Assembly: GCF_002979535.1 (NCBI RefSeq)
Contig: NZ_PCPB01000002.1
Coordinates: forward strand, 310,001 to 374,000
Reading direction: 5' to 3'
DNA from: Brevundimonas sp. MYb52
GTDB lineage: Bacteria; Pseudomonadota; Alphaproteobacteria; Caulobacterales; Caulobacteraceae
Length of the DNA: 64,000 bases
This document shows, in pieces, positions 1-64,000 of the stretch. The position numbers and the translations under genes are program-made. Every line of letters starts with the position of its first letter. The stretch's first letter is position 1. The notes under the pieces were generated by a model, which worked only from the letters and a program-made list of their open reading frames with translations, was not told where the DNA came from and made no database searches.

Positions 1-2
1 TG

Positions 3-293
3 GGGCAGGGGATCGCCTTGGCCCCGACCGTCGATGAGGCGGCTAAGGCCCTGGCCGAGACCTTCGGCGTCTGGCTGGACCGCTGGACCACCCTGGGCTT
101 CCAGCCCATTCTCGACGCCTGGATCGCGCGGACCCCTGGTCTGCACGGCCCCTGCACGGCGCGGCTGACCAACGAGACCCTGACCGGCACAGCCGACGGG
201 GTCGAGGCCGACGGCTCCCTGCGCCTGAAACTGCTGGACGGATCGCTGCGGGTGATCTCCGCTGGCGACGTCTTTTTCGGAGAGGCCGCCTGA
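3..293 (+). CDS. birA: Biotin--[acetyl-CoA-carboxylase] ligase, C-terminal part
   Basis: The reading frame is open from the window edge, so the 5' part of the gene lies upstream and the annotated TTG at 18 is only an internal codon. The last ~35 residues ([14 protein letters not shown], then [13 protein letters not shown]) have the pattern of the small SH3-like C-terminal domain of biotin protein ligases, where GxAxGxxxxGxL and a final GDV are conserved. The enzyme attaches biotin to the carboxyl carrier protein of acetyl-CoA carboxylase in the cytoplasm. It overlaps coaX by one base (TGATG), and birA-coaX-rnj is the usual order in Caulobacterales. The catalytic domain is not visible, so the call rests on the C-terminus and the context. 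Confidence 0.8.
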
Positions 294-1096
294 TGCTGCT
301 GGCGATCGAGCAAGGCAACACCAACACCCTGTTCGCCGTCCACGACGGCACAGAATGGATCGCCCAGTGGCGCACGGCCACCGACGCGATGCGCACGGCG
401 GACGAATACGCCGTCTGGCTGCACCAGCTGTTCGAGATGCGCGGCCAGAAGCTGGGCAGCGGCCTGACCATGAAGGACCTGGACGGCTGCATCATCTCCA
501 GCGTGGTGCCGCAGTCGATCTTCAACCTGCGCAACCTGGCGCGCCGCTATATCGCGGTTGAACCTCTTGTGATTGGCGAGAACGTCAACCTCGGCATCGA
601 AGTGCGCATTCCCAAGCCCAGCGAGGCCGGGGCCGACCGACTGGTCAACGCCATCGGTGCCCTTCAAATGTATGAGGGCGACCTGCTGCTGATCGACAGC
701 GGCACGGCCACGACCTTTGACGTGGTGTCCGGCGGCGCCGAGCGGGGGCAGGGGGCTTTCGAGGGCGGGCTGATCGCCCCGGGCATCAACCTGTCGCTGC
801 AGGCCCTGCACGAAGCGGCGGCCAAGCTGCCTCGTATCGCCATTCAACGCCCCGATGTCGTCATCGGGCGCGACACCGTCACCTCCATGCAATCGGGCGT
901 CTTCTGGGGCTATATCGCCCTGATCGAAGGCCTGGTGGACCGCATCAAGACCGAGTGGGGCAAGCCCATGACGGTCGTCGGCACCGGCGGCGTCGCCTCG
1001 CTGTTTGAGGGCTCCACACAATCAATCGACCGGTTCGATCCGGACCTGACTATCCGCGGCCTACTCGAAATCTGGCGGCGGAATACCCACCTCTAG
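293..1096 (+). CDS. coaX: Type III pantothenate kinase
   Basis: This enzyme phosphorylates pantothenate, the first step of coenzyme A synthesis, in the cytoplasm. At 267 residues it has normal family length. It shows the ASKHA-fold motifs of type III kinases: a phosphate loop near residue 6 (EQGNTNT), GADRLVNA near 110, [11 protein letters not shown] near 135 and a late GTGG. The first motif carries Glu where the family usually has Asp (DxGNT), which may be a lineage variant. The ATG overlaps the birA stop codon and rnj starts six bases after the stop, so the three genes are probably cotranscribed. Confidence 0.93.
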
Positions 1097-1102
1097 GGAC
1101 GC

Positions 1103-2779
1103 ATGACAAAGAAAACTCAAAACGATGAACTCGTCTTCCTGCCGCTGGGCGGCTCGAACGAGATCGGCATGAACCTCAACGCCTATGGCTTCGGCCCGGC
1201 GCACGACCGCAAGTGGATTCTGGTCGACGTCGGCGTGACCTTCGGCGACCCGTCCACGCCCGGCGTGGACGTGATCGTGCCCGATCCGTCCTTCCTGGAA
1301 GGCGAGAACATCCTGGGTATCGTGCTGACGCACGCCCACGAAGACCACATCGGCGCCCTGGGCTGGCTGTGGCCGCGCCTGCAGGCGCCGCTCTATGCGA
1401 CGCCCTTCACCGCCTATCTGATCCGCGAGAAGCTGCGCGACGCCAATCTTCTGGATCAGGTCGAGCTGAACGAAATTCCGTTGGGCGGCGACCTGAACCT
1501 GGGTCCGTTCGACGTGACCTTCGTCACCATCACCCACTCGATCGCCGAGCCGAACGGTCTGGCCATCAAGACCCCGCTGGGCACCGTCCTGCACACCGGC
1601 GACTGGAAGATCGACAATGATCCGGTCGTGGGCGAGCGCACCGACGTCGAGACGATCAAGCGCCTCGGCGACGAAGGCGTGCTGGCCATGGTCTGCGACA
1701 GCACCAACGTCTTCGTGGACGGCGTGGCCGGTTCCGAAGGCGACGTGAAGGTGGCTATGGCCGACCTGATCAAGGACCTGAAGGGCCGCGTCGCCGTGGG
1801 CTGCTTTGCCTCCAACGTCGCGCGCATGGACAGCGTCATCCGCGCCGCCGAGGCTGCTGGCCGCCGCGTGGCCCTGGCCGGTCGTTCGATGCACCGCATC
1901 AGCGCCGCCGCCAAGTCGGTCGGGATGCTGAGCGACGTCAAACCCTTCCTGAGTGAGCAGGAGGCCCGCGTCTGGCCCGCCGACGAGATCCTGTATCTGT
2001 GCACCGGCAGCCAGGGCGAGGTCCGCGCGGCCCTGTCGCGCGTGGCCGAAGGCACCCACCCCTTCATCAAGCTGGGCAAGGGCGACCACTGCATCTTCTC
2101 GTCGCGCGTCATTCCGGGCAACGAGCTGTCGATCGGCCGCCTGCAGGACAAGATGGCCGACCGGGGCGTGCGCCTCTACACCGAGAAGGACCATCCGGGC
2201 ATCCACGTCTCGGGCCACCCGTGCCGTGACGAACTGCGCGAGATGTACAGCTGGGCCCGTCCGCAGATCGCGGTGCCGACCCACGGCATGCGCCGTCACC
2301 TCATGGAACACGCCAACCTGGCCAAGGACATGCAGGTCCCGGAAACCGTGACGCCGCGCAATGGCGACATGGTGCGTCTGGCCCCTGGACCCGCGGCCAT
2401 CATCGACGAAGTGCCCTCGGGCCGTCTGTTCGTCGATGGCGGGATGCTGGTCGAAGAGGCGGGCGAGGCCCTGCGCGAGCGCCGTCACGCCGCCTCCAAC
2501 GGCGTGCTGGTCGTCAGCTTCGCTATGGACAAGCGCGGCAAGATCGTCAGCGACATCGACGTGCGCGGCATCGGCTTGCCGGGCGATGAGGACCGTCCGC
2601 TGGGCGACATCCTCGACGATCTGGCCGAGCGCGCCGAACAGGCGGTTCGCAAGTTGAAGGGCGAGGCTCTGGACGATGAGCTGGTGGTCGAACAGGCCGT
2701 CAGCCGCGTGCTGAAGAAGGCCAGCCAGCAGATCTGGGATCGCCGTCCCATCGTCGAAACCGTCATCCTGCGCCTCTAA
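1103..2779 (+). CDS. rnj: Ribonuclease J
   Basis: RNase J is a metallo-beta-lactamase/beta-CASP nuclease for rRNA and mRNA processing and decay, with 5'-to-3' exonuclease activity. The zinc site is visible as HAHEDH at residues 77-82. Further metal and beta-CASP motifs include THSIAEPNG, HTGDWK, SGHPCRDEL and PTHGMRRH. The 558-residue length fits the family. The C-terminal region (DERPLGDILDD onward, to the final VILRL) is the usual oligomerisation domain. It starts six bases after coaX and its stop overlaps the ATG of the next gene by one base. Alphaproteobacteria carry RNase J alongside RNase E. Confidence 0.94.
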   Translation: MTKKTQNDELVFLPLGGSNEIGMNLNAYGFGPAHDRKWILVDVGVTFGDPSTPGVDVIVPDPSFLEGENILGIVLTHAHEDHIGALGWLWPRLQAPLYATPFTAYLIREKLRDANLLDQVELNEIPLGGDLNLGPFDVTFVTITHSIAEPNGLAIKTPLGTVLHTGDWKIDNDPVVGERTDVETIKRLGDEGVLAMVCDSTNVFVDGVAGSEGDVKVAMADLIKDLKGRVAVGCFASNVARMDSVIRAAEAAGRRVALAGRSMHRISAAAKSVGMLSDVKPFLSEQEARVWPADEILYLCTGSQGEVRAALSRVAEGTHPFIKLGKGDHCIFSSRVIPGNELSIGRLQDKMADRGVRLYTEKDHPGIHVSGHPCRDELREMYSWARPQIAVPTHGMRRHLMEHANLAKDMQVPETVTPRNGDMVRLAPGPAAIIDEVPSGRLFVDGGMLVEEAGEALRERRHAASNGVLVVSFAMDKRGKIVSDIDVRGIGLPGDEDRPLGDILDDLAERAEQAVRKLKGEALDDELVVEQAVSRVLKKASQQIWDRRPIVETVILRL

Positions 2780-3117
2780 TGACGGACCGGCTGTATCTGC
2801 TGAACGCCGACTGGTTCGACGATCAAGGCGGGCCCTGGTACTGCCCGCCCGGCGCTCGCATCGAGGGCGTACTGGGCCTCTATCCGCGTCTGCGCGAGCA
2901 GGTCCAGGTCACGCACCTGGACCACCCCCGCCCGCGCGCGGCCGTGGTGGCCGAGGTGGGGGAGGCCAACCAGAGCTGCCCCCTGCTGGTGCTGGACGGC
3001 GAGTTCGACTGGCCCGACGCCCAGGTCAGCGAGGAGACGGGCGCCCGCTTCCTGCAGGACGACGACATTCTGCCCTACTGGGCGGCCCGCTACGGCATCG
3101 GCCGCCCGCACCCGTAG
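2779..3117 (+). CDS. DUF3088 family protein
   Basis: A 112-residue cytoplasmic protein with no signal peptide or membrane segment. The opening (LYLLNADWFDDQGGPWYCPPGA) and the later PLLVLDGEF and LPYWAARYGIGRPHP resemble the DUF3088 family, which has a thioredoxin-like outline: a strand, then a Cys-Pro-containing loop (WYCPPG, Cys near residue 22). No function is established for the family. The ATG overlaps the rnj stop codon (TAATG), so it is translationally coupled to RNase J. The family call is from memory of the pattern. Confidence 0.7.
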   Translation: MTDRLYLLNADWFDDQGGPWYCPPGARIEGVLGLYPRLREQVQVTHLDHPRPRAAVVAEVGEANQSCPLLVLDGEFDWPDAQVSEETGARFLQDDDILPYWAARYGIGRPHP

Positions 3118-3137
3118 GCGGAAAATCATACGAACTT

Positions 3138-3159
3138 CCTTCCCCCTCGAGGGGGAAGG
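3138..3159. repeat. Perfect 22-bp intergenic palindrome, copy 1
   Basis: A perfect 22-base palindrome centred on CTCGAG, with arms C5-T-T-C-C and their complement. It is followed by GGCCGGGGATAGGGGTG. It lies 21 bases after the DUF3088 stop codon. A diverged copy in the opposite orientation ends the same intergenic gap. RNA from either strand would fold into a very stable hairpin, so it could act as a terminator for the upstream operon, although no T-run follows. Confidence 0.75.
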
Positions 3160-3270
3160 GCCGGGGATAGGGGTGTGTGCGCCGAGGTCGAAGGCGTAGC
3201 GTTTGAGGCTAGACCGTCTGCGTCTCCTGCGTCGAACCGGCAAAGGCAGCGACTTCACCCCCACCCAACC

Positions 3271-3291
3271 CTCCCCCCTCGAGGGGGAGGG
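3271..3291. repeat. Intergenic palindrome, copy 2 (inverted relative to copy 1)
   Basis: The same CTCGAG-centred element as at 3138-3159, read from the other strand, with six C on the left arm against five G on the right, so only 14 bases are perfectly symmetric. It is preceded by CACCCCCACCCAACCC, which corresponds to the reverse complement of the GGGATAGGGGTG tail of copy 1. The two copies bracket about 110 bases with no convincing gene. The arrangement resembles a REP/BIME-type pair. Confidence 0.65.
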
Positions 3292-3305
3292 CTATTTGTT
3301 AGGCA

Positions 3306-3665
3306 TCACCCGCCCAGCGTGACCTTGCGATAATTGTCCTTGTCCAGCGCACCAATCTCGACCGAGATCTGCGCCGGGCCGGCATAGGGCTTCACTCCCG
3401 CCAGCAGGGCCGCCTGAACCGCCTCGCCCAGGGCCGTCTTCTGCTCTTGTGTGCGCCCGGTCAGGATGCGCAGGTCGCAATGGACCATGGCTTGGGTCGG
3501 GTCGCCGTCGGCGATGATCAGGTCGTCGCAGCGCACGATGCGAGTCTTGCACGCTTTCGTCGTGGCGCCGACTACGTCCACGCACAGTTGATGGATCTCC
3601 AGCGCCAGGGCGCGCCAATCTGTCCCGTCGAAATGGGGGGAGTGTTCCAGGGTGATCTGTGGCAT
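3306..3665 (-). CDS. 5-carboxymethyl-2-hydroxymuconate isomerase family protein
   Basis: A 119-residue protein of the tautomerase superfamily, CHMI branch. After Met removal the N-terminus would be Pro (MPQITLEHS), the catalytic base of the superfamily. Other family features are the early HFDGTDW, the central ADGDPTQAMVHCDLRILTGRT and the C-terminal ISVEIGALDKDNYRK. In homoprotocatechuate degradation CHMI moves a double bond in the ring-cleavage product. No other gene of that pathway is nearby, so the real substrate is unknown. It is transcribed alone on the minus strand between two plus-strand genes. Confidence 0.8.
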   Translation of the reverse strand: MPQITLEHSPHFDGTDWRALALEIHQLCVDVVGATTKACKTRIVRCDDLIIADGDPTQAMVHCDLRILTGRTQEQKTALGEAVQAALLAGVKPYAGPAQISVEIGALDKDNYRKVTLGG

Positions 3666-3755
3666 GAGGGCGTCCTTGTTTCGCGCCCTTCCTTAGCCCG
3701 CTGACGACGCGGACGGAATGAAAAGGGCGCACGAACTGATGGATGGAATGCCCCG

Positions 3756-4022
3756 ATGCCTCTTGGCCCCTTTACCCTGGTGGCGCTGTATCTGACCTCG
3801 TGGTGGATCGTGCTGTTCACGATCCTGCCGCTGGGTTCGTCGAAGCAGGCCGAGACGCCGCCGACCGACGGCAGCCAGTGGGGCGCCCCTGCCAATCCCC
3901 AGTTGAAGAAGAAATTCATCACCACGACCTGGGTGTCGGCCATCGTCTGGGCCGTCATCGTCTTCATCGTCTGGTCGGGGTGGATGCCTCTGCCCGACTT
4001 CAGCCGCGGTCCTGCGCTCTAG
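3756..4022 (+). CDS. DUF1467 family inner-membrane protein
   Basis: An 88-residue protein with two predicted membrane helices (about residues 7-26 and 58-75) joined by a short polar loop containing GSQWGAPANPQLKKKF. This layout, with WWIVLFTILPLG in the first helix, is the alphaproteobacterial DUF1467 family. The function is unknown. It lies 58 bases upstream of proS on the same strand, a neighbour relation common in the class. Confidence 0.85.
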   Translation: MPLGPFTLVALYLTSWWIVLFTILPLGSSKQAETPPTDGSQWGAPANPQLKKKFITTTWVSAIVWAVIVFIVWSGWMPLPDFSRGPAL

Positions 4023-4080
4023 CTTTCGCCCCATTCGCCCGGTTAACCTCGGGCCAGACTGATTTTGCAGAGATTCTCCC

Positions 4081-5397
4081 ATGCGCCTGTCGCGCTACTT
4101 CCTGCCGACCCTCAAAGAAGCCCCTTCCGACGCCCAGATCGTGTCGCACCAGCTGATGCTGCGCGCCGGCATGATCAAACAGGAGGCCGCCGGCATCTAC
4201 GCCTGGCTGCCGCTGGGCCTGCGCGTGCTGCGCAAGATCGAAGGCATCGTTCGTGAGGAGCAGGTCAAGGCCGGCGCCGTGGAACTGTTGATGCCGACGC
4301 TTCAACTGGCCGACCTGTGGCGTGAGAGCGGCCGCTACGACGCCTATGGCCCGGAGATGCTGCGCATCACCGACCGCCATGAGCGCGAGCTGCTGTACGG
4401 ACCGACCAACGAGGAAATGGTCACCGACATCTTCCGAGCCTATGTGAAGAGCTACAAGGCTCTGCCGCTGAACCTCTTCCACATCCAGTGGAAGTTCCGC
4501 GACGAGCGCCGCCCGCGCTTCGGCGTCATGCGCGGCCGCGAGTTCCTGATGAAGGACGCCTATTCCTTCGATCTGGACGAGGCCTCGGCCCGCATCGCCT
4601 ACAAGCGGATGTTCGCCGCCTACCTGAACACCTTCTCGCGTCTGGGCCTGAAGGCCGTGCCGATGCGCGCCGACACTGGCCCGATCGGCGGCGACCTGAG
4701 CCACGAGTTCATCGTTCTGGCCGAGACCGGCGAGAGCGAGGTCTTCTGCGACCGCAAGCTGGTCGAGATGGACGCGCCCGGCCACAACCTCAGCGTCGAG
4801 CAACTGGAAGGCGTGTTCAACGAGCGCACCGCCCTCTACGCCGCGACCGAGGAAATGCACGACGCGGCCCAGTTCGAGACCCAGACCGCCGAGGGCGACC
4901 GCCTGTCGGCGCGCGGCATCGAGGTCGGCCACATCTTCTACTTCGGCACGAAGTACTCGGCCCCGATGAAGGCCAAGGTCGCCGGGCCGGACGGTCAGGA
5001 CACCGAGGTCCACATGGGCAGCTACGGCGTCGGCGTGTCGCGTCTGATGGGCGCCATCATCGAGGCCAGCCACGACGCCGGCGGCGTCATCTGGCCGGAC
5101 TCGGTCGCCCCGTTCGACGTGGTGGTCATCAACCTGCGCGCCAGCGACGACGCCGTCTCGGCCGCCTGTGAAGAGGCCGTGGCCAAGCTGGAAGCCCTGG
5201 GCAAGGACGTCCTCTACGACGACACCGACGAGCGTCCGGGCGGCAAGTTCGCCACCGCCGACCTGATCGGCGTGCCGTGGCAACTGACCATCGGTCCCAA
5301 GGGCCTGGCCGACGGCGTGGTCGAACTGAAGCGCCGCGCCACCGGCGAGAAGCAAACCCTGTCGCTGGACGCCGCCCTGGAGCTGCTGACGAAATGA
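4081..5397 (+). CDS. proS: Prolyl-tRNA synthetase (short alphaproteobacterial form)
   Basis: A class II aminoacyl-tRNA synthetase that charges tRNA-Pro. Class II motif 2 is visible as [21 protein letters not shown] (about residues 139-159), and the anticodon-binding domain occupies the C-terminal third ([19 protein letters not shown]). At 438 residues it is the compact form that lacks the ~180-residue editing insertion of the Escherichia coli enzyme, as is usual in alphaproteobacteria. The ATG follows directly on a CTCCC stretch with no strong Shine-Dalgarno sequence. The stop codon overlaps the start of lolC by four bases (ATGA). Confidence 0.95.
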
Positions 5398-6704
5398 CCG
5401 ACGCCGCGACGGCCTCCGCGCCGCCCGCCGTGAAACCGGCCGGTCCCTTCTCCGCCTGGGAGATCGGACTGGCCCTTCGCTACCTTCGCGCCAAGCGCAA
5501 GGAGGGCGGGGTCGCTCTGATCGCGATCATCAGCTTCGTCGGCATCATGCTGGCTGTGGCGGTGCTGATCAGCGTGATGAGCATCATGGCCGGCTTCCGC
5601 AGCGAACTGCTGGGGCGGATGCTGTCGTTCAACGGGCATATGTATGTCCAGGGGCCCGTGCTGACCTCGCCTGACCGCGACGCGGCGGTGAAGCGGATCA
5701 GCGACGTGCCGGGCGTGGTCTCGGTGACGCCATTGACGGAATCCCCCGCCATGTTCCGCGCCGGCGGCCAGATGACCGGCGGCATCGTGCGTGGCGTGCG
5801 GCCTCAGGACCTGGCCTCGACCAAGTTCGTTTATGACAGCCTGACGCCCGAGATGCGGGAAAGCTTCGGGCGCGGTCAGTACGGCGGCGACGACATCCTG
5901 ATCGGCAAGGCTCTGGCCGACCAGATGGGCCTCAGCGTCGGCAGCGCCATCTCCATCTATTCCCCGACCGGCGCCGACAGCGCCTTCGGCAACCTCGGCG
6001 GTCTGGAAAAGACCTACCGCGTCGGCGGCATCTTCAGCTCCGGCACCGCAGACTACGACCGAGCCTTTATCTTCATGCCGCTGGAACAGGCCCAGCTCTT
6101 CTTCGGCAAGGAGGGCGTCTGGGACGTGATCGAGATGAAGGTCGCCGAGCCCGATCAGGTCGAAACCCTGCTGACGCCGGTGCAGCAGGCCGCCGGGCCG
6201 GGCAGCATCGTCACCGACTGGCGCGTCCGTCTGGCCGCCTTCTGGGGTGCGCTGAAAGTCGAGCGCGTGGCCATGAGCATCATCCTGGGTCTGGTCGTCG
6301 CCATCGCCGCCATGAACATCATTTCCGGCATCGTCATGCTGGTGAAGAACAAGACCCGCGACATCGCCATCCTGCGCACCGTGGGGGCCAGCCCCTCGTC
6401 GATCCTGCGCATCTTCTTCGTCTCGGGCGCGGCCATCGGCATCGGCGGCACCATCGCCGGTCTGGTGCTGGGCCTGCTGTTCTGCCTCAACATCGGCACG
6501 ATCCAGCACTTCCTCGAAGGCTTGCTGGGGGTCCAGCTGTTCAACGCGGACGTCTATATGCTGGACGCCATCCCGGCCCTGGTCGATCCGTGGGACGTGA
6601 CCTGGGTGGCGGTCTTCTCCTTCTTCATGAGCTGCCTCGCCAGCCTGCCGCCGTCGTGGAACGCGTCGCGGATCGACCCGGTGGAGGCCCTGCGCTTTGA
6701 ATAG
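5394..6704 (+). CDS. lolC: Lipoprotein-releasing ABC transporter permease (LolC/LolE)
   Basis: Membrane subunit of the Lol transporter, which lifts outer-membrane lipoproteins from the inner membrane to LolA. The 436-residue protein has the family's four helices: one after a short cytoplasmic N-terminus (about 40-65) and three near the end (around 295-320, 345-370, 400-420), separated by a ~220-residue periplasmic domain. The early [12 protein letters not shown] motif and the final FxLSSLPP-like [12 protein letters not shown] are characteristic. I place the start at the ATG that overlaps the proS stop (ATGA); an upstream in-frame extension lies inside proS. One permease gene only is present, so a LolC/E-type homodimer is likely. 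Confidence 0.92.
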
Positions 6705-7413
6705 TCCGCTGAACAAGACGCCGACGCTCAGCCTGCGCGGCATCACCCGCACCTATCCGACTGCTTCCGGCGGGCTGACGGTGCTGAAGGGCGTTGATCT
6801 GGACGTCATGCCGGGCGAGGTCGTCGGCCTGATCGGGCCGTCCGGTTCGGGCAAGTCGAGCCTGCTGCACGCGGCCGGTCTGCTGGAACGGCCGACCAAC
6901 GGTCAGGTCATGATCGACGGCGAGGACGTCGGCGGTCTGGACGAGCGGGCGCGCACGCGCCTACGCCTGTCGCGGATCGGTTTCGTCTATCAATTCCATC
7001 ACCTGCTGCCGGAATTTGATGCACGCGATAATGTCGCCCTGCCGATGCGCATCGCCGGTCACTCCGAGGCTGAGGCGCGTCGCCGGGCCGAGGCCCTGCT
7101 GACCAGCCTGGGTCTGGGCGAGCGCTTCACCCACCAGCCTGCGCAACTGTCGGGCGGCGAGCAGCAGCGCGTCGCCATCGCCCGCTCGCTGGCCAATAGC
7201 CCGCGCCTGCTGCTGGCGGACGAGCCGACCGGCAACCTGGACCCCGCCAACAGCCATGCGGTGTTCGAGGCCCTGCGCGCACTGGCCAAGACCACGGGCG
7301 TCGCCGCCCTGATCGCCACCCACAACATGGAGCTGGCCGGCCATATGGACCGCGTCTTCGCCCTGAAGGATGGTCATCTGGAAGAACGCGCCGCTGAGGC
7401 CCAGACCTACTAG
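6697..7413 (+). CDS. lolD: Lipoprotein-releasing ABC transporter ATP-binding protein
   Basis: ATPase subunit of the Lol system. Walker A is GPSGSGKS at residues 47-54, the signature is LSGGEQQR, Walker B is LLLADEPTGNLD, and the H-loop is ATHN. At 238 residues it is normal for LolD. The start is a TTG at 6697, which overlaps the permease gene by eight bases; no ATG or GTG upstream of the conserved LSLRGITRTY fits, so the TTG is the best choice. proS-lolC-lolD form a tightly packed unit. Confidence 0.94.
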   Translation: MNSPLNKTPTLSLRGITRTYPTASGGLTVLKGVDLDVMPGEVVGLIGPSGSGKSSLLHAAGLLERPTNGQVMIDGEDVGGLDERARTRLRLSRIGFVYQFHHLLPEFDARDNVALPMRIAGHSEAEARRRAEALLTSLGLGERFTHQPAQLSGGEQQRVAIARSLANSPRLLLADEPTGNLDPANSHAVFEALRALAKTTGVAALIATHNMELAGHMDRVFALKDGHLEERAAEAQTY

Positions 7414-7423
7414 GCCGACTGGA

Positions 7424-8455
7424 TCAGGCGACAGCCTCGGCGCGGTTTTTGATCACGCCGAGGACGTTGCGGTGGAAGTCGCCGAGGAAGACGCCGCCCC
7501 ACCAGGCTGCGTAGCCATTCATCGGCGTGCGGATCCAGTAGCGGGTGGTCAGGATCAGGTCAGAACCGCCGTCCGCCGTCGCCTCGATCCGATAGCGGCC
7601 TTCCTCCAGTCGCAGGTAGGCGCTGTCGACCGTCAGGTGCTCGTCGAGGATCAGGCGCGACGCGTCTGGCCCGACATGGAAGGTCCAGGCGAGGGCGCGC
7701 TCGGGCGACCATTCAGTGATGTGCTCCTCGAAGTTCACGCCTCGCGCCCATTGCAGATGGCGAACAGCGCCGACGCCGCTGCCCTCCATCCGGGCATCCT
7801 GAGGCCGGGGTATGCCGACCAGGTCATGGCTGAAATTCCAGCGGTGCTCGCCGTCCTTGATGGCGCGGATGTCGGTCAGGTTTTTCCAGACGACATCAGG
7901 CGCGGCGTCGATGTGAATGCGGCTGACGACCTCGCGGGTCTGGGCTGGCGGCGGGCGATCCGCCTCAACCGGAACGCCGACTAGCGGCAGGGCCAGCAGG
8001 CCGAGACAGGCTATGCGACCCGGGCGGCTCTTCATGACGCTTCCCGCGATCACGCCGCCCAAAATGCCGGAGCCGTAGAAAATCGGCGCAGCCATCACCA
8101 GGCAGACCGAACCTTCGCGCAGGACCACGCCGGCGCAGACCAACATGACCGTAACGGTCAGGGCTGAAATGCCGGCGTGAGAGCCGCTACCCTTGATCCG
8201 CTTTGGGTCCGACACGGCGACGGCGAGGATGCAGGCCGCGATCGGCGCTCCCAGCAGGAAGCCCACCAGCAGCATCCCTGAATCGGGCGCATTCAGTCGG
8301 GTCCAGCCATAGATGCCCAGCGCGTAGAATAGACCGCAGACGATGGCGACCATGAAGCCGCGATAGGCGGGCGCCTCCTTCGGCGGAATGGGCAGGGGGC
8401 TCAGGCCGGGACGATCAGCAGTCATGACCCGACCATGACCAGCTTTGTCGTTCAC
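7424..8455 (-). CDS. Membrane protein with C-terminal SRPBCC (START-like) domain
   Basis: A 343-residue protein. The N-terminal half has about four to five hydrophobic segments (around 33-52, 60-80, 95-112, 115-138, 145-160). The C-terminal half (from about residue 175, VVSRIHIDAAPDVVWKNLTDI) has the layout of an SRPBCC ligand-binding domain, ending with a long helix (GDFHRNVLGVIKNRAEA). Ligand and role are unknown. It converges on lolD with a 10-base gap and lies 30 bases downstream of msrA, so it may be cotranscribed with it. The GTG at 8455 and the ATG at 8425 are both possible starts; neither has a clear ribosome-binding site. Confidence 0.75.
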   Translation of the reverse strand: MNDKAGHGRVMTADRPGLSPLPIPPKEAPAYRGFMVAIVCGLFYALGIYGWTRLNAPDSGMLLVGFLLGAPIAACILAVAVSDPKRIKGSGSHAGISALTVTVMLVCAGVVLREGSVCLVMAAPIFYGSGILGGVIAGSVMKSRPGRIACLGLLALPLVGVPVEADRPPPAQTREVVSRIHIDAAPDVVWKNLTDIRAIKDGEHRWNFSHDLVGIPRPQDARMEGSGVGAVRHLQWARGVNFEEHITEWSPERALAWTFHVGPDASRLILDEHLTVDSAYLRLEEGRYRIEATADGGSDLILTTRYWIRTPMNGYAAWWGGVFLGDFHRNVLGVIKNRAEAVA

Positions 8456-8485
8456 CGCCAGACGGCATGACGGCGGTCAGTGGGA

Positions 8486-9115
8486 TCAGCCCACGGCGGC
8501 GGCGCCCCACAGGATGCGCAGTCGCGCGCTGCGGCCGCAACCGATGCGGTAGGCTTCGTACTGGGCCGGGTGTCGGCGGGCGAAGTCCTGATGTTCGGCA
8601 GCGGCGGGCCAGAAGCGCATGGCCGGATAGACCGGCGTGGTGAAACTCGAGCCCTTGGCGCCCAGCGCGGCCTGCGCCGCCGTGCGGGACGCCTGCGCCG
8701 TCGCCGTCTGGGCCTCGGTGGCATAGACCGCCGTGACGTAGGACGGCCCCTGATCGCAGACCTGTCCGGTCTGGTCAGTCGGGTCGATGGTGCGCCAGTA
8801 GCGGTCGACCAGGGTGCGATAGCTGACGACGGCCGGATCAAACGTCACCTGCACCGCCTCGCGATAGCCGGTCCCGCCGCGCACCACCTGCTCATAGGTC
8901 GGGTTGGGCCGCATGCCGCCGACAAAGCCGGACACCGCCGAGCGCACGCCGGGCAGGCCGTCAAAGGCCTTTTCCTCGGTCCAGAAGCAGCCGCCGGCGA
9001 AGATGGCGGTCTGATAGCCGGGGGGAGGCGGCTCCAGCGGTGCGGCGGGGGCTTCGGCAGGCGAACAGGCGGCGGTCAGGGCGACCGCGATCAGGGGCAG
9101 AATGCGCAACGACAT
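8486..9115 (-). CDS. msrA: Peptide-methionine (S)-S-oxide reductase, lipoprotein form
   Basis: MsrA reduces methionine-S-sulfoxide in damaged proteins. The catalytic Cys is in GGCFWTEE (Cys43), with the family pattern GYxGG-like VSGFVGGMRPNPTYEQV, and a Cys near 193 could be the resolving residue. The N-terminus is a lipoprotein signal with the lipobox LTAAC (Cys17), so the enzyme should be membrane-anchored and face the periplasm, unlike the usual cytosolic MsrA. Length is 209 residues. It is divergent from sidA-dnaE, and the SOS-box region lies upstream of its start. Confidence 0.9.
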   Translation of the reverse strand: MSLRILPLIAVALTAACSPAEAPAAPLEPPPPGYQTAIFAGGCFWTEEKAFDGLPGVRSAVSGFVGGMRPNPTYEQVVRGGTGYREAVQVTFDPAVVSYRTLVDRYWRTIDPTDQTGQVCDQGPSYVTAVYATEAQTATAQASRTAAQAALGAKGSSFTTPVYPAMRFWPAAAEHQDFARRHPAQYEAYRIGCGRSARLRILWGAAAVG

Positions 9116-9201
9116 GGGACGCTCCCTCTATGTCTGCATCATAGGCTCAACGTGGGAATGCGGATGCCGATACGCCATGGGAACATTCGCGTTCCGGTCG
9201 C

Positions 9202-9230
9202 TTGCAATGAGAACAAAGCAAGAATATAGA
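9202..9230 (+). promoter_or_regulatory. Sigma70-like promoter for sidA
   Basis: TTGCAA at 9202-9207 and TATAGA at 9225-9230 are separated by 17 bases, close to the sigma70 consensus and unusually AT-rich for this genome. The -10 element overlaps the left end of the SOS box at 9229-9243, which would let LexA block it. The match is by eye only. Confidence 0.55.
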
Positions 9231-9243
9231 ACATTTCAGGAAC
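9229..9243 (+). promoter_or_regulatory. LexA-binding SOS box upstream of sidA
   Basis: GAAC-ATTTCAG-GAAC, a perfect match to the reverse complement of the alphaproteobacterial SOS box GTTC-N7-GTTC. It lies 21 bases before the sidA start codon and overlaps a good -10 element. An imperfect second box (GAAC-N7-GAAT) is at 9211-9225, between the -35 and -10. lexA itself is in this window with two further perfect boxes. Confidence 0.85.
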
Positions 9244-9264
9244 AACGGAGCTGGGGATAAGCTG

Positions 9265-9354
9265 ATGTCGCGTTGGGTGAGGGATATGCTGTCGCTTGCG
9301 TCGTGCGGCGGCTTCGTCTGGATGATCTGGCAGGCGTCTTTCCTGGTGACGTGA
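9265..9354 (+). CDS. sidA: SidA-like SOS-induced cell division inhibitor (29 aa)
   Basis: A 29-residue ORF, too short for routine calling, with a basic start (MSRWVRDML) and one hydrophobic segment (SLASCGGFVWMIWQASFLV), so it should be a single-pass inner-membrane peptide. A purine-rich GGAG/GGGG stretch precedes the ATG, and a perfect SOS box lies 21 bases upstream. SidA of Caulobacter crescentus is also 29 residues, SOS-induced and inner-membrane, and blocks division by acting on late divisome proteins such as FtsW and FtsN. Length, topology, SOS box and the position just before dnaE all fit. The sequence identity to SidA was not computed. Confidence 0.8.
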   Translation: MSRWVRDMLSLASCGGFVWMIWQASFLVT

Positions 9355-9412
9355 TCGCCGCATCGACTCCCTGCATGATCACAATCCCGCCGCGCCGCGG
9401 TTGGATATGAGA

Positions 9413-9431
9413 GGTCCCGGCGTCCGGGATC
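9413..9431 (+). other. Short hairpin just before the dnaE ribosome-binding site
   Basis: GGTCCCGG and CCGGGATC flank a three-base CGT loop, giving an eight-pair stem with one G-T wobble. It ends three bases before the CGGAG that precedes the dnaE GTG, so it could affect dnaE translation or end part of the sidA transcript. No T-run follows. The functional role is speculative. Confidence 0.3.
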
Positions 9432-9441
9432 AGCGGAGTTT

Positions 9442-12899
<3,458 letters not shown>

Positions 12900-12900
<1 letters not shown>

Positions 12901-13313
12901 TGGGTGAGGATCAGATCATGCGGAACGCGCGTGGGACCTTTGATGTCGTCATCACCCCGGTCCAGCCAGGGGAGGGCGCGGCGCCGGACGCCCCGGGGCG
13001 AATGCTGCTGGCCAAGACCTTTCATGGCGATCTGACCGGAACCGGCGCAGGTGAAATGCTGGGCGTCATGGGCGCGGATCGATCGGGCGCCTATGTCGCT
13101 CTGGACCGTGTGCACGGCGTCATCGACGGACGCGAAGGTGCCTTCACTCTTGTGCATCGCGGCCTGATGGATCGTGGGGCGCAGGAACTGCTGATCACCA
13201 TCGTGCCGGGATCGGGGGCGGAGGGGCTGGCCGGGATCGCCGGGGTGTTTCACCTGACCGTTGAAGACGGCGTTCATCGCTATGACCTGGAATACAGCCT
13301 GCCGACATCCTGA
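12900..13313 (+). CDS. DUF3224 family protein
   Basis: A 137-residue protein without signal or membrane segments. The patterns RNARGTFDVVITP, KTFHGDLTGTGAGEMLG, FTLVHRGLMDRG and IAGVFHLTVEDGVHRYDLEYSLP are those of DUF3224, a small beta-barrel family of unknown function. The ATG overlaps the dnaE stop codon (TGATG); an internal ATG at 12918 directly before RNARGTF is an alternative start. Cotranscription with dnaE is likely. Confidence 0.82.
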
Positions 13314-13328
13314 CGGAGAGGACCGACC

Positions 13329-13679
13329 ATGAGCGTGCACAAGGGTTCCTGCCACTGCGGCGCGGTGGCCTATGAGGTCGAGGTTGGGCTGGAGGGTCTG
13401 ATCGAGTGCAATTGTTCGCACTGCTACCGTAAGGGCTTCGTCCTGGCTTTCGCGCCGCGCGCGGCGTTCCGGCTGACGGCAGGCGAGGAAGCGACGACCT
13501 CCTACTTCTTCAACCACCACAAGATCGACCATCGCTTCTGCAAGACCTGCGGCGTTCAGCCCTTCGGCTACGGCGTCGCGCCCGACGGGTCCGAGGTGGC
13601 GGCGATCAATGTGCGGACGCTGACCGATGTGGAGCCCTGGGCCTGGACGGCCAAACGGGTGGACGGGCGCAGCTTCTGA
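13329..13679 (+). CDS. GFA family protein (glutathione-dependent formaldehyde-activating fold)
   Basis: A 116-residue member of the Mss4-like GFA family. Zinc-binding cysteines are visible in GSCHCGAV (Cys8, Cys10), CNCSHC (Cys27, Cys29, Cys32) and RFCKTCG. Only some members condense formaldehyde with glutathione, so the enzymatic role is not certain. It is preceded by GGAGAGGA, a strong ribosome-binding site, and follows the DUF3224 gene by 15 bases. It converges tail to tail with the S41-like gene. Confidence 0.88.
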   Translation: MSVHKGSCHCGAVAYEVEVGLEGLIECNCSHCYRKGFVLAFAPRAAFRLTAGEEATTSYFFNHHKIDHRFCKTCGVQPFGYGVAPDGSEVAAINVRTLTDVEPWAWTAKRVDGRSF

Positions 13680-14864
13680 TCAGTTCGGCGCAGGCCGGAA
13701 CTGCTCACGGGGCGCGCCATCGACGGCGTACAGTTTCTCGATCGGGATTTTGACGAGAAGGCCGGTGCGCGGCAGGCGCAGATCATAGATAGCCCCCAAA
13801 AGTCCCGCCATCGGTTGACCGACGACGTGCGCCCCTTGTGCGTGCAGACCGATGGCCAGGCCTTCGCCCGTGCTGCCGGTCCATCGGCCGACCTGGACTT
13901 TGATCGGACCATGGTGGCGCTTGCCGGGGCGAGCCATGACCTGCTCGACCCAGCGGCGCTCGATCCCGGTTTCGCGCGCTTCGGCGGGCAGGGCGTGGAT
14001 CTGGTAGGCGGCGGGGGCGTCGACGAACCAGCCCATGATCGCGCGGGCGACCACGGTGTTGCCGCCGCTCGGCGTTTCGGTCAGGTCGATGACGACAGCC
14101 TGGCCTTCGCGAGCCGTCGCCATGGCGGCGTCAAAGGCGGCGATAGTCGCCCGGTCGCCCAGGGCGTCATTGATCCGGATGACGAGAGCGCCGTCTTGAA
14201 CGCGGCTTTCAACTCCGGGGCGATCACGCTGCATCGCGTAGAGGCTGGGCAGGTTCAGGCGTCGGGCAGAACCATCGGGGGCGGTGATCGTCAGGTCACG
14301 CTGGCGGTCCCGTCGCCCGGCGGCCAGAACGCGAGCGGCGTATCCGGCGCGGTCGCCCGTGGCGGACAGGCCGATCTCGCGCCAAAAGGCGGCGACAGCC
14401 TCGGTCGTCGTCAGGTCTCCCACTGCGGTCAACCTGTCGCCTGGTTGAACGCCGGCGGCCTGGGCCGGAGAATCCGCGCGCACGGCCGTGATGGCCCAGG
14501 CCTGTCCTTGAGGTTCGATCCACAGATCGGAATAGCTGGGCGTCACGGCCCAACTGTCAGAGAAGGAGGAGCCGGTAATGGCGTGATGGTCGGCCAGAGC
14601 GGTCAGGGCGTGCTCGGCATATCGCAGCAGGCCGGCTTGATCGTGGACCGCCTCGGCCTCGGCTTTCAGCACATCGGTATTGGGGAAGGCGCCGCCGGGC
14701 AGCCGTTCGGCATAGGCGTATTGTTCTTCGATCAGCGCAGGCAGGGCCAGGGCGTCCTGGCGATAGTCCTCGACGGTGGGCGCGCTTGTGGTTTGGGCGG
14801 TCGCCAAGGGGGCAAGCGTCAGGAGGGCCAGGGCGGCAAGGAGGAGGGCGTGGGAGATCCGCAT
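13680..14864 (-). CDS. S41-like periplasmic peptidase with PDZ domain
   Basis: A 394-residue exported protein with a clear signal peptide (cleavage after PLATA, near residue 23). The middle part (about 125-165) has a PDZ pattern, including VRADSPAQAAGVQPGDRLTA. The C-terminal half matches the S41 tail-specific protease fold: LVIRINDALGD, VVIDLTETPSGGNTV, and GRWTGSTGEGLAIGL, where the Ser/Thr before GEG is the likely nucleophile position. The usual catalytic Lys was not identified with confidence, so activity is uncertain. It is transcribed alone, toward the GFA gene. Confidence 0.78.
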   Translation of the reverse strand: MRISHALLLAALALLTLAPLATAQTTSAPTVEDYRQDALALPALIEEQYAYAERLPGGAFPNTDVLKAEAEAVHDQAGLLRYAEHALTALADHHAITGSSFSDSWAVTPSYSDLWIEPQGQAWAITAVRADSPAQAAGVQPGDRLTAVGDLTTTEAVAAFWREIGLSATGDRAGYAARVLAAGRRDRQRDLTITAPDGSARRLNLPSLYAMQRDRPGVESRVQDGALVIRINDALGDRATIAAFDAAMATAREGQAVVIDLTETPSGGNTVVARAIMGWFVDAPAAYQIHALPAEARETGIERRWVEQVMARPGKRHHGPIKVQVGRWTGSTGEGLAIGLHAQGAHVVGQPMAGLLGAIYDLRLPRTGLLVKIPIEKLYAVDGAPREQFRPAPN

Positions 14865-14925
14865 GGCGTCATGAGGCCGAGGATCGAAACCGCGGACAAG
14901 TTAAATCCCGATCATCTTCACGCAC

Positions 14926-14953
14926 TTGCCTTTTTCCGACGATGCGCCTAGAG
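14926..14953 (+). promoter_or_regulatory. Candidate promoter for rpsB-tsf
   Basis: TTGCCT at 14926-14931 is followed after 16 bases by CTAGAG (14948-14953). The element resembles the Caulobacter housekeeping pattern TTGAC...GCTANAWC (here GCCTAGAG). It lies about 130 bases before the rpsB ATG, leaving a long untranslated leader as is common for ribosomal genes. Confidence 0.35.
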
Positions 14954-15081
14954 AGCCCGCGCACTTCGCACGTGGGCGTGGCGCGGTCCGGGGAGACATC
15001 CCGGCCTGCACCGTTCCGAGGGACCGTCCGGTCCTTTTACTCGCTCACGCTAGGTTTGATCGGAAAAAGGACACCACGATC

Positions 15082-15930
15082 ATGGCACTGCCAGATTTCT
15101 CGATGCGTACGCTGCTGGAAGCCGGCGCTCACTTCGGCCACCAGACGCACCGCTGGAACCCGAAGATGGACCGCTACATCTTCGGCTCGCGCTCGAACAT
15201 CCACATCATCGACCTGTCGCAGACGATGCCGCTGTTCCACCAGGCTCTGGTGGCTGTGCGTGACGTCGCCGCAAAGGGCGGCCGCGTTCTGTTCGTCGGC
15301 ACCAAGCGCCAGGCCGCTGGCCCGGTGGCTGAAGCCGCCACGCGCTGCGCCCAGTACTACATGAACAACCGCTGGCTCGGCGGCACGCTGACCAACTGGC
15401 GCACCGTCTCGGGCTCGATCGCTCGCCTGCGTGAGCTGGAAACCGTTCTGGCCAACGGCGGCGAAGGCCGCGTCAAGAAAGAGCTGCTGACCCTGCAGCG
15501 CGAGAAAGACAAGCTGGAACTGTCGCTGGGCGGCATCAAGGACATGGGTTCGATCCCGGACATCATGTTCGTGATCGACACCAACAAGGAAGCGATCGCG
15601 ATCCAGGAAGCTCGCAAGCTGAACATCCCGATCATCGCCATCCTGGACACCAACTCGGACCCGGACGGCATCACCTACCCGGTGCCCGGCAACGACGACG
15701 CCGCCCGCGCCATCCAGACCTACTGCGACCTGATCGCTGACGCTGTCCTGGACGGCCTGGCCGCCGGCGCTTCGGCTTCGGGCATTGACCTGGGCGCTTC
15801 GGAAGCTCCGGTTGAGCCGATGCTGCGTGAAGCGGTTGCTGCTCCGGCTGAAGCCGAAGCTGCTCCGGCCGGTACGGAAGCCGTGGCTGAAGAACTGCTC
15901 GCGACGACTGAAGAAAAGGTCGAGGGCTAA
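15082..15930 (+). CDS. rpsB: 30S ribosomal protein S2
   Basis: Small-subunit ribosomal protein of 282 residues. The family start [20 protein letters not shown] sets the ATG at 15082; the frame extends further upstream but is not conserved. Typical motifs follow: [42 protein letters not shown], and [19 protein letters not shown]. The last ~45 residues form a low-complexity Ala/Glu tail ([20 protein letters not shown]) typical of alphaproteobacterial S2. It is followed by tsf, as in most bacteria. Confidence 0.97.
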
Positions 15931-15941
15931 GACGCCCTCGG

Positions 15942-15962
15942 GGCCCGGTCGATGATCGGGCC
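15942..15962 (+). other. Intercistronic hairpin 1 between rpsB and tsf
   Basis: GGCCCGGTC and GATCGGGCC flank a GAT loop, giving a nine-position stem with a single mismatch or wobble. It lies 11 bases after the rpsB stop codon. A second, stronger hairpin follows 16 bases later. It could act as a partial terminator or an RNA-stability element. Confidence 0.5.
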
Positions 15963-15978
15963 TACGCCAAACTGACAT

Positions 15979-16005
15979 GCGGCCGGGCTATCCATGCCCG
16001 GCCGC
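15979..16005 (+). terminator. Intercistronic hairpin 2, probable attenuating terminator before tsf
   Basis: GCGGCCGGGC, a seven-base loop, then GCCCGGCCGC: a perfect ten-pair stem, followed by TCATTTGAATTTT. The weak T-rich tail suggests partial termination, which would set the ratio of S2 to EF-Ts. It ends 15 bases before the tsf ribosome-binding site AGGAGAAG. Confidence 0.6.
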
Positions 16006-16030
16006 TCATTTGAATTTTCAGGAGAAGAAC

Positions 16031-16972
16031 ATGGCCGAGATCACTGCCGCCCTCGTGAAGGAACTTCGCGAGCGTTCGGGCGTCGGCATGATGGACTGCA
16101 AGAAGGCGCTGGTCGAAAACGACGGCAACATCGAAGCAGCAATCGACTGGCTGCGCGCCAAGGGCCTGTCCAAGGCCGCCAAGAAGGCCGACCGCGTCGC
16201 CGCTGAAGGCCTGGTCGCCGTTGCGTCGAAGGAAGACGGCAAGGGCGAAGTCGCCGCCGCCATCGAATTCAACGCTGAAACCGACTTCGTCGCTCGTAAC
16301 GACCTGTTCCAGAACGCCGCCAAGTCGTTCGCCCAACTGGGTCTGGACCATCACTCGGTCGAAGCCCTGCACGGCGCTGAACTGGAAGTCGGCAAGACGG
16401 TCCAGGACGAAGTGACCAACATGATCGCCACCATCGGCGAGAACATGCAACTGCGCCGCGCCGCCCGCCTGTCGGTGTCGGAAGGCGTCGTCTCGACCTA
16501 CGTCCACAACGCGGTGTCGCCGGGCGTCGGCCGCATCGGCGTGCTGGTCGCCCTGGAAGGCGAGGGCGACAAGACCGCTCTGCGCGAACTGGGCCGCAAG
16601 ATCGCCATGCATGTCGCTGCGACCGCTCCGCTGTCGCTGAACACCGACGACCTGGACCCGGCCGCCATCGAGAAGGAACGCGCTGTTCTGATCGAAAAGG
16701 CCAAGGAAGAAGGCCGCCCGGAAAACATGATCGAAAAGATCGTGGAAGGTCAGATCAACAAGTTCCAGAAGGACGTGGTGCTGTCCAAGCAGCCGTTCGT
16801 CATGGACCCTGACGTGACCATCGAGCAGCTGGTCGCCAACTCGGCCAAGGAACTGGGCTCCTCGAACCTGCACCTGGCCGGCTTCGTCCGTCTGGCGCTG
16901 GGTGAAGGCGTCGAGAAGGTTGAAGGCCCCGACTTCGCGGCCGAAGTCGCCTCGATGATGGGCGGCAACTAA
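16031..16972 (+). CDS. tsf: Elongation factor Ts
   Basis: EF-Ts exchanges GDP for GTP on EF-Tu. The N-terminal UBA-like domain [20 protein letters not shown] and the motif [10 protein letters not shown] (about residue 80) are diagnostic. The 313-residue length is normal. The ATG at 16031 is preceded by AGGAGAAG with ideal spacing; the longer frame from 15977 runs through the hairpin and is rejected as a start. A weak hairpin follows the stop. Confidence 0.97.
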
Positions 16973-17010
16973 GATCGAAGTTTCTTCCTGAAAGGGAAGA
17001 ATTTTCAAAA

Positions 17011-17042
17011 GGGCGCGTTCGGCTTTGATGGCCGGCGCGCCC
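17011..17042 (+). terminator. Weak hairpin terminator between tsf and pyrH
   Basis: GGGCGCG...CGGC pairs with GCCGG...CGCGCCC around a TTTGATG loop, with a one-base bulge, then CTTCGTCT. A smaller hairpin (TTCTTCC with GGGAAGAA) sits at 16982-17001. Together they could separate the tsf and pyrH transcripts, though neither has a long T-run. Confidence 0.4.
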
Positions 17043-17111
17043 TTCGTCTATGATGAGCCGCCGATTCACTTCGCGCGGATGCGTAACCCCTGTATCCACG
17101 GACCCAGACCC

Positions 17112-17852
17112 ATGCCCGACGCCCCTTCCGAATTCCGATACAAGCGCGTCCTGCTCAAGGTCTCGGGCGAGGTGCTGATGGGCGATCAGTCCTACGGCAT
17201 CGACATGAAGACCGTTGATGTGGTGGCGGCGGCCGTGGCCCAGGTCGCTCGTGAAGGCGTCGAGATCTGCCTGGTCATCGGCGGCGGCAACATCTTCCGA
17301 GGCCTGTCCAAGGCCGCCGAGGGCATGGATCGCGCCAACGCCGACTACATGGGCATGCTGGCCACCATCATGAACGCCCTGGCCATGCAGGGCGCGCTTG
17401 AGAAGATCGGCGTCGATACGCGGGTCCAGAGCGCCATCCCCATGGCCGCCATCGCCGAACCCTACATCCGTCGTCGCGCCATGCGTCACCTGGAAAAGGG
17501 ACGGGTCGTGATCTTCGCCGCCGGCGTGGGCGCCCCCTTCTTCACGACGGATTCGGGCGCCGCCCTGCGCGCCGCCGAAATGGGTTGTGACGCCTTGCTG
17601 AAGGGCACCAGCGTGGACGGCGTTTATACCGCCGACCCGAAGAAGGACCCTTCCGCCACCCGTTATGAGACGCTGAGCTATCAGGACGTCCTGGCCAAGG
17701 ACCTGCGCGTCATGGACGCCTCGGCCATTGCGTTGATGCGTGATAGCGAAATTCCGATCGTGGTCTTCTCGATCCGCGAGGAGGGCTCGTTGCGCAAGAC
17801 GCTGGCGGGCGAAGGCACCTTCACCGTCATCACCAACAAGAAAGCCGCTTAA
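17112..17852 (+). CDS. pyrH: Uridylate kinase
   Basis: UMP kinase of the amino-acid-kinase fold, which makes UDP for RNA and envelope precursors. Family motifs: [40 protein letters not shown], and [16 protein letters not shown]. Length is 246 residues. The start is set at the ATG at 17112 just before [11 protein letters not shown]; the frame extends 87 bases upstream without conserved content. It is followed after 38 bases by frr, the standard order. Confidence 0.96.
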
Positions 17853-17890
17853 GCGGCCCTCGACTCGAACGACAGACCAAGGAAACCACC

Positions 17891-18448
17891 ATGGCCAAGC
17901 CTGACCTCAAGACCTATCGCGATCGCATGGAGAAATCCGTCGACTCGCTGAAGGAAGATTTCGCGGGTCTGCGCACCGGTCGGGCCAACTCGGGCCTGCT
18001 CGACCCGGTTCAGGTCGAAGCCTATGGCTCGAACTCGCCGCTGAACGCCGTGGCCGCCATCAGCGTGCCTGAGCCGCGCATGATCTCGGTCAGCGTCTGG
18101 GACAAGGGCATGGTGGGTCCGGTCGAGAAGGCCATTCGCGCCGCCGGCCTTGGCCTGAACCCGATCGTCGATGGTCAGACCCTGCGCATTCCCGTGCCGC
18201 CGCTGACCGAGGAACGCCGCAAGGACCTGGTCAAGCTGGCCGGCAAATACGCCGAACAGCAGAAGATCGCCGTGCGCAACGTGCGCCGCGACGCCAATGA
18301 CGACCTGAAAAAGGCCGAAAAGGCGACTGAGATCAGCCAGGACGAGCAGAAGAAGATGGAGACCGAGGTCCAGAAGGACACCGACGCCGCCATCAAGAAG
18401 ATCGACGAGGCCTTGAAGGCCAAGGAAGTCGAGATCATGCAGGTCTGA
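17891..18448 (+). CDS. frr: Ribosome recycling factor
   Basis: RRF splits post-termination ribosomes together with EF-G. The 185-residue protein has the expected helical arms and the conserved [54 protein letters not shown] and [28 protein letters not shown] precedes the ATG. It lies between pyrH and uppS on the same strand. Confidence 0.97.
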
Positions 18449-18478
18449 CGCAGTTTCGCGTCGGGAGGGAATGCGGAA

Positions 18479-19246
18479 ATGTCGGCCGAGACCGTCGCCA
18501 CGGCGCCTGAGAGGGGGCCTCGCCACGTCGCCCTGATCATGGACGGCAACGGTCGCTGGGCCGAACGTCGGGGCCTGCCGCGCGTCGTGGGGCACCGCGA
18601 GGGCGTTCAGGCGCTTCGGCGCACGATCAAGGCGGCGCCGGAGTTTGGCGTTCGTTGCCTGACCGTGTTCGGTTTTTCGACCGAAAACTGGAGCCGTCCC
18701 GCGGACGAGGTGTCGGACCTGATGGGTCTGGTGCGAGCTTTCGTCGGCAGTGATCTGAAGCGGCTGGACGCGGCAGGGGTCAGGGTTCGGGTCCTGGGGC
18801 GACGCAAGGGCTTGCCGGCGGACATCGCCGCCATCGTCGACCGCGCCGAGGCGCAGACGGCGCATAATGACCGTTTCCTGTTGCAGGTGGCCTTCAACTA
18901 CGGCGGACGCGCAGATCTGGTGGATGCGGCTCAACGATTGGTCGATCGCGTGCGTGCAGGGCAGTTGACGGGCGAGATCAGCGAGGACGACCTCGGCGCC
19001 GGTCTTTCGACGGCGGGCGCCCCGCCCGTGGATCTGATCGTGCGGACTTCGGGCGAACAGCGGCTTTCCAATTTCCTGCTGTGGGAGGCCGCCTACGCCG
19101 AACTGGTGTTTCAGGACATCCTGTGGCCTGACTACGGCGCTGAGGCGCTGGGTGAAGCGATCGCACTCTATGGCGACCGCGAGCGGCGGTATGGCGGGCG
19201 CGAGGCGCTGCCCGATACTGGTGCAGTGAAAGCGGCGACCAACTGA
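18479..19246 (+). CDS. uppS: Isoprenyl transferase (undecaprenyl diphosphate synthase)
   Basis: Cis-prenyltransferase that makes the C55 lipid carrier for peptidoglycan and O-antigen. The catalytic MDGNGRWAERRGL (Asp near residue 22) and the later GFSTENWSRP, FNYGGRADLVDA and VDLIVRTSGEQRLSNF are typical. Length is 255 residues. GGGAGGGA lies nine bases before the ATG. The stop overlaps the cdsA ATG by one base. Confidence 0.95.
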   Translation: MSAETVATAPERGPRHVALIMDGNGRWAERRGLPRVVGHREGVQALRRTIKAAPEFGVRCLTVFGFSTENWSRPADEVSDLMGLVRAFVGSDLKRLDAAGVRVRVLGRRKGLPADIAAIVDRAEAQTAHNDRFLLQVAFNYGGRADLVDAAQRLVDRVRAGQLTGEISEDDLGAGLSTAGAPPVDLIVRTSGEQRLSNFLLWEAAYAELVFQDILWPDYGAEALGEAIALYGDRERRYGGREALPDTGAVKAATN

Positions 19247-20064
19247 TGGCTTTGAAAATCGGCGACATCGGCTTGAGAGCAGCCTCCGCCGTGGTTCTGG
19301 CCCCGGCCGCCGTGCTGGCGACCTGGGCCGGAGGCGGCTGGTTCTGCGCCCTGGTGGTGGCGGCATGCGGCCTGCTGGCCTTTGAATGGGCGCGGATGAG
19401 CGCGCCGCGCATCTGGCGCTCTGTCGGGGCGGCGGTTGCCCTGGCCCTGATCATCGCCGTGGTCGCGGCCCACATCGGGCAGATGTCGCTGGCGTTGATT
19501 CTGCTGGTCTTTGGCGCTCTGGCGGCCGGACTTTTCGCCCGCTCGCGGGGCGGCGAGGCGCTGGATGCGGCCTATGGCGTGCTCTATCTCGGCTGGCCGT
19601 GCGTCCTGTTGATCTGGTTGCGTGACCTGAACGATGCCCAGGGCCTGTATTGGACCGTGCTGGTCTTCGCCGTGGCCTGGGCGTCCGACATCCTGGCCTA
19701 TCTGGTCGGCAGCGCCGTGGGCGGCCCAAAGCTGTGGCCGCGCTTTTCGCCCAACAAGACCTGGTCCGGCTTCATCGGCGGCCTGATCGCCGGGATGATC
19801 GCCGGCGCCGCCATGGCGGGCTGGCTGGAAATGGGCCGTTTGAACATCTTCTGGGGCGGTGTCCTCGGTCTGGCGGCGGCTCTGGCCACCATGGCCGGAG
19901 ACCTGTGGGAATCGGCGTTGAAGCGCCGCTTCGGGGTCAAGGATGCGGGCAACATCATTCCTGGCCACGGCGGTCTGCTGGACCGGGTGGACGGTCTGAT
20001 GTTTGCGGTCGTGGTCGTGGCTGCCGGGCGCGTGATCGTCCTGATGCTGGGGCAGGGCGCATGA
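19246..20064 (+). CDS. cdsA: Phosphatidate cytidylyltransferase
   Basis: Inner-membrane enzyme that makes CDP-diacylglycerol, the precursor of all phospholipids. The 272-residue protein has about seven or eight hydrophobic helices and the C-terminal family signature [26 protein letters not shown] (split: [11 protein letters not shown], then [13 protein letters not shown]). [12 protein letters not shown] near residue 168 is also conserved. It overlaps uppS by one base and dxr by four. Confidence 0.94.
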
Positions 20065-21257
20065 TCGCCCGCAAAGTCAGCGTGCTGGGTTCGACCGGCT
20101 CGGTGGGGACGTCGACGCTGGACCTGATGGATCAGGCCGAAACGGCCGGTTCGGGCGCGTTTCAGGTTGAGGTTCTGACCGGTGGGAACAATATCGCGCG
20201 TCTGGCTGAGCAGGCCCGGCGCTGGCGGCCCAAGTTGGCTGTCACGGCCGACCCCGCCCGCCTGTCGGAACTGCGTGATGCGCTGGCAGGAACCGGAATC
20301 GAAGCGGCTGCCGGGCCTGAAGCCATCGTCGAGGCCGCGACGCGGCCCGTGGACTGGGTCATGGCCTCCATCGTCGGCTCGGCCGGGCTGCGCTCCGCCT
20401 GGGCCGCCGCCGGAACGGGCGCGACCCTGGCCCTGGCCAACAAGGAAAGCCTGGTCTGCTGCGGTCCGGCTCTGATCGAGCGGGTCAAGCGCAGCGGCGG
20501 CAAGCTGATCCCCGTCGACTCTGAGCATTCCGCCATCTTCCAGGTCTTCCCCGCCCAGGCGCCGGAACAGGTGGCCAAGCTGGTGCTGACGGCCTCGGGC
20601 GGGCCTTTTCGCACCCTGCCACGCGAGGCCATGGGCCGGATTACGCCGGAACAGGCGGTGGCCCACCCCAACTGGAGCATGGGCGCCAAGATCTCGGTCG
20701 ACAGCGCCACCATGGCCAACAAGGGCCTGGAACTGATCGAGGCCGCCTATCTGTTCGCCATGAGCGGCGACCGGATCGACGTCGTGGTCCACCCCGAATC
20801 AATCATCCACAGCCTTGTGGAATATGTGGATGGCTCGACCCTGGCCCAGATGGGGCCGCCGGACATGAAGACGCCGATCGCCTGCGCACTGGCCTGGCCT
20901 GACCGCATGGTCTGGCCCGCGCCCAAGCTGGACCTTGCAGCGCTGGGTCGTCTGACGTTTGAAGCTCCCGATATGGCGCGGTTCCCGGCGCTGAAGCTGG
21001 CGCGGGAGGCTCTGGCGGCCGGAGGCGTGGCGCCGATTGTCTTCAATGCGGCTAACGAGGTCGCGGCCCTGGCCTTCCTTGACCGCCGGCTGGGCTTTCT
21101 CAATATTGCCGCAGTCGTCGCCGACACCTTGGAACGTGCGACGAATGCGGGGATGGATTCCGGTTCTGACGACGCCTGTGACGCGGCCCTGGCCGTGGAT
21201 GCGGCGGCCCGACGGATCGCGAACGACATCATCGCCTCGCTCGCGATTGCTGCCTGA
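20061..21257 (+). CDS. dxr: 1-deoxy-D-xylulose 5-phosphate reductoisomerase
   Basis: Second enzyme of the MEP isoprenoid pathway. It feeds UppS with precursors, which explains its place here. The NADPH site is [17 protein letters not shown] at the N-terminus; the metal and substrate sites are [29 protein letters not shown] and [21 protein letters not shown] (in two parts). The start ATG at 20061 overlaps the cdsA stop (ATGA); the longer frame from 19650 is antisense-free but lies inside cdsA and is rejected. Length is 398 residues. Confidence 0.96.
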
Positions 21258-21271
21258 GGGCGACAGGAGAC

Positions 21272-22498
21272 ATGACTGGGATGCTAGGAGTTCTTGGGCA
21301 GGCCCTGATCTATGTCGTGCCGTTCCTGCTGGTGCTGACCCTGGTCGTCACCGTCCATGAACTGGGCCACTTTCTGACCGCGCGCGCCTTTGGCGTGAAG
21401 ATGGAGCGTTTCTCCATCGGCTTCGGCCGCGCCATCTTCCAGCGCACCGACAAGCATGGCGTCGAATGGCGCCTAGGCTGGCTGCCGCTGGGCGGCTACG
21501 TCAAGTTCGCTGGTGATCTGGATGCGACCGGCGTGCCGGACAAGGTCGGACTGGATGCGCTGAAGAAAGAAGTGGTCGCCGCCCACGGCCCCGGCGCCGA
21601 GCGTGACTATCTCTATTTCAAACCTTTGTGGCAGCGCGCGCTGGTCGTGGCGGGCGGTCCGTTCGCCAACTTCGTCCTGGCCATCTTCATCTTCACCCTG
21701 CTGTTCAGCCTGGTGGGCGTCGAGCAGCGCCCCGCCAGGGTCTTGCAAGTTCAGCCTGAATCGCCAGCGGCCGCCGCGGGGTTCCTGCCTGGCGACCTGA
21801 TCACCCGCGTCAACGGCAAGCTGATTTCTGACGGCGGCGAGGTCACGCGCGTCGTGGCCCTGAGCAGCGGCGATCCGGTGCAGTTCACGGTCGAGCGTGC
21901 GGGTGCTGATGTCCAGTTGACCGCAACGCCAGAGCGCCGGGTTGAGAATGATCCCATCGCCGGGCGGGTTTCGATCGGACGCATCGGTCTGGGTCTGGGC
22001 TCCAGTCGCGATGAGGTGCGCCATGTCCGTTATGGGCCGGTCGCCGCCGTGGGGCAGGGGTTCAAGGAAACCGGCGCCATTCTGAACACCACCTTCACCT
22101 ATATCGGCCGCATCTTCACGGGTCGCGAATCGGGCGATCAGTTCAGTGGTCCCCTGGGCATCGCCAAGGCCTCGGGCGCTCTGACCAACGCCGCCGTGGC
22201 CGCCAATCCCGATCCGCTGGCCATGGCAGGCAATCTTCTGCTGACGCTGACTAGCTTCGCCGCCATACTTTCGGTCGGAATCGGTTTTCTTAATCTGCTG
22301 CCCGTTCCGGTTCTGGATGGGGGGCATCTGATGTTTTACGCCTATGAAGCGGTGGCGCGGCGGCCGGTGGCGGCGCGGGTTCAAGAGGCCGGCTATCGCG
22401 TCGGTCTTGCTTTGCTGGCCAGTTTAATGTTGTTCGCGACCTGGAACGACCTGCAGAAACTCAATCTCTTCAAATTCCTCGGCGGGCTCGTCTCGTGA
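21272..22498 (+). CDS. rseP: RseP-type site-2 metalloprotease
   Basis: Intramembrane zinc protease of envelope-stress signalling. The zinc motif HELGH is at residues 29-33 in the first helix, and the third ligand lies in VLDGGHLMFY near the C-terminus. One PDZ domain is visible (about 145-215: PESPAAAAGFLPGDLITRVNG). Four membrane segments fit the family. Length is 408 residues. AGGAGA precedes the ATG. Its stop overlaps the GTG start candidate of bamA, the usual gene order. Confidence 0.94.
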   Translation: MTGMLGVLGQALIYVVPFLLVLTLVVTVHELGHFLTARAFGVKMERFSIGFGRAIFQRTDKHGVEWRLGWLPLGGYVKFAGDLDATGVPDKVGLDALKKEVVAAHGPGAERDYLYFKPLWQRALVVAGGPFANFVLAIFIFTLLFSLVGVEQRPARVLQVQPESPAAAAGFLPGDLITRVNGKLISDGGEVTRVVALSSGDPVQFTVERAGADVQLTATPERRVENDPIAGRVSIGRIGLGLGSSRDEVRHVRYGPVAAVGQGFKETGAILNTTFTYIGRIFTGRESGDQFSGPLGIAKASGALTNAAVAANPDPLAMAGNLLLTLTSFAAILSVGIGFLNLLPVPVLDGGHLMFYAYEAVARRPVAARVQEAGYRVGLALLASLMLFATWNDLQKLNLFKFLGGLVS

Positions 22499-24948
22499 GC
22501 CGACGCCAGCCCCCGATGGTTCCCCGAATGATTCAGAACGACAGTCGCCTCATGATCCGAACCCGTGGCCGTATTCTTGGTCCCAGCGCATTGGCGTTGG
22601 CCGTCGCCGCCGGCCTGGCCGGCCCGGCCCTGGCGCAGACGGCGCCTGCCGCATCGGCGGCCGCTCCGCAGGAGCCGCAGGTGGTCGTGACGGCTCCTGC
22701 CGAAGATCGGGCTGTCGTGAATCGGATCATGGTGCGCGGCAATCAGCGCATCGATCAGACCACGGTCCTGTCCTATCTGCCGATCCAGCCGGGCGACACC
22801 ATCGACGCGGCGACGATCGACGTTGCGGTTCGTACCCTGTCACGGACGGGCCTGTTCGCGAACGTGCAACTGGGTCTTCAGCCCAATGGCGACCTGATCG
22901 TCGAGATCGCGGAAAATCCGATCATCAATCAGGTGACGTTCGAGGGTAACAAGGCGCTCGCTCAGAAGAAGCTGCAGGACGAAGTCACGATCAAGCCGCG
23001 CGGCATCTACACTCGCGCCCGCGTTCAGGAAGACGTCGGCAAGATCGTTGAACTGTACCGCCTGTCCGGCCGCATCTCGGCCACTGTGACGCCCAAGCTG
23101 GTGCAGTTGGACCAGAACCGCGTCGATGTGGTCTTCGAGATCGACGAAGGGCCGGAGACGGGCGTCGCCGCCATCACCTTCCTGGGCAATACGGCCTTCT
23201 CGGACAGCGACCTGCGCGATGTGATGGTCACCAAGGAATCCAGCTGGTGGCGGTTGTTCAGCTCGAACGACAACTACGACCCGAACCGTCTGGACTACGA
23301 CCGCGAGCAACTGCGGAAATTCTATACGAACCGCGGCTATTACGATTTCCGCATCCTGTCGTCGGTGGCTGAACTGAAGCCGGACAATAGCGCCTTCGGC
23401 ATGACGCTGACCCTGGACGAAGGCGACCGCTACAACTTCGGCGAGGTCAAGGTCGTCACCGAGAGCGATCGTCTGAACGCTGACTTCCTGACGCGCCTGC
23501 TGCCCATCCGTTCGGGGGATCTCTATGAGAGCGACCGGATCGAGAATGCGGTCGACACCCTGACGTTTGCGGCCGGGTCGGCCGGTTACGCCTTCGTCGA
23601 GATCAACCCGACCTATAAGGCCAACCCTGACACAGATACGATCGACGTCACCTTCAACGTGAAGGAGGGTCAGCGTGTCTATGTCGACCGGATCAACGTG
23701 GTCGGGAACACGCGGACCCTGGACACGGTGATCCGGCGCGAGCTGATGGTGGGCGAGGGCGACGCGTTCAATCGGTCGTTGGTCGAGCGCTCGCGCAACA
23801 ACCTGCGGGGCCTGGGCTTCTTCAAGGACGTCAAGATCGAGGAAACGCGTGGCAGCGCGCCCGATCGGTCGGTCGTCAATGTCATGGTCGAAGAGCAACC
23901 CACCGGCGAACTGTCCGTGGGCGCGGGCTTCAGCTCGGTCGACTCCTTCGTGCTGAACCTGGGCATCACCGAGCGGAACTTCCGTGGTCGGGGCCAGAAC
24001 GTGGTGGCGCGCGCCGAATGGGGCTCGCTGCGTCAACAGATCGACTTCCGTTTCACCGAGCCGAAATTCCTGGGGCGTGACCTGCGCGCCGGCTTTGACC
24101 TGTTCCATACGCGCTACGACCTGAGCGAGTATTCGTCTTACGACTATCGCTCGACCGGCGGCGGCCTGCGGCTCAGCTATCCGCTGAACGGCTACTCCTC
24201 CTTCAGCGTGCGCTACTTCCTGAAGTCCGATGAGGTCATCATCCCTTCGGGCTATTGCAATGGCACCGGCTCGTCGGCGCTCTGCGATCAAGCAGGTTCG
24301 TTCCTGAACTCGTCGGCGGGCTATACGCTGATGGTCAATCGGACGAATGATCCGGTTCGCCCGACGCGTGGCTGGTCGGCCTCCTTGCGTCAGGACTTCG
24401 CCGGCATCGGCGGCGACGTGAACTACCTGAAGACCGAGGCCGACGCCTCTTGGTACTATGGCATCACGCCGAAATGGGTGGTCAGCCTGCAGGGATCGAC
24501 GGGCTATGTGTCGGGCTGGAACGGCGATCCGATCCGGATCAACGACCGCTTCTTCAAGGGCGGCAACACCTTCCGCGGCTTTGAAACCGCCGGCATGGGC
24601 GCGCGAGATCTGACCACGACCGACGCCCTCGGCGGCAACTTCTACGCCATCGGCACGGTTGAACTGACGGTGCCGAACTATCTGCCCGACGAGTACGGCA
24701 TCAAGACCTCGCTGTTCGCCGATGTCGGCACCCTGGGCATGCTGGATGACCGCTATATGGTGAACTCCACCACGGGCGTGCCCGATCCGAACATCGTCGA
24801 TAACCTGGCGCTTCGCGCCGCTGCGGGCCTTAGCATCCACTGGCGCTCGCCAATGGGACCGATCCGTTTCGACCTGTCCAAGGTTCTGTCCAAGGAAGAC
24901 TACGACAAGACCGAGACTTTCCGCTTCTCCACTTCGACCCAGTTCTAA
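22495..24948 (+). CDS. bamA: Outer membrane protein assembly factor BamA
   Basis: Core of the BAM complex that inserts beta-barrel proteins in the outer membrane. A signal peptide ends at GPALA-Q, followed by about five POTRA domains (residues ~75-420) and a 16-strand barrel with the RGF motif NTFRGFETAGMGARD and a final Phe (STQF). The frame opens at a GTG overlapping the rseP stop, but the ATG at 22552 (MIRTRGRILG) gives a cleaner signal peptide, so the true start may be there. Length is up to 817 residues. skp and the lpx genes follow. Confidence 0.95.
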   Translation: MSRRQPPMVPRMIQNDSRLMIRTRGRILGPSALALAVAAGLAGPALAQTAPAASAAAPQEPQVVVTAPAEDRAVVNRIMVRGNQRIDQTTVLSYLPIQPGDTIDAATIDVAVRTLSRTGLFANVQLGLQPNGDLIVEIAENPIINQVTFEGNKALAQKKLQDEVTIKPRGIYTRARVQEDVGKIVELYRLSGRISATVTPKLVQLDQNRVDVVFEIDEGPETGVAAITFLGNTAFSDSDLRDVMVTKESSWWRLFSSNDNYDPNRLDYDREQLRKFYTNRGYYDFRILSSVAELKPDNSAFGMTLTLDEGDRYNFGEVKVVTESDRLNADFLTRLLPIRSGDLYESDRIENAVDTLTFAAGSAGYAFVEINPTYKANPDTDTIDVTFNVKEGQRVYVDRINVVGNTRTLDTVIRRELMVGEGDAFNRSLVERSRNNLRGLGFFKDVKIEETRGSAPDRSVVNVMVEEQPTGELSVGAGFSSVDSFVLNLGITERNFRGRGQNVVARAEWGSLRQQIDFRFTEPKFLGRDLRAGFDLFHTRYDLSEYSSYDYRSTGGGLRLSYPLNGYSSFSVRYFLKSDEVIIPSGYCNGTGSSALCDQAGSFLNSSAGYTLMVNRTNDPVRPTRGWSASLRQDFAGIGGDVNYLKTEADASWYYGITPKWVVSLQGSTGYVSGWNGDPIRINDRFFKGGNTFRGFETAGMGARDLTTTDALGGNFYAIGTVELTVPNYLPDEYGIKTSLFADVGTLGMLDDRYMVNSTTGVPDPNIVDNLALRAAAGLSIHWRSPMGPIRFDLSKVLSKEDYDKTETFRFSTSTQF

Positions 24949-24980
24949 CTGCAGCCTTCCTGTCTGCTCAAAGGTTCAAG

Positions 24981-25565
24981 ATGAAACTGTTTGCCATTGG
25001 CGCTTTCGCCATCGCTTCGCTCGCCGCTTCGTCGGCTCTGGCCCAAGCCCAAGGCCCGGCCAACCCTGGCCCGGTGATCCCCGGCGTCTGCGTCTATTTC
25101 AACCAGCAGGCTCTGGCCCAATCGACCGTTGGTCAGGCTGTGCAGACGCGCATGGAACAACTGGCCCAGGAAGTTCAGGGCGAGATCGCCCCTTACGCCA
25201 CTCAACTGCAGACCGAGTATCAGGCCCTGCAGGCCGGCGCCTCGACCATCCCGGCTGAGCAGATGAACCAGCGCCGCCAGGCCCTGCAACAGCGCGCTCA
25301 GGAAGCCCAACAACTGGAGCAGACCCGCGACGGCGAGCTGCGCTACACTCTGGCCGAGCAACGCCGGAAGATTTCGGAAGCCATCGAGCCGATCCTGGTC
25401 GCCGTCTATCAGGAAAAGGGCTGCGGCATCCTGGTCGACCGTGAGAGCGTCTTCATCATGAATCCGGCCATGGACGTCACGCCGCTGGTCATCCAGCGCC
25501 TGAACACGGCCCTGCCGACGCTTAGCTTCAACCGCATGCCGGTTCCGGCTCAGCCGCAGTCGTAA
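24981..25565 (+). CDS. skp: OmpH/Skp family periplasmic chaperone
   Basis: A 194-residue exported protein with a signal peptide ending SSALAQA. A long helical region rich in Gln, Glu and Arg (about 65-130) would form the coiled-coil arms of the Skp trimer, which holds outer-membrane proteins on the way to BamA. The pattern GVCVYFNQQALAQSTVGQAVQTR is the family core. The position between bamA and lpxD is standard. Confidence 0.9.
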   Translation: MKLFAIGAFAIASLAASSALAQAQGPANPGPVIPGVCVYFNQQALAQSTVGQAVQTRMEQLAQEVQGEIAPYATQLQTEYQALQAGASTIPAEQMNQRRQALQQRAQEAQQLEQTRDGELRYTLAEQRRKISEAIEPILVAVYQEKGCGILVDRESVFIMNPAMDVTPLVIQRLNTALPTLSFNRMPVPAQPQS

Positions 25566-25573
25566 GGCGGGCC

Positions 25574-26593
25574 ATGCCCGATCCGAGGTTCTTTCAGACC
25601 CTGTCGCCCCTGACGGTCGCCGCCCTTGCCGAACATATCGGCGGGGAGGTGGTCCGGGGCGGCGAGATCGTCATCTCGGCCGTTGCGCCCCTGTCCAGTG
25701 CGGACCGGGGCGCGATTGCGTTTATGGGCGATCGCAAATTCGCCGCCGCCTTGGCGGAAACCCAGGCGGGGTGCGTGATCGTGCCGGCTTCGGCCGTCGA
25801 TCTGGCGCCGGCCGGCGTCGCCGTCATCGTCTCGGGCGAGGCCCAGGCCTCGTGGGCGCGGGCTTCGGCCCTGCTGCATCGCCCCGTCCGGTTGGAGCGC
25901 GCCATCACGGTCGCAGAGGCCGCCGAGGATGACACGGTCGTCGTCGAGCCGGGCGCCATCCTGGGCGAGGGTGTCCGTATCGGTCGCGGCAGCCGCATTG
26001 GCGCCAACACCGTGATCGGGCCAGGTGTCCAGATCGGTCGCGATTGCCTGATCAGCTCGAATGTCACTGTCGGTTTCGCTCTGTTGGGCGACCGGGTGAA
26101 GCTGTTGGCCGGGGCGCGGATCGGCGAAGCGGGCTTCGGCGCCGCCGGGTCGAAAACCGGTCCAGTCGATATTCCACAACTGGGCCGCGTCATCCTGCAG
26201 GACGGCGTCACGATCGGCGCCAATTCTTGCATCGATCGGGGCGCCTATGACGACACGGTCATTGGTGAGAACACCAAGATCGATAACCTGGTCATGATCG
26301 GCCACAACTGCGTCATCGGTCGAAACAACCTGATGGCGGCTCACACCGGCATCTCGGGCTCGGTCACCAGCGGCGACAACTGCATCTTCGGCGGCCGGGC
26401 GGGCGTGGGCGACCACATCACCATCGGCGAGGGCGCGCGTGTCGCGGCCGGCGGCGGCGTTCTGGCCAATATCCCGCCGGGCGAAATCTGGTCCGGCTAT
26501 CCCGCCAAACCGCTTCGCCAATTCTTGCGCGAGACGGTGTGGCTGTCCAAACAGGCGTCCCAGAAGAAGGGCGCGAAGGAATCGAAAGAATGA
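25574..26593 (+). CDS. lpxD: UDP-3-O-(3-hydroxyacyl)glucosamine N-acyltransferase
   Basis: Third step of lipid A synthesis. The N-terminal uridine-binding domain (SPLTVAALAEHIGGEVVRG) precedes a left-handed beta helix with hexapeptide repeats (about 115-300). The catalytic His region is LVMIGHNCVIGRNNLMAAHTG, given in parts here as MIGHNCVIG and MAAHTG. Length is 339 residues. The stop overlaps the fabZ start (ATGA). Confidence 0.95.
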   Translation: MPDPRFFQTLSPLTVAALAEHIGGEVVRGGEIVISAVAPLSSADRGAIAFMGDRKFAAALAETQAGCVIVPASAVDLAPAGVAVIVSGEAQASWARASALLHRPVRLERAITVAEAAEDDTVVVEPGAILGEGVRIGRGSRIGANTVIGPGVQIGRDCLISSNVTVGFALLGDRVKLLAGARIGEAGFGAAGSKTGPVDIPQLGRVILQDGVTIGANSCIDRGAYDDTVIGENTKIDNLVMIGHNCVIGRNNLMAAHTGISGSVTSGDNCIFGGRAGVGDHITIGEGARVAAGGGVLANIPPGEIWSGYPAKPLRQFLRETVWLSKQASQKKGAKESKE

Positions 26594-27054
26594 GCGAAGA
26601 CAACAAGATCGATTACGCCGAGGTGATGCGTCGCCTGCCGCACCGCTATCCCTTCCTGCTGGTCGACAAGGCCGAGGACTTCGTGGCGGCGACCTCCATC
26701 GTGGGCATCAAGAACGTCACCCACAATGAGCCCTTCTTCCCCGGTCACTTCCCGATCGACCCGGTCATGCCGGGCGTCCTGATCGTCGAAGCCATGGCCC
26801 AGACGGGCGCCCTGCTGATGTCCAAATCCCTGGACGTGGCGGTGGCCGATAAGGTCATCATGTTCATGTCGATCGACGGCGTGCGCTTCCGCAAACCGGC
26901 CCGCCCGGGCGACCAACTGCGCATGGAGGTCAAGGTGATCCGCGCGCGCGGCGACGCCTACAAGTTCCGAGGCGAGACCTTCATCGACGGCAAGCTGGCC
27001 GCCGAGGCCGAGTTCATGGCCATGGTCGTGACCGTGGCGGAGCCTGCCCAGTGA
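26590..27054 (+). CDS. fabZ: 3-hydroxyacyl-ACP dehydratase
   Basis: Hot-dog fold dehydratase of fatty acid elongation. The catalytic His53 is in FFPGHFP and Glu67 in VEAMAQTG; RRLPHRYPFLLVDK is the family opening. The start ATG at 26590 overlaps the lpxD stop, and the longer frame from 26539 lies inside lpxD. Length is 154 residues. Its location between lpxD and lpxA links supply of 3-hydroxyacyl-ACP to lipid A synthesis. Confidence 0.96.
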   Translation: MSEDNKIDYAEVMRRLPHRYPFLLVDKAEDFVAATSIVGIKNVTHNEPFFPGHFPIDPVMPGVLIVEAMAQTGALLMSKSLDVAVADKVIMFMSIDGVRFRKPARPGDQLRMEVKVIRARGDAYKFRGETFIDGKLAAEAEFMAMVVTVAEPAQ

Positions 27055-27839
27055 CCATCCACCCGACCGCCGTGATCGACGCCTCGGCCCAGATCGCCGA
27101 GGACGTGGTGATCGGCCCCTGGTGCATCGTCGGTCCGGGCGTGATCCTGGCCGAGGGCGTGAAGCTGGTCAGCCATGTGGTGGTCCAGCAGGACACCAGC
27201 GTTGGCGCGCGGACGGTCATCCATCCCTTCGCCGTCATCGGCGGCGACCCGCAGCACAATGGCTACAAGGGCGAGCCGGTGCGGCTGGAGATCGGCTCGG
27301 ACAACGTCATCCGTGAACATGCCAGCTTCAATCGGGGCACGCCGCAGGGCACGGGCGTGACGCGCGTTGGATCGAACGGTCTGTTCATGACCGGCGCCCA
27401 CGTGGGTCACGACTGCGTGGTCGGCGACAATGTCGTCATGGCCAACAACGCGACCCTGGGCGGTCACGCTCAGATCGGCGACAAGGTCTTCCTGGGCGGC
27501 CTGTGCGCCGTGCACCAGAACGGCCGCGTGGGGCAGGGCGCCATCGTCGGCGGTCTGGCCGCCGTGACGCGCGACGTCATCCCCTACGGCTCGGCCTGGG
27601 GCAACCACGCCAGCCTGCACGGCCTCAACCTGATCGGATTGAAGCGTAAAGGCTACGGCAAGGACGCCGTGCGTCGCCTGCTGGCTGCCTTCCGCGACCT
27701 GTTCGAGGGCGAAGGCGTCTTCGCCGAGCGTCTGGACCAGGTTGAGGCGACCTATGCCGACCTGCCCGAGATCATGGAGATCGTCGCCTTCATCCGCGAC
27801 GGCGCCAAGCGACCACTCTGCCTGCCGGGCAAGGAATGA
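27051..27839 (+). CDS. lpxA: UDP-N-acetylglucosamine O-acyltransferase
   Basis: First acyltransferase of lipid A synthesis. The left-handed beta helix starts almost at once (HPTAVIDASAQIAEDVVIGP), and the catalytic His is in GAHVGHDCVVGDNV (near residue 120). The C-terminal helical domain (GLKRKGYGKDAVRRLLAAF) is typical. Start is a GTG overlapping the fabZ stop (GTGA). Length is 262 residues. Confidence 0.95.
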   Translation: MTIHPTAVIDASAQIAEDVVIGPWCIVGPGVILAEGVKLVSHVVVQQDTSVGARTVIHPFAVIGGDPQHNGYKGEPVRLEIGSDNVIREHASFNRGTPQGTGVTRVGSNGLFMTGAHVGHDCVVGDNVVMANNATLGGHAQIGDKVFLGGLCAVHQNGRVGQGAIVGGLAAVTRDVIPYGSAWGNHASLHGLNLIGLKRKGYGKDAVRRLLAAFRDLFEGEGVFAERLDQVEATYADLPEIMEIVAFIRDGAKRPLCLPGKE

Positions 27840-28675
27840 AGGCGGCGCCCAAGCTGGGCCTGATCGCCGGGGGCGGCGATCTGCCGGCCCGGATCGCGGC
27901 GCGGTGCGAGGCTGAGGGCCGGGCGGTCTTCATCATCCGTCTGGCGGGCTTCGCCGACGAACATCTGGTCCGCTGGCCCGGCGCCGAGTTCGGCATGGCC
28001 GAGATCGGCCGTATCCTGAAGACGATGAAGGCCGAAGGCTGCGAGGCCGTCTGTCTGGCCGGCTATGTGAACCGGCCCGACTTCAAGAACCTGAAGCCCG
28101 ACTTCAAGGGTGCGACCCTGCTGCCCGGCATCGTGGCGGCGGCGACCAAGGGCGATGACGCCCTGCTGCGCAAGATCCTGTCGGTGTTCGAGGCTGAAGG
28201 CTACGCGGTCGAGGGCGCGGACGATATTCTGGGCGGCGAAGCGCTGGCGCCCGGCGCGCTGGGCGCGGTGTCGCCGACGGCGGTGCAACTGGCGGACCTG
28301 AAGAAGGCGCTGCATGTTGCTGAAAAATCAGGCGAACTAGATATTGGCCAGGGCGCGGTTGTTTGCGACGGACTGGTTTTGGCGGTCGAGGCGCAGGAAG
28401 GCACGGACGAGATGCTGCGCCGCGTGGCGGGGCTGCCCGCCGACCTGCATGGCGCGCCGGGCGCGCTGAAGGGCGCGCTGGGCAAGGCGCCCAAGCCGAT
28501 CCAGGACCTGCGCGTGGACATGCCGGTGATCGGCCCAACGACCGTTGAACTGGCGGCCGCTGCGGGTCTGGCGGGTATCGGCGGCTTCGCCGGGCGGTTG
28601 ATCATCATCGACCATGAGGCACTGGTAGCCGCGGCGAACCGTCTGGGCCTGTTTGTCTGGGGCGTTGAACGATGA
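27836..28675 (+). CDS. lpxI: UDP-2,3-diacylglucosamine pyrophosphatase LpxI
   Basis: Hydrolyses UDP-2,3-diacylglucosamine to lipid X in organisms that lack LpxH. The 279-residue protein opens with LGLIAGGGDLPARIA and has the central GYVNRPDFKNLKPD and the C-terminal MPVIGPTTVE, IIDHEALV patterns of the family (formerly DUF1009). The ATG overlaps the lpxA stop by four bases and its own stop overlaps lpxB. LpxI is the usual alphaproteobacterial choice. Confidence 0.93.
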   Translation: MKAAPKLGLIAGGGDLPARIAARCEAEGRAVFIIRLAGFADEHLVRWPGAEFGMAEIGRILKTMKAEGCEAVCLAGYVNRPDFKNLKPDFKGATLLPGIVAAATKGDDALLRKILSVFEAEGYAVEGADDILGGEALAPGALGAVSPTAVQLADLKKALHVAEKSGELDIGQGAVVCDGLVLAVEAQEGTDEMLRRVAGLPADLHGAPGALKGALGKAPKPIQDLRVDMPVIGPTTVELAAAAGLAGIGGFAGRLIIIDHEALVAAANRLGLFVWGVER

Positions 28676-29838
28676 GCCGTCCCCTGAAGATCATGCTGGT
28701 CGCCGCCGAGGCGTCCGGCGACGCCTTGGGCGCCGGTCTGGCGCAAGCCTTGAAGGCGCGTTTGGGACCGGACGTCACCTTCGTCGGCGTCGGAGGGCCC
28801 AAGATGGCGGCCGAGGGCGTGGTCAGCCCCTTCGACATCGCCGAACTGTCCATCCTGGGCTGGATCGAGGGGCTGAAGGCCTATGGCCTGGTCAAGCGTC
28901 GGGTGGCCGACACGGTCGCGCTGGCCAAAGCCGAGCGGCCGGACGCCGTCGTTCTGATCGACAGTTGGGGCTTCACCATCCGTGTGGCCAAGGCCCTGCG
29001 CGAGGTCCTGCCGGGCGTGCCCTTGATCAAGTATGTGGGGCCGCAGGTCTGGGCCTCGCGTCCGGGCCGGGCCAAGACCCTGGCCGCCAGCGTCGATCAC
29101 CTGCTGTCTCTCTACAGTTTCGACGCGCCCTGGTTCGAGCGCGAGGGTCTGCCGACGACGGTTGTGGGGTCACAGGCCCTGCACGTCGATATGGCCAGCG
29201 CTGATGGCGCTCGGTTCCGTGCCGCGCGCGGCATCGCCGCCGAAGCGCCCCTGCTGCTGGTCCTGCCGGGCAGTCGGCCCAGCGAGATCACCCGCATGAC
29301 GCCCGTTTTCGAGGCGACGGTGAAGCGTCTCAAGGCGGCGAACCCGTCGCTGGAGGTCGCCGTGGTCGCCGCCGGCACGGTCGCCGCCGATGTCGCCGGC
29401 CGCGTCGCCGCCTGGCCCTTCCGCGCTCATCTGGTGCAGGAGGCGGACAAGTATGATGCGATGAAGGCGGCCAATGTGGCCCTGGCCACCAGCGGCACCG
29501 TCTCGACCGAGCTGGCCCTGGCCGGCGCGCCCATGGTCATCGCCTACAAGATCGACGGGCTGTCATACCTACTGATGAAGAACCTGGTGACCGCCAAGCA
29601 CATCACCCTGTTCAACATCGCCGCCGACGACCGGATCGCCCCCGAGTTCATTCAGAACGACGCCACGCCCGAGAAGCTGTCCGAAGTCGTCGGTCATCTC
29701 CTTGCTGACCCGCAGGCCGCCGCCGAACAGGCCGCGCGCCAAACGGCGGCCCTGGACCTGATGGGCCGTGGCGGTCCCGATCCTTCGGAACTGGCGGCGG
29801 ATGCGGTGCTGCGGGTGATTGCGGCGACGAAGGGCTGA
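28672..29838 (+). CDS. lpxB: Lipid-A-disaccharide synthase
   Basis: GT19 glycosyltransferase that joins UDP-2,3-diacylglucosamine with lipid X. Motifs: IMLVAAEASGDALGAGL at the start, FVGVGGPKM, VGPQVWASRPGRAK and LLVLPGSRPSEI, then TSGTVSTELALAGAPMVIAYK. Length is 388 residues. The start overlaps lpxI by four bases. It ends the tightly overlapped rseP-lpxB run; beyond it lies an intergenic repeat rather than a clear terminator. Confidence 0.95.
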   Translation: MSRPLKIMLVAAEASGDALGAGLAQALKARLGPDVTFVGVGGPKMAAEGVVSPFDIAELSILGWIEGLKAYGLVKRRVADTVALAKAERPDAVVLIDSWGFTIRVAKALREVLPGVPLIKYVGPQVWASRPGRAKTLAASVDHLLSLYSFDAPWFEREGLPTTVVGSQALHVDMASADGARFRAARGIAAEAPLLLVLPGSRPSEITRMTPVFEATVKRLKAANPSLEVAVVAAGTVAADVAGRVAAWPFRAHLVQEADKYDAMKAANVALATSGTVSTELALAGAPMVIAYKIDGLSYLLMKNLVTAKHITLFNIAADDRIAPEFIQNDATPEKLSEVVGHLLADPQAAAEQAARQTAALDLMGRGGPDPSELAADAVLRVIAATKG

Positions 29839-29856
29839 AGGTGCAATCAGCAATGT

Positions 29857-29910
29857 CGGCGTGTCTCTGCTGAAAGCGCGTCCGCTTTCGACCCGTTGCG
29901 GACACTAGCT
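29857..29910. repeat. Intergenic repeat with core CTTTCGACCCGTTGCGGAC
   Basis: This stretch after lpxB can form two competing hairpins: GAAAGC (29872-29877) with GCTTTC, or GTCCGC (29880-29885) with GCGGAC (29898-29903). A related sequence on the other strand is at 38752-38807, and the hairpin at 32198-32240 shares the TTTCGACCCG core. I recall similar elements between genes in other alphaproteobacteria, but could not verify this here. Confidence 0.55.
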
Positions 29911-29932
29911 TGACCAGCCATACTGTTGGCGG

Positions 29933-30193
29933 ATGAAAGAGCTCTCGACTCCTTCGCTCGCAGCAGCGCCAAACGCGGTTGAGGTTCTCAGGGTTTGGGC
30001 AGCCGAGGGTTCTCCACAGCAGTTCACATTGCAGCCGACATGGGATGATCCTGCAGCCTGGGGGCTCTTGCTCGCGGACTTGGCTCGTCACGCAGCTAGA
30101 GCCTATGCGGCTAACGGGCGGTCTGAGACCGAGGCGTTTGAGCGGGTCTTAGCAGGGCTTCGTGCAGAGCTGGATAACCCCACCGAACGGTAA
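29933..30193 (+). CDS. DUF5076 family protein
   Basis: An 86-residue cytoplasmic protein. NAVEVLRVWAAEG, QFTLQPTWDDPAAWGLLLADLARHAARAY (in parts QFTLQPTWDDP and AAWGLLLADLARHAARAY) fits the DUF5076 family. The function is unknown. It is alone on the plus strand between lpxB and a convergent protease gene. The codon use is less GC-rich than in lpxB. Confidence 0.8.
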   Translation: MKELSTPSLAAAPNAVEVLRVWAAEGSPQQFTLQPTWDDPAAWGLLLADLARHAARAYAANGRSETEAFERVLAGLRAELDNPTER

Positions 30194-30395
30194 GCTGAAC
30201 CCGCATTTCCTGATATCCGCTCCCCACCCGTTGCGGGTATTTCGTTATCCGCATTCCCGACGTGTGCTTTGCGTAGATCGTCACACCGTCCGGTCACCTT
30301 CGGCGGGTTTCAGGTCCGAAACCGTTTGCTCGGTTCGACCATTCGGATGGTGATAGCTGGGACGTCCTGTCACCGCGCTGGGCTGACAGAACTGT

Positions 30396-31259
30396 TCACC
30401 GCGCAGACCTGCCTGCAGCATCAGAAGGCTCTGCCATCACACTCCTGATCCAGTCGGTGTAACGACTGATGCGAACATTGCAGGTCAACTGTCCATAGAG
30501 CCCCGGGTTGGTAGTCTTGACGTCGCCGAAGATGAACCCCCAAGAAGCCAGCCCCGCTAACTTCCACTCGCCGCCCTCTTCAATTAATGCCGGTCCGCCG
30601 CTGTCGCCGCTGCCCGTCTTGCCTTCAAGGGGCAGGGCCTTGGCAGGGTCATCGAAGACGTAACAAATCCACCGATCATCGGCGCTGGTTATGGTGTTGA
30701 AAGCACGACGCAGCGCTGTCCGGTTCGGACCTTGCGGGCTGTGGCCGGATAATCCCGTTCCCGTCGCACCCTTCCCGATAATTTTGACGACGCTGCCAAC
30801 CTCGCCATCGCCATCGTAGATAGGAACTGGCTCAACGTCGGTTACGGCGTGCGTCAACTTGATCAGCGCAATATCGTTAGACGACGCAATGGAAAAGACC
30901 GCAAGGATCCAATCGCCCGTGGAAAGGGCCTGATCAATCATCCCCTGCGGCGGCTGTTTCGCTCCAGAGTGGATGAAGACCTTTTGTACTTCTCTCGGCA
31001 CACCGCCGATCTCAATGTCTTTCAGGGTAGCGTTTCGAGGGACTGCGTGAGCTGCTGTAATCACCCATCGCGGGGCAATCAGCACGCCGTGACCTTCGGA
31101 CGGCATGTCCGCGAGCGCCGGAAAATCGGACGCAGGTATCCGATACCTGCGGTCGTCGACATCATGCCTGATGACGATGGCCTCTGCGGAGGAGGCGACA
31201 ACAAGAAGCGTGAAGCCTAGTAGAAGGGATCGCATCATACCGAGATTTCTATCGGCCAT
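30396..31259 (-). CDS. Trypsin-like (S1) serine protease, secreted
   Basis: An exported protein with the S1 catalytic triad in place: His71 in VITAAHAV, Asp127 in NDIALIKL and Ser218 in GSGDSGGPAL. A signal peptide ending SSAEA is best explained by a start at 31235 (MRSLLLGFTLLVV) rather than at 31259. Cys pairs near 197 and 265 may form a disulfide. Third codon positions are visibly richer in A and T than in the flanking core genes, suggesting acquisition. It lies in an accessory pocket between lpxB and gltA; no linked substrate or inhibitor is evident. Confidence 0.88.
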   Translation of the reverse strand: MADRNLGMMRSLLLGFTLLVVASSAEAIVIRHDVDDRRYRIPASDFPALADMPSEGHGVLIAPRWVITAAHAVPRNATLKDIEIGGVPREVQKVFIHSGAKQPPQGMIDQALSTGDWILAVFSIASSNDIALIKLTHAVTDVEPVPIYDGDGEVGSVVKIIGKGATGTGLSGHSPQGPNRTALRRAFNTITSADDRWICYVFDDPAKALPLEGKTGSGDSGGPALIEEGGEWKLAGLASWGFIFGDVKTTNPGLYGQLTCNVRISRYTDWIRSVMAEPSDAAGRSAR

Positions 31260-31403
31260 GGTAACAGACCAGCGACGAGGCGGACCAGTGCCGTTCTCAC
31301 GGTTAAGCTAGACGCTGTCGTTCCGGCTGCAAGTTACACTTCCGCAATCCACCTTTAAGCGAACTTCGGCTCGCGCCCCATAGCCGACCAAACTCTCCAT
31401 CAG

Positions 31404-31867
31404 CTACTGATCGCTCCACAGCCCTAGTCGGTTTCGTCGGGCGTATTCCTCATCGGGGGCGTATTCGCTTTGGGGCGTGGTCCATCCCAACCCGATCGCA
31501 CCATGAACCGGTTGAGGTTGAGATCCGGCGCGGACGGGACCGCTGGTATGGCCAACCAGCACCGCCCGACCCTCACGCCCGCTGCATTCACTTCGAGGTG
31601 GTCGCAAAACACGAACTCGCCTCCGATTGCAGCGCGCAATTGCTGGGCTGACTGTTCACCACACCGTGTCGGAGCGCCCTGTAGCTCACAGGTTTGACCG
31701 ATATCCGGACCCATGATTCCCGCGAGCCGAATGCGTTCTCCCCTGAGCTCTATGGTGTCCGCGCTGATCGCCGTGGCACGACCCGAAATCTCAGCAACTG
31801 GCGGCTGAGGGCGTGATGCCTCAACCTGCAAAACAGTCATGAGAGCTATGAGTGCCGACGATATCAT
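31404..31867 (-). pseudogene. Thermonuclease-like (SNase) gene with a C-terminal frameshift
   Basis: The open frame from 31867 encodes 147 residues with a signal-like start and an SNase-type OB fold: SGRATAISADTIELRGERIR, LAGIMGPDIGQTC, CGEQSAQQLRAAIGG, VGRCWLA, LNRFMVRSGW. From about 31500 to 31470 this frame becomes unfamily-like, while the other frame reads SEYAPDEEYARRNRLGLWSD before a stop at 31404, the usual end of this family. A single missing base in that interval would join the two. It is either a decaying gene or a sequencing error. The SNase catalytic Arg/Glu set is not clear, so even the intact ancestor may not have been a nuclease. Confidence 0.65.
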
Positions 31868-31929
31868 GCCTGACGCATCCCACGTTTAACGTCTGCTTCC
31901 CACCCTGAGGCGACATCCAAGACGGCCGC

Positions 31930-32103
31930 CTAGCGTGTCATCCAGGGCTTGTTGGAGCCGGACTTCACCGTGACCGACTGGTCGCGCTTCAGGCCGCCCT
32001 TTTGCGGCGGACCGGAGCGGGCTTTCAGCGCGGCTTGTTTCAGGCGCAGCGCCTTCTGGGCCGGGGTCTCGGCGGCGGGCGTGTCGTCGTTTTGGTCGCT
32101 CAT
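31930..32103 (-). CDS. Small basic conserved-type protein, function unknown
   Basis: A 57-residue highly charged protein (MSDQNDDTPAAETPAQKALR, then a Lys/Arg-rich part ending SGSNKPWMTR). It has no signal or membrane segment. The frame opens nine bases earlier at 32112, but the ATG at 32103 gives the more natural start. Similar Ala/Lys/Pro-rich small proteins occur in Caulobacterales; I do not know a function. It is on the minus strand downstream of gltA, separated from it by two hairpins. Confidence 0.7.
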   Translation of the reverse strand: MSDQNDDTPAAETPAQKALRLKQAALKARSGPPQKGGLKRDQSVTVKSGSNKPWMTR

Positions 32104-32153
32104 GTCGAACACCTAGCACAGCGGGGCCGTTTCAGCGGCCTTCTTCTGCGAAC

Positions 32154-32186
32154 AAAAAACGCCGGAGCTTTCGCCCCGGCGTTTTT
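32154..32186. terminator. Bidirectional intrinsic terminator downstream of gltA
   Basis: A-run, AACGCCGG stem, a loop, CCGGCGTT stem, then a T-run; the stem can extend inward through GC/GC with one mismatch. The A6 and T5 tracts make it work in both directions. It ends the gltX-gltA transcript on the minus strand, about 65 bases past the gltA stop. Confidence 0.85.
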
Positions 32187-32197
32187 CATTCTTGGTG

Positions 32198-32240
32198 GGC
32201 TGCGGTCAAAAGGCTTCGCCTTTTCGACCCGACGCAGCCC
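32198..32240. repeat. Long inverted repeat next to the gltA stop
   Basis: GGGCTGCG (32198-32205) pairs with CGCAGCCC (32233-32240), and inside it AAAAGGC pairs with GCCTTTT around a TTC loop. The result is a long near-continuous hairpin 12 bases after the gltA stop codon. It contains TTTTCGACCCGACGCAG, similar to the element at 29857-29910. It may protect the gltA mRNA 3' end. Confidence 0.6.
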
Positions 32241-32251
32241 GAGACACGGCT

Positions 32252-33553
32252 TTAGCCGCGCTGTTCGATCGGCACGTAGTCGCGTTGCGTCGGGCCGGTG
32301 TAGAGCTGACGCGGGCGACCGATCTTCTGCGAGGGGTCGGCCATCATTTCCTGCCACTGCGAGATCCAGCCCACGGTGCGGGCCAGGGCGAACAGGACGG
32401 TGAACATGGTGGTCGGGAAGCCCATCGCCGACAGGGTGATGCCCGAGTAGAAGTCGACGTTCGGGAACAGCTTGCGCGAGGTGAAGTACTCGTCCGACAG
32501 GGCGACGCGCTCCAGTTCCTTGGCGACCTGGAACAGCGGATCGTTCTCGCGGCCCGTGGCGGCCAGCACTTCGTAGGCCGACTGCTGCATGACCTTGGCG
32601 CGCGGATCGTAGTTCTTGTACACGCGATGGCCGAAGCCCATCAGCTTGTATTTCTTGTCCTTAACGCCCTGAATGAACTCAGGAATGCGGTCCGGCGTGC
32701 CGATTTCCTTGAGCATGTTCAGCGCTTCTTCGTTGGCGCCGCCGTGCGACGGGCCCCACAGGCAGGCGATGCCGGCGGCGATACAGGCGAACGGGTTGGC
32801 GCCCGACGAACCGGCCAGACGGACGGTCGAGGTCGAGGCGTTCTGTTCGTGGTCGGCGTGCAGGGTGAAGATGCGGTCCATGGCGCGAACCAGGGCCGGA
32901 TCGACCACATAGTCCTCCGCCGGAACGGCGAAGCACATGCGCAGGAAGTTCTCGGCGTACGACAGGTCGTTGCGCGGCGAGATGAAGGGCTGGCCGATGT
33001 GGTACTTGTAGGCGCGGGCCGCGATGGTCGGCATCTTGGCGATCAGGCGGATGGCCGAGATGTCGCGCTGTACCGGATCGTGGATGTCCAGGCTGTCGTG
33101 ATAGAAGGCCGACAGGGCGCCGACGGTGCCGACCATGATCGACATGGGGTGGGCGTCGCGGCGGAAACCTTCGAAGAAGCGATCAAACTGCGCATGCAAC
33201 ATGGTGTGCATGGTGATGCTGTTTTCGAACTTCTCGTATTGGGCGGCGGTCGGCAGTTCGCCGTGCAGCAGCAGGTGGCAGACTTCGATGAAGTTGGACT
33301 TCGACGCCAGCTGGTCGATGGGATAGCCGCGGTGCAGCAGGATGCCTTCGTCGCCGTCGATGAAGGTCAGGGCGCTTTCGCAGGCCGCCGTCGAGGTGAA
33401 GCCGGGGTCGAAGGTGAAGGCGCCGGTCGCGCCGTACAGCTTGCGGATGTCGATGACGTCCGGTCCGGTGGAGCCCGCGAGGACAGGAAGTTCGACGTTC
33501 TTGTCGCCGTAGGTGAAGGTCGCCGTGCCGGCGGGTTTCGCTTGTTCAGTCAT
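32252..33553 (-). CDS. gltA: Citrate synthase
   Basis: Condenses oxaloacetate with acetyl-CoA, the entry step of the TCA cycle. The 433-residue size and domain plan are the Gram-negative hexameric type. Motifs: [26 protein letters not shown], the catalytic-region [32 protein letters not shown] and [14 protein letters not shown]. It lies 65 bases downstream of gltX on the same strand and is followed by two hairpins. Confidence 0.97.
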
Positions 33554-33618
33554 CTAGGCCCCTTATTTTTCTTCGGGCCGGGCGCGGGGAGGCGTCCAGC
33601 CTGCATGGTTATGGGTGT

Positions 33619-35034
33619 TCACTTAGTCTGTTGCAGCGCATCATCCAAGCGCCCCAGACCTTCGTCGCGTCCCAGGGCGGCAAGAATTCTCGCAATGTCC
33701 GGCGACACGGACCCGCCGGTCAGAGTGCCGCGCATGGAAGGTCCAATTTTTCCGAAGCCTACGCCTTCTTCTTCGGCGAATGCCTTAAGCTCGGCTTCGA
33801 GGGCGAAAACGTCCCAACTCTGGAAAAGACGGAGTCGTTCACGGAGTCGTGAAATTCTTTCGCCGCCTTCGCCGGTCAGGAGGCCCCGTGTTTTCTCGTC
33901 GAGAGCGAGCGGGCGAGCCTTGAGCACGAACTCTGTCTGGGAGGCCAGTTCCACAATGGTCTTGGCCCGATCCTTGACGAAGGGCATGGCGCGCATCAGG
34001 CGGGCCTCGTCATCGGGCTGCAGAGCGCGGCCCTTGGACAGATGAGCGTCCAGCGTCAGCTTGGCCAGACGGTCGTCCTCGGCCAGACGGATCCAGTGGG
34101 CGTTGACGTGGGCCAACTTGTCGAAGTCGAGGCGGGCAGGTGCCTTGCCGATGCCCGGCAGGTCGAACCATTCGATGGCCTGTTCGTCGCTGAACAGCTC
34201 ATGATCACCGTGGGCCCAGCCCAGGCGCGCCAGATAGTTGCGCATGGCCTCAGGCAGATAGCCCATCTCGGCGTATTCATGCACCGCTTGTGCGCCGTGG
34301 CGCTTGCTGAGCTTGGCGCCATCCGGTCCATGGATCAGCGGAATGTGGGCGAAGGTCGGACGGGTCCAGCCAAGCGCGTCATAGATCAGGCTCTGACGAG
34401 CGGCGTTGTTCAGGTGATCGTCGCCGCGAATGACGTGCGTCACGCCCATGTCATGGTCGTCCACCACAACAGCCAGGTTGTAGGTCGGGGCGCCGTCCGA
34501 GCGGACGATGACCAGATCATCCAGGGACGAGGATTCCCAGCGCACGCTGCCTTGCACCGCGTCATCGACGACGACAGCCTGATCCAGCGGGCGGCGGAAG
34601 CGGATGGTGGAGGGCTTGGCCAGATCGTCGACGGTCGGTTCGCGGTCGCGCCAGGGCGAGACGAAGTCGCGGCCCTCGGCCTTGGCGGCGTCGCGCAGGG
34701 CGTTGGTCTCATCGGCGCTCAGGAAGTCGCGGTAGGCATGGCCCGCGGCTAGCAGTTGCTCGGCGACCTCGCGGTGGCGGTCGGCGCGAGCGAACTGGAA
34801 GACGGGTTCTTCGTCGCCGAACAGCTCCAGCCAGGACAAGCCGTCGAAGATGGCCTTGACCGCGTCGTCGGTCGAACGCTCGCGGTCCGTGTCCTCGACG
34901 CGGATCAGGAATTTCCCGCCCCGGCTCTTGGCGTATAGCCAGTTGAATAACGCGGTTCTCGCCCCGCCGATATGCAGGTAGCCTGTGGGCGAGGGGGCGA
35001 AGCGGGTGACGACAGTCGAGGAGGGGGAGGTCAT
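33619..35034 (-). CDS. gltX: Glutamyl-tRNA synthetase
   Basis: Class I synthetase. The HIGH-type motif is in [17 protein letters not shown] and the KMSKS-type loop is KLSKRHG. The 471-residue length is normal. Many alphaproteobacteria have two gltX genes, one of which also charges tRNA-Gln for later amidation; the sequence alone does not say which this is. Its 5' end overlaps the possible N-terminus of the divergent comEC frame by about 50 bases. Confidence 0.95.
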   Translation of the reverse strand: MTSPSSTVVTRFAPSPTGYLHIGGARTALFNWLYAKSRGGKFLIRVEDTDRERSTDDAVKAIFDGLSWLELFGDEEPVFQFARADRHREVAEQLLAAGHAYRDFLSADETNALRDAAKAEGRDFVSPWRDREPTVDDLAKPSTIRFRRPLDQAVVVDDAVQGSVRWESSSLDDLVIVRSDGAPTYNLAVVVDDHDMGVTHVIRGDDHLNNAARQSLIYDALGWTRPTFAHIPLIHGPDGAKLSKRHGAQAVHEYAEMGYLPEAMRNYLARLGWAHGDHELFSDEQAIEWFDLPGIGKAPARLDFDKLAHVNAHWIRLAEDDRLAKLTLDAHLSKGRALQPDDEARLMRAMPFVKDRAKTIVELASQTEFVLKARPLALDEKTRGLLTGEGGERISRLRERLRLFQSWDVFALEAELKAFAEEEGVGFGKIGPSMRGTLTGGSVSPDIARILAALGRDEGLGRLDDALQQTK

Positions 35035-37207
35035 TCAGGAAGGGTCCGTTGCGGAGGCCCTTATACGCCCGCGCGCGCCAAAGCGAAGCCTTGCCGTAAG
35101 GGTTATTGAGAGGCTGCGCGCCGAGGTCGCGGATCAGACGGACCGGTGGCGGTTGTGGGCGCCGGTCTTCTTCGGCGGGGGGGGCGCGGCCTATTTCGCT
35201 TTGAGGGCCGAACCGGCCGGGTGGCCCCTGATGGTCGCGGCGGTGCTGGCGGGCGCGGCCTGGCTGGGGGCGCGGCGGTTCGGGCTGGCGCGGCGCTGGA
35301 CCCTGATCCTGCTGATGCTGGCCTGTCTGTGCGGCGGGGCGGCGGTGGCCAAGCTGCGGACCGAGGCGGTCAGCGGGCCGATTGCGCCGTCCCTGGCCGA
35401 GCCAACCGTGGTCGAGGCCTGGGTCATGGATGTCGATAGTCCCGGCGAGCGGGGCGCGCGAATAGTCGTGGCGCCGGTGCGGATCAGGGGATTGGCGCCA
35501 GAGGCGACGCCGGTGCGGCTACGGGCTACGGTGCGGGGCGAGCCGCCGGCGCCGGGCGAGGCGGTGCGGCTGTTCGGCATCCTGAACCCGCCGCCGGCTC
35601 CGGCCAGTCCAGGGGCCTATGACTTTGGCCGCAACGCCTATTTCCAGGGCATGGGCGGGACGCTGTTTGCTCTGGGCCAGACGCGACCCACGGCCCTGCC
35701 TGAGCCGCCGTGGCGGGTGCGGATGGCGATGAAGGTCAATGCGGCGCGCTATGCCTTGGCGCAGCGGATCGTGGCGAGGCTGGGCGAGCGGACCGGCGGG
35801 ATCGCCGCCGCCATGACCACCGGGCATGAGGCCTGGATCGGGCGCGAGGATCTGGACGCCATGCGCGATTCCGGGCTGGCGCACATCCTGTCGATCTCGG
35901 GCCTGCACATGGCCATCGTTGGCGGCTTCGTCTTCTTCGGCGTGCGGTTGGGCGTGGCGGCCTGGCCGTGGCTGGCGCTCAGGGTGTCGGGCAAGAAGGT
36001 CGCGGCGGTCGCCGGCCTGATCGCGGTCGGGACCTATCTGGTGGTGTCGGGGTCGCCGCCGCCGGCCGAGCGGTCGGCGATCACGGCCTCCATCGCCTTT
36101 TTCGCCATCCTGCTGGATCGACAGGCGGTGACCATGCACGCCCTGGCGGTCGCGGCTTTTGCGGTGTTGTTGCTGCAGCCCGAGGCCATCGTCACGCCGG
36201 GGTTCCAGATGTCGTTTGCGGCGACGGCGACGCTGGTGGCGCTGGCCGAGGTCTGGCCGCGTCGGGTCAAGGAGATTTCGGCGCCCTGGCCCATCGTGGC
36301 GGCGCAGCGGCTGGGGAGCTGGCTGCTGATCGCCTGCACCGCCAGCCTGGTGGCGGGCATGGCGACGGGGCCGTTCGCCATGCAGCATTTCAACCGCACC
36401 GCCGTCTATGGCCTGATCGCCAATCTGGGCACGGCGCCGGTCGCGGATTTCATGCTGATGCCGGCCCTGGCGCTCGGGGCCGCGCTGGAGCCGCTGGGGT
36501 TGGGCGCGCCCTTCCTGTGGCTGGCGGGCAAGGGGGTCGATCTGATGCTGGCCATCGGTCACTGGACGGCGGGCCTGCCAGGCGCGGTGCAGACGGTGGC
36601 CAGCGCGCCGGCGGCGGCCCTGCCGATCGCTTTCCTCGGCATTCTGTTCATCTGCCTGTGGCGGGGGCGTTTGCGCTGGCTGGGCCTGCCGCTGGCGGCG
36701 GCGGTTCTGATCTGGCCGCGTCCGGCGGCGCCGGATCTGTGGATCGGCGATGGGGGGACCAATGCGGCCTGGCGGCAGGCCGAGGCGGCGGTCGTGGTGC
36801 GTCCGGGCGAGCGCCAGTTCGCGGCGGACCTGTGGTCCCGACGTCGAGGGCTGGAACTGACGCCAAGGCCGGAGGAAGGCTGGACCTGCAAGCGGTCCTT
36901 CTGCACGCCGGACGTGTCCGAGGCGGGGCCGGTGGCGCTGTGGTGGGGCAAGAAGGCGCCGTCAGTGGAGCAGTTGGAGGCGATGTGCCGTTCGGCGGCG
37001 GTCGTCAGCAGTCGGGCCGAACTGACGTCGCTGCCCGCGTCATGCACCGGGCGGCTGGTGCTGGATGGCGTGGACTATGCGCGCGGCGGCTCGGTCGAGC
37101 TGTGGCGCGCGGAAGCGGGCTGGAAGGCGGTGTGGGCGGCCGACGTGCGCGGGCGCAGGCCCTGGACCCGTCAGGCCGATCCCGACTTCAGTGATAGCGG
37201 CGGATAA
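34985..37207 (+). CDS. comEC: ComEC/Rec2 family membrane protein
   Basis: Putative DNA-uptake channel of the inner membrane. The N-terminal part has two to three helices and a soluble OB-like domain (about 130-230); the competence domain with [19 protein letters not shown] (near residue 300) and several helices follow. The C-terminal region (about 590-740) sits where other ComECs have a metallo-beta-lactamase nuclease domain, but no HxHxDH motif is visible. The start is unresolved: GTG codons at 34985 and 35006 lie inside the divergent gltX gene, and no good start follows until about 35153 (TTG). The 3' end overlaps lexA by 20 bases. Confidence 0.88.
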
Positions 37208-37880
37208 GGCCGACCAGCTTGCCCTGAACCGCGACCTGATCCGAACCGTAGATCTTGGTCTCGTAGTTGCGGTTGGCGGGCTCCAGGGCGATGGAGGCGC
37301 CCTTCTTGCGCAGGCGCTTCAGCGTGGCCTGCTCGCCCTCAACCAGGGCCACCACGATCTCGCCCGACGAGGCGTCGCCGGTCGATTTGATGATGACCAT
37401 GTCGCCGTTGAGGATGCCCGCCTCGATCATCGAGTCGCCCTCGATCTCGAGCAGATAGTGTTCGCCGGCGCCCAGCATGGCTTCCGGCACCGGATAGCGG
37501 GCGGTTTCATGCTCGATGGCGTCGATGGGGGTGCCGGCGGCGATCTTGCCCATCAGGGCCAGTTCGCGGGTGTCGTTGGCGGGCTCAGCCGCCTTGGGAC
37601 GACCGCCGCCCTCGATGACGCCGGGCTTGAAGCCCGCGTGGCCGCGCGGCGCGCCCGCCGTGGCCTGTTCCGGCAGCTTGGTCACTTCCAGGGCGCGGGC
37701 GCGGTGGGCCAGACGGCGGATGAAGCCGCGTTCCTCCAGCGCCGTGATCAGGCGGTGGATGCCCGACTTGGACGCCAGATCCAGCGCCTCCTTCATCTCG
37801 TCGAAGGAGGGCGAGACGCCCGTTTCCTGAATCCGTTCGTGAATGAACATCAGGAGTTCGTGCTGCTTCTTGGTGAGCAT
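37188..37880 (-). CDS. lexA: SOS response repressor LexA
   Basis: Transcriptional repressor of DNA-damage genes. The N-terminal winged helix is [20 protein letters not shown] and [18 protein letters not shown]. The autocleavage bond is Ala115-Gly116 (KIAAGTP), and the Ser-Lys dyad is Ser150 ([10 protein letters not shown]) and Lys188 (ATLKRL). The 230-residue length, with a long Ala/Gly/Pro linker, is typical for alphaproteobacteria. Two perfect SOS boxes lie within 60 bases upstream, so it is autoregulated. It converges on comEC with a 20-base overlap. Confidence 0.96.
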
Positions 37881-37896
37881 GGGCGCAAGGCTTCCA

Positions 37897-37911
37897 GAAC
37901 AAGGCGTGAAC
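37897..37911 (-). promoter_or_regulatory. SOS box 1 of the lexA promoter
   Basis: On the plus strand GAAC-AAGGCGT-GAAC, which is GTTC-N7-GTTC on the strand of lexA. It lies 17 bases upstream of the lexA start codon and is a perfect alphaproteobacterial LexA site. Confidence 0.85.
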
Positions 37912-37921
37912 CGTTGAGGAT

Positions 37922-37936
37922 GTTCTGTAAGTGTTC
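37922..37936 (+). promoter_or_regulatory. SOS box 2 of the lexA promoter, opposite orientation
   Basis: GTTC-TGTAAGT-GTTC on the plus strand, again a perfect match. It starts 11 bases beyond box 1, in the opposite orientation. The centres are 25 bases apart, so two LexA dimers could bind side by side. Confidence 0.85.
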
Positions 37937-38081
37937 TTGCTGAATGTCAACTCGGCCGCATTGAGAGGGCGCTGCCGCTCCAAGCAGCCTCTCTGGATGT
38001 CGACTAGGGGGGGAAGCGGACGTTTCTCCGGCGCGATTTACAAGCGGCCTGATCGCGGCCTCGTTATGCCTTCGTCAACGG

Positions 38082-38624
38082 CTACTGGTCGCGGCTCGCG
38101 AGCGCACGGGCGCACTCAGCCCATTGCCGGGCCTGTTCATCCGTCAGCATAACGGGGAAGGTGGTTGGCATTGAGCCGCCTTCCATCGTGTAGGCGACAT
38201 TAAGCTGGCCTTCGGTGGATAAACGGGTCATGGCGTTCATCGTCTCATCGCCGGTGAAGTCGTAAACGAAGAGCCGAAAATTCGGATCTTCGGCCTCAAT
38301 GTTCGCCTGCTGCTCCGACAGGTTGGTCCGGTAGCCGTTGACCACGTATGCGTTTGCTGGGGGCCGCCAGCCGCCATTCTCCACGGCCAGAACGCCGAGC
38401 TTCATTCCGACGAATACCCGGCTCTGATCCGGCCAATTGTAGAAGGTGAAGCTCCCTGACACCGCAACCGGTTGACCTCGGAAATACGCCGTGTCCAGCA
38501 CGTAGACATCGAATCTGGCCTCACAGGCGAAGTGGACGCCGTCCCTGAACTTCGGACTGATGACGACAGACTCGGTCTGAGCCTGAGACTGTAGTGCGAG
38601 GATCGCAAGGGCGGTCGCCAACAT
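38082..38624 (-). CDS. Hypothetical exported protein
   Basis: A 180-residue protein with a short signal-like N-terminus (MLATALAILALQSQAQ). The rest is soluble, with alternating hydrophobic strands (VYVLDTAYFRGQPVAVSGSF, VFVGMKLGVLAVE), suggesting a beta-rich periplasmic domain. I do not recognise the family. It occupies the place between trpC and lexA where moaC and moeA stand in many alphaproteobacteria. Its third codon positions are less GC-rich than those of trpC. It is flanked on one side by the SOS region of lexA and on the other by a repeat. Confidence 0.75.
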   Translation of the reverse strand: MLATALAILALQSQAQTESVVISPKFRDGVHFACEARFDVYVLDTAYFRGQPVAVSGSFTFYNWPDQSRVFVGMKLGVLAVENGGWRPPANAYVVNGYRTNLSEQQANIEAEDPNFRLFVYDFTGDETMNAMTRLSTEGQLNVAYTMEGGSMPTTFPVMLTDEQARQWAECARALASRDQ

Positions 38625-38751
38625 GATCGGTCCTGTCAGTGCGGGCTATGGCGGCTTCGCCTTAAACTCTTCGAACTGCCCGCACTGGAGAAGATAGCCT
38701 CCTTTGCGCTGGGCGGCCAATTCGACACCAGCGAGGATGGCGGGCGGGCAA

Positions 38752-38807
38752 TGACAGTAACGGGTCGGAAGCCCACACTTCCTGCTTAGCCGATATCCGA
38801 CATTAGC
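38752..38807. repeat. Diverged copy of the CGACCCGTT intergenic repeat
   Basis: Read on the minus strand, GGCTTCCGACCCGTTACTGT aligns with the CTTTCGACCCGTTGCGGAC core of the element after lpxB. The adjacent CCGACATTAGCC resembles the GCGGACACTAGC that follows that element. It lies just beyond the trpC stop codon. The hairpin potential is weaker than in the first copy. Confidence 0.4.
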
Positions 38808-39600
38808 CCAGCGACAGCAGGGCCTTCGTCGCCGCTTCCACGTCATCCTGACGCATCAGGCTTTCGCCGACGAGGATGGCCTGGGCGTGGGCGTCGGCGA
38901 CGCGCTGGACATCATCGGCGGTGAAGATGCCGCTTTCGGCGACGAGCAGGGCCTTGACCGGGCTGAGCATGGACAGGCGTTCGGTGGCGTCGAGGTCGAC
39001 CTCGAAGGTGCGCAAGGAGCGGTTGTTCACCCCGACCAGATCGCCGCCGAGCTTGCAGGCGCGGGCCATCTCGGCCTCGTCGTGGGTCTCGATCAGGGCG
39101 TCCATTCCGAATCGCTCGGCCTCGGCCAGCAGGTCGGCGGCCAGGGCGTCGTCCACCATGGCCAGGATGATGAGGATGCAGTCGGCGCCCAGGGCGCGGC
39201 TCTCGGCCACCTGCCAGGGATCGACCAGGAAGTCCTTGCGCAGACAGGGCAGGGCGACCGCGTCGCGGGCGGCGGCCAGGAAGGCGTCGTCGCCCTGGAA
39301 GCTGGGGCCGTCGGTCAGGACGGACAGGCAGGTGGCGCCGCCGCGCTCATAGGCTTTGGCGAGCGCGGGCGGGTCGAAGTCGGCGCGGATCAGGCCCTTG
39401 GACGGGCTGGCCTTCTTGATCTCGGCGATCAGGGCGGGGCGGCCGGTTTCCTCTGCGACCCGTTCCAGCGCGGCGCGGAAGCCGCGCGGGGGCGAGGCTT
39501 CGCGGGCGAGGGCCTCGATGGCGTTCTGGGGGGTGGCGAGCTTGCGGGCGGCCACGTCGTCGCGCTTGTAGGCGGCGATCTTCGCCAGAACGTCGGTCAT
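38803..39600 (-). CDS. trpC: Indole-3-glycerol phosphate synthase
   Basis: TIM-barrel enzyme that closes the indole ring in tryptophan synthesis. Motifs: [19 protein letters not shown] (catalytic Lys), [43 protein letters not shown] and [14 protein letters not shown]. It is the monofunctional form (265 residues). It overlaps the trpD stop by four bases and is the last gene of trpGDC. Confidence 0.95.
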
Positions 39601-40634
39601 GCAGCCTCGTCAGGATCGATAGGGGTGTTGGTGACGCGCACCAGGGTTTCCAGCGCGCGGGCGGCGCGACCGTCGTCGATGACGGCGGCGGCCAATTCGG
39701 CGCCTTGACGCAGGTCGGCGGCGCGGTCGGCCACGACCAGGGCGGCGGCGGCGTTCAGCACGACGATGTCGCGATAGGGGCTGCGTTCACCGGCCAGCAG
39801 GGCCTTCAGCGCCGCCGCATTATGCTCGGCGTCGCCGCCGCGCAGGTCGTCCAGCGTGGCCAGAGGCAGTCCGGCGTCGGCGGGGGTGACGGTGAAGCGG
39901 CGGACGGCGCCGTCCTTCCACTCGGCTACCTCGGTCGAACCTGTGGTGGTCAGCTCGTCCAGCCCCTGACCATGGACGGTCCAGGCGCGACGGGCGCCGA
40001 GGCGGCCCAGGACCTCGGCTAGAGGCTCCAGCAGGGCGGGATCATAGACGCCCATGACCTGTCGGTTTGCGTGCGCTGGATTACAAAGCGGTCCCAGAAG
40101 GTTGAAAACCGTGCGGAAACCGATCTCGGCGCGCACCGGGCCGACGTGGCGCATGGCCCCGTGGTAGGTGGGGGCGAACAGGAAGGCGATGCCGGCTTGA
40201 TCCAGGGCGCGGGCCTGTTGCGGGATGGTGGCGTCCAGGTTGACGCCCAGCGCGGCCAGCACGTCGGAGGAGCCGGATTTGGAGCTGATGGCGCGGTTGC
40301 CGTGTTTGGCGACCTTGAGCCCCGCGGCCGCCAGGACGAAGGCGGCCGCCGTCGAGACATTATAGGTGTGCTGGCCGTCGCCGCCGGTGCCGCAGGTGTC
40401 GATCACCTCGTCAAAGGGGTGCTCCAGCGACAAGGCCGCCTCGCGCATGGCGGTGGCGAAGGCGACGATCTCGTCCACCGTCTCACCGCGGATGCGCAGG
40501 GCGGTGACAGCGGCGGCGACCTGTGACGGGGTGGGCTCGCCGCGCAGGCAGGCGGAGAAGAAGGCGTGGGCTTCATCCGGCGTCAGGACGCGCCCGTCCA
40601 CCAGCTTGCCCAGCAGAGGCTTGAAACCGTCCAT
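39597..40634 (-). CDS. trpD: Anthranilate phosphoribosyltransferase
   Basis: Transfers phosphoribose to anthranilate. Conserved parts: [20 protein letters not shown] (PRPP loop), [17 protein letters not shown], and [17 protein letters not shown]. The 345-residue length is the stand-alone form. It lies five bases after trpG and overlaps trpC (ATGA). Confidence 0.95.
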
Positions 40635-40638
40635 GGCG

Positions 40639-41229
40639 TCAGACCGTCGCCAGTCGTTTGACGCCCGCCAGATCGAGGAAGTTGGCGATCATGGCGTGGC
40701 CGTGCTCGGTGGCGATGGATTCCGGGTGGAACTGCACGCCGTGGATCGGCCGAGTGCGGTGGGCCAGGCCCATGATCTCGCCATCGGCGGTCCAGGCGGT
40801 GACTTCCAGCTCGTCCGGCAGGGTCTCTCGGCGCACGGCCAGGGAGTGATAGCGGGTGGCGGTGAAGGGCGAGGGGAGGCCCTTGAACAGGCTGCGGCCC
40901 TCATGCTCGATCGGCGAGGTCTTGCCGTGCATCAGGGTCTTGGCGCGGATCACCTCGCCGCCAAAGGCCTGACCAATGGCCTGATGGCCCAGGCAGACGC
41001 CGAAGATGGGCATATCCAGCGGCGCGGTCTTCAGGATGGGCAGGCAGATGCCGGCCTGATCGGGGGCGCAGGGACCGGGCGACAGCAGCACGGCCTCGGG
41101 CTTCAGCGCCCAGGCTTCGTCCACCGTCAGGTCATCGTTGCGGACGACGTGCGTCTGGGCGCCCAACTCCGCGAGGTAGTGGACGAGGTTGTAGGTAAAG
41201 CTGTCGTAGTTATCGACGACGAGGATCAT
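40639..41229 (-). CDS. trpG: Anthranilate synthase component II (glutamine amidotransferase)
   Basis: Supplies ammonia to TrpE. The class I amidotransferase Cys is in [11 protein letters not shown] and the His-Glu pair in VQFHPES. The start is set at the ATG at 41229, giving [19 protein letters not shown]; the upstream TTG at 41265 adds a non-conserved tail. Length is 196 residues. Transcription must start between 41230 and trpE because an opposite-strand small gene separates them. Confidence 0.95.
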
Positions 41230-41338
41230 GACAGGGTTCTTAGGACGGGAGGGACGACGCGCCAAGCGAAGGCGGATTGAAAGCGGACGTTAAGCTGTCC
41301 GCGCGATACAGGAGCATCGCCATCGGAAGAAATCCGTC

Positions 41339-41527
41339 TTGACCCGCTTAGAAGCTATCCGCGACGCCCAGGCCCTGCTGAACCCGCCGGCCATCGAACA
41401 ACCCAAGCCGCTGCGCCTGCTGGCGGCGGCGGCCTTCGCCGCAACGGCGGCGGTGCTGCTGGCGGGGACCATGGTCGTGGGCCCCGGCGTGTCGTTCGAC
41501 CAGGGTTCCACGGTTTCCAATCCTTAG
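41339..41527 (+). CDS. Small single-pass membrane protein inside the trp cluster
   Basis: A 62-residue ORF on the strand opposite to trp. Start is a TTG preceded by GGAAGAAAT. A soluble N-terminus (TRLEAIRDAQALLNPP) leads to one hydrophobic helix (about 27-47, LLAAAAFAATAAVLLAGTMV) and a short tail. Third positions are GC-rich as in real genes of this window. Its stop codon overlaps the trpE stop region by three to four bases, tail to tail. I do not recognise a family; it could still be a chance frame. Confidence 0.6.
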   Translation: MTRLEAIRDAQALLNPPAIEQPKPLRLLAAAAFAATAAVLLAGTMVVGPGVSFDQGSTVSNP

Positions 41528-43065
41528 ATCTTGCCGTCGGCGCCCTGGCCGCGAGTCGTTGCGTTGAAACGCCACGCGTCCTCGGCCGCCTTCATCGGGG
41601 CGCGGGCCTTGGCCAGGGTTTCGGCGTATTCGGCTGCAGGGTCGCTGTCGGCGACGACGCCGGCGCCGGCCTGAACGAAGATCTTGTTCTGGGCGAACAT
41701 GGCGGTGCGCAGGACGATGCAGATGTCCGCCTCGCCATTGGCCGAGATATAGCCCACGCCGCCGCCATAGCCGACGCCGCGCTTCTCGGTCTCCAGTTCG
41801 TCGATGATCTCCATGGCCCGCACCTTGGGCGCGCCTGACAGGGTGCCGGCGGGCAGGGCGGCCAGAAGCGTGTCCACCGCGTCCAGCTTGGGATCAGCGG
41901 CGCCGTGCACGTTGGAGACGATGTGCATGACCTGGCTGTAGCGCTCGACGACGAAGCTTTCCGTGACCTCGACCGAGCCGGGCGAGGAGACACGGCCCAC
42001 GTCGTTGCGGCCCAGGTCCAGAAGCATCAGGTGCTCGGCGCGTTCCTTGGGATCGGCCAGCAGTTCGGCTTCCAGCGCCTGATCCAGTTCGGGCGTGGCG
42101 CCGCGCGGACGGGTGCCAGCCAGGGGGCGGATGGTGACCCGACCGTCCTTCAGTCGGACAAGGATTTCGGGGCTGGAGCCGGCCAGCTGGAAATCGACGT
42201 AGTCGAGGAAGAAGAGATAGGGCGACGGGTTGCCGCGACGCAGCGACCGGTAAAACGCGAACGGGTCCTGGCTCCACGGCGCCGAGAAGCGGTGGGCCAA
42301 GACGACCTGGAAGATGTCGCCGGCGGTGATGTAGTCCTTGGCCTTGGCGACCATGGCGTCGAAGCCATCAGCGTCGACGGGGGTGTGGAAATCGGGCGCG
42401 GGGACCGGCTCGGCCTCCCGCTGGATCGGCAGCGGGCTGCGCAGGCGGTCCTCGAACTCGTCGAGGCGCGCGATGGCGGCCGAGAAAGCTGTGTCCGCGT
42501 CCGCGCCGCTGTCGGGATAGGCGGCGGCGATCAGGACGATCTCGTGCTTCACCGAATCGAAGATGGCGACCAGCGACGGCCGCGCCATGACGGCGTCGGG
42601 CAGGTTCAGCGGATCGGGATTGGCCGGGCCCAGCGGCTCCAGCAGACGCACCATGTCGTAGCCGAAGACGCCGAAAAGGCCGGCGGCCATGGGCGGCAGG
42701 TCGTCGGGCAGGTCGAACTTGGTGGCGGCGATCAGGGCGCGCAGGGAGTCCAGCGCGGGCCGGTCTTCGGCGGTGAAGCGGTCGGCCAGAACGGCCTCGC
42801 CCCGCGCCATCTCGGCCTTGCCGTCGCGGCAGCGCCAGACAACGTCGGGGGCCAGGGTGACGATCGAATAGCGGCCGTTGACTGCGCCGCCTTCGACCGA
42901 CTCCAGCAGGCTGGCGTAGGGACGCCCGTGTCCGACCTTGAGGAAGGCCGAGACGGGCGTCTCCAGGTCGTCGATCAATCGGCGAACGACGACCTGAGGG
43001 CGGCCTGAAGTCAGGCCTGAGACAAACGCAGCGCGTTCAGCTTCCTGTCCGACGCCTGCGCTCAT
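41524..43065 (-). CDS. trpE: Anthranilate synthase component I
   Basis: Makes anthranilate from chorismate with TrpG. Typical motifs: GRYSIVTLAPDVVWRC near residue 63, AGSSPEILVRL, IRPLAGTRPRG, ELLADPKERAEHLMLLDLGRND, SGAPKVRAMEIIDELE and VQAGAGVVADSDP. The 513-residue length is normal. The ATG overlaps the ppiD stop by four bases. No Trp-rich leader peptide is present, because the gene abuts ppiD, so classical attenuation is unlikely here. Confidence 0.95.
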   Translation of the reverse strand: MSAGVGQEAERAAFVSGLTSGRPQVVVRRLIDDLETPVSAFLKVGHGRPYASLLESVEGGAVNGRYSIVTLAPDVVWRCRDGKAEMARGEAVLADRFTAEDRPALDSLRALIAATKFDLPDDLPPMAAGLFGVFGYDMVRLLEPLGPANPDPLNLPDAVMARPSLVAIFDSVKHEIVLIAAAYPDSGADADTAFSAAIARLDEFEDRLRSPLPIQREAEPVPAPDFHTPVDADGFDAMVAKAKDYITAGDIFQVVLAHRFSAPWSQDPFAFYRSLRRGNPSPYLFFLDYVDFQLAGSSPEILVRLKDGRVTIRPLAGTRPRGATPELDQALEAELLADPKERAEHLMLLDLGRNDVGRVSSPGSVEVTESFVVERYSQVMHIVSNVHGAADPKLDAVDTLLAALPAGTLSGAPKVRAMEIIDELETEKRGVGYGGGVGYISANGEADICIVLRTAMFAQNKIFVQAGAGVVADSDPAAEYAETLAKARAPMKAAEDAWRFNATTRGQGADGKI

Positions 43066-44996
43066 TTCTTGGCGGGCGCAGGGGCGGCCGGAGCCGCAGG
43101 AGCAGCGGCCGGGGCTTCGATGCCCAGGGCGAGGATGGCGGCGGCCGGGTCGTTCTTGGCCTTCACGCGCGCCGCGGCGGCATTGAAGCTTTGCTCGACC
43201 ATGGCGTTGGCCATCGCTTGGGTCAGGCGCGGACGAACCTGTTCGACCAGCGGGGCGGCCAGAGCCGGGACGGCGGCGTGGATGGCGTCGACATGGCCGA
43301 CCACGAAGCTGTTGGCCGACTGGGCGCCGGTGAAGACCTGACCCTTGCCTTGGCCGAACAGGCCGCGCAGGACGCCTTCGCCCAGTTCGGTCTGGCTGGC
43401 CTGGCTCTGCTGAACGCCGGCGCGGGTCGACAGTTGAGCGCCCGCCGAAGCGGCCACTTTGGCGATGTCCTCGCCGGCGCGAATACGACCGGCCAGTTCT
43501 TCAGCCTTGGCGGATAGACGGCGGGCGTTTTCACGCAAGGTCCATTGCTGGGCCAGGGGCGCGCGGACTTCGGCCAGGGTCGGCAGGGAGGCCGGACGAA
43601 TGTCATCGACGCGGACCGCGAAATACTGGCCTTCGCCGGCATCGATGATGTCGCTCTCGCCACCCTTGGAGAGGGCGTAGGCCGACTCGAAGATCTGGCG
43701 CGGAGCGTTCAGCGGTTGACCATCCGGCAGACGACCGTCAGCGGTGAATGGCGGCAGCTGCACCAGGCGAGCGCCGACGGCCTGAGCGGCGTCGGCCATG
43801 TTCTTGCCGTCCTGACGAGCCTTTTCGTACTGTTCGACCTTGGCGTAGGTCGCGCCCTTCACGTCTTCGGCGCGCAGTTCGTCGATCAGGGCGCTGCGGA
43901 CGCTTTCCAGGGTGGCGGGGGCGCCGGCGGTGACGCCTGTCACCTTGGCGACCGTAAAGCCGACGCGGCTCTGGATCGGGTTCGAGACCTGGTTGGCGGA
44001 CAGGCCGAAGACGGCAGCGCCGACGGCGGGGTCGCCCAGGGCGCTTTGCGGCGTGTCATTATAGGCGGCGGCTTCGATCTTGTTGGCGGCGGCGACTTCG
44101 GTCGGGGTCTTGCCGGCGCGCAGTTCCGCCACGACGCGGTCAGCGGCGGCCTTGGTCGGGACGGTCAGCGTCACGAAGGTGCGCTTTTCCGGATTGATCA
44201 GAGCGGCCTTGCGGAACTCGAAGCGTTCGCGAATGCGCTCCTCGGTGATCGGCGCGGCCTGGCTGTTCGGGGCCGGGTTGAACAGCGCGATCGAGATCAT
44301 GCGGAATTCAGGGCGGCGCAGTTGAGCGGCGTTCTCGTTCAGGAATGCGGTCAGTTGAGCATCGGTGGGGGCGGGAGCGGAACCGGCCATGGCCTGGGTC
44401 ACGGTGAACCAACGACCATCGCGCGTTTCCAGGGCCTGCCCGGCGAGCAGGGCGCCGTAAATGCGCGGGACGCGCGCGCCGGCGAAGACGGCGGCGCCGA
44501 ACTGGCTGGCGACGTATTGGTCGCGCAGGTCCTGCTCCAGCATTTCCGACGTCATGCCTTGCTCGGCCAGGGCTTGCTCATAGCGGTCCTGATCGAACTG
44601 GCCCGACACCTGGTTGAAGAAGGCGGGGATCTGGCGAATCTGCTTCAGCACCAGTTCCTTGCCAGGGCGGATGCCGGCGTTCCAGGCCCAGGCCAGGAAG
44701 CCCAGACGCTGCGTCTGGCTGTCCAGATACTGGGTGTGGATGTTCTCCTTGACCATGTCGTCGAACGACACGGGGCGGCCTGCCTGCTCCTGCAGGTTGG
44801 CGCGAACGCGCTCGAAATCGGCGCGGAAGCGGGGGCCATCGACGCTGCGCTCACCGGCGTCAATCACATGCTTCGGGCCGAAGCTGGAGAAGACATCGGT
44901 TTGCGAGCCGCCTACGATCAGGAAGCTAAGGATGATCAAGGCGAACAGGCCCGCAGCCCATTTCGACTTGGAGAAGTTGCGGAACAGCGTGATCAT
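43062..44996 (-). CDS. ppiD: PpiD-like peptidylprolyl isomerase with SurA N-terminal domain
   Basis: An inner-membrane-anchored periplasmic folding factor of 644 residues. The N-terminus (MITLFRNFSKSKWAAGLFALIILSFLIVGG) gives a single anchor helix; the frame continues far upstream through tpiA, so the ATG at 44996 is the start. A SurA-like chaperone region follows (about 60-250), then a weak parvulin domain (about 270-390) and a second helical part. The C-terminus is Ala/Pro rich. The parvulin active-site pattern is degenerate, as in many PpiDs. Divergent from tpiA, upstream of trpE. Confidence 0.9.
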   Translation of the reverse strand: MITLFRNFSKSKWAAGLFALIILSFLIVGGSQTDVFSSFGPKHVIDAGERSVDGPRFRADFERVRANLQEQAGRPVSFDDMVKENIHTQYLDSQTQRLGFLAWAWNAGIRPGKELVLKQIRQIPAFFNQVSGQFDQDRYEQALAEQGMTSEMLEQDLRDQYVASQFGAAVFAGARVPRIYGALLAGQALETRDGRWFTVTQAMAGSAPAPTDAQLTAFLNENAAQLRRPEFRMISIALFNPAPNSQAAPITEERIRERFEFRKAALINPEKRTFVTLTVPTKAAADRVVAELRAGKTPTEVAAANKIEAAAYNDTPQSALGDPAVGAAVFGLSANQVSNPIQSRVGFTVAKVTGVTAGAPATLESVRSALIDELRAEDVKGATYAKVEQYEKARQDGKNMADAAQAVGARLVQLPPFTADGRLPDGQPLNAPRQIFESAYALSKGGESDIIDAGEGQYFAVRVDDIRPASLPTLAEVRAPLAQQWTLRENARRLSAKAEELAGRIRAGEDIAKVAASAGAQLSTRAGVQQSQASQTELGEGVLRGLFGQGKGQVFTGAQSANSFVVGHVDAIHAAVPALAAPLVEQVRPRLTQAMANAMVEQSFNAAAARVKAKNDPAAAILALGIEAPAAAPAAPAAPAPAKK

Positions 44997-45128
44997 CGAG
45001 ACAAGAACCTGACGAGGGCCGGCGTCAAAGGGGCGCCACGGTCGCGTATAGGGGCAGTCCCTAGGGCGCCGCAAGCGGACGCGCCTCAACATCTTGGCTT
45101 CCACGACAACGGCGCCTAAACAGGCCGC

Positions 45129-45878
45129 ATGAAACAATCTGTGAAGCTGGTCGCCGGCAATTGGAAAATGAACGGCCTGGGCGCGAGCCTGGGCGAGGCG
45201 GAAATTCTGGCGAAAGCCTTGCAGGAACAGGCTGCGGCCTGTCGTGTGGCCCTGTGCCCGCCCGCGACGCTGCTCGACCGCATGGCGGGTGTCGTGGTCG
45301 GCGCCCCCGTCGAACTGGGCGGTCAGGACTGCCACGCCGAGGATTCGGGCGCTTTCACCGGGTCGGTGTCCGCCCCCATGCTGACCGACGCCGGGGCGAC
45401 CCTGGTGATTCTCGGCCACTCGGAACGTCGTGCCGGTTTCGGCGAGACCGACGCCGACGTCGCCGCCAAGGTCGAGGCCGCGCTGGCGGCTGGACTGGAG
45501 CCCATCATCTGCATCGGTGAAACCCTGGCTGAGCGCGAAGCCGGGCAGGCGGTCGCGGTCGTCAGCCGTCAGGTGGCCGGTTCGCTGCCCTCGTCGCTGG
45601 CGGGCAAGGTCTTCGCCGTCGCCTATGAGCCGGTCTGGGCCATAGGCACCGGCCTGACGCCGACGCTGGAACAGATCGAGGAAGTCCACGCCGCCGTGCG
45701 CGCAGCCATGGTCGCCAGGCTGGGCGAGGGCGGTCGCGTCGCGCCGATCCTCTATGGCGGTTCGGTCAAGCCGTCGAACGCGGCGGAAATCCTGGCCGTG
45801 GCCGAGGTCGGCGGGGCCCTGGTCGGCGGCGCCTCGCTGAAGGCTGAGGATTTCCTCGGCATTATCCGCGCCGCCTAG
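45129..45878 (+). CDS. tpiA: Triosephosphate isomerase
   Basis: Interconverts dihydroxyacetone phosphate and glyceraldehyde 3-phosphate. Catalytic residues are visible: Asn11 and Lys13 in GNWKMN, His in LGHSERR (near 97) and Glu in AYEPVWAIGTG (near 167). The phosphate loop is YGGSVKPSNA. Length is 249 residues. It is divergent from ppiD with a 132-base gap and is followed by secG. Confidence 0.97.
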   Translation: MKQSVKLVAGNWKMNGLGASLGEAEILAKALQEQAAACRVALCPPATLLDRMAGVVVGAPVELGGQDCHAEDSGAFTGSVSAPMLTDAGATLVILGHSERRAGFGETDADVAAKVEAALAAGLEPIICIGETLAEREAGQAVAVVSRQVAGSLPSSLAGKVFAVAYEPVWAIGTGLTPTLEQIEEVHAAVRAAMVARLGEGGRVAPILYGGSVKPSNAAEILAVAEVGGALVGGASLKAEDFLGIIRAA

Positions 45879-45971
45879 GCGAGGATTTCTAGCCACAGTT
45901 CGTTCGGCGTTTGCCCCGGTCCCGCATCGGTGTTAGACGCCGCCGCTTGATCGGCGCATCTGCGCGCCCAC

Positions 45972-48171
<2,200 letters not shown>

Positions 48172-48250
48172 GGCGACTGTTCACGCACGGTTGTTGCAGC
48201 GTTCATCCAGTGTTGTGCCATTATGGGTCGCAATCATTGGGTGAACGCAG

Positions 48251-48379
48251 ATGGCGGGTGAAATCCTCTATTTCCTGCATCGGCATTTCAAGGTCGTGCT
48301 GATCCTTGGAATGATCGCGAGCCTTGGCGCGGCGGGGGCTGTGGCCAGGGTTGTAGCGCGCCTCTTCCATCTAGCCTGA
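48251..48379 (+). CDS. Putative 42-residue single-pass membrane protein
   Basis: An ATG frame 79 bases after pyrG encodes a short cytoplasmic-like N-terminus (MAGEILYFLHRHFK), one hydrophobic helix (VVLILGMIASLGAAGAVA) and a basic end (RVVARLFHLA). GGGTGA lies a few bases before the ATG. It ends five bases before a perfect terminator, the position expected for a last gene. The family is unknown and a chance frame is possible. Confidence 0.5.
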   Translation: MAGEILYFLHRHFKVVLILGMIASLGAAGAVARVVARLFHLA

Positions 48380-48383
48380 ATTC

Positions 48384-48418
48384 AAAAGCCCTGGCGGATG
48401 CGCTCCGCCAGGGCTTTT
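48384..48418. terminator. Perfect bidirectional terminator between pyrG and the copper island
   Basis: A 15-pair perfect stem (AAAAGCCCTGGCGGA with its complement) around a five-base loop, with A-run and T-run on the two sides. It ends transcription from pyrG on the plus strand and from the DUF411 gene on the minus strand, and marks the border of the metal island. Confidence 0.92.
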
Positions 48419-48431
48419 CTAGTTTCAAACC

Positions 48432-48920
48432 TTAAGGACGAACCGGGGTCGCGCCCTCGAAGGTCATGAAGCGGGCAGGCTGACCCGCACCGAAGCGCAT
48501 GACGTCATAGCGTTCGGGGGCGTAGCCAGGGGCCTCCATGCCGGGCGAGCCGGTCGGCATGCCGCCGACGCCGATCCCGCGTGAAGCGCCCGGCGCCTTG
48601 AGGAAGGCGTCGACGGCGGCGGCGGGGACGTGGCCCTCGATCACCTTGCCGTCGACGACGGCGGTGTGGCAGGCCCAGAGGGATTGCGGCACGCCGAGGC
48701 GGACCTTGACCGGGGCCAGGTCGTCGGTGGGAACGACGGTGATGGCGTAGCCGGCCTTGCGCATATGTTCGACCCAACCGCCGCAGCAGCCGCAGGAATC
48801 GCTCTTGTAGACGGTCATGTCTGAGGCCTGGGCCACGGTGGGCAGGCCGTTCAGCAGGAAACCCGCGCCGCCGAGGAGGGCGGCGCCGAAGGCGAGGGTG
48901 GCGATCTTCATCTTGTTCAT
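48432..48920 (-). CDS. DUF411 periplasmic metal-binding protein
   Basis: A 162-residue exported protein with a signal peptide ending QASDM. The DUF411 core starts with TVYKSDSCGCCGGWVEHM, where the CGCC cluster (Cys near 43-46) could bind copper, and continues with VPQSLWACHTAVVDGKVIEGHVP. A Gly/Met-rich segment follows (GVGGMPTGSPGMEAPGY). The family is common beside copper and silver resistance genes, though its function is not settled. It is the last gene of the copA operon, two bases after the CopZ-like gene. Confidence 0.9.
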   Translation of the reverse strand: MNKMKIATLAFGAALLGGAGFLLNGLPTVAQASDMTVYKSDSCGCCGGWVEHMRKAGYAITVVPTDDLAPVKVRLGVPQSLWACHTAVVDGKVIEGHVPAAAVDAFLKAPGASRGIGVGGMPTGSPGMEAPGYAPERYDVMRFGAGQPARFMTFEGATPVRP

Positions 48921-48922
48921 GG

Positions 48923-49120
48923 TCAGGCGGCCTCGGCCGGATAGCCGGCGGCGTCCAGCGCGGCCAGCAGAGCCTGACGGTCGGCGTCGGTCGTCACCTC
49001 GACGCGGCGGGCCTCAATGTCGGCCTTGATGGCGGCGGTGGCGTCCACTGAATGGATGGCCTTTTCGACGGAGGCGACGCAGCCTTCGCAGCGGATCTTG
49101 GGGATGGTCAGGACGATCAT
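48923..49120 (-). CDS. copZ: CopZ-like heavy-metal-associated domain protein
   Basis: A 65-residue stand-alone HMA domain with the metal motif CEGC (IRCEGCVASVEKAI, Cys12 and Cys15). Such proteins carry Cu(I) to CopA or to the CueR regulator in the cytoplasm. It overlaps the cueR stop by four bases and lies in the copA operon. Metal specificity is inferred from the context. Confidence 0.85.
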   Translation of the reverse strand: MIVLTIPKIRCEGCVASVEKAIHSVDATAAIKADIEARRVEVTTDADRQALLAALDAAGYPAEAA

Positions 49121-49536
49121 TGGGGAGCTCCTTCAGAAGCGGCGGCGGGCGAACCCGCCAGGTCGGACAGGATGGGACAGTCGGGCCGGTCGTCGCCGGC
49201 GCAGCAATGCGACAGATTGCGCAGCGTATCGGCCATGGCCTGCATTTCGGCGATGCGGGCGTCGAGGTCGGCGACGTGTTTCTCGGCCAGGGCCTTGACC
49301 TCGCGGCTGGGCCGGTTGCGGTCGCGCCACAGGGATAGAAGGCGGGTGATCTCATCGACCGAGAAGCCCAGACCCCGCGCACGGCGGATGAAGCGCAGGT
49401 CGTTCAGGTCGCGCTCGTTGAAGTCGCGATAGTTGCTCTCGGTCCGCTCGGACGGCCGGATCAGGCCGACGGATTCGTAGTATCGGATCATCTTGGCGGT
49501 GACGCCGGTGGCTGCGGAGGCCTTGCCGATGTTCAT
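49117..49536 (-). CDS. cueR: CueR-type MerR family copper regulator
   Basis: A MerR-family activator of 139 residues. The N-terminal helix-turn-helix and wing read [20 protein letters not shown] and [19 protein letters not shown]; a long dimerisation helix follows. Cys112 and Cys120 ([10 protein letters not shown]) match the two Cu(I) ligands of Escherichia coli CueR, in number and spacing. It is the second gene of the operon, overlapping copA by four bases, and would activate the promoter upstream of copA, including its own expression. A 19-base-spaced promoter is found at 52065-52095. Confidence 0.92.
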
Positions 49537-52031
49537 TGGGCGGCTCCTTCAATTTGGGGTTTGGCGACCTGGGGTTTGAAGGCGCGCAGGCGCAGAGCGT
49601 TCAACACCACGCTGACGCTGGACAGGGCCATGGCCCCCGCCGCCAGCATGGGCGACAGCATGTAGCCGAAGGCGGGATAGAGGACGCCCGCGGCGACCGG
49701 GATCAGCAGGACATTGTAGCCAAAGGCCCAGGCCAGGTTCTGGCGGATATTGCTCATGGTGGCGCGCGACAGGCCGATGGCGCTGACGGCGCCGCGCAGG
49801 TCGCCGCCGGTCAGGACCACGTCGGCGCTTTCGATGGCCACGTCGGCGCCGCCGCCGACCGCCAGGCCGACATCGGCGGAGGCGAGCGCGGGCGCGTCGT
49901 TGACCCCGTCGCCGACGAAGGCGACGCGGCGGCCGCCAGCCTTCAGGGCGTTGATGGCGGCGACCTTGCCGTCGGGCATGACCTCGGCGTGGACCTCGTC
50001 GATGCCCAGAAGGCGGGCGACGGCGGCGGCGGTGCGGCGGTTGTCGCCGGTGATCATGGCCACCTTCAGCCCCAGGCCGTGCATGGCCTGGATGGCGGCG
50101 GCGGTGGTCGGTTTGATGGGGTCAGCCACGGCGATGACGGCGGCGAGTTTTCCGTCGATGGCGGCGTAGAGCGGCGTCTTGCCCTCGTCGCCCAGACGGG
50201 CGGCGGCCTCGGCGAAGACGGCGACGTCGTGGCCCAGCTCGGCCATGTAGCGGTCAGCGCCGACCGCGATGCGGCGGCCCGAGACCACGCCCGCCACGCC
50301 CTTGCCGGGCACGGAATCGAAGGCCTCGGGGCGGGCGACGCTCAGGCCGCGCGCAGAGGCGGCTTCGACCAGGGCGCGGGCCACGGGGTGTTCGGACTGG
50401 CCCTCGACGGCGGCGACCAGGGCCAGAACCTCGGCCTCCTCGAAGCCGTCGGCGACGCTCAGGTCGGTCAGCTCGGGGCGGCCGGCGGTCAGCGTGCCGG
50501 TCTTGTCGAAGGCGATGACCTCGACCCCTTGCAGGGCCTGAAGGGCCTCGCCCTTGCGGAACAGGACGCCCAGCTCGGCGGCGCGGCCCACGCCGACCAT
50601 GATCGAGGTCGGCGTCGCCAGACCCATGGCGCAGGGGCAGGCGATGATCAGCACCGAGACGGCGGCGACCAGGGCCATGCCCAGGGCCGGATCGGGCGCG
50701 AACAGATACCAGACGGCGAAGGTCAGGACGGCCACGCCCATGACGACCGGCACGAACCAGCCGGTGATGCGATCGACCAGGGCCTGAATGGGCAGCTTGG
50801 CGCCCTGGGCGGTTTCGACCATGCGGACGATCTGGGCCAGGACGGTTTCGGCGCCGACCTGCTGCGCCTCGAAGCGGAAGGCGCCCGTGGTGTTCAGGGT
50901 GCCGCCGACGACCTTGGCGCCCGCGCTCTTTTCGACCGGGATGGGTTCGCCGGTCAGCATGGACTCGTCGATGTAGGAGGAGCCCTCGGTCACCACGCCG
51001 TCGACGGGGACACGCTCGCCGGGGCGCACCACGATGATGTCGCCGGCCTGGACGGTGTCGATCGACACGTCCTGTTCGACGCCGTCGCGCACGACGCGGG
51101 CGGTCTTGGCCTGCATTGACATCAGGCGGCGGATGGCCTGGCTGGTCTGACCCTTGGCGCGGGCCTCGATCCAGCGGCCGACCAGGATCAGGGTGACTAT
51201 GACCGCCGCCGCCTCGAAATAGACGTTGGCCGTGCCGGCGGGCAGCAGGGCGGGGGCGAAGGTCGCGACCGTCGAGAAGGCCCAGGCCGCGCTGGCCCCC
51301 AGCACCACCAGCGAGTTCATGTCCGGCGCGCGGCGTAGCAGGGCCGGCACGCCCTTGCGGAAGAAGATCAGGCCGGGGACGAACAGGACGAAGCTGGCGA
51401 GGACGAAGCTGATCAGCCGCCAGTTCTGCGTCCCTATGGTCTGTTCCAGCCAGTGGTGCATGCCGGGGATGAAGTGCGAGCCCATCTCCAGCACGAACAG
51501 GGGCAGGGTGGCGGCGCCCGCGATCAGGACGGCGCGGCCCAGGTTGCGGATGTCGGCGGCGCGGGCGGCCTGTTCGCGGTCGGCGGCGTCGAGGCCGGCC
51601 TGTTCCGGCTGCTCCAGCACATAGCCCGCCTGCTGCACGGCGGCGGCCAGGTTGCGGAAGGATACGGCGCCCGAGAGGAAGCGGACTGTGGCGCGTTCGG
51701 TGGCCAGGTTGACGCTGGCGCTCAGCACGCCCGGCACGGCGGCCAGGGCCTTTTCCACGCGACCGACGCAGCTGGCGCAGGTCATCTCGCGGACCGGATA
51801 GACGACCTCTTCCTCCATCGGCTCGTAGCCGGCGGTGCGGATGGCGGCGGCGATGGCGGCGGGGTTTCCGTCAGCGTTCAGAACCACATGGGCGCGCTCG
51901 GCCGCCAGGTTGACGTTGGCCTCGGCCACGCCGGGCACGGCGCGCACGGCCTTCTCGACCCGACCGACACAGCTGGCGCAGGTCATGCCGAGGACCGGCA
52001 GATCGAGGACTTTCAGGGAGGCGTCGGACAT
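49533..52031 (-). CDS. copA: Cu(I)-exporting P1B-type ATPase
   Basis: Exports Cu(I) from the cytoplasm. The 832-residue protein has two N-terminal HMA domains (CASC at 18-21 and 85-88), about eight membrane helices, the TGE actuator motif (360-362), the ion-binding CPC (465-467), the phosphorylated Asp509 in DKTGTLT, and the P1B-specific SEHPVARAL (His548-Pro549). The N-terminal start ATG is at 52031. It is the first gene of copA-cueR-copZ-DUF411. The dyad of a CueR-type promoter lies 40 bases upstream. Confidence 0.96.
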
Positions 52032-52064
52032 GGGCGGGAGCCTTTCGTCATTTACAGCCTGAAC

Positions 52065-52095
52065 CTTCTAAACCTTCCCATCATGGTAAGGTCAA
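52065..52095 (-). promoter_or_regulatory. CueR-type promoter and operator of the copA operon
   Basis: On the minus strand: -35 TTGACC (plus positions 52090-52095), a 19-base spacer, and -10 TAGAAG (52065-52070). The 21-base dyad at 52072-52092 reads ACCTTACC-ATGAT-GGGAAGGT on the minus strand and overlaps the spacer. A 19-base spacer with a central dyad is the hallmark of MerR-family promoters, and the ACCTT...AAGGT arms are the CueR/CopR class. Confidence 0.88.
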
Positions 52096-52167
52096 CAGCC
52101 CTTTTGCGAGGGGCGGAACGGGGCGGCGCGTAGGCGTTTGGAGACCTGATTTTCCTTGGAGCCCCTC

Positions 52168-52527
52168 ATGACCCTGTTTCGTCTTCTACCCGCCGTGGCT
52201 GTCACTGCGGCCCTGATGCTGCCGTCCGTTGCGGCCGCCCATGCGCGTCTGGTCAGCTCGACCCCCGTCGCCGGATCAAGCTCGGCCTCGCCGCGCGTCC
52301 TCAGCCTGACCTTCAGCGAGAAGATGGCCCCGGCCTTTTCGACCTTCGAGGTGGTCAATGCGGCGGGCGTGAAGATCCCGGTGCGGACCACGGTCAGCGA
52401 GGACGGCAAGACGCTGAGCGCGCCCGTGGCCCGACCGCTGGCGGCGGGCGCCTATGTGATCAACTGGCGACTGGCCTCCAGCGACGGCCACCGCATGACC
52501 GGCGCCGTTCCCTTCACGGTGCGCTGA
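52168..52527 (+). CDS. copC: Periplasmic copper-binding protein CopC
   Basis: A 119-residue exported protein. The signal peptide ends SVAAA-H, so the mature protein starts with His, a Cu(II) ligand of the family. The core motifs are HARLVSSTPVAGS, LTFSEKMAPAF and the C-terminal SSDGHRMTGAVPFTVR. The start is the ATG at 52168, preceded by TTGGAG; the TTG at 52156 is too close to that site. It is divergent from the copA operon and two bases before copD. Confidence 0.93.
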   Translation: MTLFRLLPAVAVTAALMLPSVAAAHARLVSSTPVAGSSSASPRVLSLTFSEKMAPAFSTFEVVNAAGVKIPVRTTVSEDGKTLSAPVARPLAAGAYVINWRLASSDGHRMTGAVPFTVR

Positions 52528-52529
52528 GC

Positions 52530-53429
52530 ATGGAGGCGTGGCTGATGGGGCTGCGGGCGGCCCAGTACGCCGCGGCCGCCGTGGCCCTGGGGCTGCCCGC
52601 CTTCATGCTGTACGGCGGTCGCGTCTTCGGGGGGCGACCGCCTCGCTGGGCGCGTCCGGCCCTGGGCTGGAGCGCGGCGGTGCTGGCGCTGCTGGCGACG
52701 GCGGCCCTGGCCTTGCAGACGGGGGTGATGGCCGGGGCGCTGGATCAGGCGCTGAATCCCGAGGCCCTGGGCTTTGTCGTCGGCGGCACGGCCCTGGGCG
52801 CGGCCTATGCGGCGCGGATCGGAGCCAGCCTGTTGCTGTTGCTGGCGGTTCTGGCTTTGCGTCCGGGGCGAGGTCTGTGGTCGGTCGCGGCGGTTCTCGG
52901 CCTGATCGTCGCCGCCAGCTTCGCCTGGACCGGTCACGGCGCGGCGACCGAGGGGCCGGGCCATGACCTGCACCTGGCCTCTGACATCGCCCACGCCGTC
53001 GCCGCCTTGGTCTGGCTGGGGGCCGTCTCCGCCTTTGTGGTCATGGCCTCGCGACGGATCGCCGGGGATGCGGCGTCCAAGGCCGAACTGGCGACGGTGC
53101 TGGGCGGCTTTGCGCGGGTGGGGACGATCTGTGTCGCCGTGCTGCTGGTCACCGGACTGATCAACAGCGCCTATCTGGTCGGGATCGAGCGGATCTTCAG
53201 CCTGACCGAGACGCCCTATGGCCGCCTGCTGGCGGTCAAGTTGGCGGCCTTTGCGGCCATGCTGGGTCTGGCGGCGCTGCACCGGTTTCGCTCGGCCCCG
53301 GCGCTGGAACGCGGGCAGGGCGGTCGGGGCGGCCTGCGCCTCAGCCTTGGCGCAGAACTGGTGCTGGGGCTTCTGATCCTGGCCCTGGTTGGAGCGATGG
53401 GGATGCTGGCGCCGCCGGCATCCCTCTGA
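52530..53429 (+). CDS. copD: Copper resistance membrane protein CopD
   Basis: A 299-residue protein with about eight predicted helices. CopD family marks: the early LRAAQYAAAAVALGLPAF, WTGHGAATEGPGHDLHLASD and IAHAVAALVWLGAV, with conserved His residues in the last two. CopD works with CopC and is thought to move copper across the inner membrane. It follows copC by two bases and converges on the PepSY gene. Confidence 0.92.
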   Translation: MEAWLMGLRAAQYAAAAVALGLPAFMLYGGRVFGGRPPRWARPALGWSAAVLALLATAALALQTGVMAGALDQALNPEALGFVVGGTALGAAYAARIGASLLLLLAVLALRPGRGLWSVAAVLGLIVAASFAWTGHGAATEGPGHDLHLASDIAHAVAALVWLGAVSAFVVMASRRIAGDAASKAELATVLGGFARVGTICVAVLLVTGLINSAYLVGIERIFSLTETPYGRLLAVKLAAFAAMLGLAALHRFRSAPALERGQGGRGGLRLSLGAELVLGLLILALVGAMGMLAPPASL

Positions 53430-53437
53430 TCGCGGCT

Positions 53438-54169
53438 TTAGGCCTTTTGCGCCAGCTTGCGGCGTGTCGCCCGATGGACCTTCCAGTCTCGCGACAGCTT
53501 GATCCACAGAAGGATGATGCCGGTGATCGCCACGCCGAGGGTCAGGGCGGTGATGGCGACCAGGGTCGGATGGTTGAAGTTCTCGCCAGTCTTGAAATCC
53601 AGAATGTGCAGCCGCCAGAAGAAGTCATAGATGCGCCAGACGCCCGAGCGCCGAGTGACCACCTCGCCGGTCTCCGGCGACAAGTAGAAAGTCGTCCGTT
53701 CCGCGTCGTGGAAGTCGACGCGCCATAGGGGGCCGTCGCGTCCGGTCTCCTTGGGGGCCTGATCCAGCAGGACCGCCGGCGAGGGCGCGGCTTGGCCCCT
53801 ATAGGCCGCGACGGCCAGATGCGAAGCCTCGCTCGCTGTCATGGCGCCGAACGGTCGCCCCGTGTCTGCGGCGAGGACGACCGGCTTGCCGTCTGTGGAG
53901 GTCAGCACCCAGGCGGGGCCGCGTTGGGTAGTCTTAAGTTCGGCCCGCATCGGCGATACGCCGGACAGGCGCGCGACCTCTGCCAGCGGCAGGGCGCGAT
54001 CCAATGGCAGGGCGATGGGCGGCGGCGTCTTGATACGGTGCTCGCTGCGCACGGTCTCGATCGGAATGGCGGTCATGACCAGGCCGCCCCCGACCCAGAA
54101 CAGCACCTGTATGCCCACCACTAGGCCGACCCATTTGTGGATCTGGGTCGAATAACGCAGGACCTTCAT
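53438..54169 (-). CDS. PepSY domain membrane protein
   Basis: A 243-residue protein with N- and C-terminal helices (about 15-35 and 205-230) and a periplasmic PepSY part: FWVGGGLVMTAIP, WRVDFHDAERTTFYLSPETGEVVTRR, DFFWRLHILDF. PepSY-TM proteins of this type act in iron and copper uptake or reduction. The start is set at the ATG at 54169 (MKVLRYSTQIHKW), preceded by GGGGGAAGCG; an in-frame codon at 54202 is less likely. It is divergent from the cnrY-like gene and shares its promoter gap. Confidence 0.82.
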   Translation of the reverse strand: MKVLRYSTQIHKWVGLVVGIQVLFWVGGGLVMTAIPIETVRSEHRIKTPPPIALPLDRALPLAEVARLSGVSPMRAELKTTQRGPAWVLTSTDGKPVVLAADTGRPFGAMTASEASHLAVAAYRGQAAPSPAVLLDQAPKETGRDGPLWRVDFHDAERTTFYLSPETGEVVTRRSGVWRIYDFFWRLHILDFKTGENFNHPTLVAITALTLGVAITGIILLWIKLSRDWKVHRATRRKLAQKA

Positions 54170-54310
54170 CGCTTCCCCCAAGCTCAAGGCGTCGCGGCCC
54201 ATGAGGCCGTTTCAGATCTATACGCCTATCGACGTGCGCGCCCTCATGCGCTTTCAAGGGGAAGGGCGTCAGCGTGCGTATTACAGGCGGGGTCGCGAGG
54301 ATGGTTGAGA

Positions 54311-54592
54311 ATGACGGACAATATCGAGGACAGGCTGGCGGCGCCGCTCTTCGCCGAGGACACGGCGCGTCTGGCGGATCTGGAAGGCGGCGTGTGGCAA
54401 CGGATCGAACAGCGTCAGTCGCAGCGCCGCATGGGGCAAGTTCGTCTGGCCGTGACGGCTATGGCTCTGCTGGTCGGCATGGCTAACGGCGGTGTTCTGG
54501 GTCAGGTCATCAAACCGCGCCCATCGGACATTCAGATATTCAGCGTCTCGGCGGGTCTGTCGCCGATGGCCAACTTTGAGGTCGGCGGATGA
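54311..54592 (+). CDS. CnrY-like anti-sigma factor (putative)
   Basis: A 93-residue protein with an acidic and basic cytoplasmic N-terminal part (DNIEDRLAAPLFAEDTARLA, then LEGGVWQRIEQRQSQRRM), one helix (about 42-62, VRLAVTAMALLVGMANGGV) and a short periplasmic tail. CnrY of Cupriavidus is 95 residues, single-pass, and holds CnrH at the membrane. I see no sequence identity proof, so the call rests on size, topology and being first in an ordered Y-X-H unit. Its ATG is the clear start, and its stop overlaps the next ATG. Confidence 0.7.
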   Translation: MTDNIEDRLAAPLFAEDTARLADLEGGVWQRIEQRQSQRRMGQVRLAVTAMALLVGMANGGVLGQVIKPRPSDIQIFSVSAGLSPMANFEVGG

Positions 54593-55029
54593 TCGCGAAC
54601 TGGAAGTCGATCGTCGTCACGGTCGTTCTGGCCGCTTTGGCAAGCGTCGCGGGCGCCTGGCTGGGCGCCGGCTGGATGATGAAGCAGCATGAAGCGCCAG
54701 GCCTGCACGAGATCGTGCACCGCAAACTGGACCTGAGCGCCGACCAGGACGTTCGGCTGGACCAGATCGAAGCCCGCTTCGCCGCCCGCCGCCCGGCGCT
54801 GGAGGCCGACGTTCGCGCCGCCAACCGCGAGCTGGCCCAGGCTATTGCCGCCAGCAAGGGCGACAGCCCCGAAGTTCGCGCGGCTGTCGATCACTTCCAC
54901 GACGCCATGGGCGCGCTGCAGAAGGCCACTATCGCCCACGTCTTTGAAATGCGTTCGGTGCTGACGCCCGAGCAGGCGCGGGTCTTTGACGCGGAAATCG
55001 CCGGCGCCCTTACGCAAGAGTCTCGGTAA
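54589..55029 (+). CDS. CnrX-like periplasmic metal sensor
   Basis: A 146-residue protein anchored by one N-terminal helix (about 8-30), with a four-helix hooked-hairpin-like sensor domain. The residues His40, His44, Glu61, His117 and Met121 match, at a constant offset of two, the five Ni/Co ligands known for CnrX (His42, His46, Glu63, His119, Met123). Similar proteins also fall in the metal-resist/Spy-like family. In CnrX metal binding releases the sigma factor from CnrY. The ATG overlaps the stop of the anti-sigma gene; the sigma gene follows after eight bases. Confidence 0.85.
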   Translation: MIANWKSIVVTVVLAALASVAGAWLGAGWMMKQHEAPGLHEIVHRKLDLSADQDVRLDQIEARFAARRPALEADVRAANRELAQAIAASKGDSPEVRAAVDHFHDAMGALQKATIAHVFEMRSVLTPEQARVFDAEIAGALTQESR

Positions 55030-55036
55030 GATCGAG

Positions 55037-55600
55037 GTGACGGTTGAGGGCGATACGGATGAAGCGCGCGCGACGCGGGGCGATCGCGTCGCCTTTTCCG
55101 CCCTCATGTCCGCCACCATGGGGGACCTCTATCGCTTTATCCGTCGCTATGTCGGGGACGCCGAAGAGGCGCACGACCTGCTGCAGGAAACCTATGCCTC
55201 AGCCTGGCTGGCGATCCGGCGCTATGATCCGGCGCGCCCGTTTACGGCCTGGCTGCGAGTTATCGCCGTCAACAAGTGTCGTGACTGGGGGCGAAAGCGC
55301 ACTGTCCGGCGCTTCATCCGTGGGGCCATGGGGCTCGATGCGCCCGAGGCCATGGCGGTGGGTATGGACGAACCGGGGCCCGAAGCTGGGCTGGATGACC
55401 GGCGGCGCATGGCTGAGCTAGATCGCGCTCTGGCCGACCTGCCGGACAAGCTGAAGGCGCCGCTGCTGCTGGCCTCGCTGGAAGGGCGCTCACATGCTGA
55501 AATCGCCGAGATGCTAGGGATAACGCCCAAGGCGGTGGAGACGCGTATCGCCCGCGCCCGCCAGAAGCTGAATATGGCCCTGTCGCAACGTCACGACTGA
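55037..55600 (+). CDS. ECF RNA polymerase sigma factor (CnrH-like)
   Basis: A 187-residue extracytoplasmic-function sigma factor. Region 2: DLYRFIRRYVGDAEEAHDLL and RPFTAWLRVIAVNKCRDWGR. Region 4: RALADLPDKLKAPLLLASLE and HAEIAEMLGITPKAVETRIA. CnrH has 191 residues. The start is probably the GTG at 55037, just after the CnrX-like stop; the longer frame from 54986 lies inside it. It should be kept inactive by the first gene and released when the sensor binds metal. Likely targets are its own unit and the multicopper oxidase operon downstream. Confidence 0.9.
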   Translation: MTVEGDTDEARATRGDRVAFSALMSATMGDLYRFIRRYVGDAEEAHDLLQETYASAWLAIRRYDPARPFTAWLRVIAVNKCRDWGRKRTVRRFIRGAMGLDAPEAMAVGMDEPGPEAGLDDRRRMAELDRALADLPDKLKAPLLLASLEGRSHAEIAEMLGITPKAVETRIARARQKLNMALSQRHD

Positions 55601-55683
55601 TACGCAGACTGGTCGTGCACCCGACTTGGGCCCATGCTGCGGCGCCCTGACGCAAGGCAGGTTTGAGGGGCGACGCCGTTTCT

Positions 55684-55712
55684 CGCGTAAGCCCAGTCAG
55701 ACCCCTTACGCG
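55684..55712. promoter_or_regulatory. Inverted repeat upstream of the multicopper oxidase gene
   Basis: CGCGTAAG (55684-55691) and CTTACGCG (55705-55712) form a perfect eight-base inverted repeat with a 13-base spacer, 41 bases before the copA-type ATG. It could be an operator or part of a sigma-factor-dependent promoter. It does not resemble the CueR dyad. Function not proven. Confidence 0.45.
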
Positions 55713-55753
55713 CCTCGCTTTCGGCAGGCGCCATCTTATCGAGACCTGACTTC

Positions 55754-57529
55754 ATGGCGCTGACATCTCTGGACCGTCGAACTCTGCTGCGCGGCGCCGC
55801 CCTGGGGGGCGGCATGCTTGGCCTGCAGGGCCTGCTGCCCGCCTGGGCCCAAACCGGATCGCCGGGCTTGCGCGCCGATCTGCCGACCCTGACGGGGCCG
55901 AACATCGACCTGAGCGTGGGGCATTCGAACTTCACCGTCGGGGGCCGCACCGGCCACGCCTTCACCGTCAACGGCCTGCTGCCTGCGCCCCTGTTGCGGA
56001 TGCGCGAGGGGCAGAACGTGCGCCTGTCGGTGACCAATACCCTGGACGAGGACACCTCGATCCACTGGCATGGCCTGCTGCTGCCCTTCCAGATGGACGG
56101 CGTGCCGGGCGTCAGCTTCCCCGGCATCAAGCCGCGCGAGACCTTTGTCTATGAGTTCCCGATCAAGCAGTCGGGCACCTACTGGTATCACAGCCATTCG
56201 GGCCTGCAGGAGGCCATGGGCCACTATGGCCCCATCGTCATCGACCCGGCGGGCGTCGACCCGGTCGGCTATGACCGCGAGCATGTTCTGGTTCTGTCGG
56301 ACTGGAGCTTCATGCATCCGCACGAAATCCTGGCCAAGCTGAAGAAGAGCCCCGGCTACTTCAACATGCAGAAGACGACGCTGGCGGGCTTGCTGGATGG
56401 TTCGGATCGCCTGAACCTGGAAGAGCGCCGGATCTGGGGCGGGATGCGGATGGATCCGCGCGACATCCTGGACGTCAACGGCACGACCTATACCTATCTG
56501 ATCAACGGCCACGGTCCGGAGGAGAACTGGACCGGTTTGTTCCGGCCTGGCGAGCGGGTGCGTCTGCGCGTCATCAACGCCTCGGCCATGTCGATCTTCA
56601 ACGTCCGCATCCCCGGCCTGGCCATGACCGTGGTTCAGGCCGACGGCGAGCACGTGCGCCCGGTCGAGGTCGACGAGTTCCAGATCTCGGTGGCCGAGAC
56701 CTATGACGTCATCGTTCGCCCCACCGAGGACCGCGCCTACACCATCGTGTCCGAAGCTATCGACCGCTCGGGCATGGGTCGCGCCACCCTGACCCCGCGC
56801 ATGGGCATGACCGCGGAGGTGCCGCCCCTGCGCAAGGTACCGAACCTGACCATGAAGGACATGGGCATGGGCGGCATGGACCATGGCGCGATGGCCGGTA
56901 TGGACCACGCTGCGATGGGTCATGGCGCCGCCGCCGGAGCCGCCGCCGCGCCGATGGACCACAGCGGCATGAGCATGCGCGACCCGAACAACGCCCCCGC
57001 CGACATGGCGGTCGGGGTCGGGGTGGACGCCATCGCGCCCGCGCCGGCCAACCGCCTGGGCGAGCGACCACAGGGGCTTCAGGATGTCGACCACCGGGTG
57101 CTGGTCTATACCGACCTGCGCTCGCTGACGCCGAACACCGACACCCGCGCGCCGTCGCGTTCGATGGAAATCCACCTGACCGGCAATATGGAGCGGTTCA
57201 TGTGGGGCTTTGACGGTCGCAAGTTCTCGGAGTTGGTCGAACCCATCCGCTTCGAGTTGAACGAGCGGGTGCGCGTCACCCTGGTCAACGACACCATGAT
57301 GGCCCACCCCATCCACCTGCACGGCCACTTCTTCGAGCTGGTCAACGGCCACGACGGCCATCAACCGTTGAAGCACACAGTCAACGTCGCCCCGGGTTCG
57401 AAAGTGACCTTCGACCTGACGGCCAATGCGCCGGGCGACTGGGCCTTCCACTGCCATCTGCTGATGCATATGCACGCGGGGATGTTCAACGTCGTCACGG
57501 TTCGTCCGCTGGAAGGAGCCGCCCGATGA
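55754..57529 (+). CDS. pcoA: Periplasmic multicopper oxidase CopA/PcoA
   Basis: Oxidises Cu(I) to the less toxic Cu(II) in the periplasm. A Tat signal (LDRRTLLRGAALGG) is followed by three cupredoxin domains. Copper sites: HWHG (His104, His106), YWYHSHS (His146, His148), HPIHLHGHFFE and WAFHCHLLMHMHAGMF near the end. A Met/His-rich segment (MKDMGMGGMDHGAMAGMD) at about 370-415 is typical of the CopA/PcoA group. At 591 residues it is normal. It overlaps copB by four bases. Confidence 0.94.
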   Translation: MALTSLDRRTLLRGAALGGGMLGLQGLLPAWAQTGSPGLRADLPTLTGPNIDLSVGHSNFTVGGRTGHAFTVNGLLPAPLLRMREGQNVRLSVTNTLDEDTSIHWHGLLLPFQMDGVPGVSFPGIKPRETFVYEFPIKQSGTYWYHSHSGLQEAMGHYGPIVIDPAGVDPVGYDREHVLVLSDWSFMHPHEILAKLKKSPGYFNMQKTTLAGLLDGSDRLNLEERRIWGGMRMDPRDILDVNGTTYTYLINGHGPEENWTGLFRPGERVRLRVINASAMSIFNVRIPGLAMTVVQADGEHVRPVEVDEFQISVAETYDVIVRPTEDRAYTIVSEAIDRSGMGRATLTPRMGMTAEVPPLRKVPNLTMKDMGMGGMDHGAMAGMDHAAMGHGAAAGAAAAPMDHSGMSMRDPNNAPADMAVGVGVDAIAPAPANRLGERPQGLQDVDHRVLVYTDLRSLTPNTDTRAPSRSMEIHLTGNMERFMWGFDGRKFSELVEPIRFELNERVRVTLVNDTMMAHPIHLHGHFFELVNGHDGHQPLKHTVNVAPGSKVTFDLTANAPGDWAFHCHLLMHMHAGMFNVVTVRPLEGAAR

Positions 57530-59040
57530 GCCGCGCCCTGTTCGCCGCCGTCGCGGTTCTGCCCCTGATGCTGGCCGCCGGGTCCGCCGTCGCTCAGAGC
57601 CACGGGGGCCATGCCGGTCACGGCGCCCACGCTGCACCCGCCCGCCCTTCTCAAGCGCGTCCGCCGCAAGCCCGGCCGACGCCCAAGCCCAAGCCGCGCG
57701 CCGCCGCGCCTCAGCCCCAGCGCGTCGCGCCGCCGGTCCAGACGCCCGCCGCCGACCCTCATGCTGGTCACACCATGGGCGCCGCTCCGGCGGCCGCGGC
57801 CGACCCCCACGCCGGTCATGACATGGGCGGGATGCGAATGGCCCCGGCACAGACGCCGGCGGCTGATCCTCATGCCGGTCACAACATGGCTCCGGCCACG
57901 GCGCCTCAAACGACGGACAAGACCTGCACCTGCCCGAAATGCGCCGAGGGCGGCGCGGCCCATGACTGCGCCATACCCGGCGCCTCGTCGGCTGATCCCC
58001 ATGCTGGCCATGACATGAGCGGGATGGCTCCAGCCACGGCGCCCGCTGCTGACCCTCATGCCGGTCACAATATGGGTGCGACTCCGGCGGCAACGGCTGA
58101 CCCGCACGCCGGTCACGATATGAGCGGGATGCAGACGGCGCCGATCCAGACGCCGGCTAATGATCCTCACGCGGATCACAAGATGGACCAGACGCCCGCC
58201 GCTGATCCCCACGCCAGGCATGACATGTCGGCCATGACCGGCGGCGCGCCCAATATCCCGACCAGCGTGGACGCCGTCGGCGGGCGCATGGTCGAAACGC
58301 CGCCGCCCGCCGCGGCCCGCGCCGCGCCGGCTCATGCGGCGGACCTGCTGTTCGACCCCGCCGTCATGGCGGCGTCGAGGAAGCAGCTTCTGGTCGAGAA
58401 CGGCGACGTGCGGACGACGGCGGTGCTGATTGACGCCATCGAGGCCGGCTTCAGCGACGGCGAAGAAGGCTACAGCTGGAACGCCCAGGGCTGGACCGGC
58501 GGCGACATCAACCGCTTCTGGTGGAAGACTGAAGGGGAGGGCGCCTTCGACGGCAAGCTGCACGACGCCGAGGTTCAGGCCCTCTACAGCCGCGCCGTCG
58601 CCCCCTTCTGGGACGTGCAGGCGGGCGTTCGACAGGACTTCCGTCCTGATGGCTACGACACCACCCACCTGACCGTCGGGGTGCAGGGCGTGGCGCCCTA
58701 CTGGTTCGAGATGAGCGCGGCCGCCTTCCTCTCGACCGAGGGCGATCTGACCGCCCGTGCCGAGGCCGAATACGACCAGCGCATCACCCAGAAATGGATC
58801 CTGCAACCGGCCGTCGAAGTCGCCTTCTCGGCCAGCGATATCCCCGAGCTGGAGATCGGGTCGGGCCTGACCTCGGTCACGGCGGGGCTGCGTCTGCGCT
58901 ACGAAATCCGCAAGGAGTTCGCGCCCTATGTCGGGGTCGAGTGGAGCCGTTCGTTCGGCGACACCGCCGACTACGCCAAGGCGCGCGGCGACGACGCGGA
59001 CGCGACGCGCTTCGTGGTCGGGATCAAGGCCTGGTTTTGA
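57526..59040 (+). CDS. pcoB: Outer-membrane copper resistance protein CopB, repeat-rich
   Basis: A 504-residue exported protein with signal peptide ending SAVAQ. The N-terminal half contains eight ADPHAGHxM-type repeats (residues ~76-234) that can bind copper, plus a CTCPKC cluster between repeats three and four. The C-terminal half (from about 265, ADLLFDPAVMAASRKQLLVE) is the CopB beta-barrel domain, ending with Phe. It should act in the outer membrane with the oxidase. The ATG overlaps the pcoA stop. The repeat region makes it longer than many CopB proteins. Confidence 0.92.
   Translation: MSRALFAAVAVLPLMLAAGSAVAQSHGGHAGHGAHAAPARPSQARPPQARPTPKPKPRAAAPQPQRVAPPVQTPAADPHAGHTMGAAPAAAADPHAGHDMGGMRMAPAQTPAADPHAGHNMAPATAPQTTDKTCTCPKCAEGGAAHDCAIPGASSADPHAGHDMSGMAPATAPAADPHAGHNMGATPAATADPHAGHDMSGMQTAPIQTPANDPHADHKMDQTPAADPHARHDMSAMTGGAPNIPTSVDAVGGRMVETPPPAAARAAPAHAADLLFDPAVMAASRKQLLVENGDVRTTAVLIDAIEAGFSDGEEGYSWNAQGWTGGDINRFWWKTEGEGAFDGKLHDAEVQALYSRAVAPFWDVQAGVRQDFRPDGYDTTHLTVGVQGVAPYWFEMSAAAFLSTEGDLTARAEAEYDQRITQKWILQPAVEVAFSASDIPELEIGSGLTSVTAGLRLRYEIRKEFAPYVGVEWSRSFGDTADYAKARGDDADATRFVVGIKAWF
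57751..58227 (+). repeat. Imperfect coding repeat array in copB (8 copies)
   Basis: Eight degenerate units of nine codons (consensus Ala-Asp-Pro-His-Ala-Gly-His-Asp/Asn-Met) separated by variable Ala/Pro/Met linkers. The last two are altered (NDPHADHKM, ADPHARHDM). The DNA units are similar enough for slippage or recombination, so copy number may vary between strains. Confidence 0.88.
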
Positions 59041-59187
59041 TGTGATGGCATGAACGTGCGGCGGGCGGCTTAATCGGCCGCAGCCCTTTCACTGTCTCCG
59101 ATTGCGAGATGGATGCTGCGAAGGTGCTGGCGAACGGCGGCTGACGACTCTAGGGTTTGCGGCCACGATGCGAGCAAGGAGGGGCCC

Positions 59188-60159
59188 ATGCGCGGACAGG
59201 TGCTGTCGTTTGACAGGGAAACGGACGAGGGAGCGATCGTCGGAGACGACGGCGCTCGCTATCGCTTCGCCGGCGTGGACGTTCAATCTTCGTCATCGCC
59301 GTTGGAGCCGGGGCAGCGGGTCGATTTCGTCGCGGGCGAGGACCGACAGGCGAAGGAAATCTTTGTTATGCGTCCTGTGGCGCCGGATAGGGACACGAAC
59401 TCTACAGCCGTTCGGCGCGGGCAGTTCGATCTGGGTCGTGTGATCCAGAGGACTTTTACGAGCATCAGTCAAAATGCGGTGGTCTTCTTTGGCGCGGCGG
59501 CCCTGCTGGTCGGCGTACCCAGTGTGCTCGCAGCCTTTGGGCAGGGGGACTTGCTGACAACCGCGTCCGGCTCATCTTTCCTGTTCGTAGCCTTTGGAAC
59601 GGTGCTCTACCTCGTCGGCCTCTATATTCTGCAGGGCGTCGTGGTGAAGGCGGCCGTCAATGGTTTCAACGGCAAGTCCACTTCGTTCGACAGCGCGCTC
59701 GGCGTCGGCATTCAGATGTTCCTGCCTCTGTTGGGCCTGGGAATCGTGGCGGGTTTGGGAATGATGCTAGGCTATTTCCTTCTGATCGTGCCCGGCGTGA
59801 TGCTCACGGTGCTGTGGTCCGTGGCGGCTCCGGCCGTCGTGGTCGAGAAGCGCGGCATCATGGAGGGGTTGCAACGCAGTCGCGATCTGACGCGGGGTTA
59901 TCGCTGGCCGGTTTTCGGCCTTCTGGTGATCTATCTGGTTCTGAGCTGGATTGTCGGCGGGGCGATTGGCGGATTGAACCTGGCGCTTGGCGGCAGCTTT
60001 GACGCCAGTCCCAATCTCGGCCTCAACCTGATCACCACGCCAATTGTCAATGTCCTGTCCGGCGTCGTGGCCTCGGCGGGCGTGGCGTCGCTCTACTACG
60101 AGTTGCGCACTGCCAAGGAAGGCGCTGGCCCCGAGGATCTGGCCTCGATCTTCGACTGA
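59188..60159 (+). CDS. Membrane protein with cold-shock-like N-terminal domain
   Basis: A 323-residue protein. Residues 1-60 (MRGQVLSFDRETDEGAIVGD, GARYRFAG, LEPGQRVDFVAG) follow the cold-shock/OB-fold pattern. From about residue 85 there are about six helices in the style of the glycerophosphodiester-phosphodiesterase membrane family, ending with LYYELRTAKEGAGPEDLASIFD. The ATG at 59188 has AAGGAGGGG eight bases before it. Function is unknown; the fusion suggests a soluble regulatory head on a membrane body. It converges on the RDD gene. Confidence 0.78.
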   Translation: MRGQVLSFDRETDEGAIVGDDGARYRFAGVDVQSSSSPLEPGQRVDFVAGEDRQAKEIFVMRPVAPDRDTNSTAVRRGQFDLGRVIQRTFTSISQNAVVFFGAAALLVGVPSVLAAFGQGDLLTTASGSSFLFVAFGTVLYLVGLYILQGVVVKAAVNGFNGKSTSFDSALGVGIQMFLPLLGLGIVAGLGMMLGYFLLIVPGVMLTVLWSVAAPAVVVEKRGIMEGLQRSRDLTRGYRWPVFGLLVIYLVLSWIVGGAIGGLNLALGGSFDASPNLGLNLITTPIVNVLSGVVASAGVASLYYELRTAKEGAGPEDLASIFD

Positions 60160-60170
60160 TCCGGCAGCGA

Positions 60171-61052
60171 TCAGACGTCGTGCTTGTCGCGGCGTCTGAC
60201 ACCCATCAGCAGCTTTTCCTCGAGACGGCCGCGCAAGGCGGCGTAATAGGCGCTGAGGAAGTCACTGTCGCTTTGGATCGGATCACGGGTCCAGCCGATC
60301 TTGGTCGCGATACGGTCAGCCACGGCGCGTTTGGTTTTGCGGTCGCCTTGGCGCAGGACCGATTCAAGAACATGTAGTTCCTTGGCGCCATAGGCGTCGA
60401 TCTGGGCCGGAGTGAAGTCGTAGGCGGTTCGACGTGGCGCGCCGTCGTCCGCCATGTCGCGGGTCAGCTTGCGGCGTGGCGTCCGTACGACCCAGGTGCC
60501 GCCGACCAGATCGCCAAGGCGCAGCCGGTCCTTGTTGAACAGGGGGAAGAAGACGAAAATTCCCGCCCAGACGAAGGCTAGGAGATACATCCAGCTGTCC
60601 ACGCCGCCCTCGCTGGCGCGGGCGAACAGCACCGACAGGGGCAGGAAGACCTCCAACTCGCGCATGGCGTTGCGGGCGAAGACGGATTCGGCCCTCAGCC
60701 GCCCGCCGTCGCGTGAGGCGACGCGCAGGCCCATGATCCGCTTGCCCGGCGTGGCGGCGGCGGCCGATAGCTCGAACGCCGTGAAATAGAAGTTCCGCAG
60801 CAGGAAGAAGACGACCAGCCAGAGCACGGCGATCATCTCAGCGCCGGCCCGGCCCGCCGCGCCGATCGCTCCGATGCCGGTGAAGATGACGACCAGGGTG
60901 AAAACGACCAGGACGGCGACGATGATGGCCGCGTCCAGCATGAAGGCGGCGGCCCGTTGACCCGCATCGCCGATATTCAGGCGCAGATCGACCCCTTCCG
61001 GCGTGATGAAGGCGCGTTCAGTCGAGCGAGGGCGGATGGGCTCAGCGGACAT
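60171..61052 (-). CDS. RDD family membrane protein
   Basis: A 293-residue protein with an N-terminal RDD domain: helices around 40-65, 75-100 and 145-165, with the family's FxLSAAAATPGKRIMGLRV and LFNKDRLRLGDLVGGTWVV. A soluble C-terminal part (from about 215) has a helical pattern. The start is the ATG at 61052 (MSAEPIRPRSTERAF), overlapping the SpoIIM gene; the frame continues to 61076. RDD proteins in this operon type have no agreed function; some are transport or regulatory. Confidence 0.85.
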   Translation of the reverse strand: MSAEPIRPRSTERAFITPEGVDLRLNIGDAGQRAAAFMLDAAIIVAVLVVFTLVVIFTGIGAIGAAGRAGAEMIAVLWLVVFFLLRNFYFTAFELSAAAATPGKRIMGLRVASRDGGRLRAESVFARNAMRELEVFLPLSVLFARASEGGVDSWMYLLAFVWAGIFVFFPLFNKDRLRLGDLVGGTWVVRTPRRKLTRDMADDGAPRRTAYDFTPAQIDAYGAKELHVLESVLRQGDRKTKRAVADRIATKIGWTRDPIQSDSDFLSAYYAALRGRLEEKLLMGVRRRDKHDV

Positions 61053-62055
61053 GAGCGGCCTCGCGACGGCGGGCATAGAAGTAGAGGCCCCACACCACGG
61101 CGGTCGTCGCCGCCACGGCGTAGCGGGCGCCTGTGTCGACGATCAACTGTCGACCGAAGCCTTCCAGCAAGCCGGCCAGCAACAGCATGACCACAACCCC
61201 GCCCATGACGGTCCCTGCCGTTCGTCCGGCCTCGACGGCGGCGTCCAGGCGCCGCTTCTGGCCTGGGAAGGCGATGGACCAGCCGATGCGCAAACCAGCG
61301 GCGCCGGCCAGGATCACAGCGAACAGCTCAGTCACGCCGTGGATCAAAAGCCAACCGCCCAGCTCGACGCCTAGACCTCTACTGGCGAACAGGGCGAAGA
61401 AGGCCCCGAGAGTGGCGCCATTGTAGAGAACCAGAAGGGCAGTCGGCAGGCAAAGGGCGAACCCTAACGCGAAGGCCAGCAGGGCGACCTGGGCGTTATG
61501 GGTGAACAGGAAGGCCGCGAAGACCGACAGGCCGTCCGCGTCTTCCGTGCCGTCCAACGTGGCGCGCAGCGACGCCGTCGAAGCGGCCGGATCGCGACCA
61601 CCGCCCAGATCGCTGGGCACAAAGGCGTAGAACCACTCGGGCTCATGTATCACCAGCCAGCCAGCGACGACCGCGCCCAGCGCCATCAAAGCCGCCGCGA
61701 CTAGGGTCTCGCGCCATATGCCCTGAACGGCCCTGGGCCAGTCGTGACGGAAGAAGGACGTAAGACGGTCCTGCAGGGTCGCCCGTGAACCATAGACAAA
61801 GAAGTAGGCGCGGGCGGCAAGGGTCTCCAGATAGTCGATCAGACCCTGGTCCAGCGAGGTTTCGCGCGCTACCGAAAGAGCCGAAAGGGTCGAGCGGTAC
61901 AGCACCGGAACCGCCAGGATTTCGGCGTCGGTCAGTTTGGCGGCGGAGCCCTTTTCGGCCTTGTCCATCAACCGTTCCAGACGACGCCAGTCGTCCTCGC
62001 GGGCCTGACGGAAGCGCTGGCTTTTCAACAGGCCGGACGGTCGGGTCTCGGTCAC
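61042..62055 (-). CDS. Stage II sporulation protein M family protein
   Basis: A 337-residue SpoIIM/DUF95 protein with a soluble N-terminal helical part (about 1-110) and six or so helices. Family motifs: LLIHGVTELFAVILAGAAGL and LLVLYNGATLGAFFALFAS. Despite the name, it is common in non-sporulating bacteria beside MoxR, DUF58 and RDD genes. It overlaps the DUF58 gene by four bases and the RDD start by 11. Confidence 0.9.
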   Translation of the reverse strand: MTETRPSGLLKSQRFRQAREDDWRRLERLMDKAEKGSAAKLTDAEILAVPVLYRSTLSALSVARETSLDQGLIDYLETLAARAYFFVYGSRATLQDRLTSFFRHDWPRAVQGIWRETLVAAALMALGAVVAGWLVIHEPEWFYAFVPSDLGGGRDPAASTASLRATLDGTEDADGLSVFAAFLFTHNAQVALLAFALGFALCLPTALLVLYNGATLGAFFALFASRGLGVELGGWLLIHGVTELFAVILAGAAGLRIGWSIAFPGQKRRLDAAVEAGRTAGTVMGGVVVMLLLAGLLEGFGRQLIVDTGARYAVAATTAVVWGLYFYARRREAAHVR

Positions 62056-63368
62056 AGCAGATCCCTCCGCTTCAGGTCCAGATAGGCGTTGACGACTTCG
62101 GGCCCGATGCGGTCTGCCGGGGCGTCGACGATGTGGGCGCCCATGCGGCGCAGTCGCCCAAGGACGGTCTCGCGCTCGCGTAGCAGCGTCCCAGCCACGA
62201 CGGCTCTGGCGACGTCTTCGGGTGATTCAGGTGCGGCGGCCGCCAGACCCTCCAATTCGTCGTCGCGCAGGACGACGAAGAGGGCAAGGTGGCGCTTCAG
62301 CATCGGAGACAGGGCTTCCAGCATCAGCTCAGCTGCGGTCGGATCGGTGAAGTCGGTGAAGACGACGATCAAGGAGCGACGCCGAAGTTGGCCCGACAGG
62401 GTGGCCAGAGCGAGGGTGTAGTTGGTCTCATGCGCAGAGTAGTCGATCCGCCCCGCCACGGCTTGCAAGGTGCGGAAGGCATCCACGCCGCCCAGGGCGC
62501 CGGTCGAGATGCGGGGACGGGAGTCAAAGGCGAAGAGACCCGCCCGGTCGCCGCCACGCAGGCAGGCATAGGACAGCAACAGGCCGGCGTGGATGAAGCG
62601 GTCTATGCGCGGCATGCCCCCGACCGGCTCGCAGGCAGCACGACCGCAGTCCAGAGCCATGATGACGTTGTGGTTGCGCTCGGTGCGGAACTCCTTGGCC
62701 ATCAGTGCCGAGTGCCGGGCTGACTGCTTCCAGTCGATGGCGCGACGATCCATGCCCGGCTGATAGTCGCGCAGGGCCTGAAACTCAGAGCCTTCTCCGA
62801 TTTCGAGTTGGGTCTTGGTCCCGAACTCTGCGTCTCGCGCGAACAGGCGCACGGCCTCATCACGCACCCATTGCAGGTCGGTCAGCACGGGTGCGGGCAG
62901 GCTTAGGCTGAATACCTTCTGTTTCCAGGCCAGTCCCATCGGCCCTCGCCAACGGACCCATAGCGCGTCCAGGCTGGCGGCGCCTCTGCGCGTAGGCGTG
63001 AAGGGGAAGGCGAGGACGGCGCTTTTTTCCACGACCTCGGCACGACGCGGGGCGTGGTCGAGACCCAGTCGCCCCTCTCCCGACAGGGCCGCCTCCACCT
63101 GACGCGGGGCACGTCCAGAGGGCGAGAAACGGATCGCCAGTCCTGCAAGGCCGGGACGTCCGACGGCTGCTCGCACGGGTTCAGGTTCGTCCAATAACAG
63201 TCCGGCGCGCGATCCCGCCAAGAGGGCGTCCAGGGCGACGAGCAGCATCAATCCGGCGATCCAGACCGGACCCGCCAGCCATCCGGCGGGGGTCAGAACG
63301 CCCACCAGCAGGGCCACAGGCGCGCCTGCCGCCATGACGATCACCGCGCGTCGGCTGGGATAGATCAC
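62052..63368 (-). CDS. DUF58 / von Willebrand A-like protein
   Basis: A 438-residue protein with two N-terminal helices (about 8-45), then the DUF58 motif region [20 protein letters not shown] and [13 protein letters not shown], and a VWA-like C-terminal part ([15 protein letters not shown]). It is the usual partner of MoxR ATPases, believed to act in the maturation or assembly of other proteins. The start overlaps the MoxR stop by four bases. Confidence 0.92.
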
Positions 63369-64000
63369 CGGGGGGCCGCCACCTGATCCACCAGACCGGC
63401 CAGCACCTGTTCAACCCGTCTGCCCTCGATCTCGGCAGCCGGTGACAGCACAAGGCGGTGGCGCAGAGCCGGAATCGCCAGCGCCTTCACATCGTCCGGA
63501 ATGACGTAGTCGCGGCCGTCCAGCGCTGCGCGGGCGCGGGCGGCGACGGCCAGCATGGCCCCTGCACGAGGCGAGGCCCCGGTCTCGACATCCGCCGAAT
63601 CCCGCGTTGCGCGGACCAGGCCGGCGACATAGGCGACCACCTCTTCGGTCAGCCGCACGTTCGCGACGGTGTCCACGGCGGCGTTGATCGCCGCACTTTC
63701 GGCCACAACCGCAACGCCGAGGGCGACAGGGTCCATCTGGCCGGTGCGGGCGCCGTGGGCGGCGATGATGGCCTGTTCCTGCTCGAGCGTCGGATAGTCC
63801 AGGACGTGCTTGAACAAGAAGCGATCCAACTGAGCTTCGGGCAGGGGATAGGTGCCCTGTTGCTCGATCGGGTTCTGAGTCGCGACGACGGTGAAGCGGG
63901 GGTTCAGCGCATGGGCCTGACCGTCGATAGTGATCTGGCGTTCCTGCATGGCTTCCAGCAGAGCCGCTTGGGTCTTCGGCGGGGTCCGGTTGATCTCATC
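63365..64000 (-). CDS. MoxR family AAA+ ATPase, C-terminal part
   Basis: The frame is open past the window edge, so the N-terminus is missing. Visible parts: the Walker B end [20 protein letters not shown], sensor-1 region [20 protein letters not shown], the arginine-finger area [12 protein letters not shown] and the C-terminal helical domain ([16 protein letters not shown]). MoxR-DUF58-SpoIIM-RDD is a common operon. The Walker A segment is outside the window. Confidence 0.94.

Follow-up and report, generated by a model that had tools for sequence, protein, structure and literature searches.

Organization of the sidA-dnaE region

The window analyzed here is a 64,000-nucleotide stretch of the Brevundimonas sp. 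MYb52 genome, and positions are those of the window unless a contig (C) of the same or another genome is named. The dnaE gene, which encodes the DNA polymerase III alpha subunit (NF004226, 1440.9 bits, over cut-off), lies at 9442-12900 on the forward strand with GTG as its listed start, and later starts are possible. Its divergent neighbour, an msrA-like gene at 8486-9115 on the reverse strand (TIGR00401, 138.4 bits, over cut-off), forms the boundary of the upstream promoter region. Between the two lies a 29-codon ORF with an ATG start (9265-9354, forward strand; MSRWVRDMLSLASCGGFVWMIWQASFLVT), which is almost certainly the Brevundimonas orthologue of sidA, judging from the profile matches and conservation described below. 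A first-pass annotation of this DNA had placed a 29-codon ORF 21 bases past a perfect GAAC-N7-GAAC box and next to dnaE; that box and the 21-base distance are present, and dnaE follows the ORF on the same strand.

The perfect repeat, the main putative LexA (SOS) box (GAACATTTCAGGAAC, 9229-9243, forward strand), is accompanied exactly 18 bp upstream by a second, degenerate box that matches at 7 of 8 positions (GAACAAAGCAAGAAT, 9211-9225, forward strand); the annotation had the main box right and overlooked the second. A -10-like TATAGA (9225-9230, forward strand) overlaps the main box, as had been claimed, and is preceded after 17 nt by a weak, putative -35-like TTGCAA (9202-9207, forward strand). 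The description of the former as a good sigma70-like -10 is generous, since by our own count both hexamers fit the sigma70-like sequences at only 4 of 6 positions, and a scan of the sidA upstream region for E. coli-type promoters gave none at threshold. Most aligned relatives have TTGACG-like hexamers near the -35 place, and in an alignment of 13 sequences (window included) the TAGAAC at the -10 place and the first and third GAAC half-sites are invariant, and the sequence 5' of the ATG, CTGGGGATAAG, is the majority sequence; the latter contains the probable ribosome-binding site GGGGA (9253-9257, forward strand, 7 nt 5' of the ATG). Across the Caulobacteraceae, 124 different promoters were compared, and in 94 of them a second box, matching at 7 or more of 8 positions, lies at the 18-bp spacing (66 of the 77 with a W22-type SidA, which are mainly from Brevundimonas, and 28 of the 47 with a C22-type). 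The only conserved promoter-like element seen between msrA and dnaE (9116-9441) is the one under the LexA boxes. We note also an imperfect palindrome, GGAAC-N6-GTTCC, at 9180-9195, about 15 bp before the upstream box.

Identity of the 29-codon ORF

The ORF matches one NCBIfam model only, NF033228 (div_inhib_SidA), at E 3.5e-4 over residues 1-28 of 29, with a score of 20.5 bits that is below the curated cut-off of 35; a Pfam search gave zero matches. The alignment with Caulobacter SidA that had been proposed as a check works by profile and fails pairwise. An HMM trained only on C22-type (Caulobacter/Phenylobacterium-like) SidA, 33 sequences with Brevundimonas-type rows excluded, scores the ORF at 26.0 bits and the best of 20,000 shuffled ORFs at 14.5 bits (18,381 of these gave a score), while BLASTP against one C22-type SidA, a stand-in for the Caulobacter crescentus protein, gave no alignment at E<=100, a test in which 29 residues have little power. 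At E<=10, 27 of 28 aligned family members match NF033228. Searched against whole genomes at E<=0.01, the model finds 160 of 199 Caulobacteraceae genomes, 118 of them over cut-off, and the window's own genome is not among these matches; among 14 named control genomes only Caulobacter vibrioides is positive and the other 13 are negative.

Like C. crescentus SidA (NF033228), the product of the ORF has 29 residues, one hydrophobic segment and a LexA box before its gene, it aligns without gaps at its N-terminus, it has the motif MxRxxR(D/E)xL(S/A)(L/F)xSxxxFVWM, and it stands beside dnaE as SidA genes do across the family. The single hydrophobic segment that had been claimed is there, moderately hydrophobic, with a best 19-residue Kyte-Doolittle mean of 1.35 (1.93 in a C22-type row). 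M1 and V18 are invariant in 28 aligned sequences, and R3, R6, L9, S13, F17 and W19 are conserved in at least 90% of them. The Brevundimonas sequences, that of the window included, differ from the other SidA types in having C14/W22 rather than V14/C22 (rows from genus g22 stand in for the C. crescentus sequence in this comparison), and the window protein has 10-15 identities of 29 with the C22-type rows.

Protein-level purifying selection on SidA is indicated by the coding DNAs, in which the third codon position is the most variable, and summed dN/dS is 0.30 for 68 distinct Brevundimonas-type and 0.18 for 44 C22-type sequences. These two measures carry the coding argument, because the control with other frames is weak: stop codons interrupt forward frame 3 in only 4 of the 68 Brevundimonas-type DNAs, and each reverse frame in 3 to 28 of them. 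The claim of a SidA orthologue is supported by a sole NCBIfam match to SidA, below the curated cut-off, and a position next to dnaE like that of other family members.

Conservation in the Caulobacteraceae

Comparison of dnaE upstream regions across the Caulobacteraceae, also suggested with the original claim, supports it. In 110 loci picked by dnaE alone (L001-L110, with some species present twice), a SidA-type ORF lies 5' of dnaE in 108; it is missing from L091 and from L096, where the upstream sequence is 223 bp long. When 30 loci picked by the SidA model, and so positive by construction (L111-L140), are included, every one of the 136 ORFs found has, no more than 120 nt away, a box that is perfect (106 ORFs) or has a single mismatch. 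In a separate comparison of 150 listed SidA rows with 150 listed dnaE rows, in which 27 SidA rows have no listed dnaE place, SidA is directly 5' of dnaE in 122 of the 123 rows that could be compared among the matches listed, with a gap of 19-274 nt from sidA to the dnaE match; dnaE was matched in 193 of 199 family genomes. The one exception among the 123 is an additional copy in a single genome.

A second SidA-like ORF, of 37 residues, was seen away from dnaE at L196 (G022:C3:315102-315185, reverse strand; MTRLIRETLAFAAAATFVWAVCVGALVVGDLFRSLPA). Its ATG overlaps the TGA that ends another frame, and a perfect box is absent from the 901 bases fetched there.

Genus g14 has a more divergent version in four of its six properly fetched dnaE upstream regions, M(V/I)SALHN(M/L)LSF..VTGFV or, in G080, MAVLHNLLSFASVTAFVVVMCQVASLV, and three of these four stand behind a perfect box. 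A simple scan of the dnaE upstream region found neither box nor ORF in the other two (G129 and G141), and likewise no ORF in genus g17 (G017 and G031).

LexA boxes in the genome

By itself the box is weak evidence, and it is conservation that proves the feature. The window contains four GAAC-N7-GAAC matches where 1.82 are expected, a number reached by 14 of 100 shuffles, and the whole genome has 99 matches versus 47 for the pattern read backwards. The direct repeat is nevertheless very likely the SOS box of Brevundimonas sp. MYb52, because lexA and recA both carry it. The lexA gene lies 28 kb away from sidA, also within the window (37197-37880, reverse strand; TIGR00498, 178.3 bits, over cut-off), and has two matches to the box pattern just upstream of it, at 37897-37911 (forward strand) and 37922-37936 (reverse strand). 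A recA match lies at C31:47630-48595 (reverse strand) with a box at C31:48738-48752, about 140 nt upstream.

The LexA box reported for C. crescentus, GTTCN7GTTC, has the same consensus as the window box (PMC12700426; PMC9578287). In that organism dnaE is designated CC1926 and lexA CC1902 (PMC1839093), from which these two genes appear to share one neighbourhood there too; sidA is given as CCNA_02004 (PMC10769358).

The fourth box match of the window (41494-41508, reverse strand) lies immediately 3' of an ORF that resembles trpE by visual inspection, and an identical 15-mer recurs once, at C23:152956. This match looks like a chance occurrence.

A similar arrangement outside the family

A profile built from SidA alone was run on 299 genomes of the order, where its one match outside the family covers residues 2-17 in G230 and lies away from the dnaE of that genome. 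In 289 genomes of the class it has four weak matches (E 0.002-0.004), three of them not at the listed dnaE and the fourth in G623. Leaving aside family members and such weak, partial matches, this profile finds no dnaE-linked micro-ORFs in whole genomes of the order or class.

In the first 20 genomes examined, from four other families of the order, a perfect box lies within 600 bp 5' of dnaE in 13, with L205 as a fourteenth, and all 13 of this first survey have a 25-31-residue hydrophobic ORF after the box. The extended survey covered 198 genomes, namely 100 of the order (all those searched) and 98 from other families of the class, out of 128 non-family genomes for which dnaE was listed; one class stretch (L362) is only 207 bases long. 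A perfect box is present 5' of dnaE in 57 of the 100 order and 14 of the 98 class genomes. The corresponding order and class counts for control patterns are 5 and 7 for the opposite orientation, 0 and 1 for the box read backwards, 1 and 3 for the complement of the latter, 1 and 1 for a spacing of 6, and 1 and 2 for a spacing of 8.

An ATG-started ORF of 24-40 residues with one hydrophobic segment, beginning 8-60 nt after the box, is present in 66 of the 71 regions with a perfect box (shuffling the sequence after the box predicts 0.83), and no ORF of the same kind occurs on the other strand in any of the 71. When boxes of at least 7/8 are allowed, box and ORF occur together in 24/24 genomes of family f4, 23/25 of f5, 12/25 of f3, 0/26 of f2 and 15/98 of the class, with 0.25 expected overall; two of the class matches (G488 and G461) have a box damaged in its GAAC core and may be due to chance. 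An [RKQHM][DE] pair within residues 3-16, a motif chosen by eye, is found in 56 of the 66 ORFs (5.2 expected). Because the ORF limits, including that on hydropathy, and the motif were set after earlier loci had been seen, both tests are partly post hoc. In four groups of these ORFs outside the family the third codon position carries most of the change and dN/dS is 0.01-0.21, values in which dN is lowered because the groups were picked by protein pattern.

Two of the 26 f2 genomes have the box alone. The locus may have been lost or moved in f2 and in part of f3, since the pair of box and micro-ORF was not found in the 26 f2 genomes and in 13 of the 25 f3 genomes.

Relationship of the other microproteins to SidA

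Ten representatives of these microproteins have no NCBIfam match at E<=1 and one weak Pfam match (E 0.18, under its cut-off). Compared singly with the SidA HMM, 10 of 58 ORFs score at p<=0.01 (two at the floor of the test), and most of the others are not significant. Profile-profile comparison by hhalign, with unchanged ORFs and a class set made up of all 13 ATG ORFs, joins SidA to f4 (95%, E 2.4e-8) and to the class set (91%, E 1e-6), and gives lower values for f3 (25%, E 7.7e-4) and f5 (0.65%, E 0.088). Among the other sets the values are 96% for f4-class, 94% for f5-class, 89% for f3-f4, 82% for f3-f5, 77% for f4-f5 and 47% for f3-class. Column permutations equal the observed score only for SidA-f3 (1/150) and SidA-f5 (16/150), and because these two direct comparisons are weak, f3 and f5 are tied to SidA only through the f4 and class intermediates. 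The intended null set was drawn from short ORFs of box-negative regions; hhalign matched it to SidA at 92.6%, and it failed as a control because at least 7 of its 11 ORFs look like family members, six of the seven with a one-mismatch box.

A mixed profile, searched against 385 genomes of the class with no demand for a box or dnaE, gave 25 matches down to E 0.0066 besides the window's own, and 22 of these lie within about 400 nt 5' of dnaE (7 of the 22 are exact training rows, and the others include near relatives). The remaining three are in G664 (no dnaE on the locus), in G782 (268 nt from a contig end) and in G020, where a second match lies on a contig other than that of its dnaE. Below these, the next five loci (E 0.0088-0.011) all lack dnaE. 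Matches come also from families without a row in the mixed profile: G793 (f174), G572 (f141), and G445, G578 and G756 (f14).

From the survey of box, ORF and dnaE, the profile-profile links and the mixed-profile search, SidA appears to belong, as one branch among others, to a family of SOS microproteins of the alphaproteobacteria. We consider it probable, at odds of about three to one, that this is an old and fast-evolving family of LexA-controlled, single-pass inner-membrane division inhibitors of about 30 residues encoded directly upstream of dnaE. It would have gone unnoticed because family models fail on members so short and so divergent; it is position (LexA box, micro-ORF, dnaE) that identifies them.

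Proposed function and alternatives

To our knowledge, the SOS division-stopping protein of the alphaproteobacteria is known mainly from Caulobacter.

C. crescentus SidA is described as a 29-residue inner-membrane protein that is induced via LexA cleavage, acts on FtsW/FtsI/FtsN and is active when overproduced from a plasmid; FtsW(A31K) suppresses SidA, and F145L and A246T suppress both SidA and DidA to varying degrees (PMC4211646). The FtsW of Brevundimonas sp. MYb52 has Ala, Phe and Ala at the places of A31, F145 and A246. This conservation is weak evidence, because among the five FtsW proteins compared, that of G176 carries Gly at position 31 and that genome nonetheless has a SidA match. The same mechanism is proposed here because the three FtsW residues are kept. 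In an undamaged cell LexA would sit on the tandem operator, covering the -35/-10 spacer and the -10, and keep the gene off. DNA damage would lead to RecA-driven self-cleavage of LexA, free the promoter and allow the 29-residue protein to be made, which would span the inner membrane a single time, its basic N-terminus (R3, R6) on the cytoplasmic side, and would hold FtsW, together with FtsI and FtsN, inactive, so that the septum would stay open until LexA is restored. We would put the probability of this reading as a whole, a SidA orthologue repressed by LexA at a tandem operator, induced by damage and arresting division by blocking FtsW, at about 0.93; for Brevundimonas, we infer the LexA binding, induction, topology, FtsW binding and division arrest from the comparisons above.

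Other small proteins of this kind offer partial parallels. DidA of C. crescentus is likewise a small single-TM division inhibitor of the FtsW/I/N complex, but it has 71 residues, is SOS-independent and is driven by DriD (PMC4211646). YneA of Bacillus, an SOS-induced division inhibitor that interacts with FtsW (PMC13396833), and SosA of Staphylococcus, also an SOS-induced division inhibitor (PMC6851548), are Gram-positive proteins and are likened to SidA by function, not by sequence. DinQ of E. coli is an SOS-regulated single-TM inner-membrane peptide, but a toxic one with antisense RNAs (PMC3567139).

The protein could be SidA by descent and have another target in Brevundimonas, such as FtsN or another membrane partner, or act as a membrane-active peptide like DinQ. 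The C14/W22 residues that set the Brevundimonas sequences apart from the V14/C22 types point that way, as does an FtsW that is identical to a g22 FtsW at only 240 of 390 positions; against this, the FtsW positions A31, F145 and A246 are kept, and R3, R6, L9, S13 and F17-W19 are common to the other SidA types. We regard a changed target as unlikely. That ORF and box are both accidents of a GC-rich genome might be suspected from the frequency of the pattern, given above for genome and window, but the retention of ORF, box and place in the dnaE-selected loci and a profile score above all 20,000 shuffles lead us to reject chance as having next to no probability.

A further alternative is that the ORF serves as a leader peptide or attenuator, adjusting dnaE expression during the SOS response, and is not an independent protein. 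Its place just 5' of dnaE in nearly all comparable rows, among the matches listed, would suit such a role. In 73 distinct W22-type sidA-dnaE gaps, 8 promoter-like patterns were sought and none is commoner than in shuffled sequence; dnaE may therefore be carried on the sidA transcript. A leader peptide would nevertheless hardly explain residues under selection (dN/dS 0.18-0.30) or one hydrophobic segment and a fixed motif kept over 29-31 residues, and the reported activity of C. crescentus sidA overproduced from a plasmid (PMC4211646) argues against it. The distance to the conserved FVHLR codons of dnaE (median 50 nt in 47 C22-type rows) varies from 41 to 346 nt, unlike a classical attenuator, and we hold this explanation to be very improbable. 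A bolder possibility is that, since a conserved promoter pattern between the two genes was not found, the LexA promoter may also feed dnaE, in which case a single damage-induced transcript would both increase the replicative polymerase and halt division.

Significance

The window gene extends SidA to Brevundimonas, where SidA falls under the curated cut-off. The literature covered, which is partial and no proof of novelty, does not report SidA relatives outside Caulobacter or the linkage to dnaE. The wider family, rather than the SidA of the window, is the part of real interest. With the rule of LexA box, micro-ORF and dnaE, a specific candidate for the checkpoint inhibitor can be pointed out in further families, and SidA-like microproteins outside Caulobacter are predicted to arrest division. 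The survey also raises the question of why a checkpoint gene has so long remained the neighbour of the replicative polymerase gene, and the divergent microproteins are a natural set in which to map the way a helix of 30 residues can stop FtsW.
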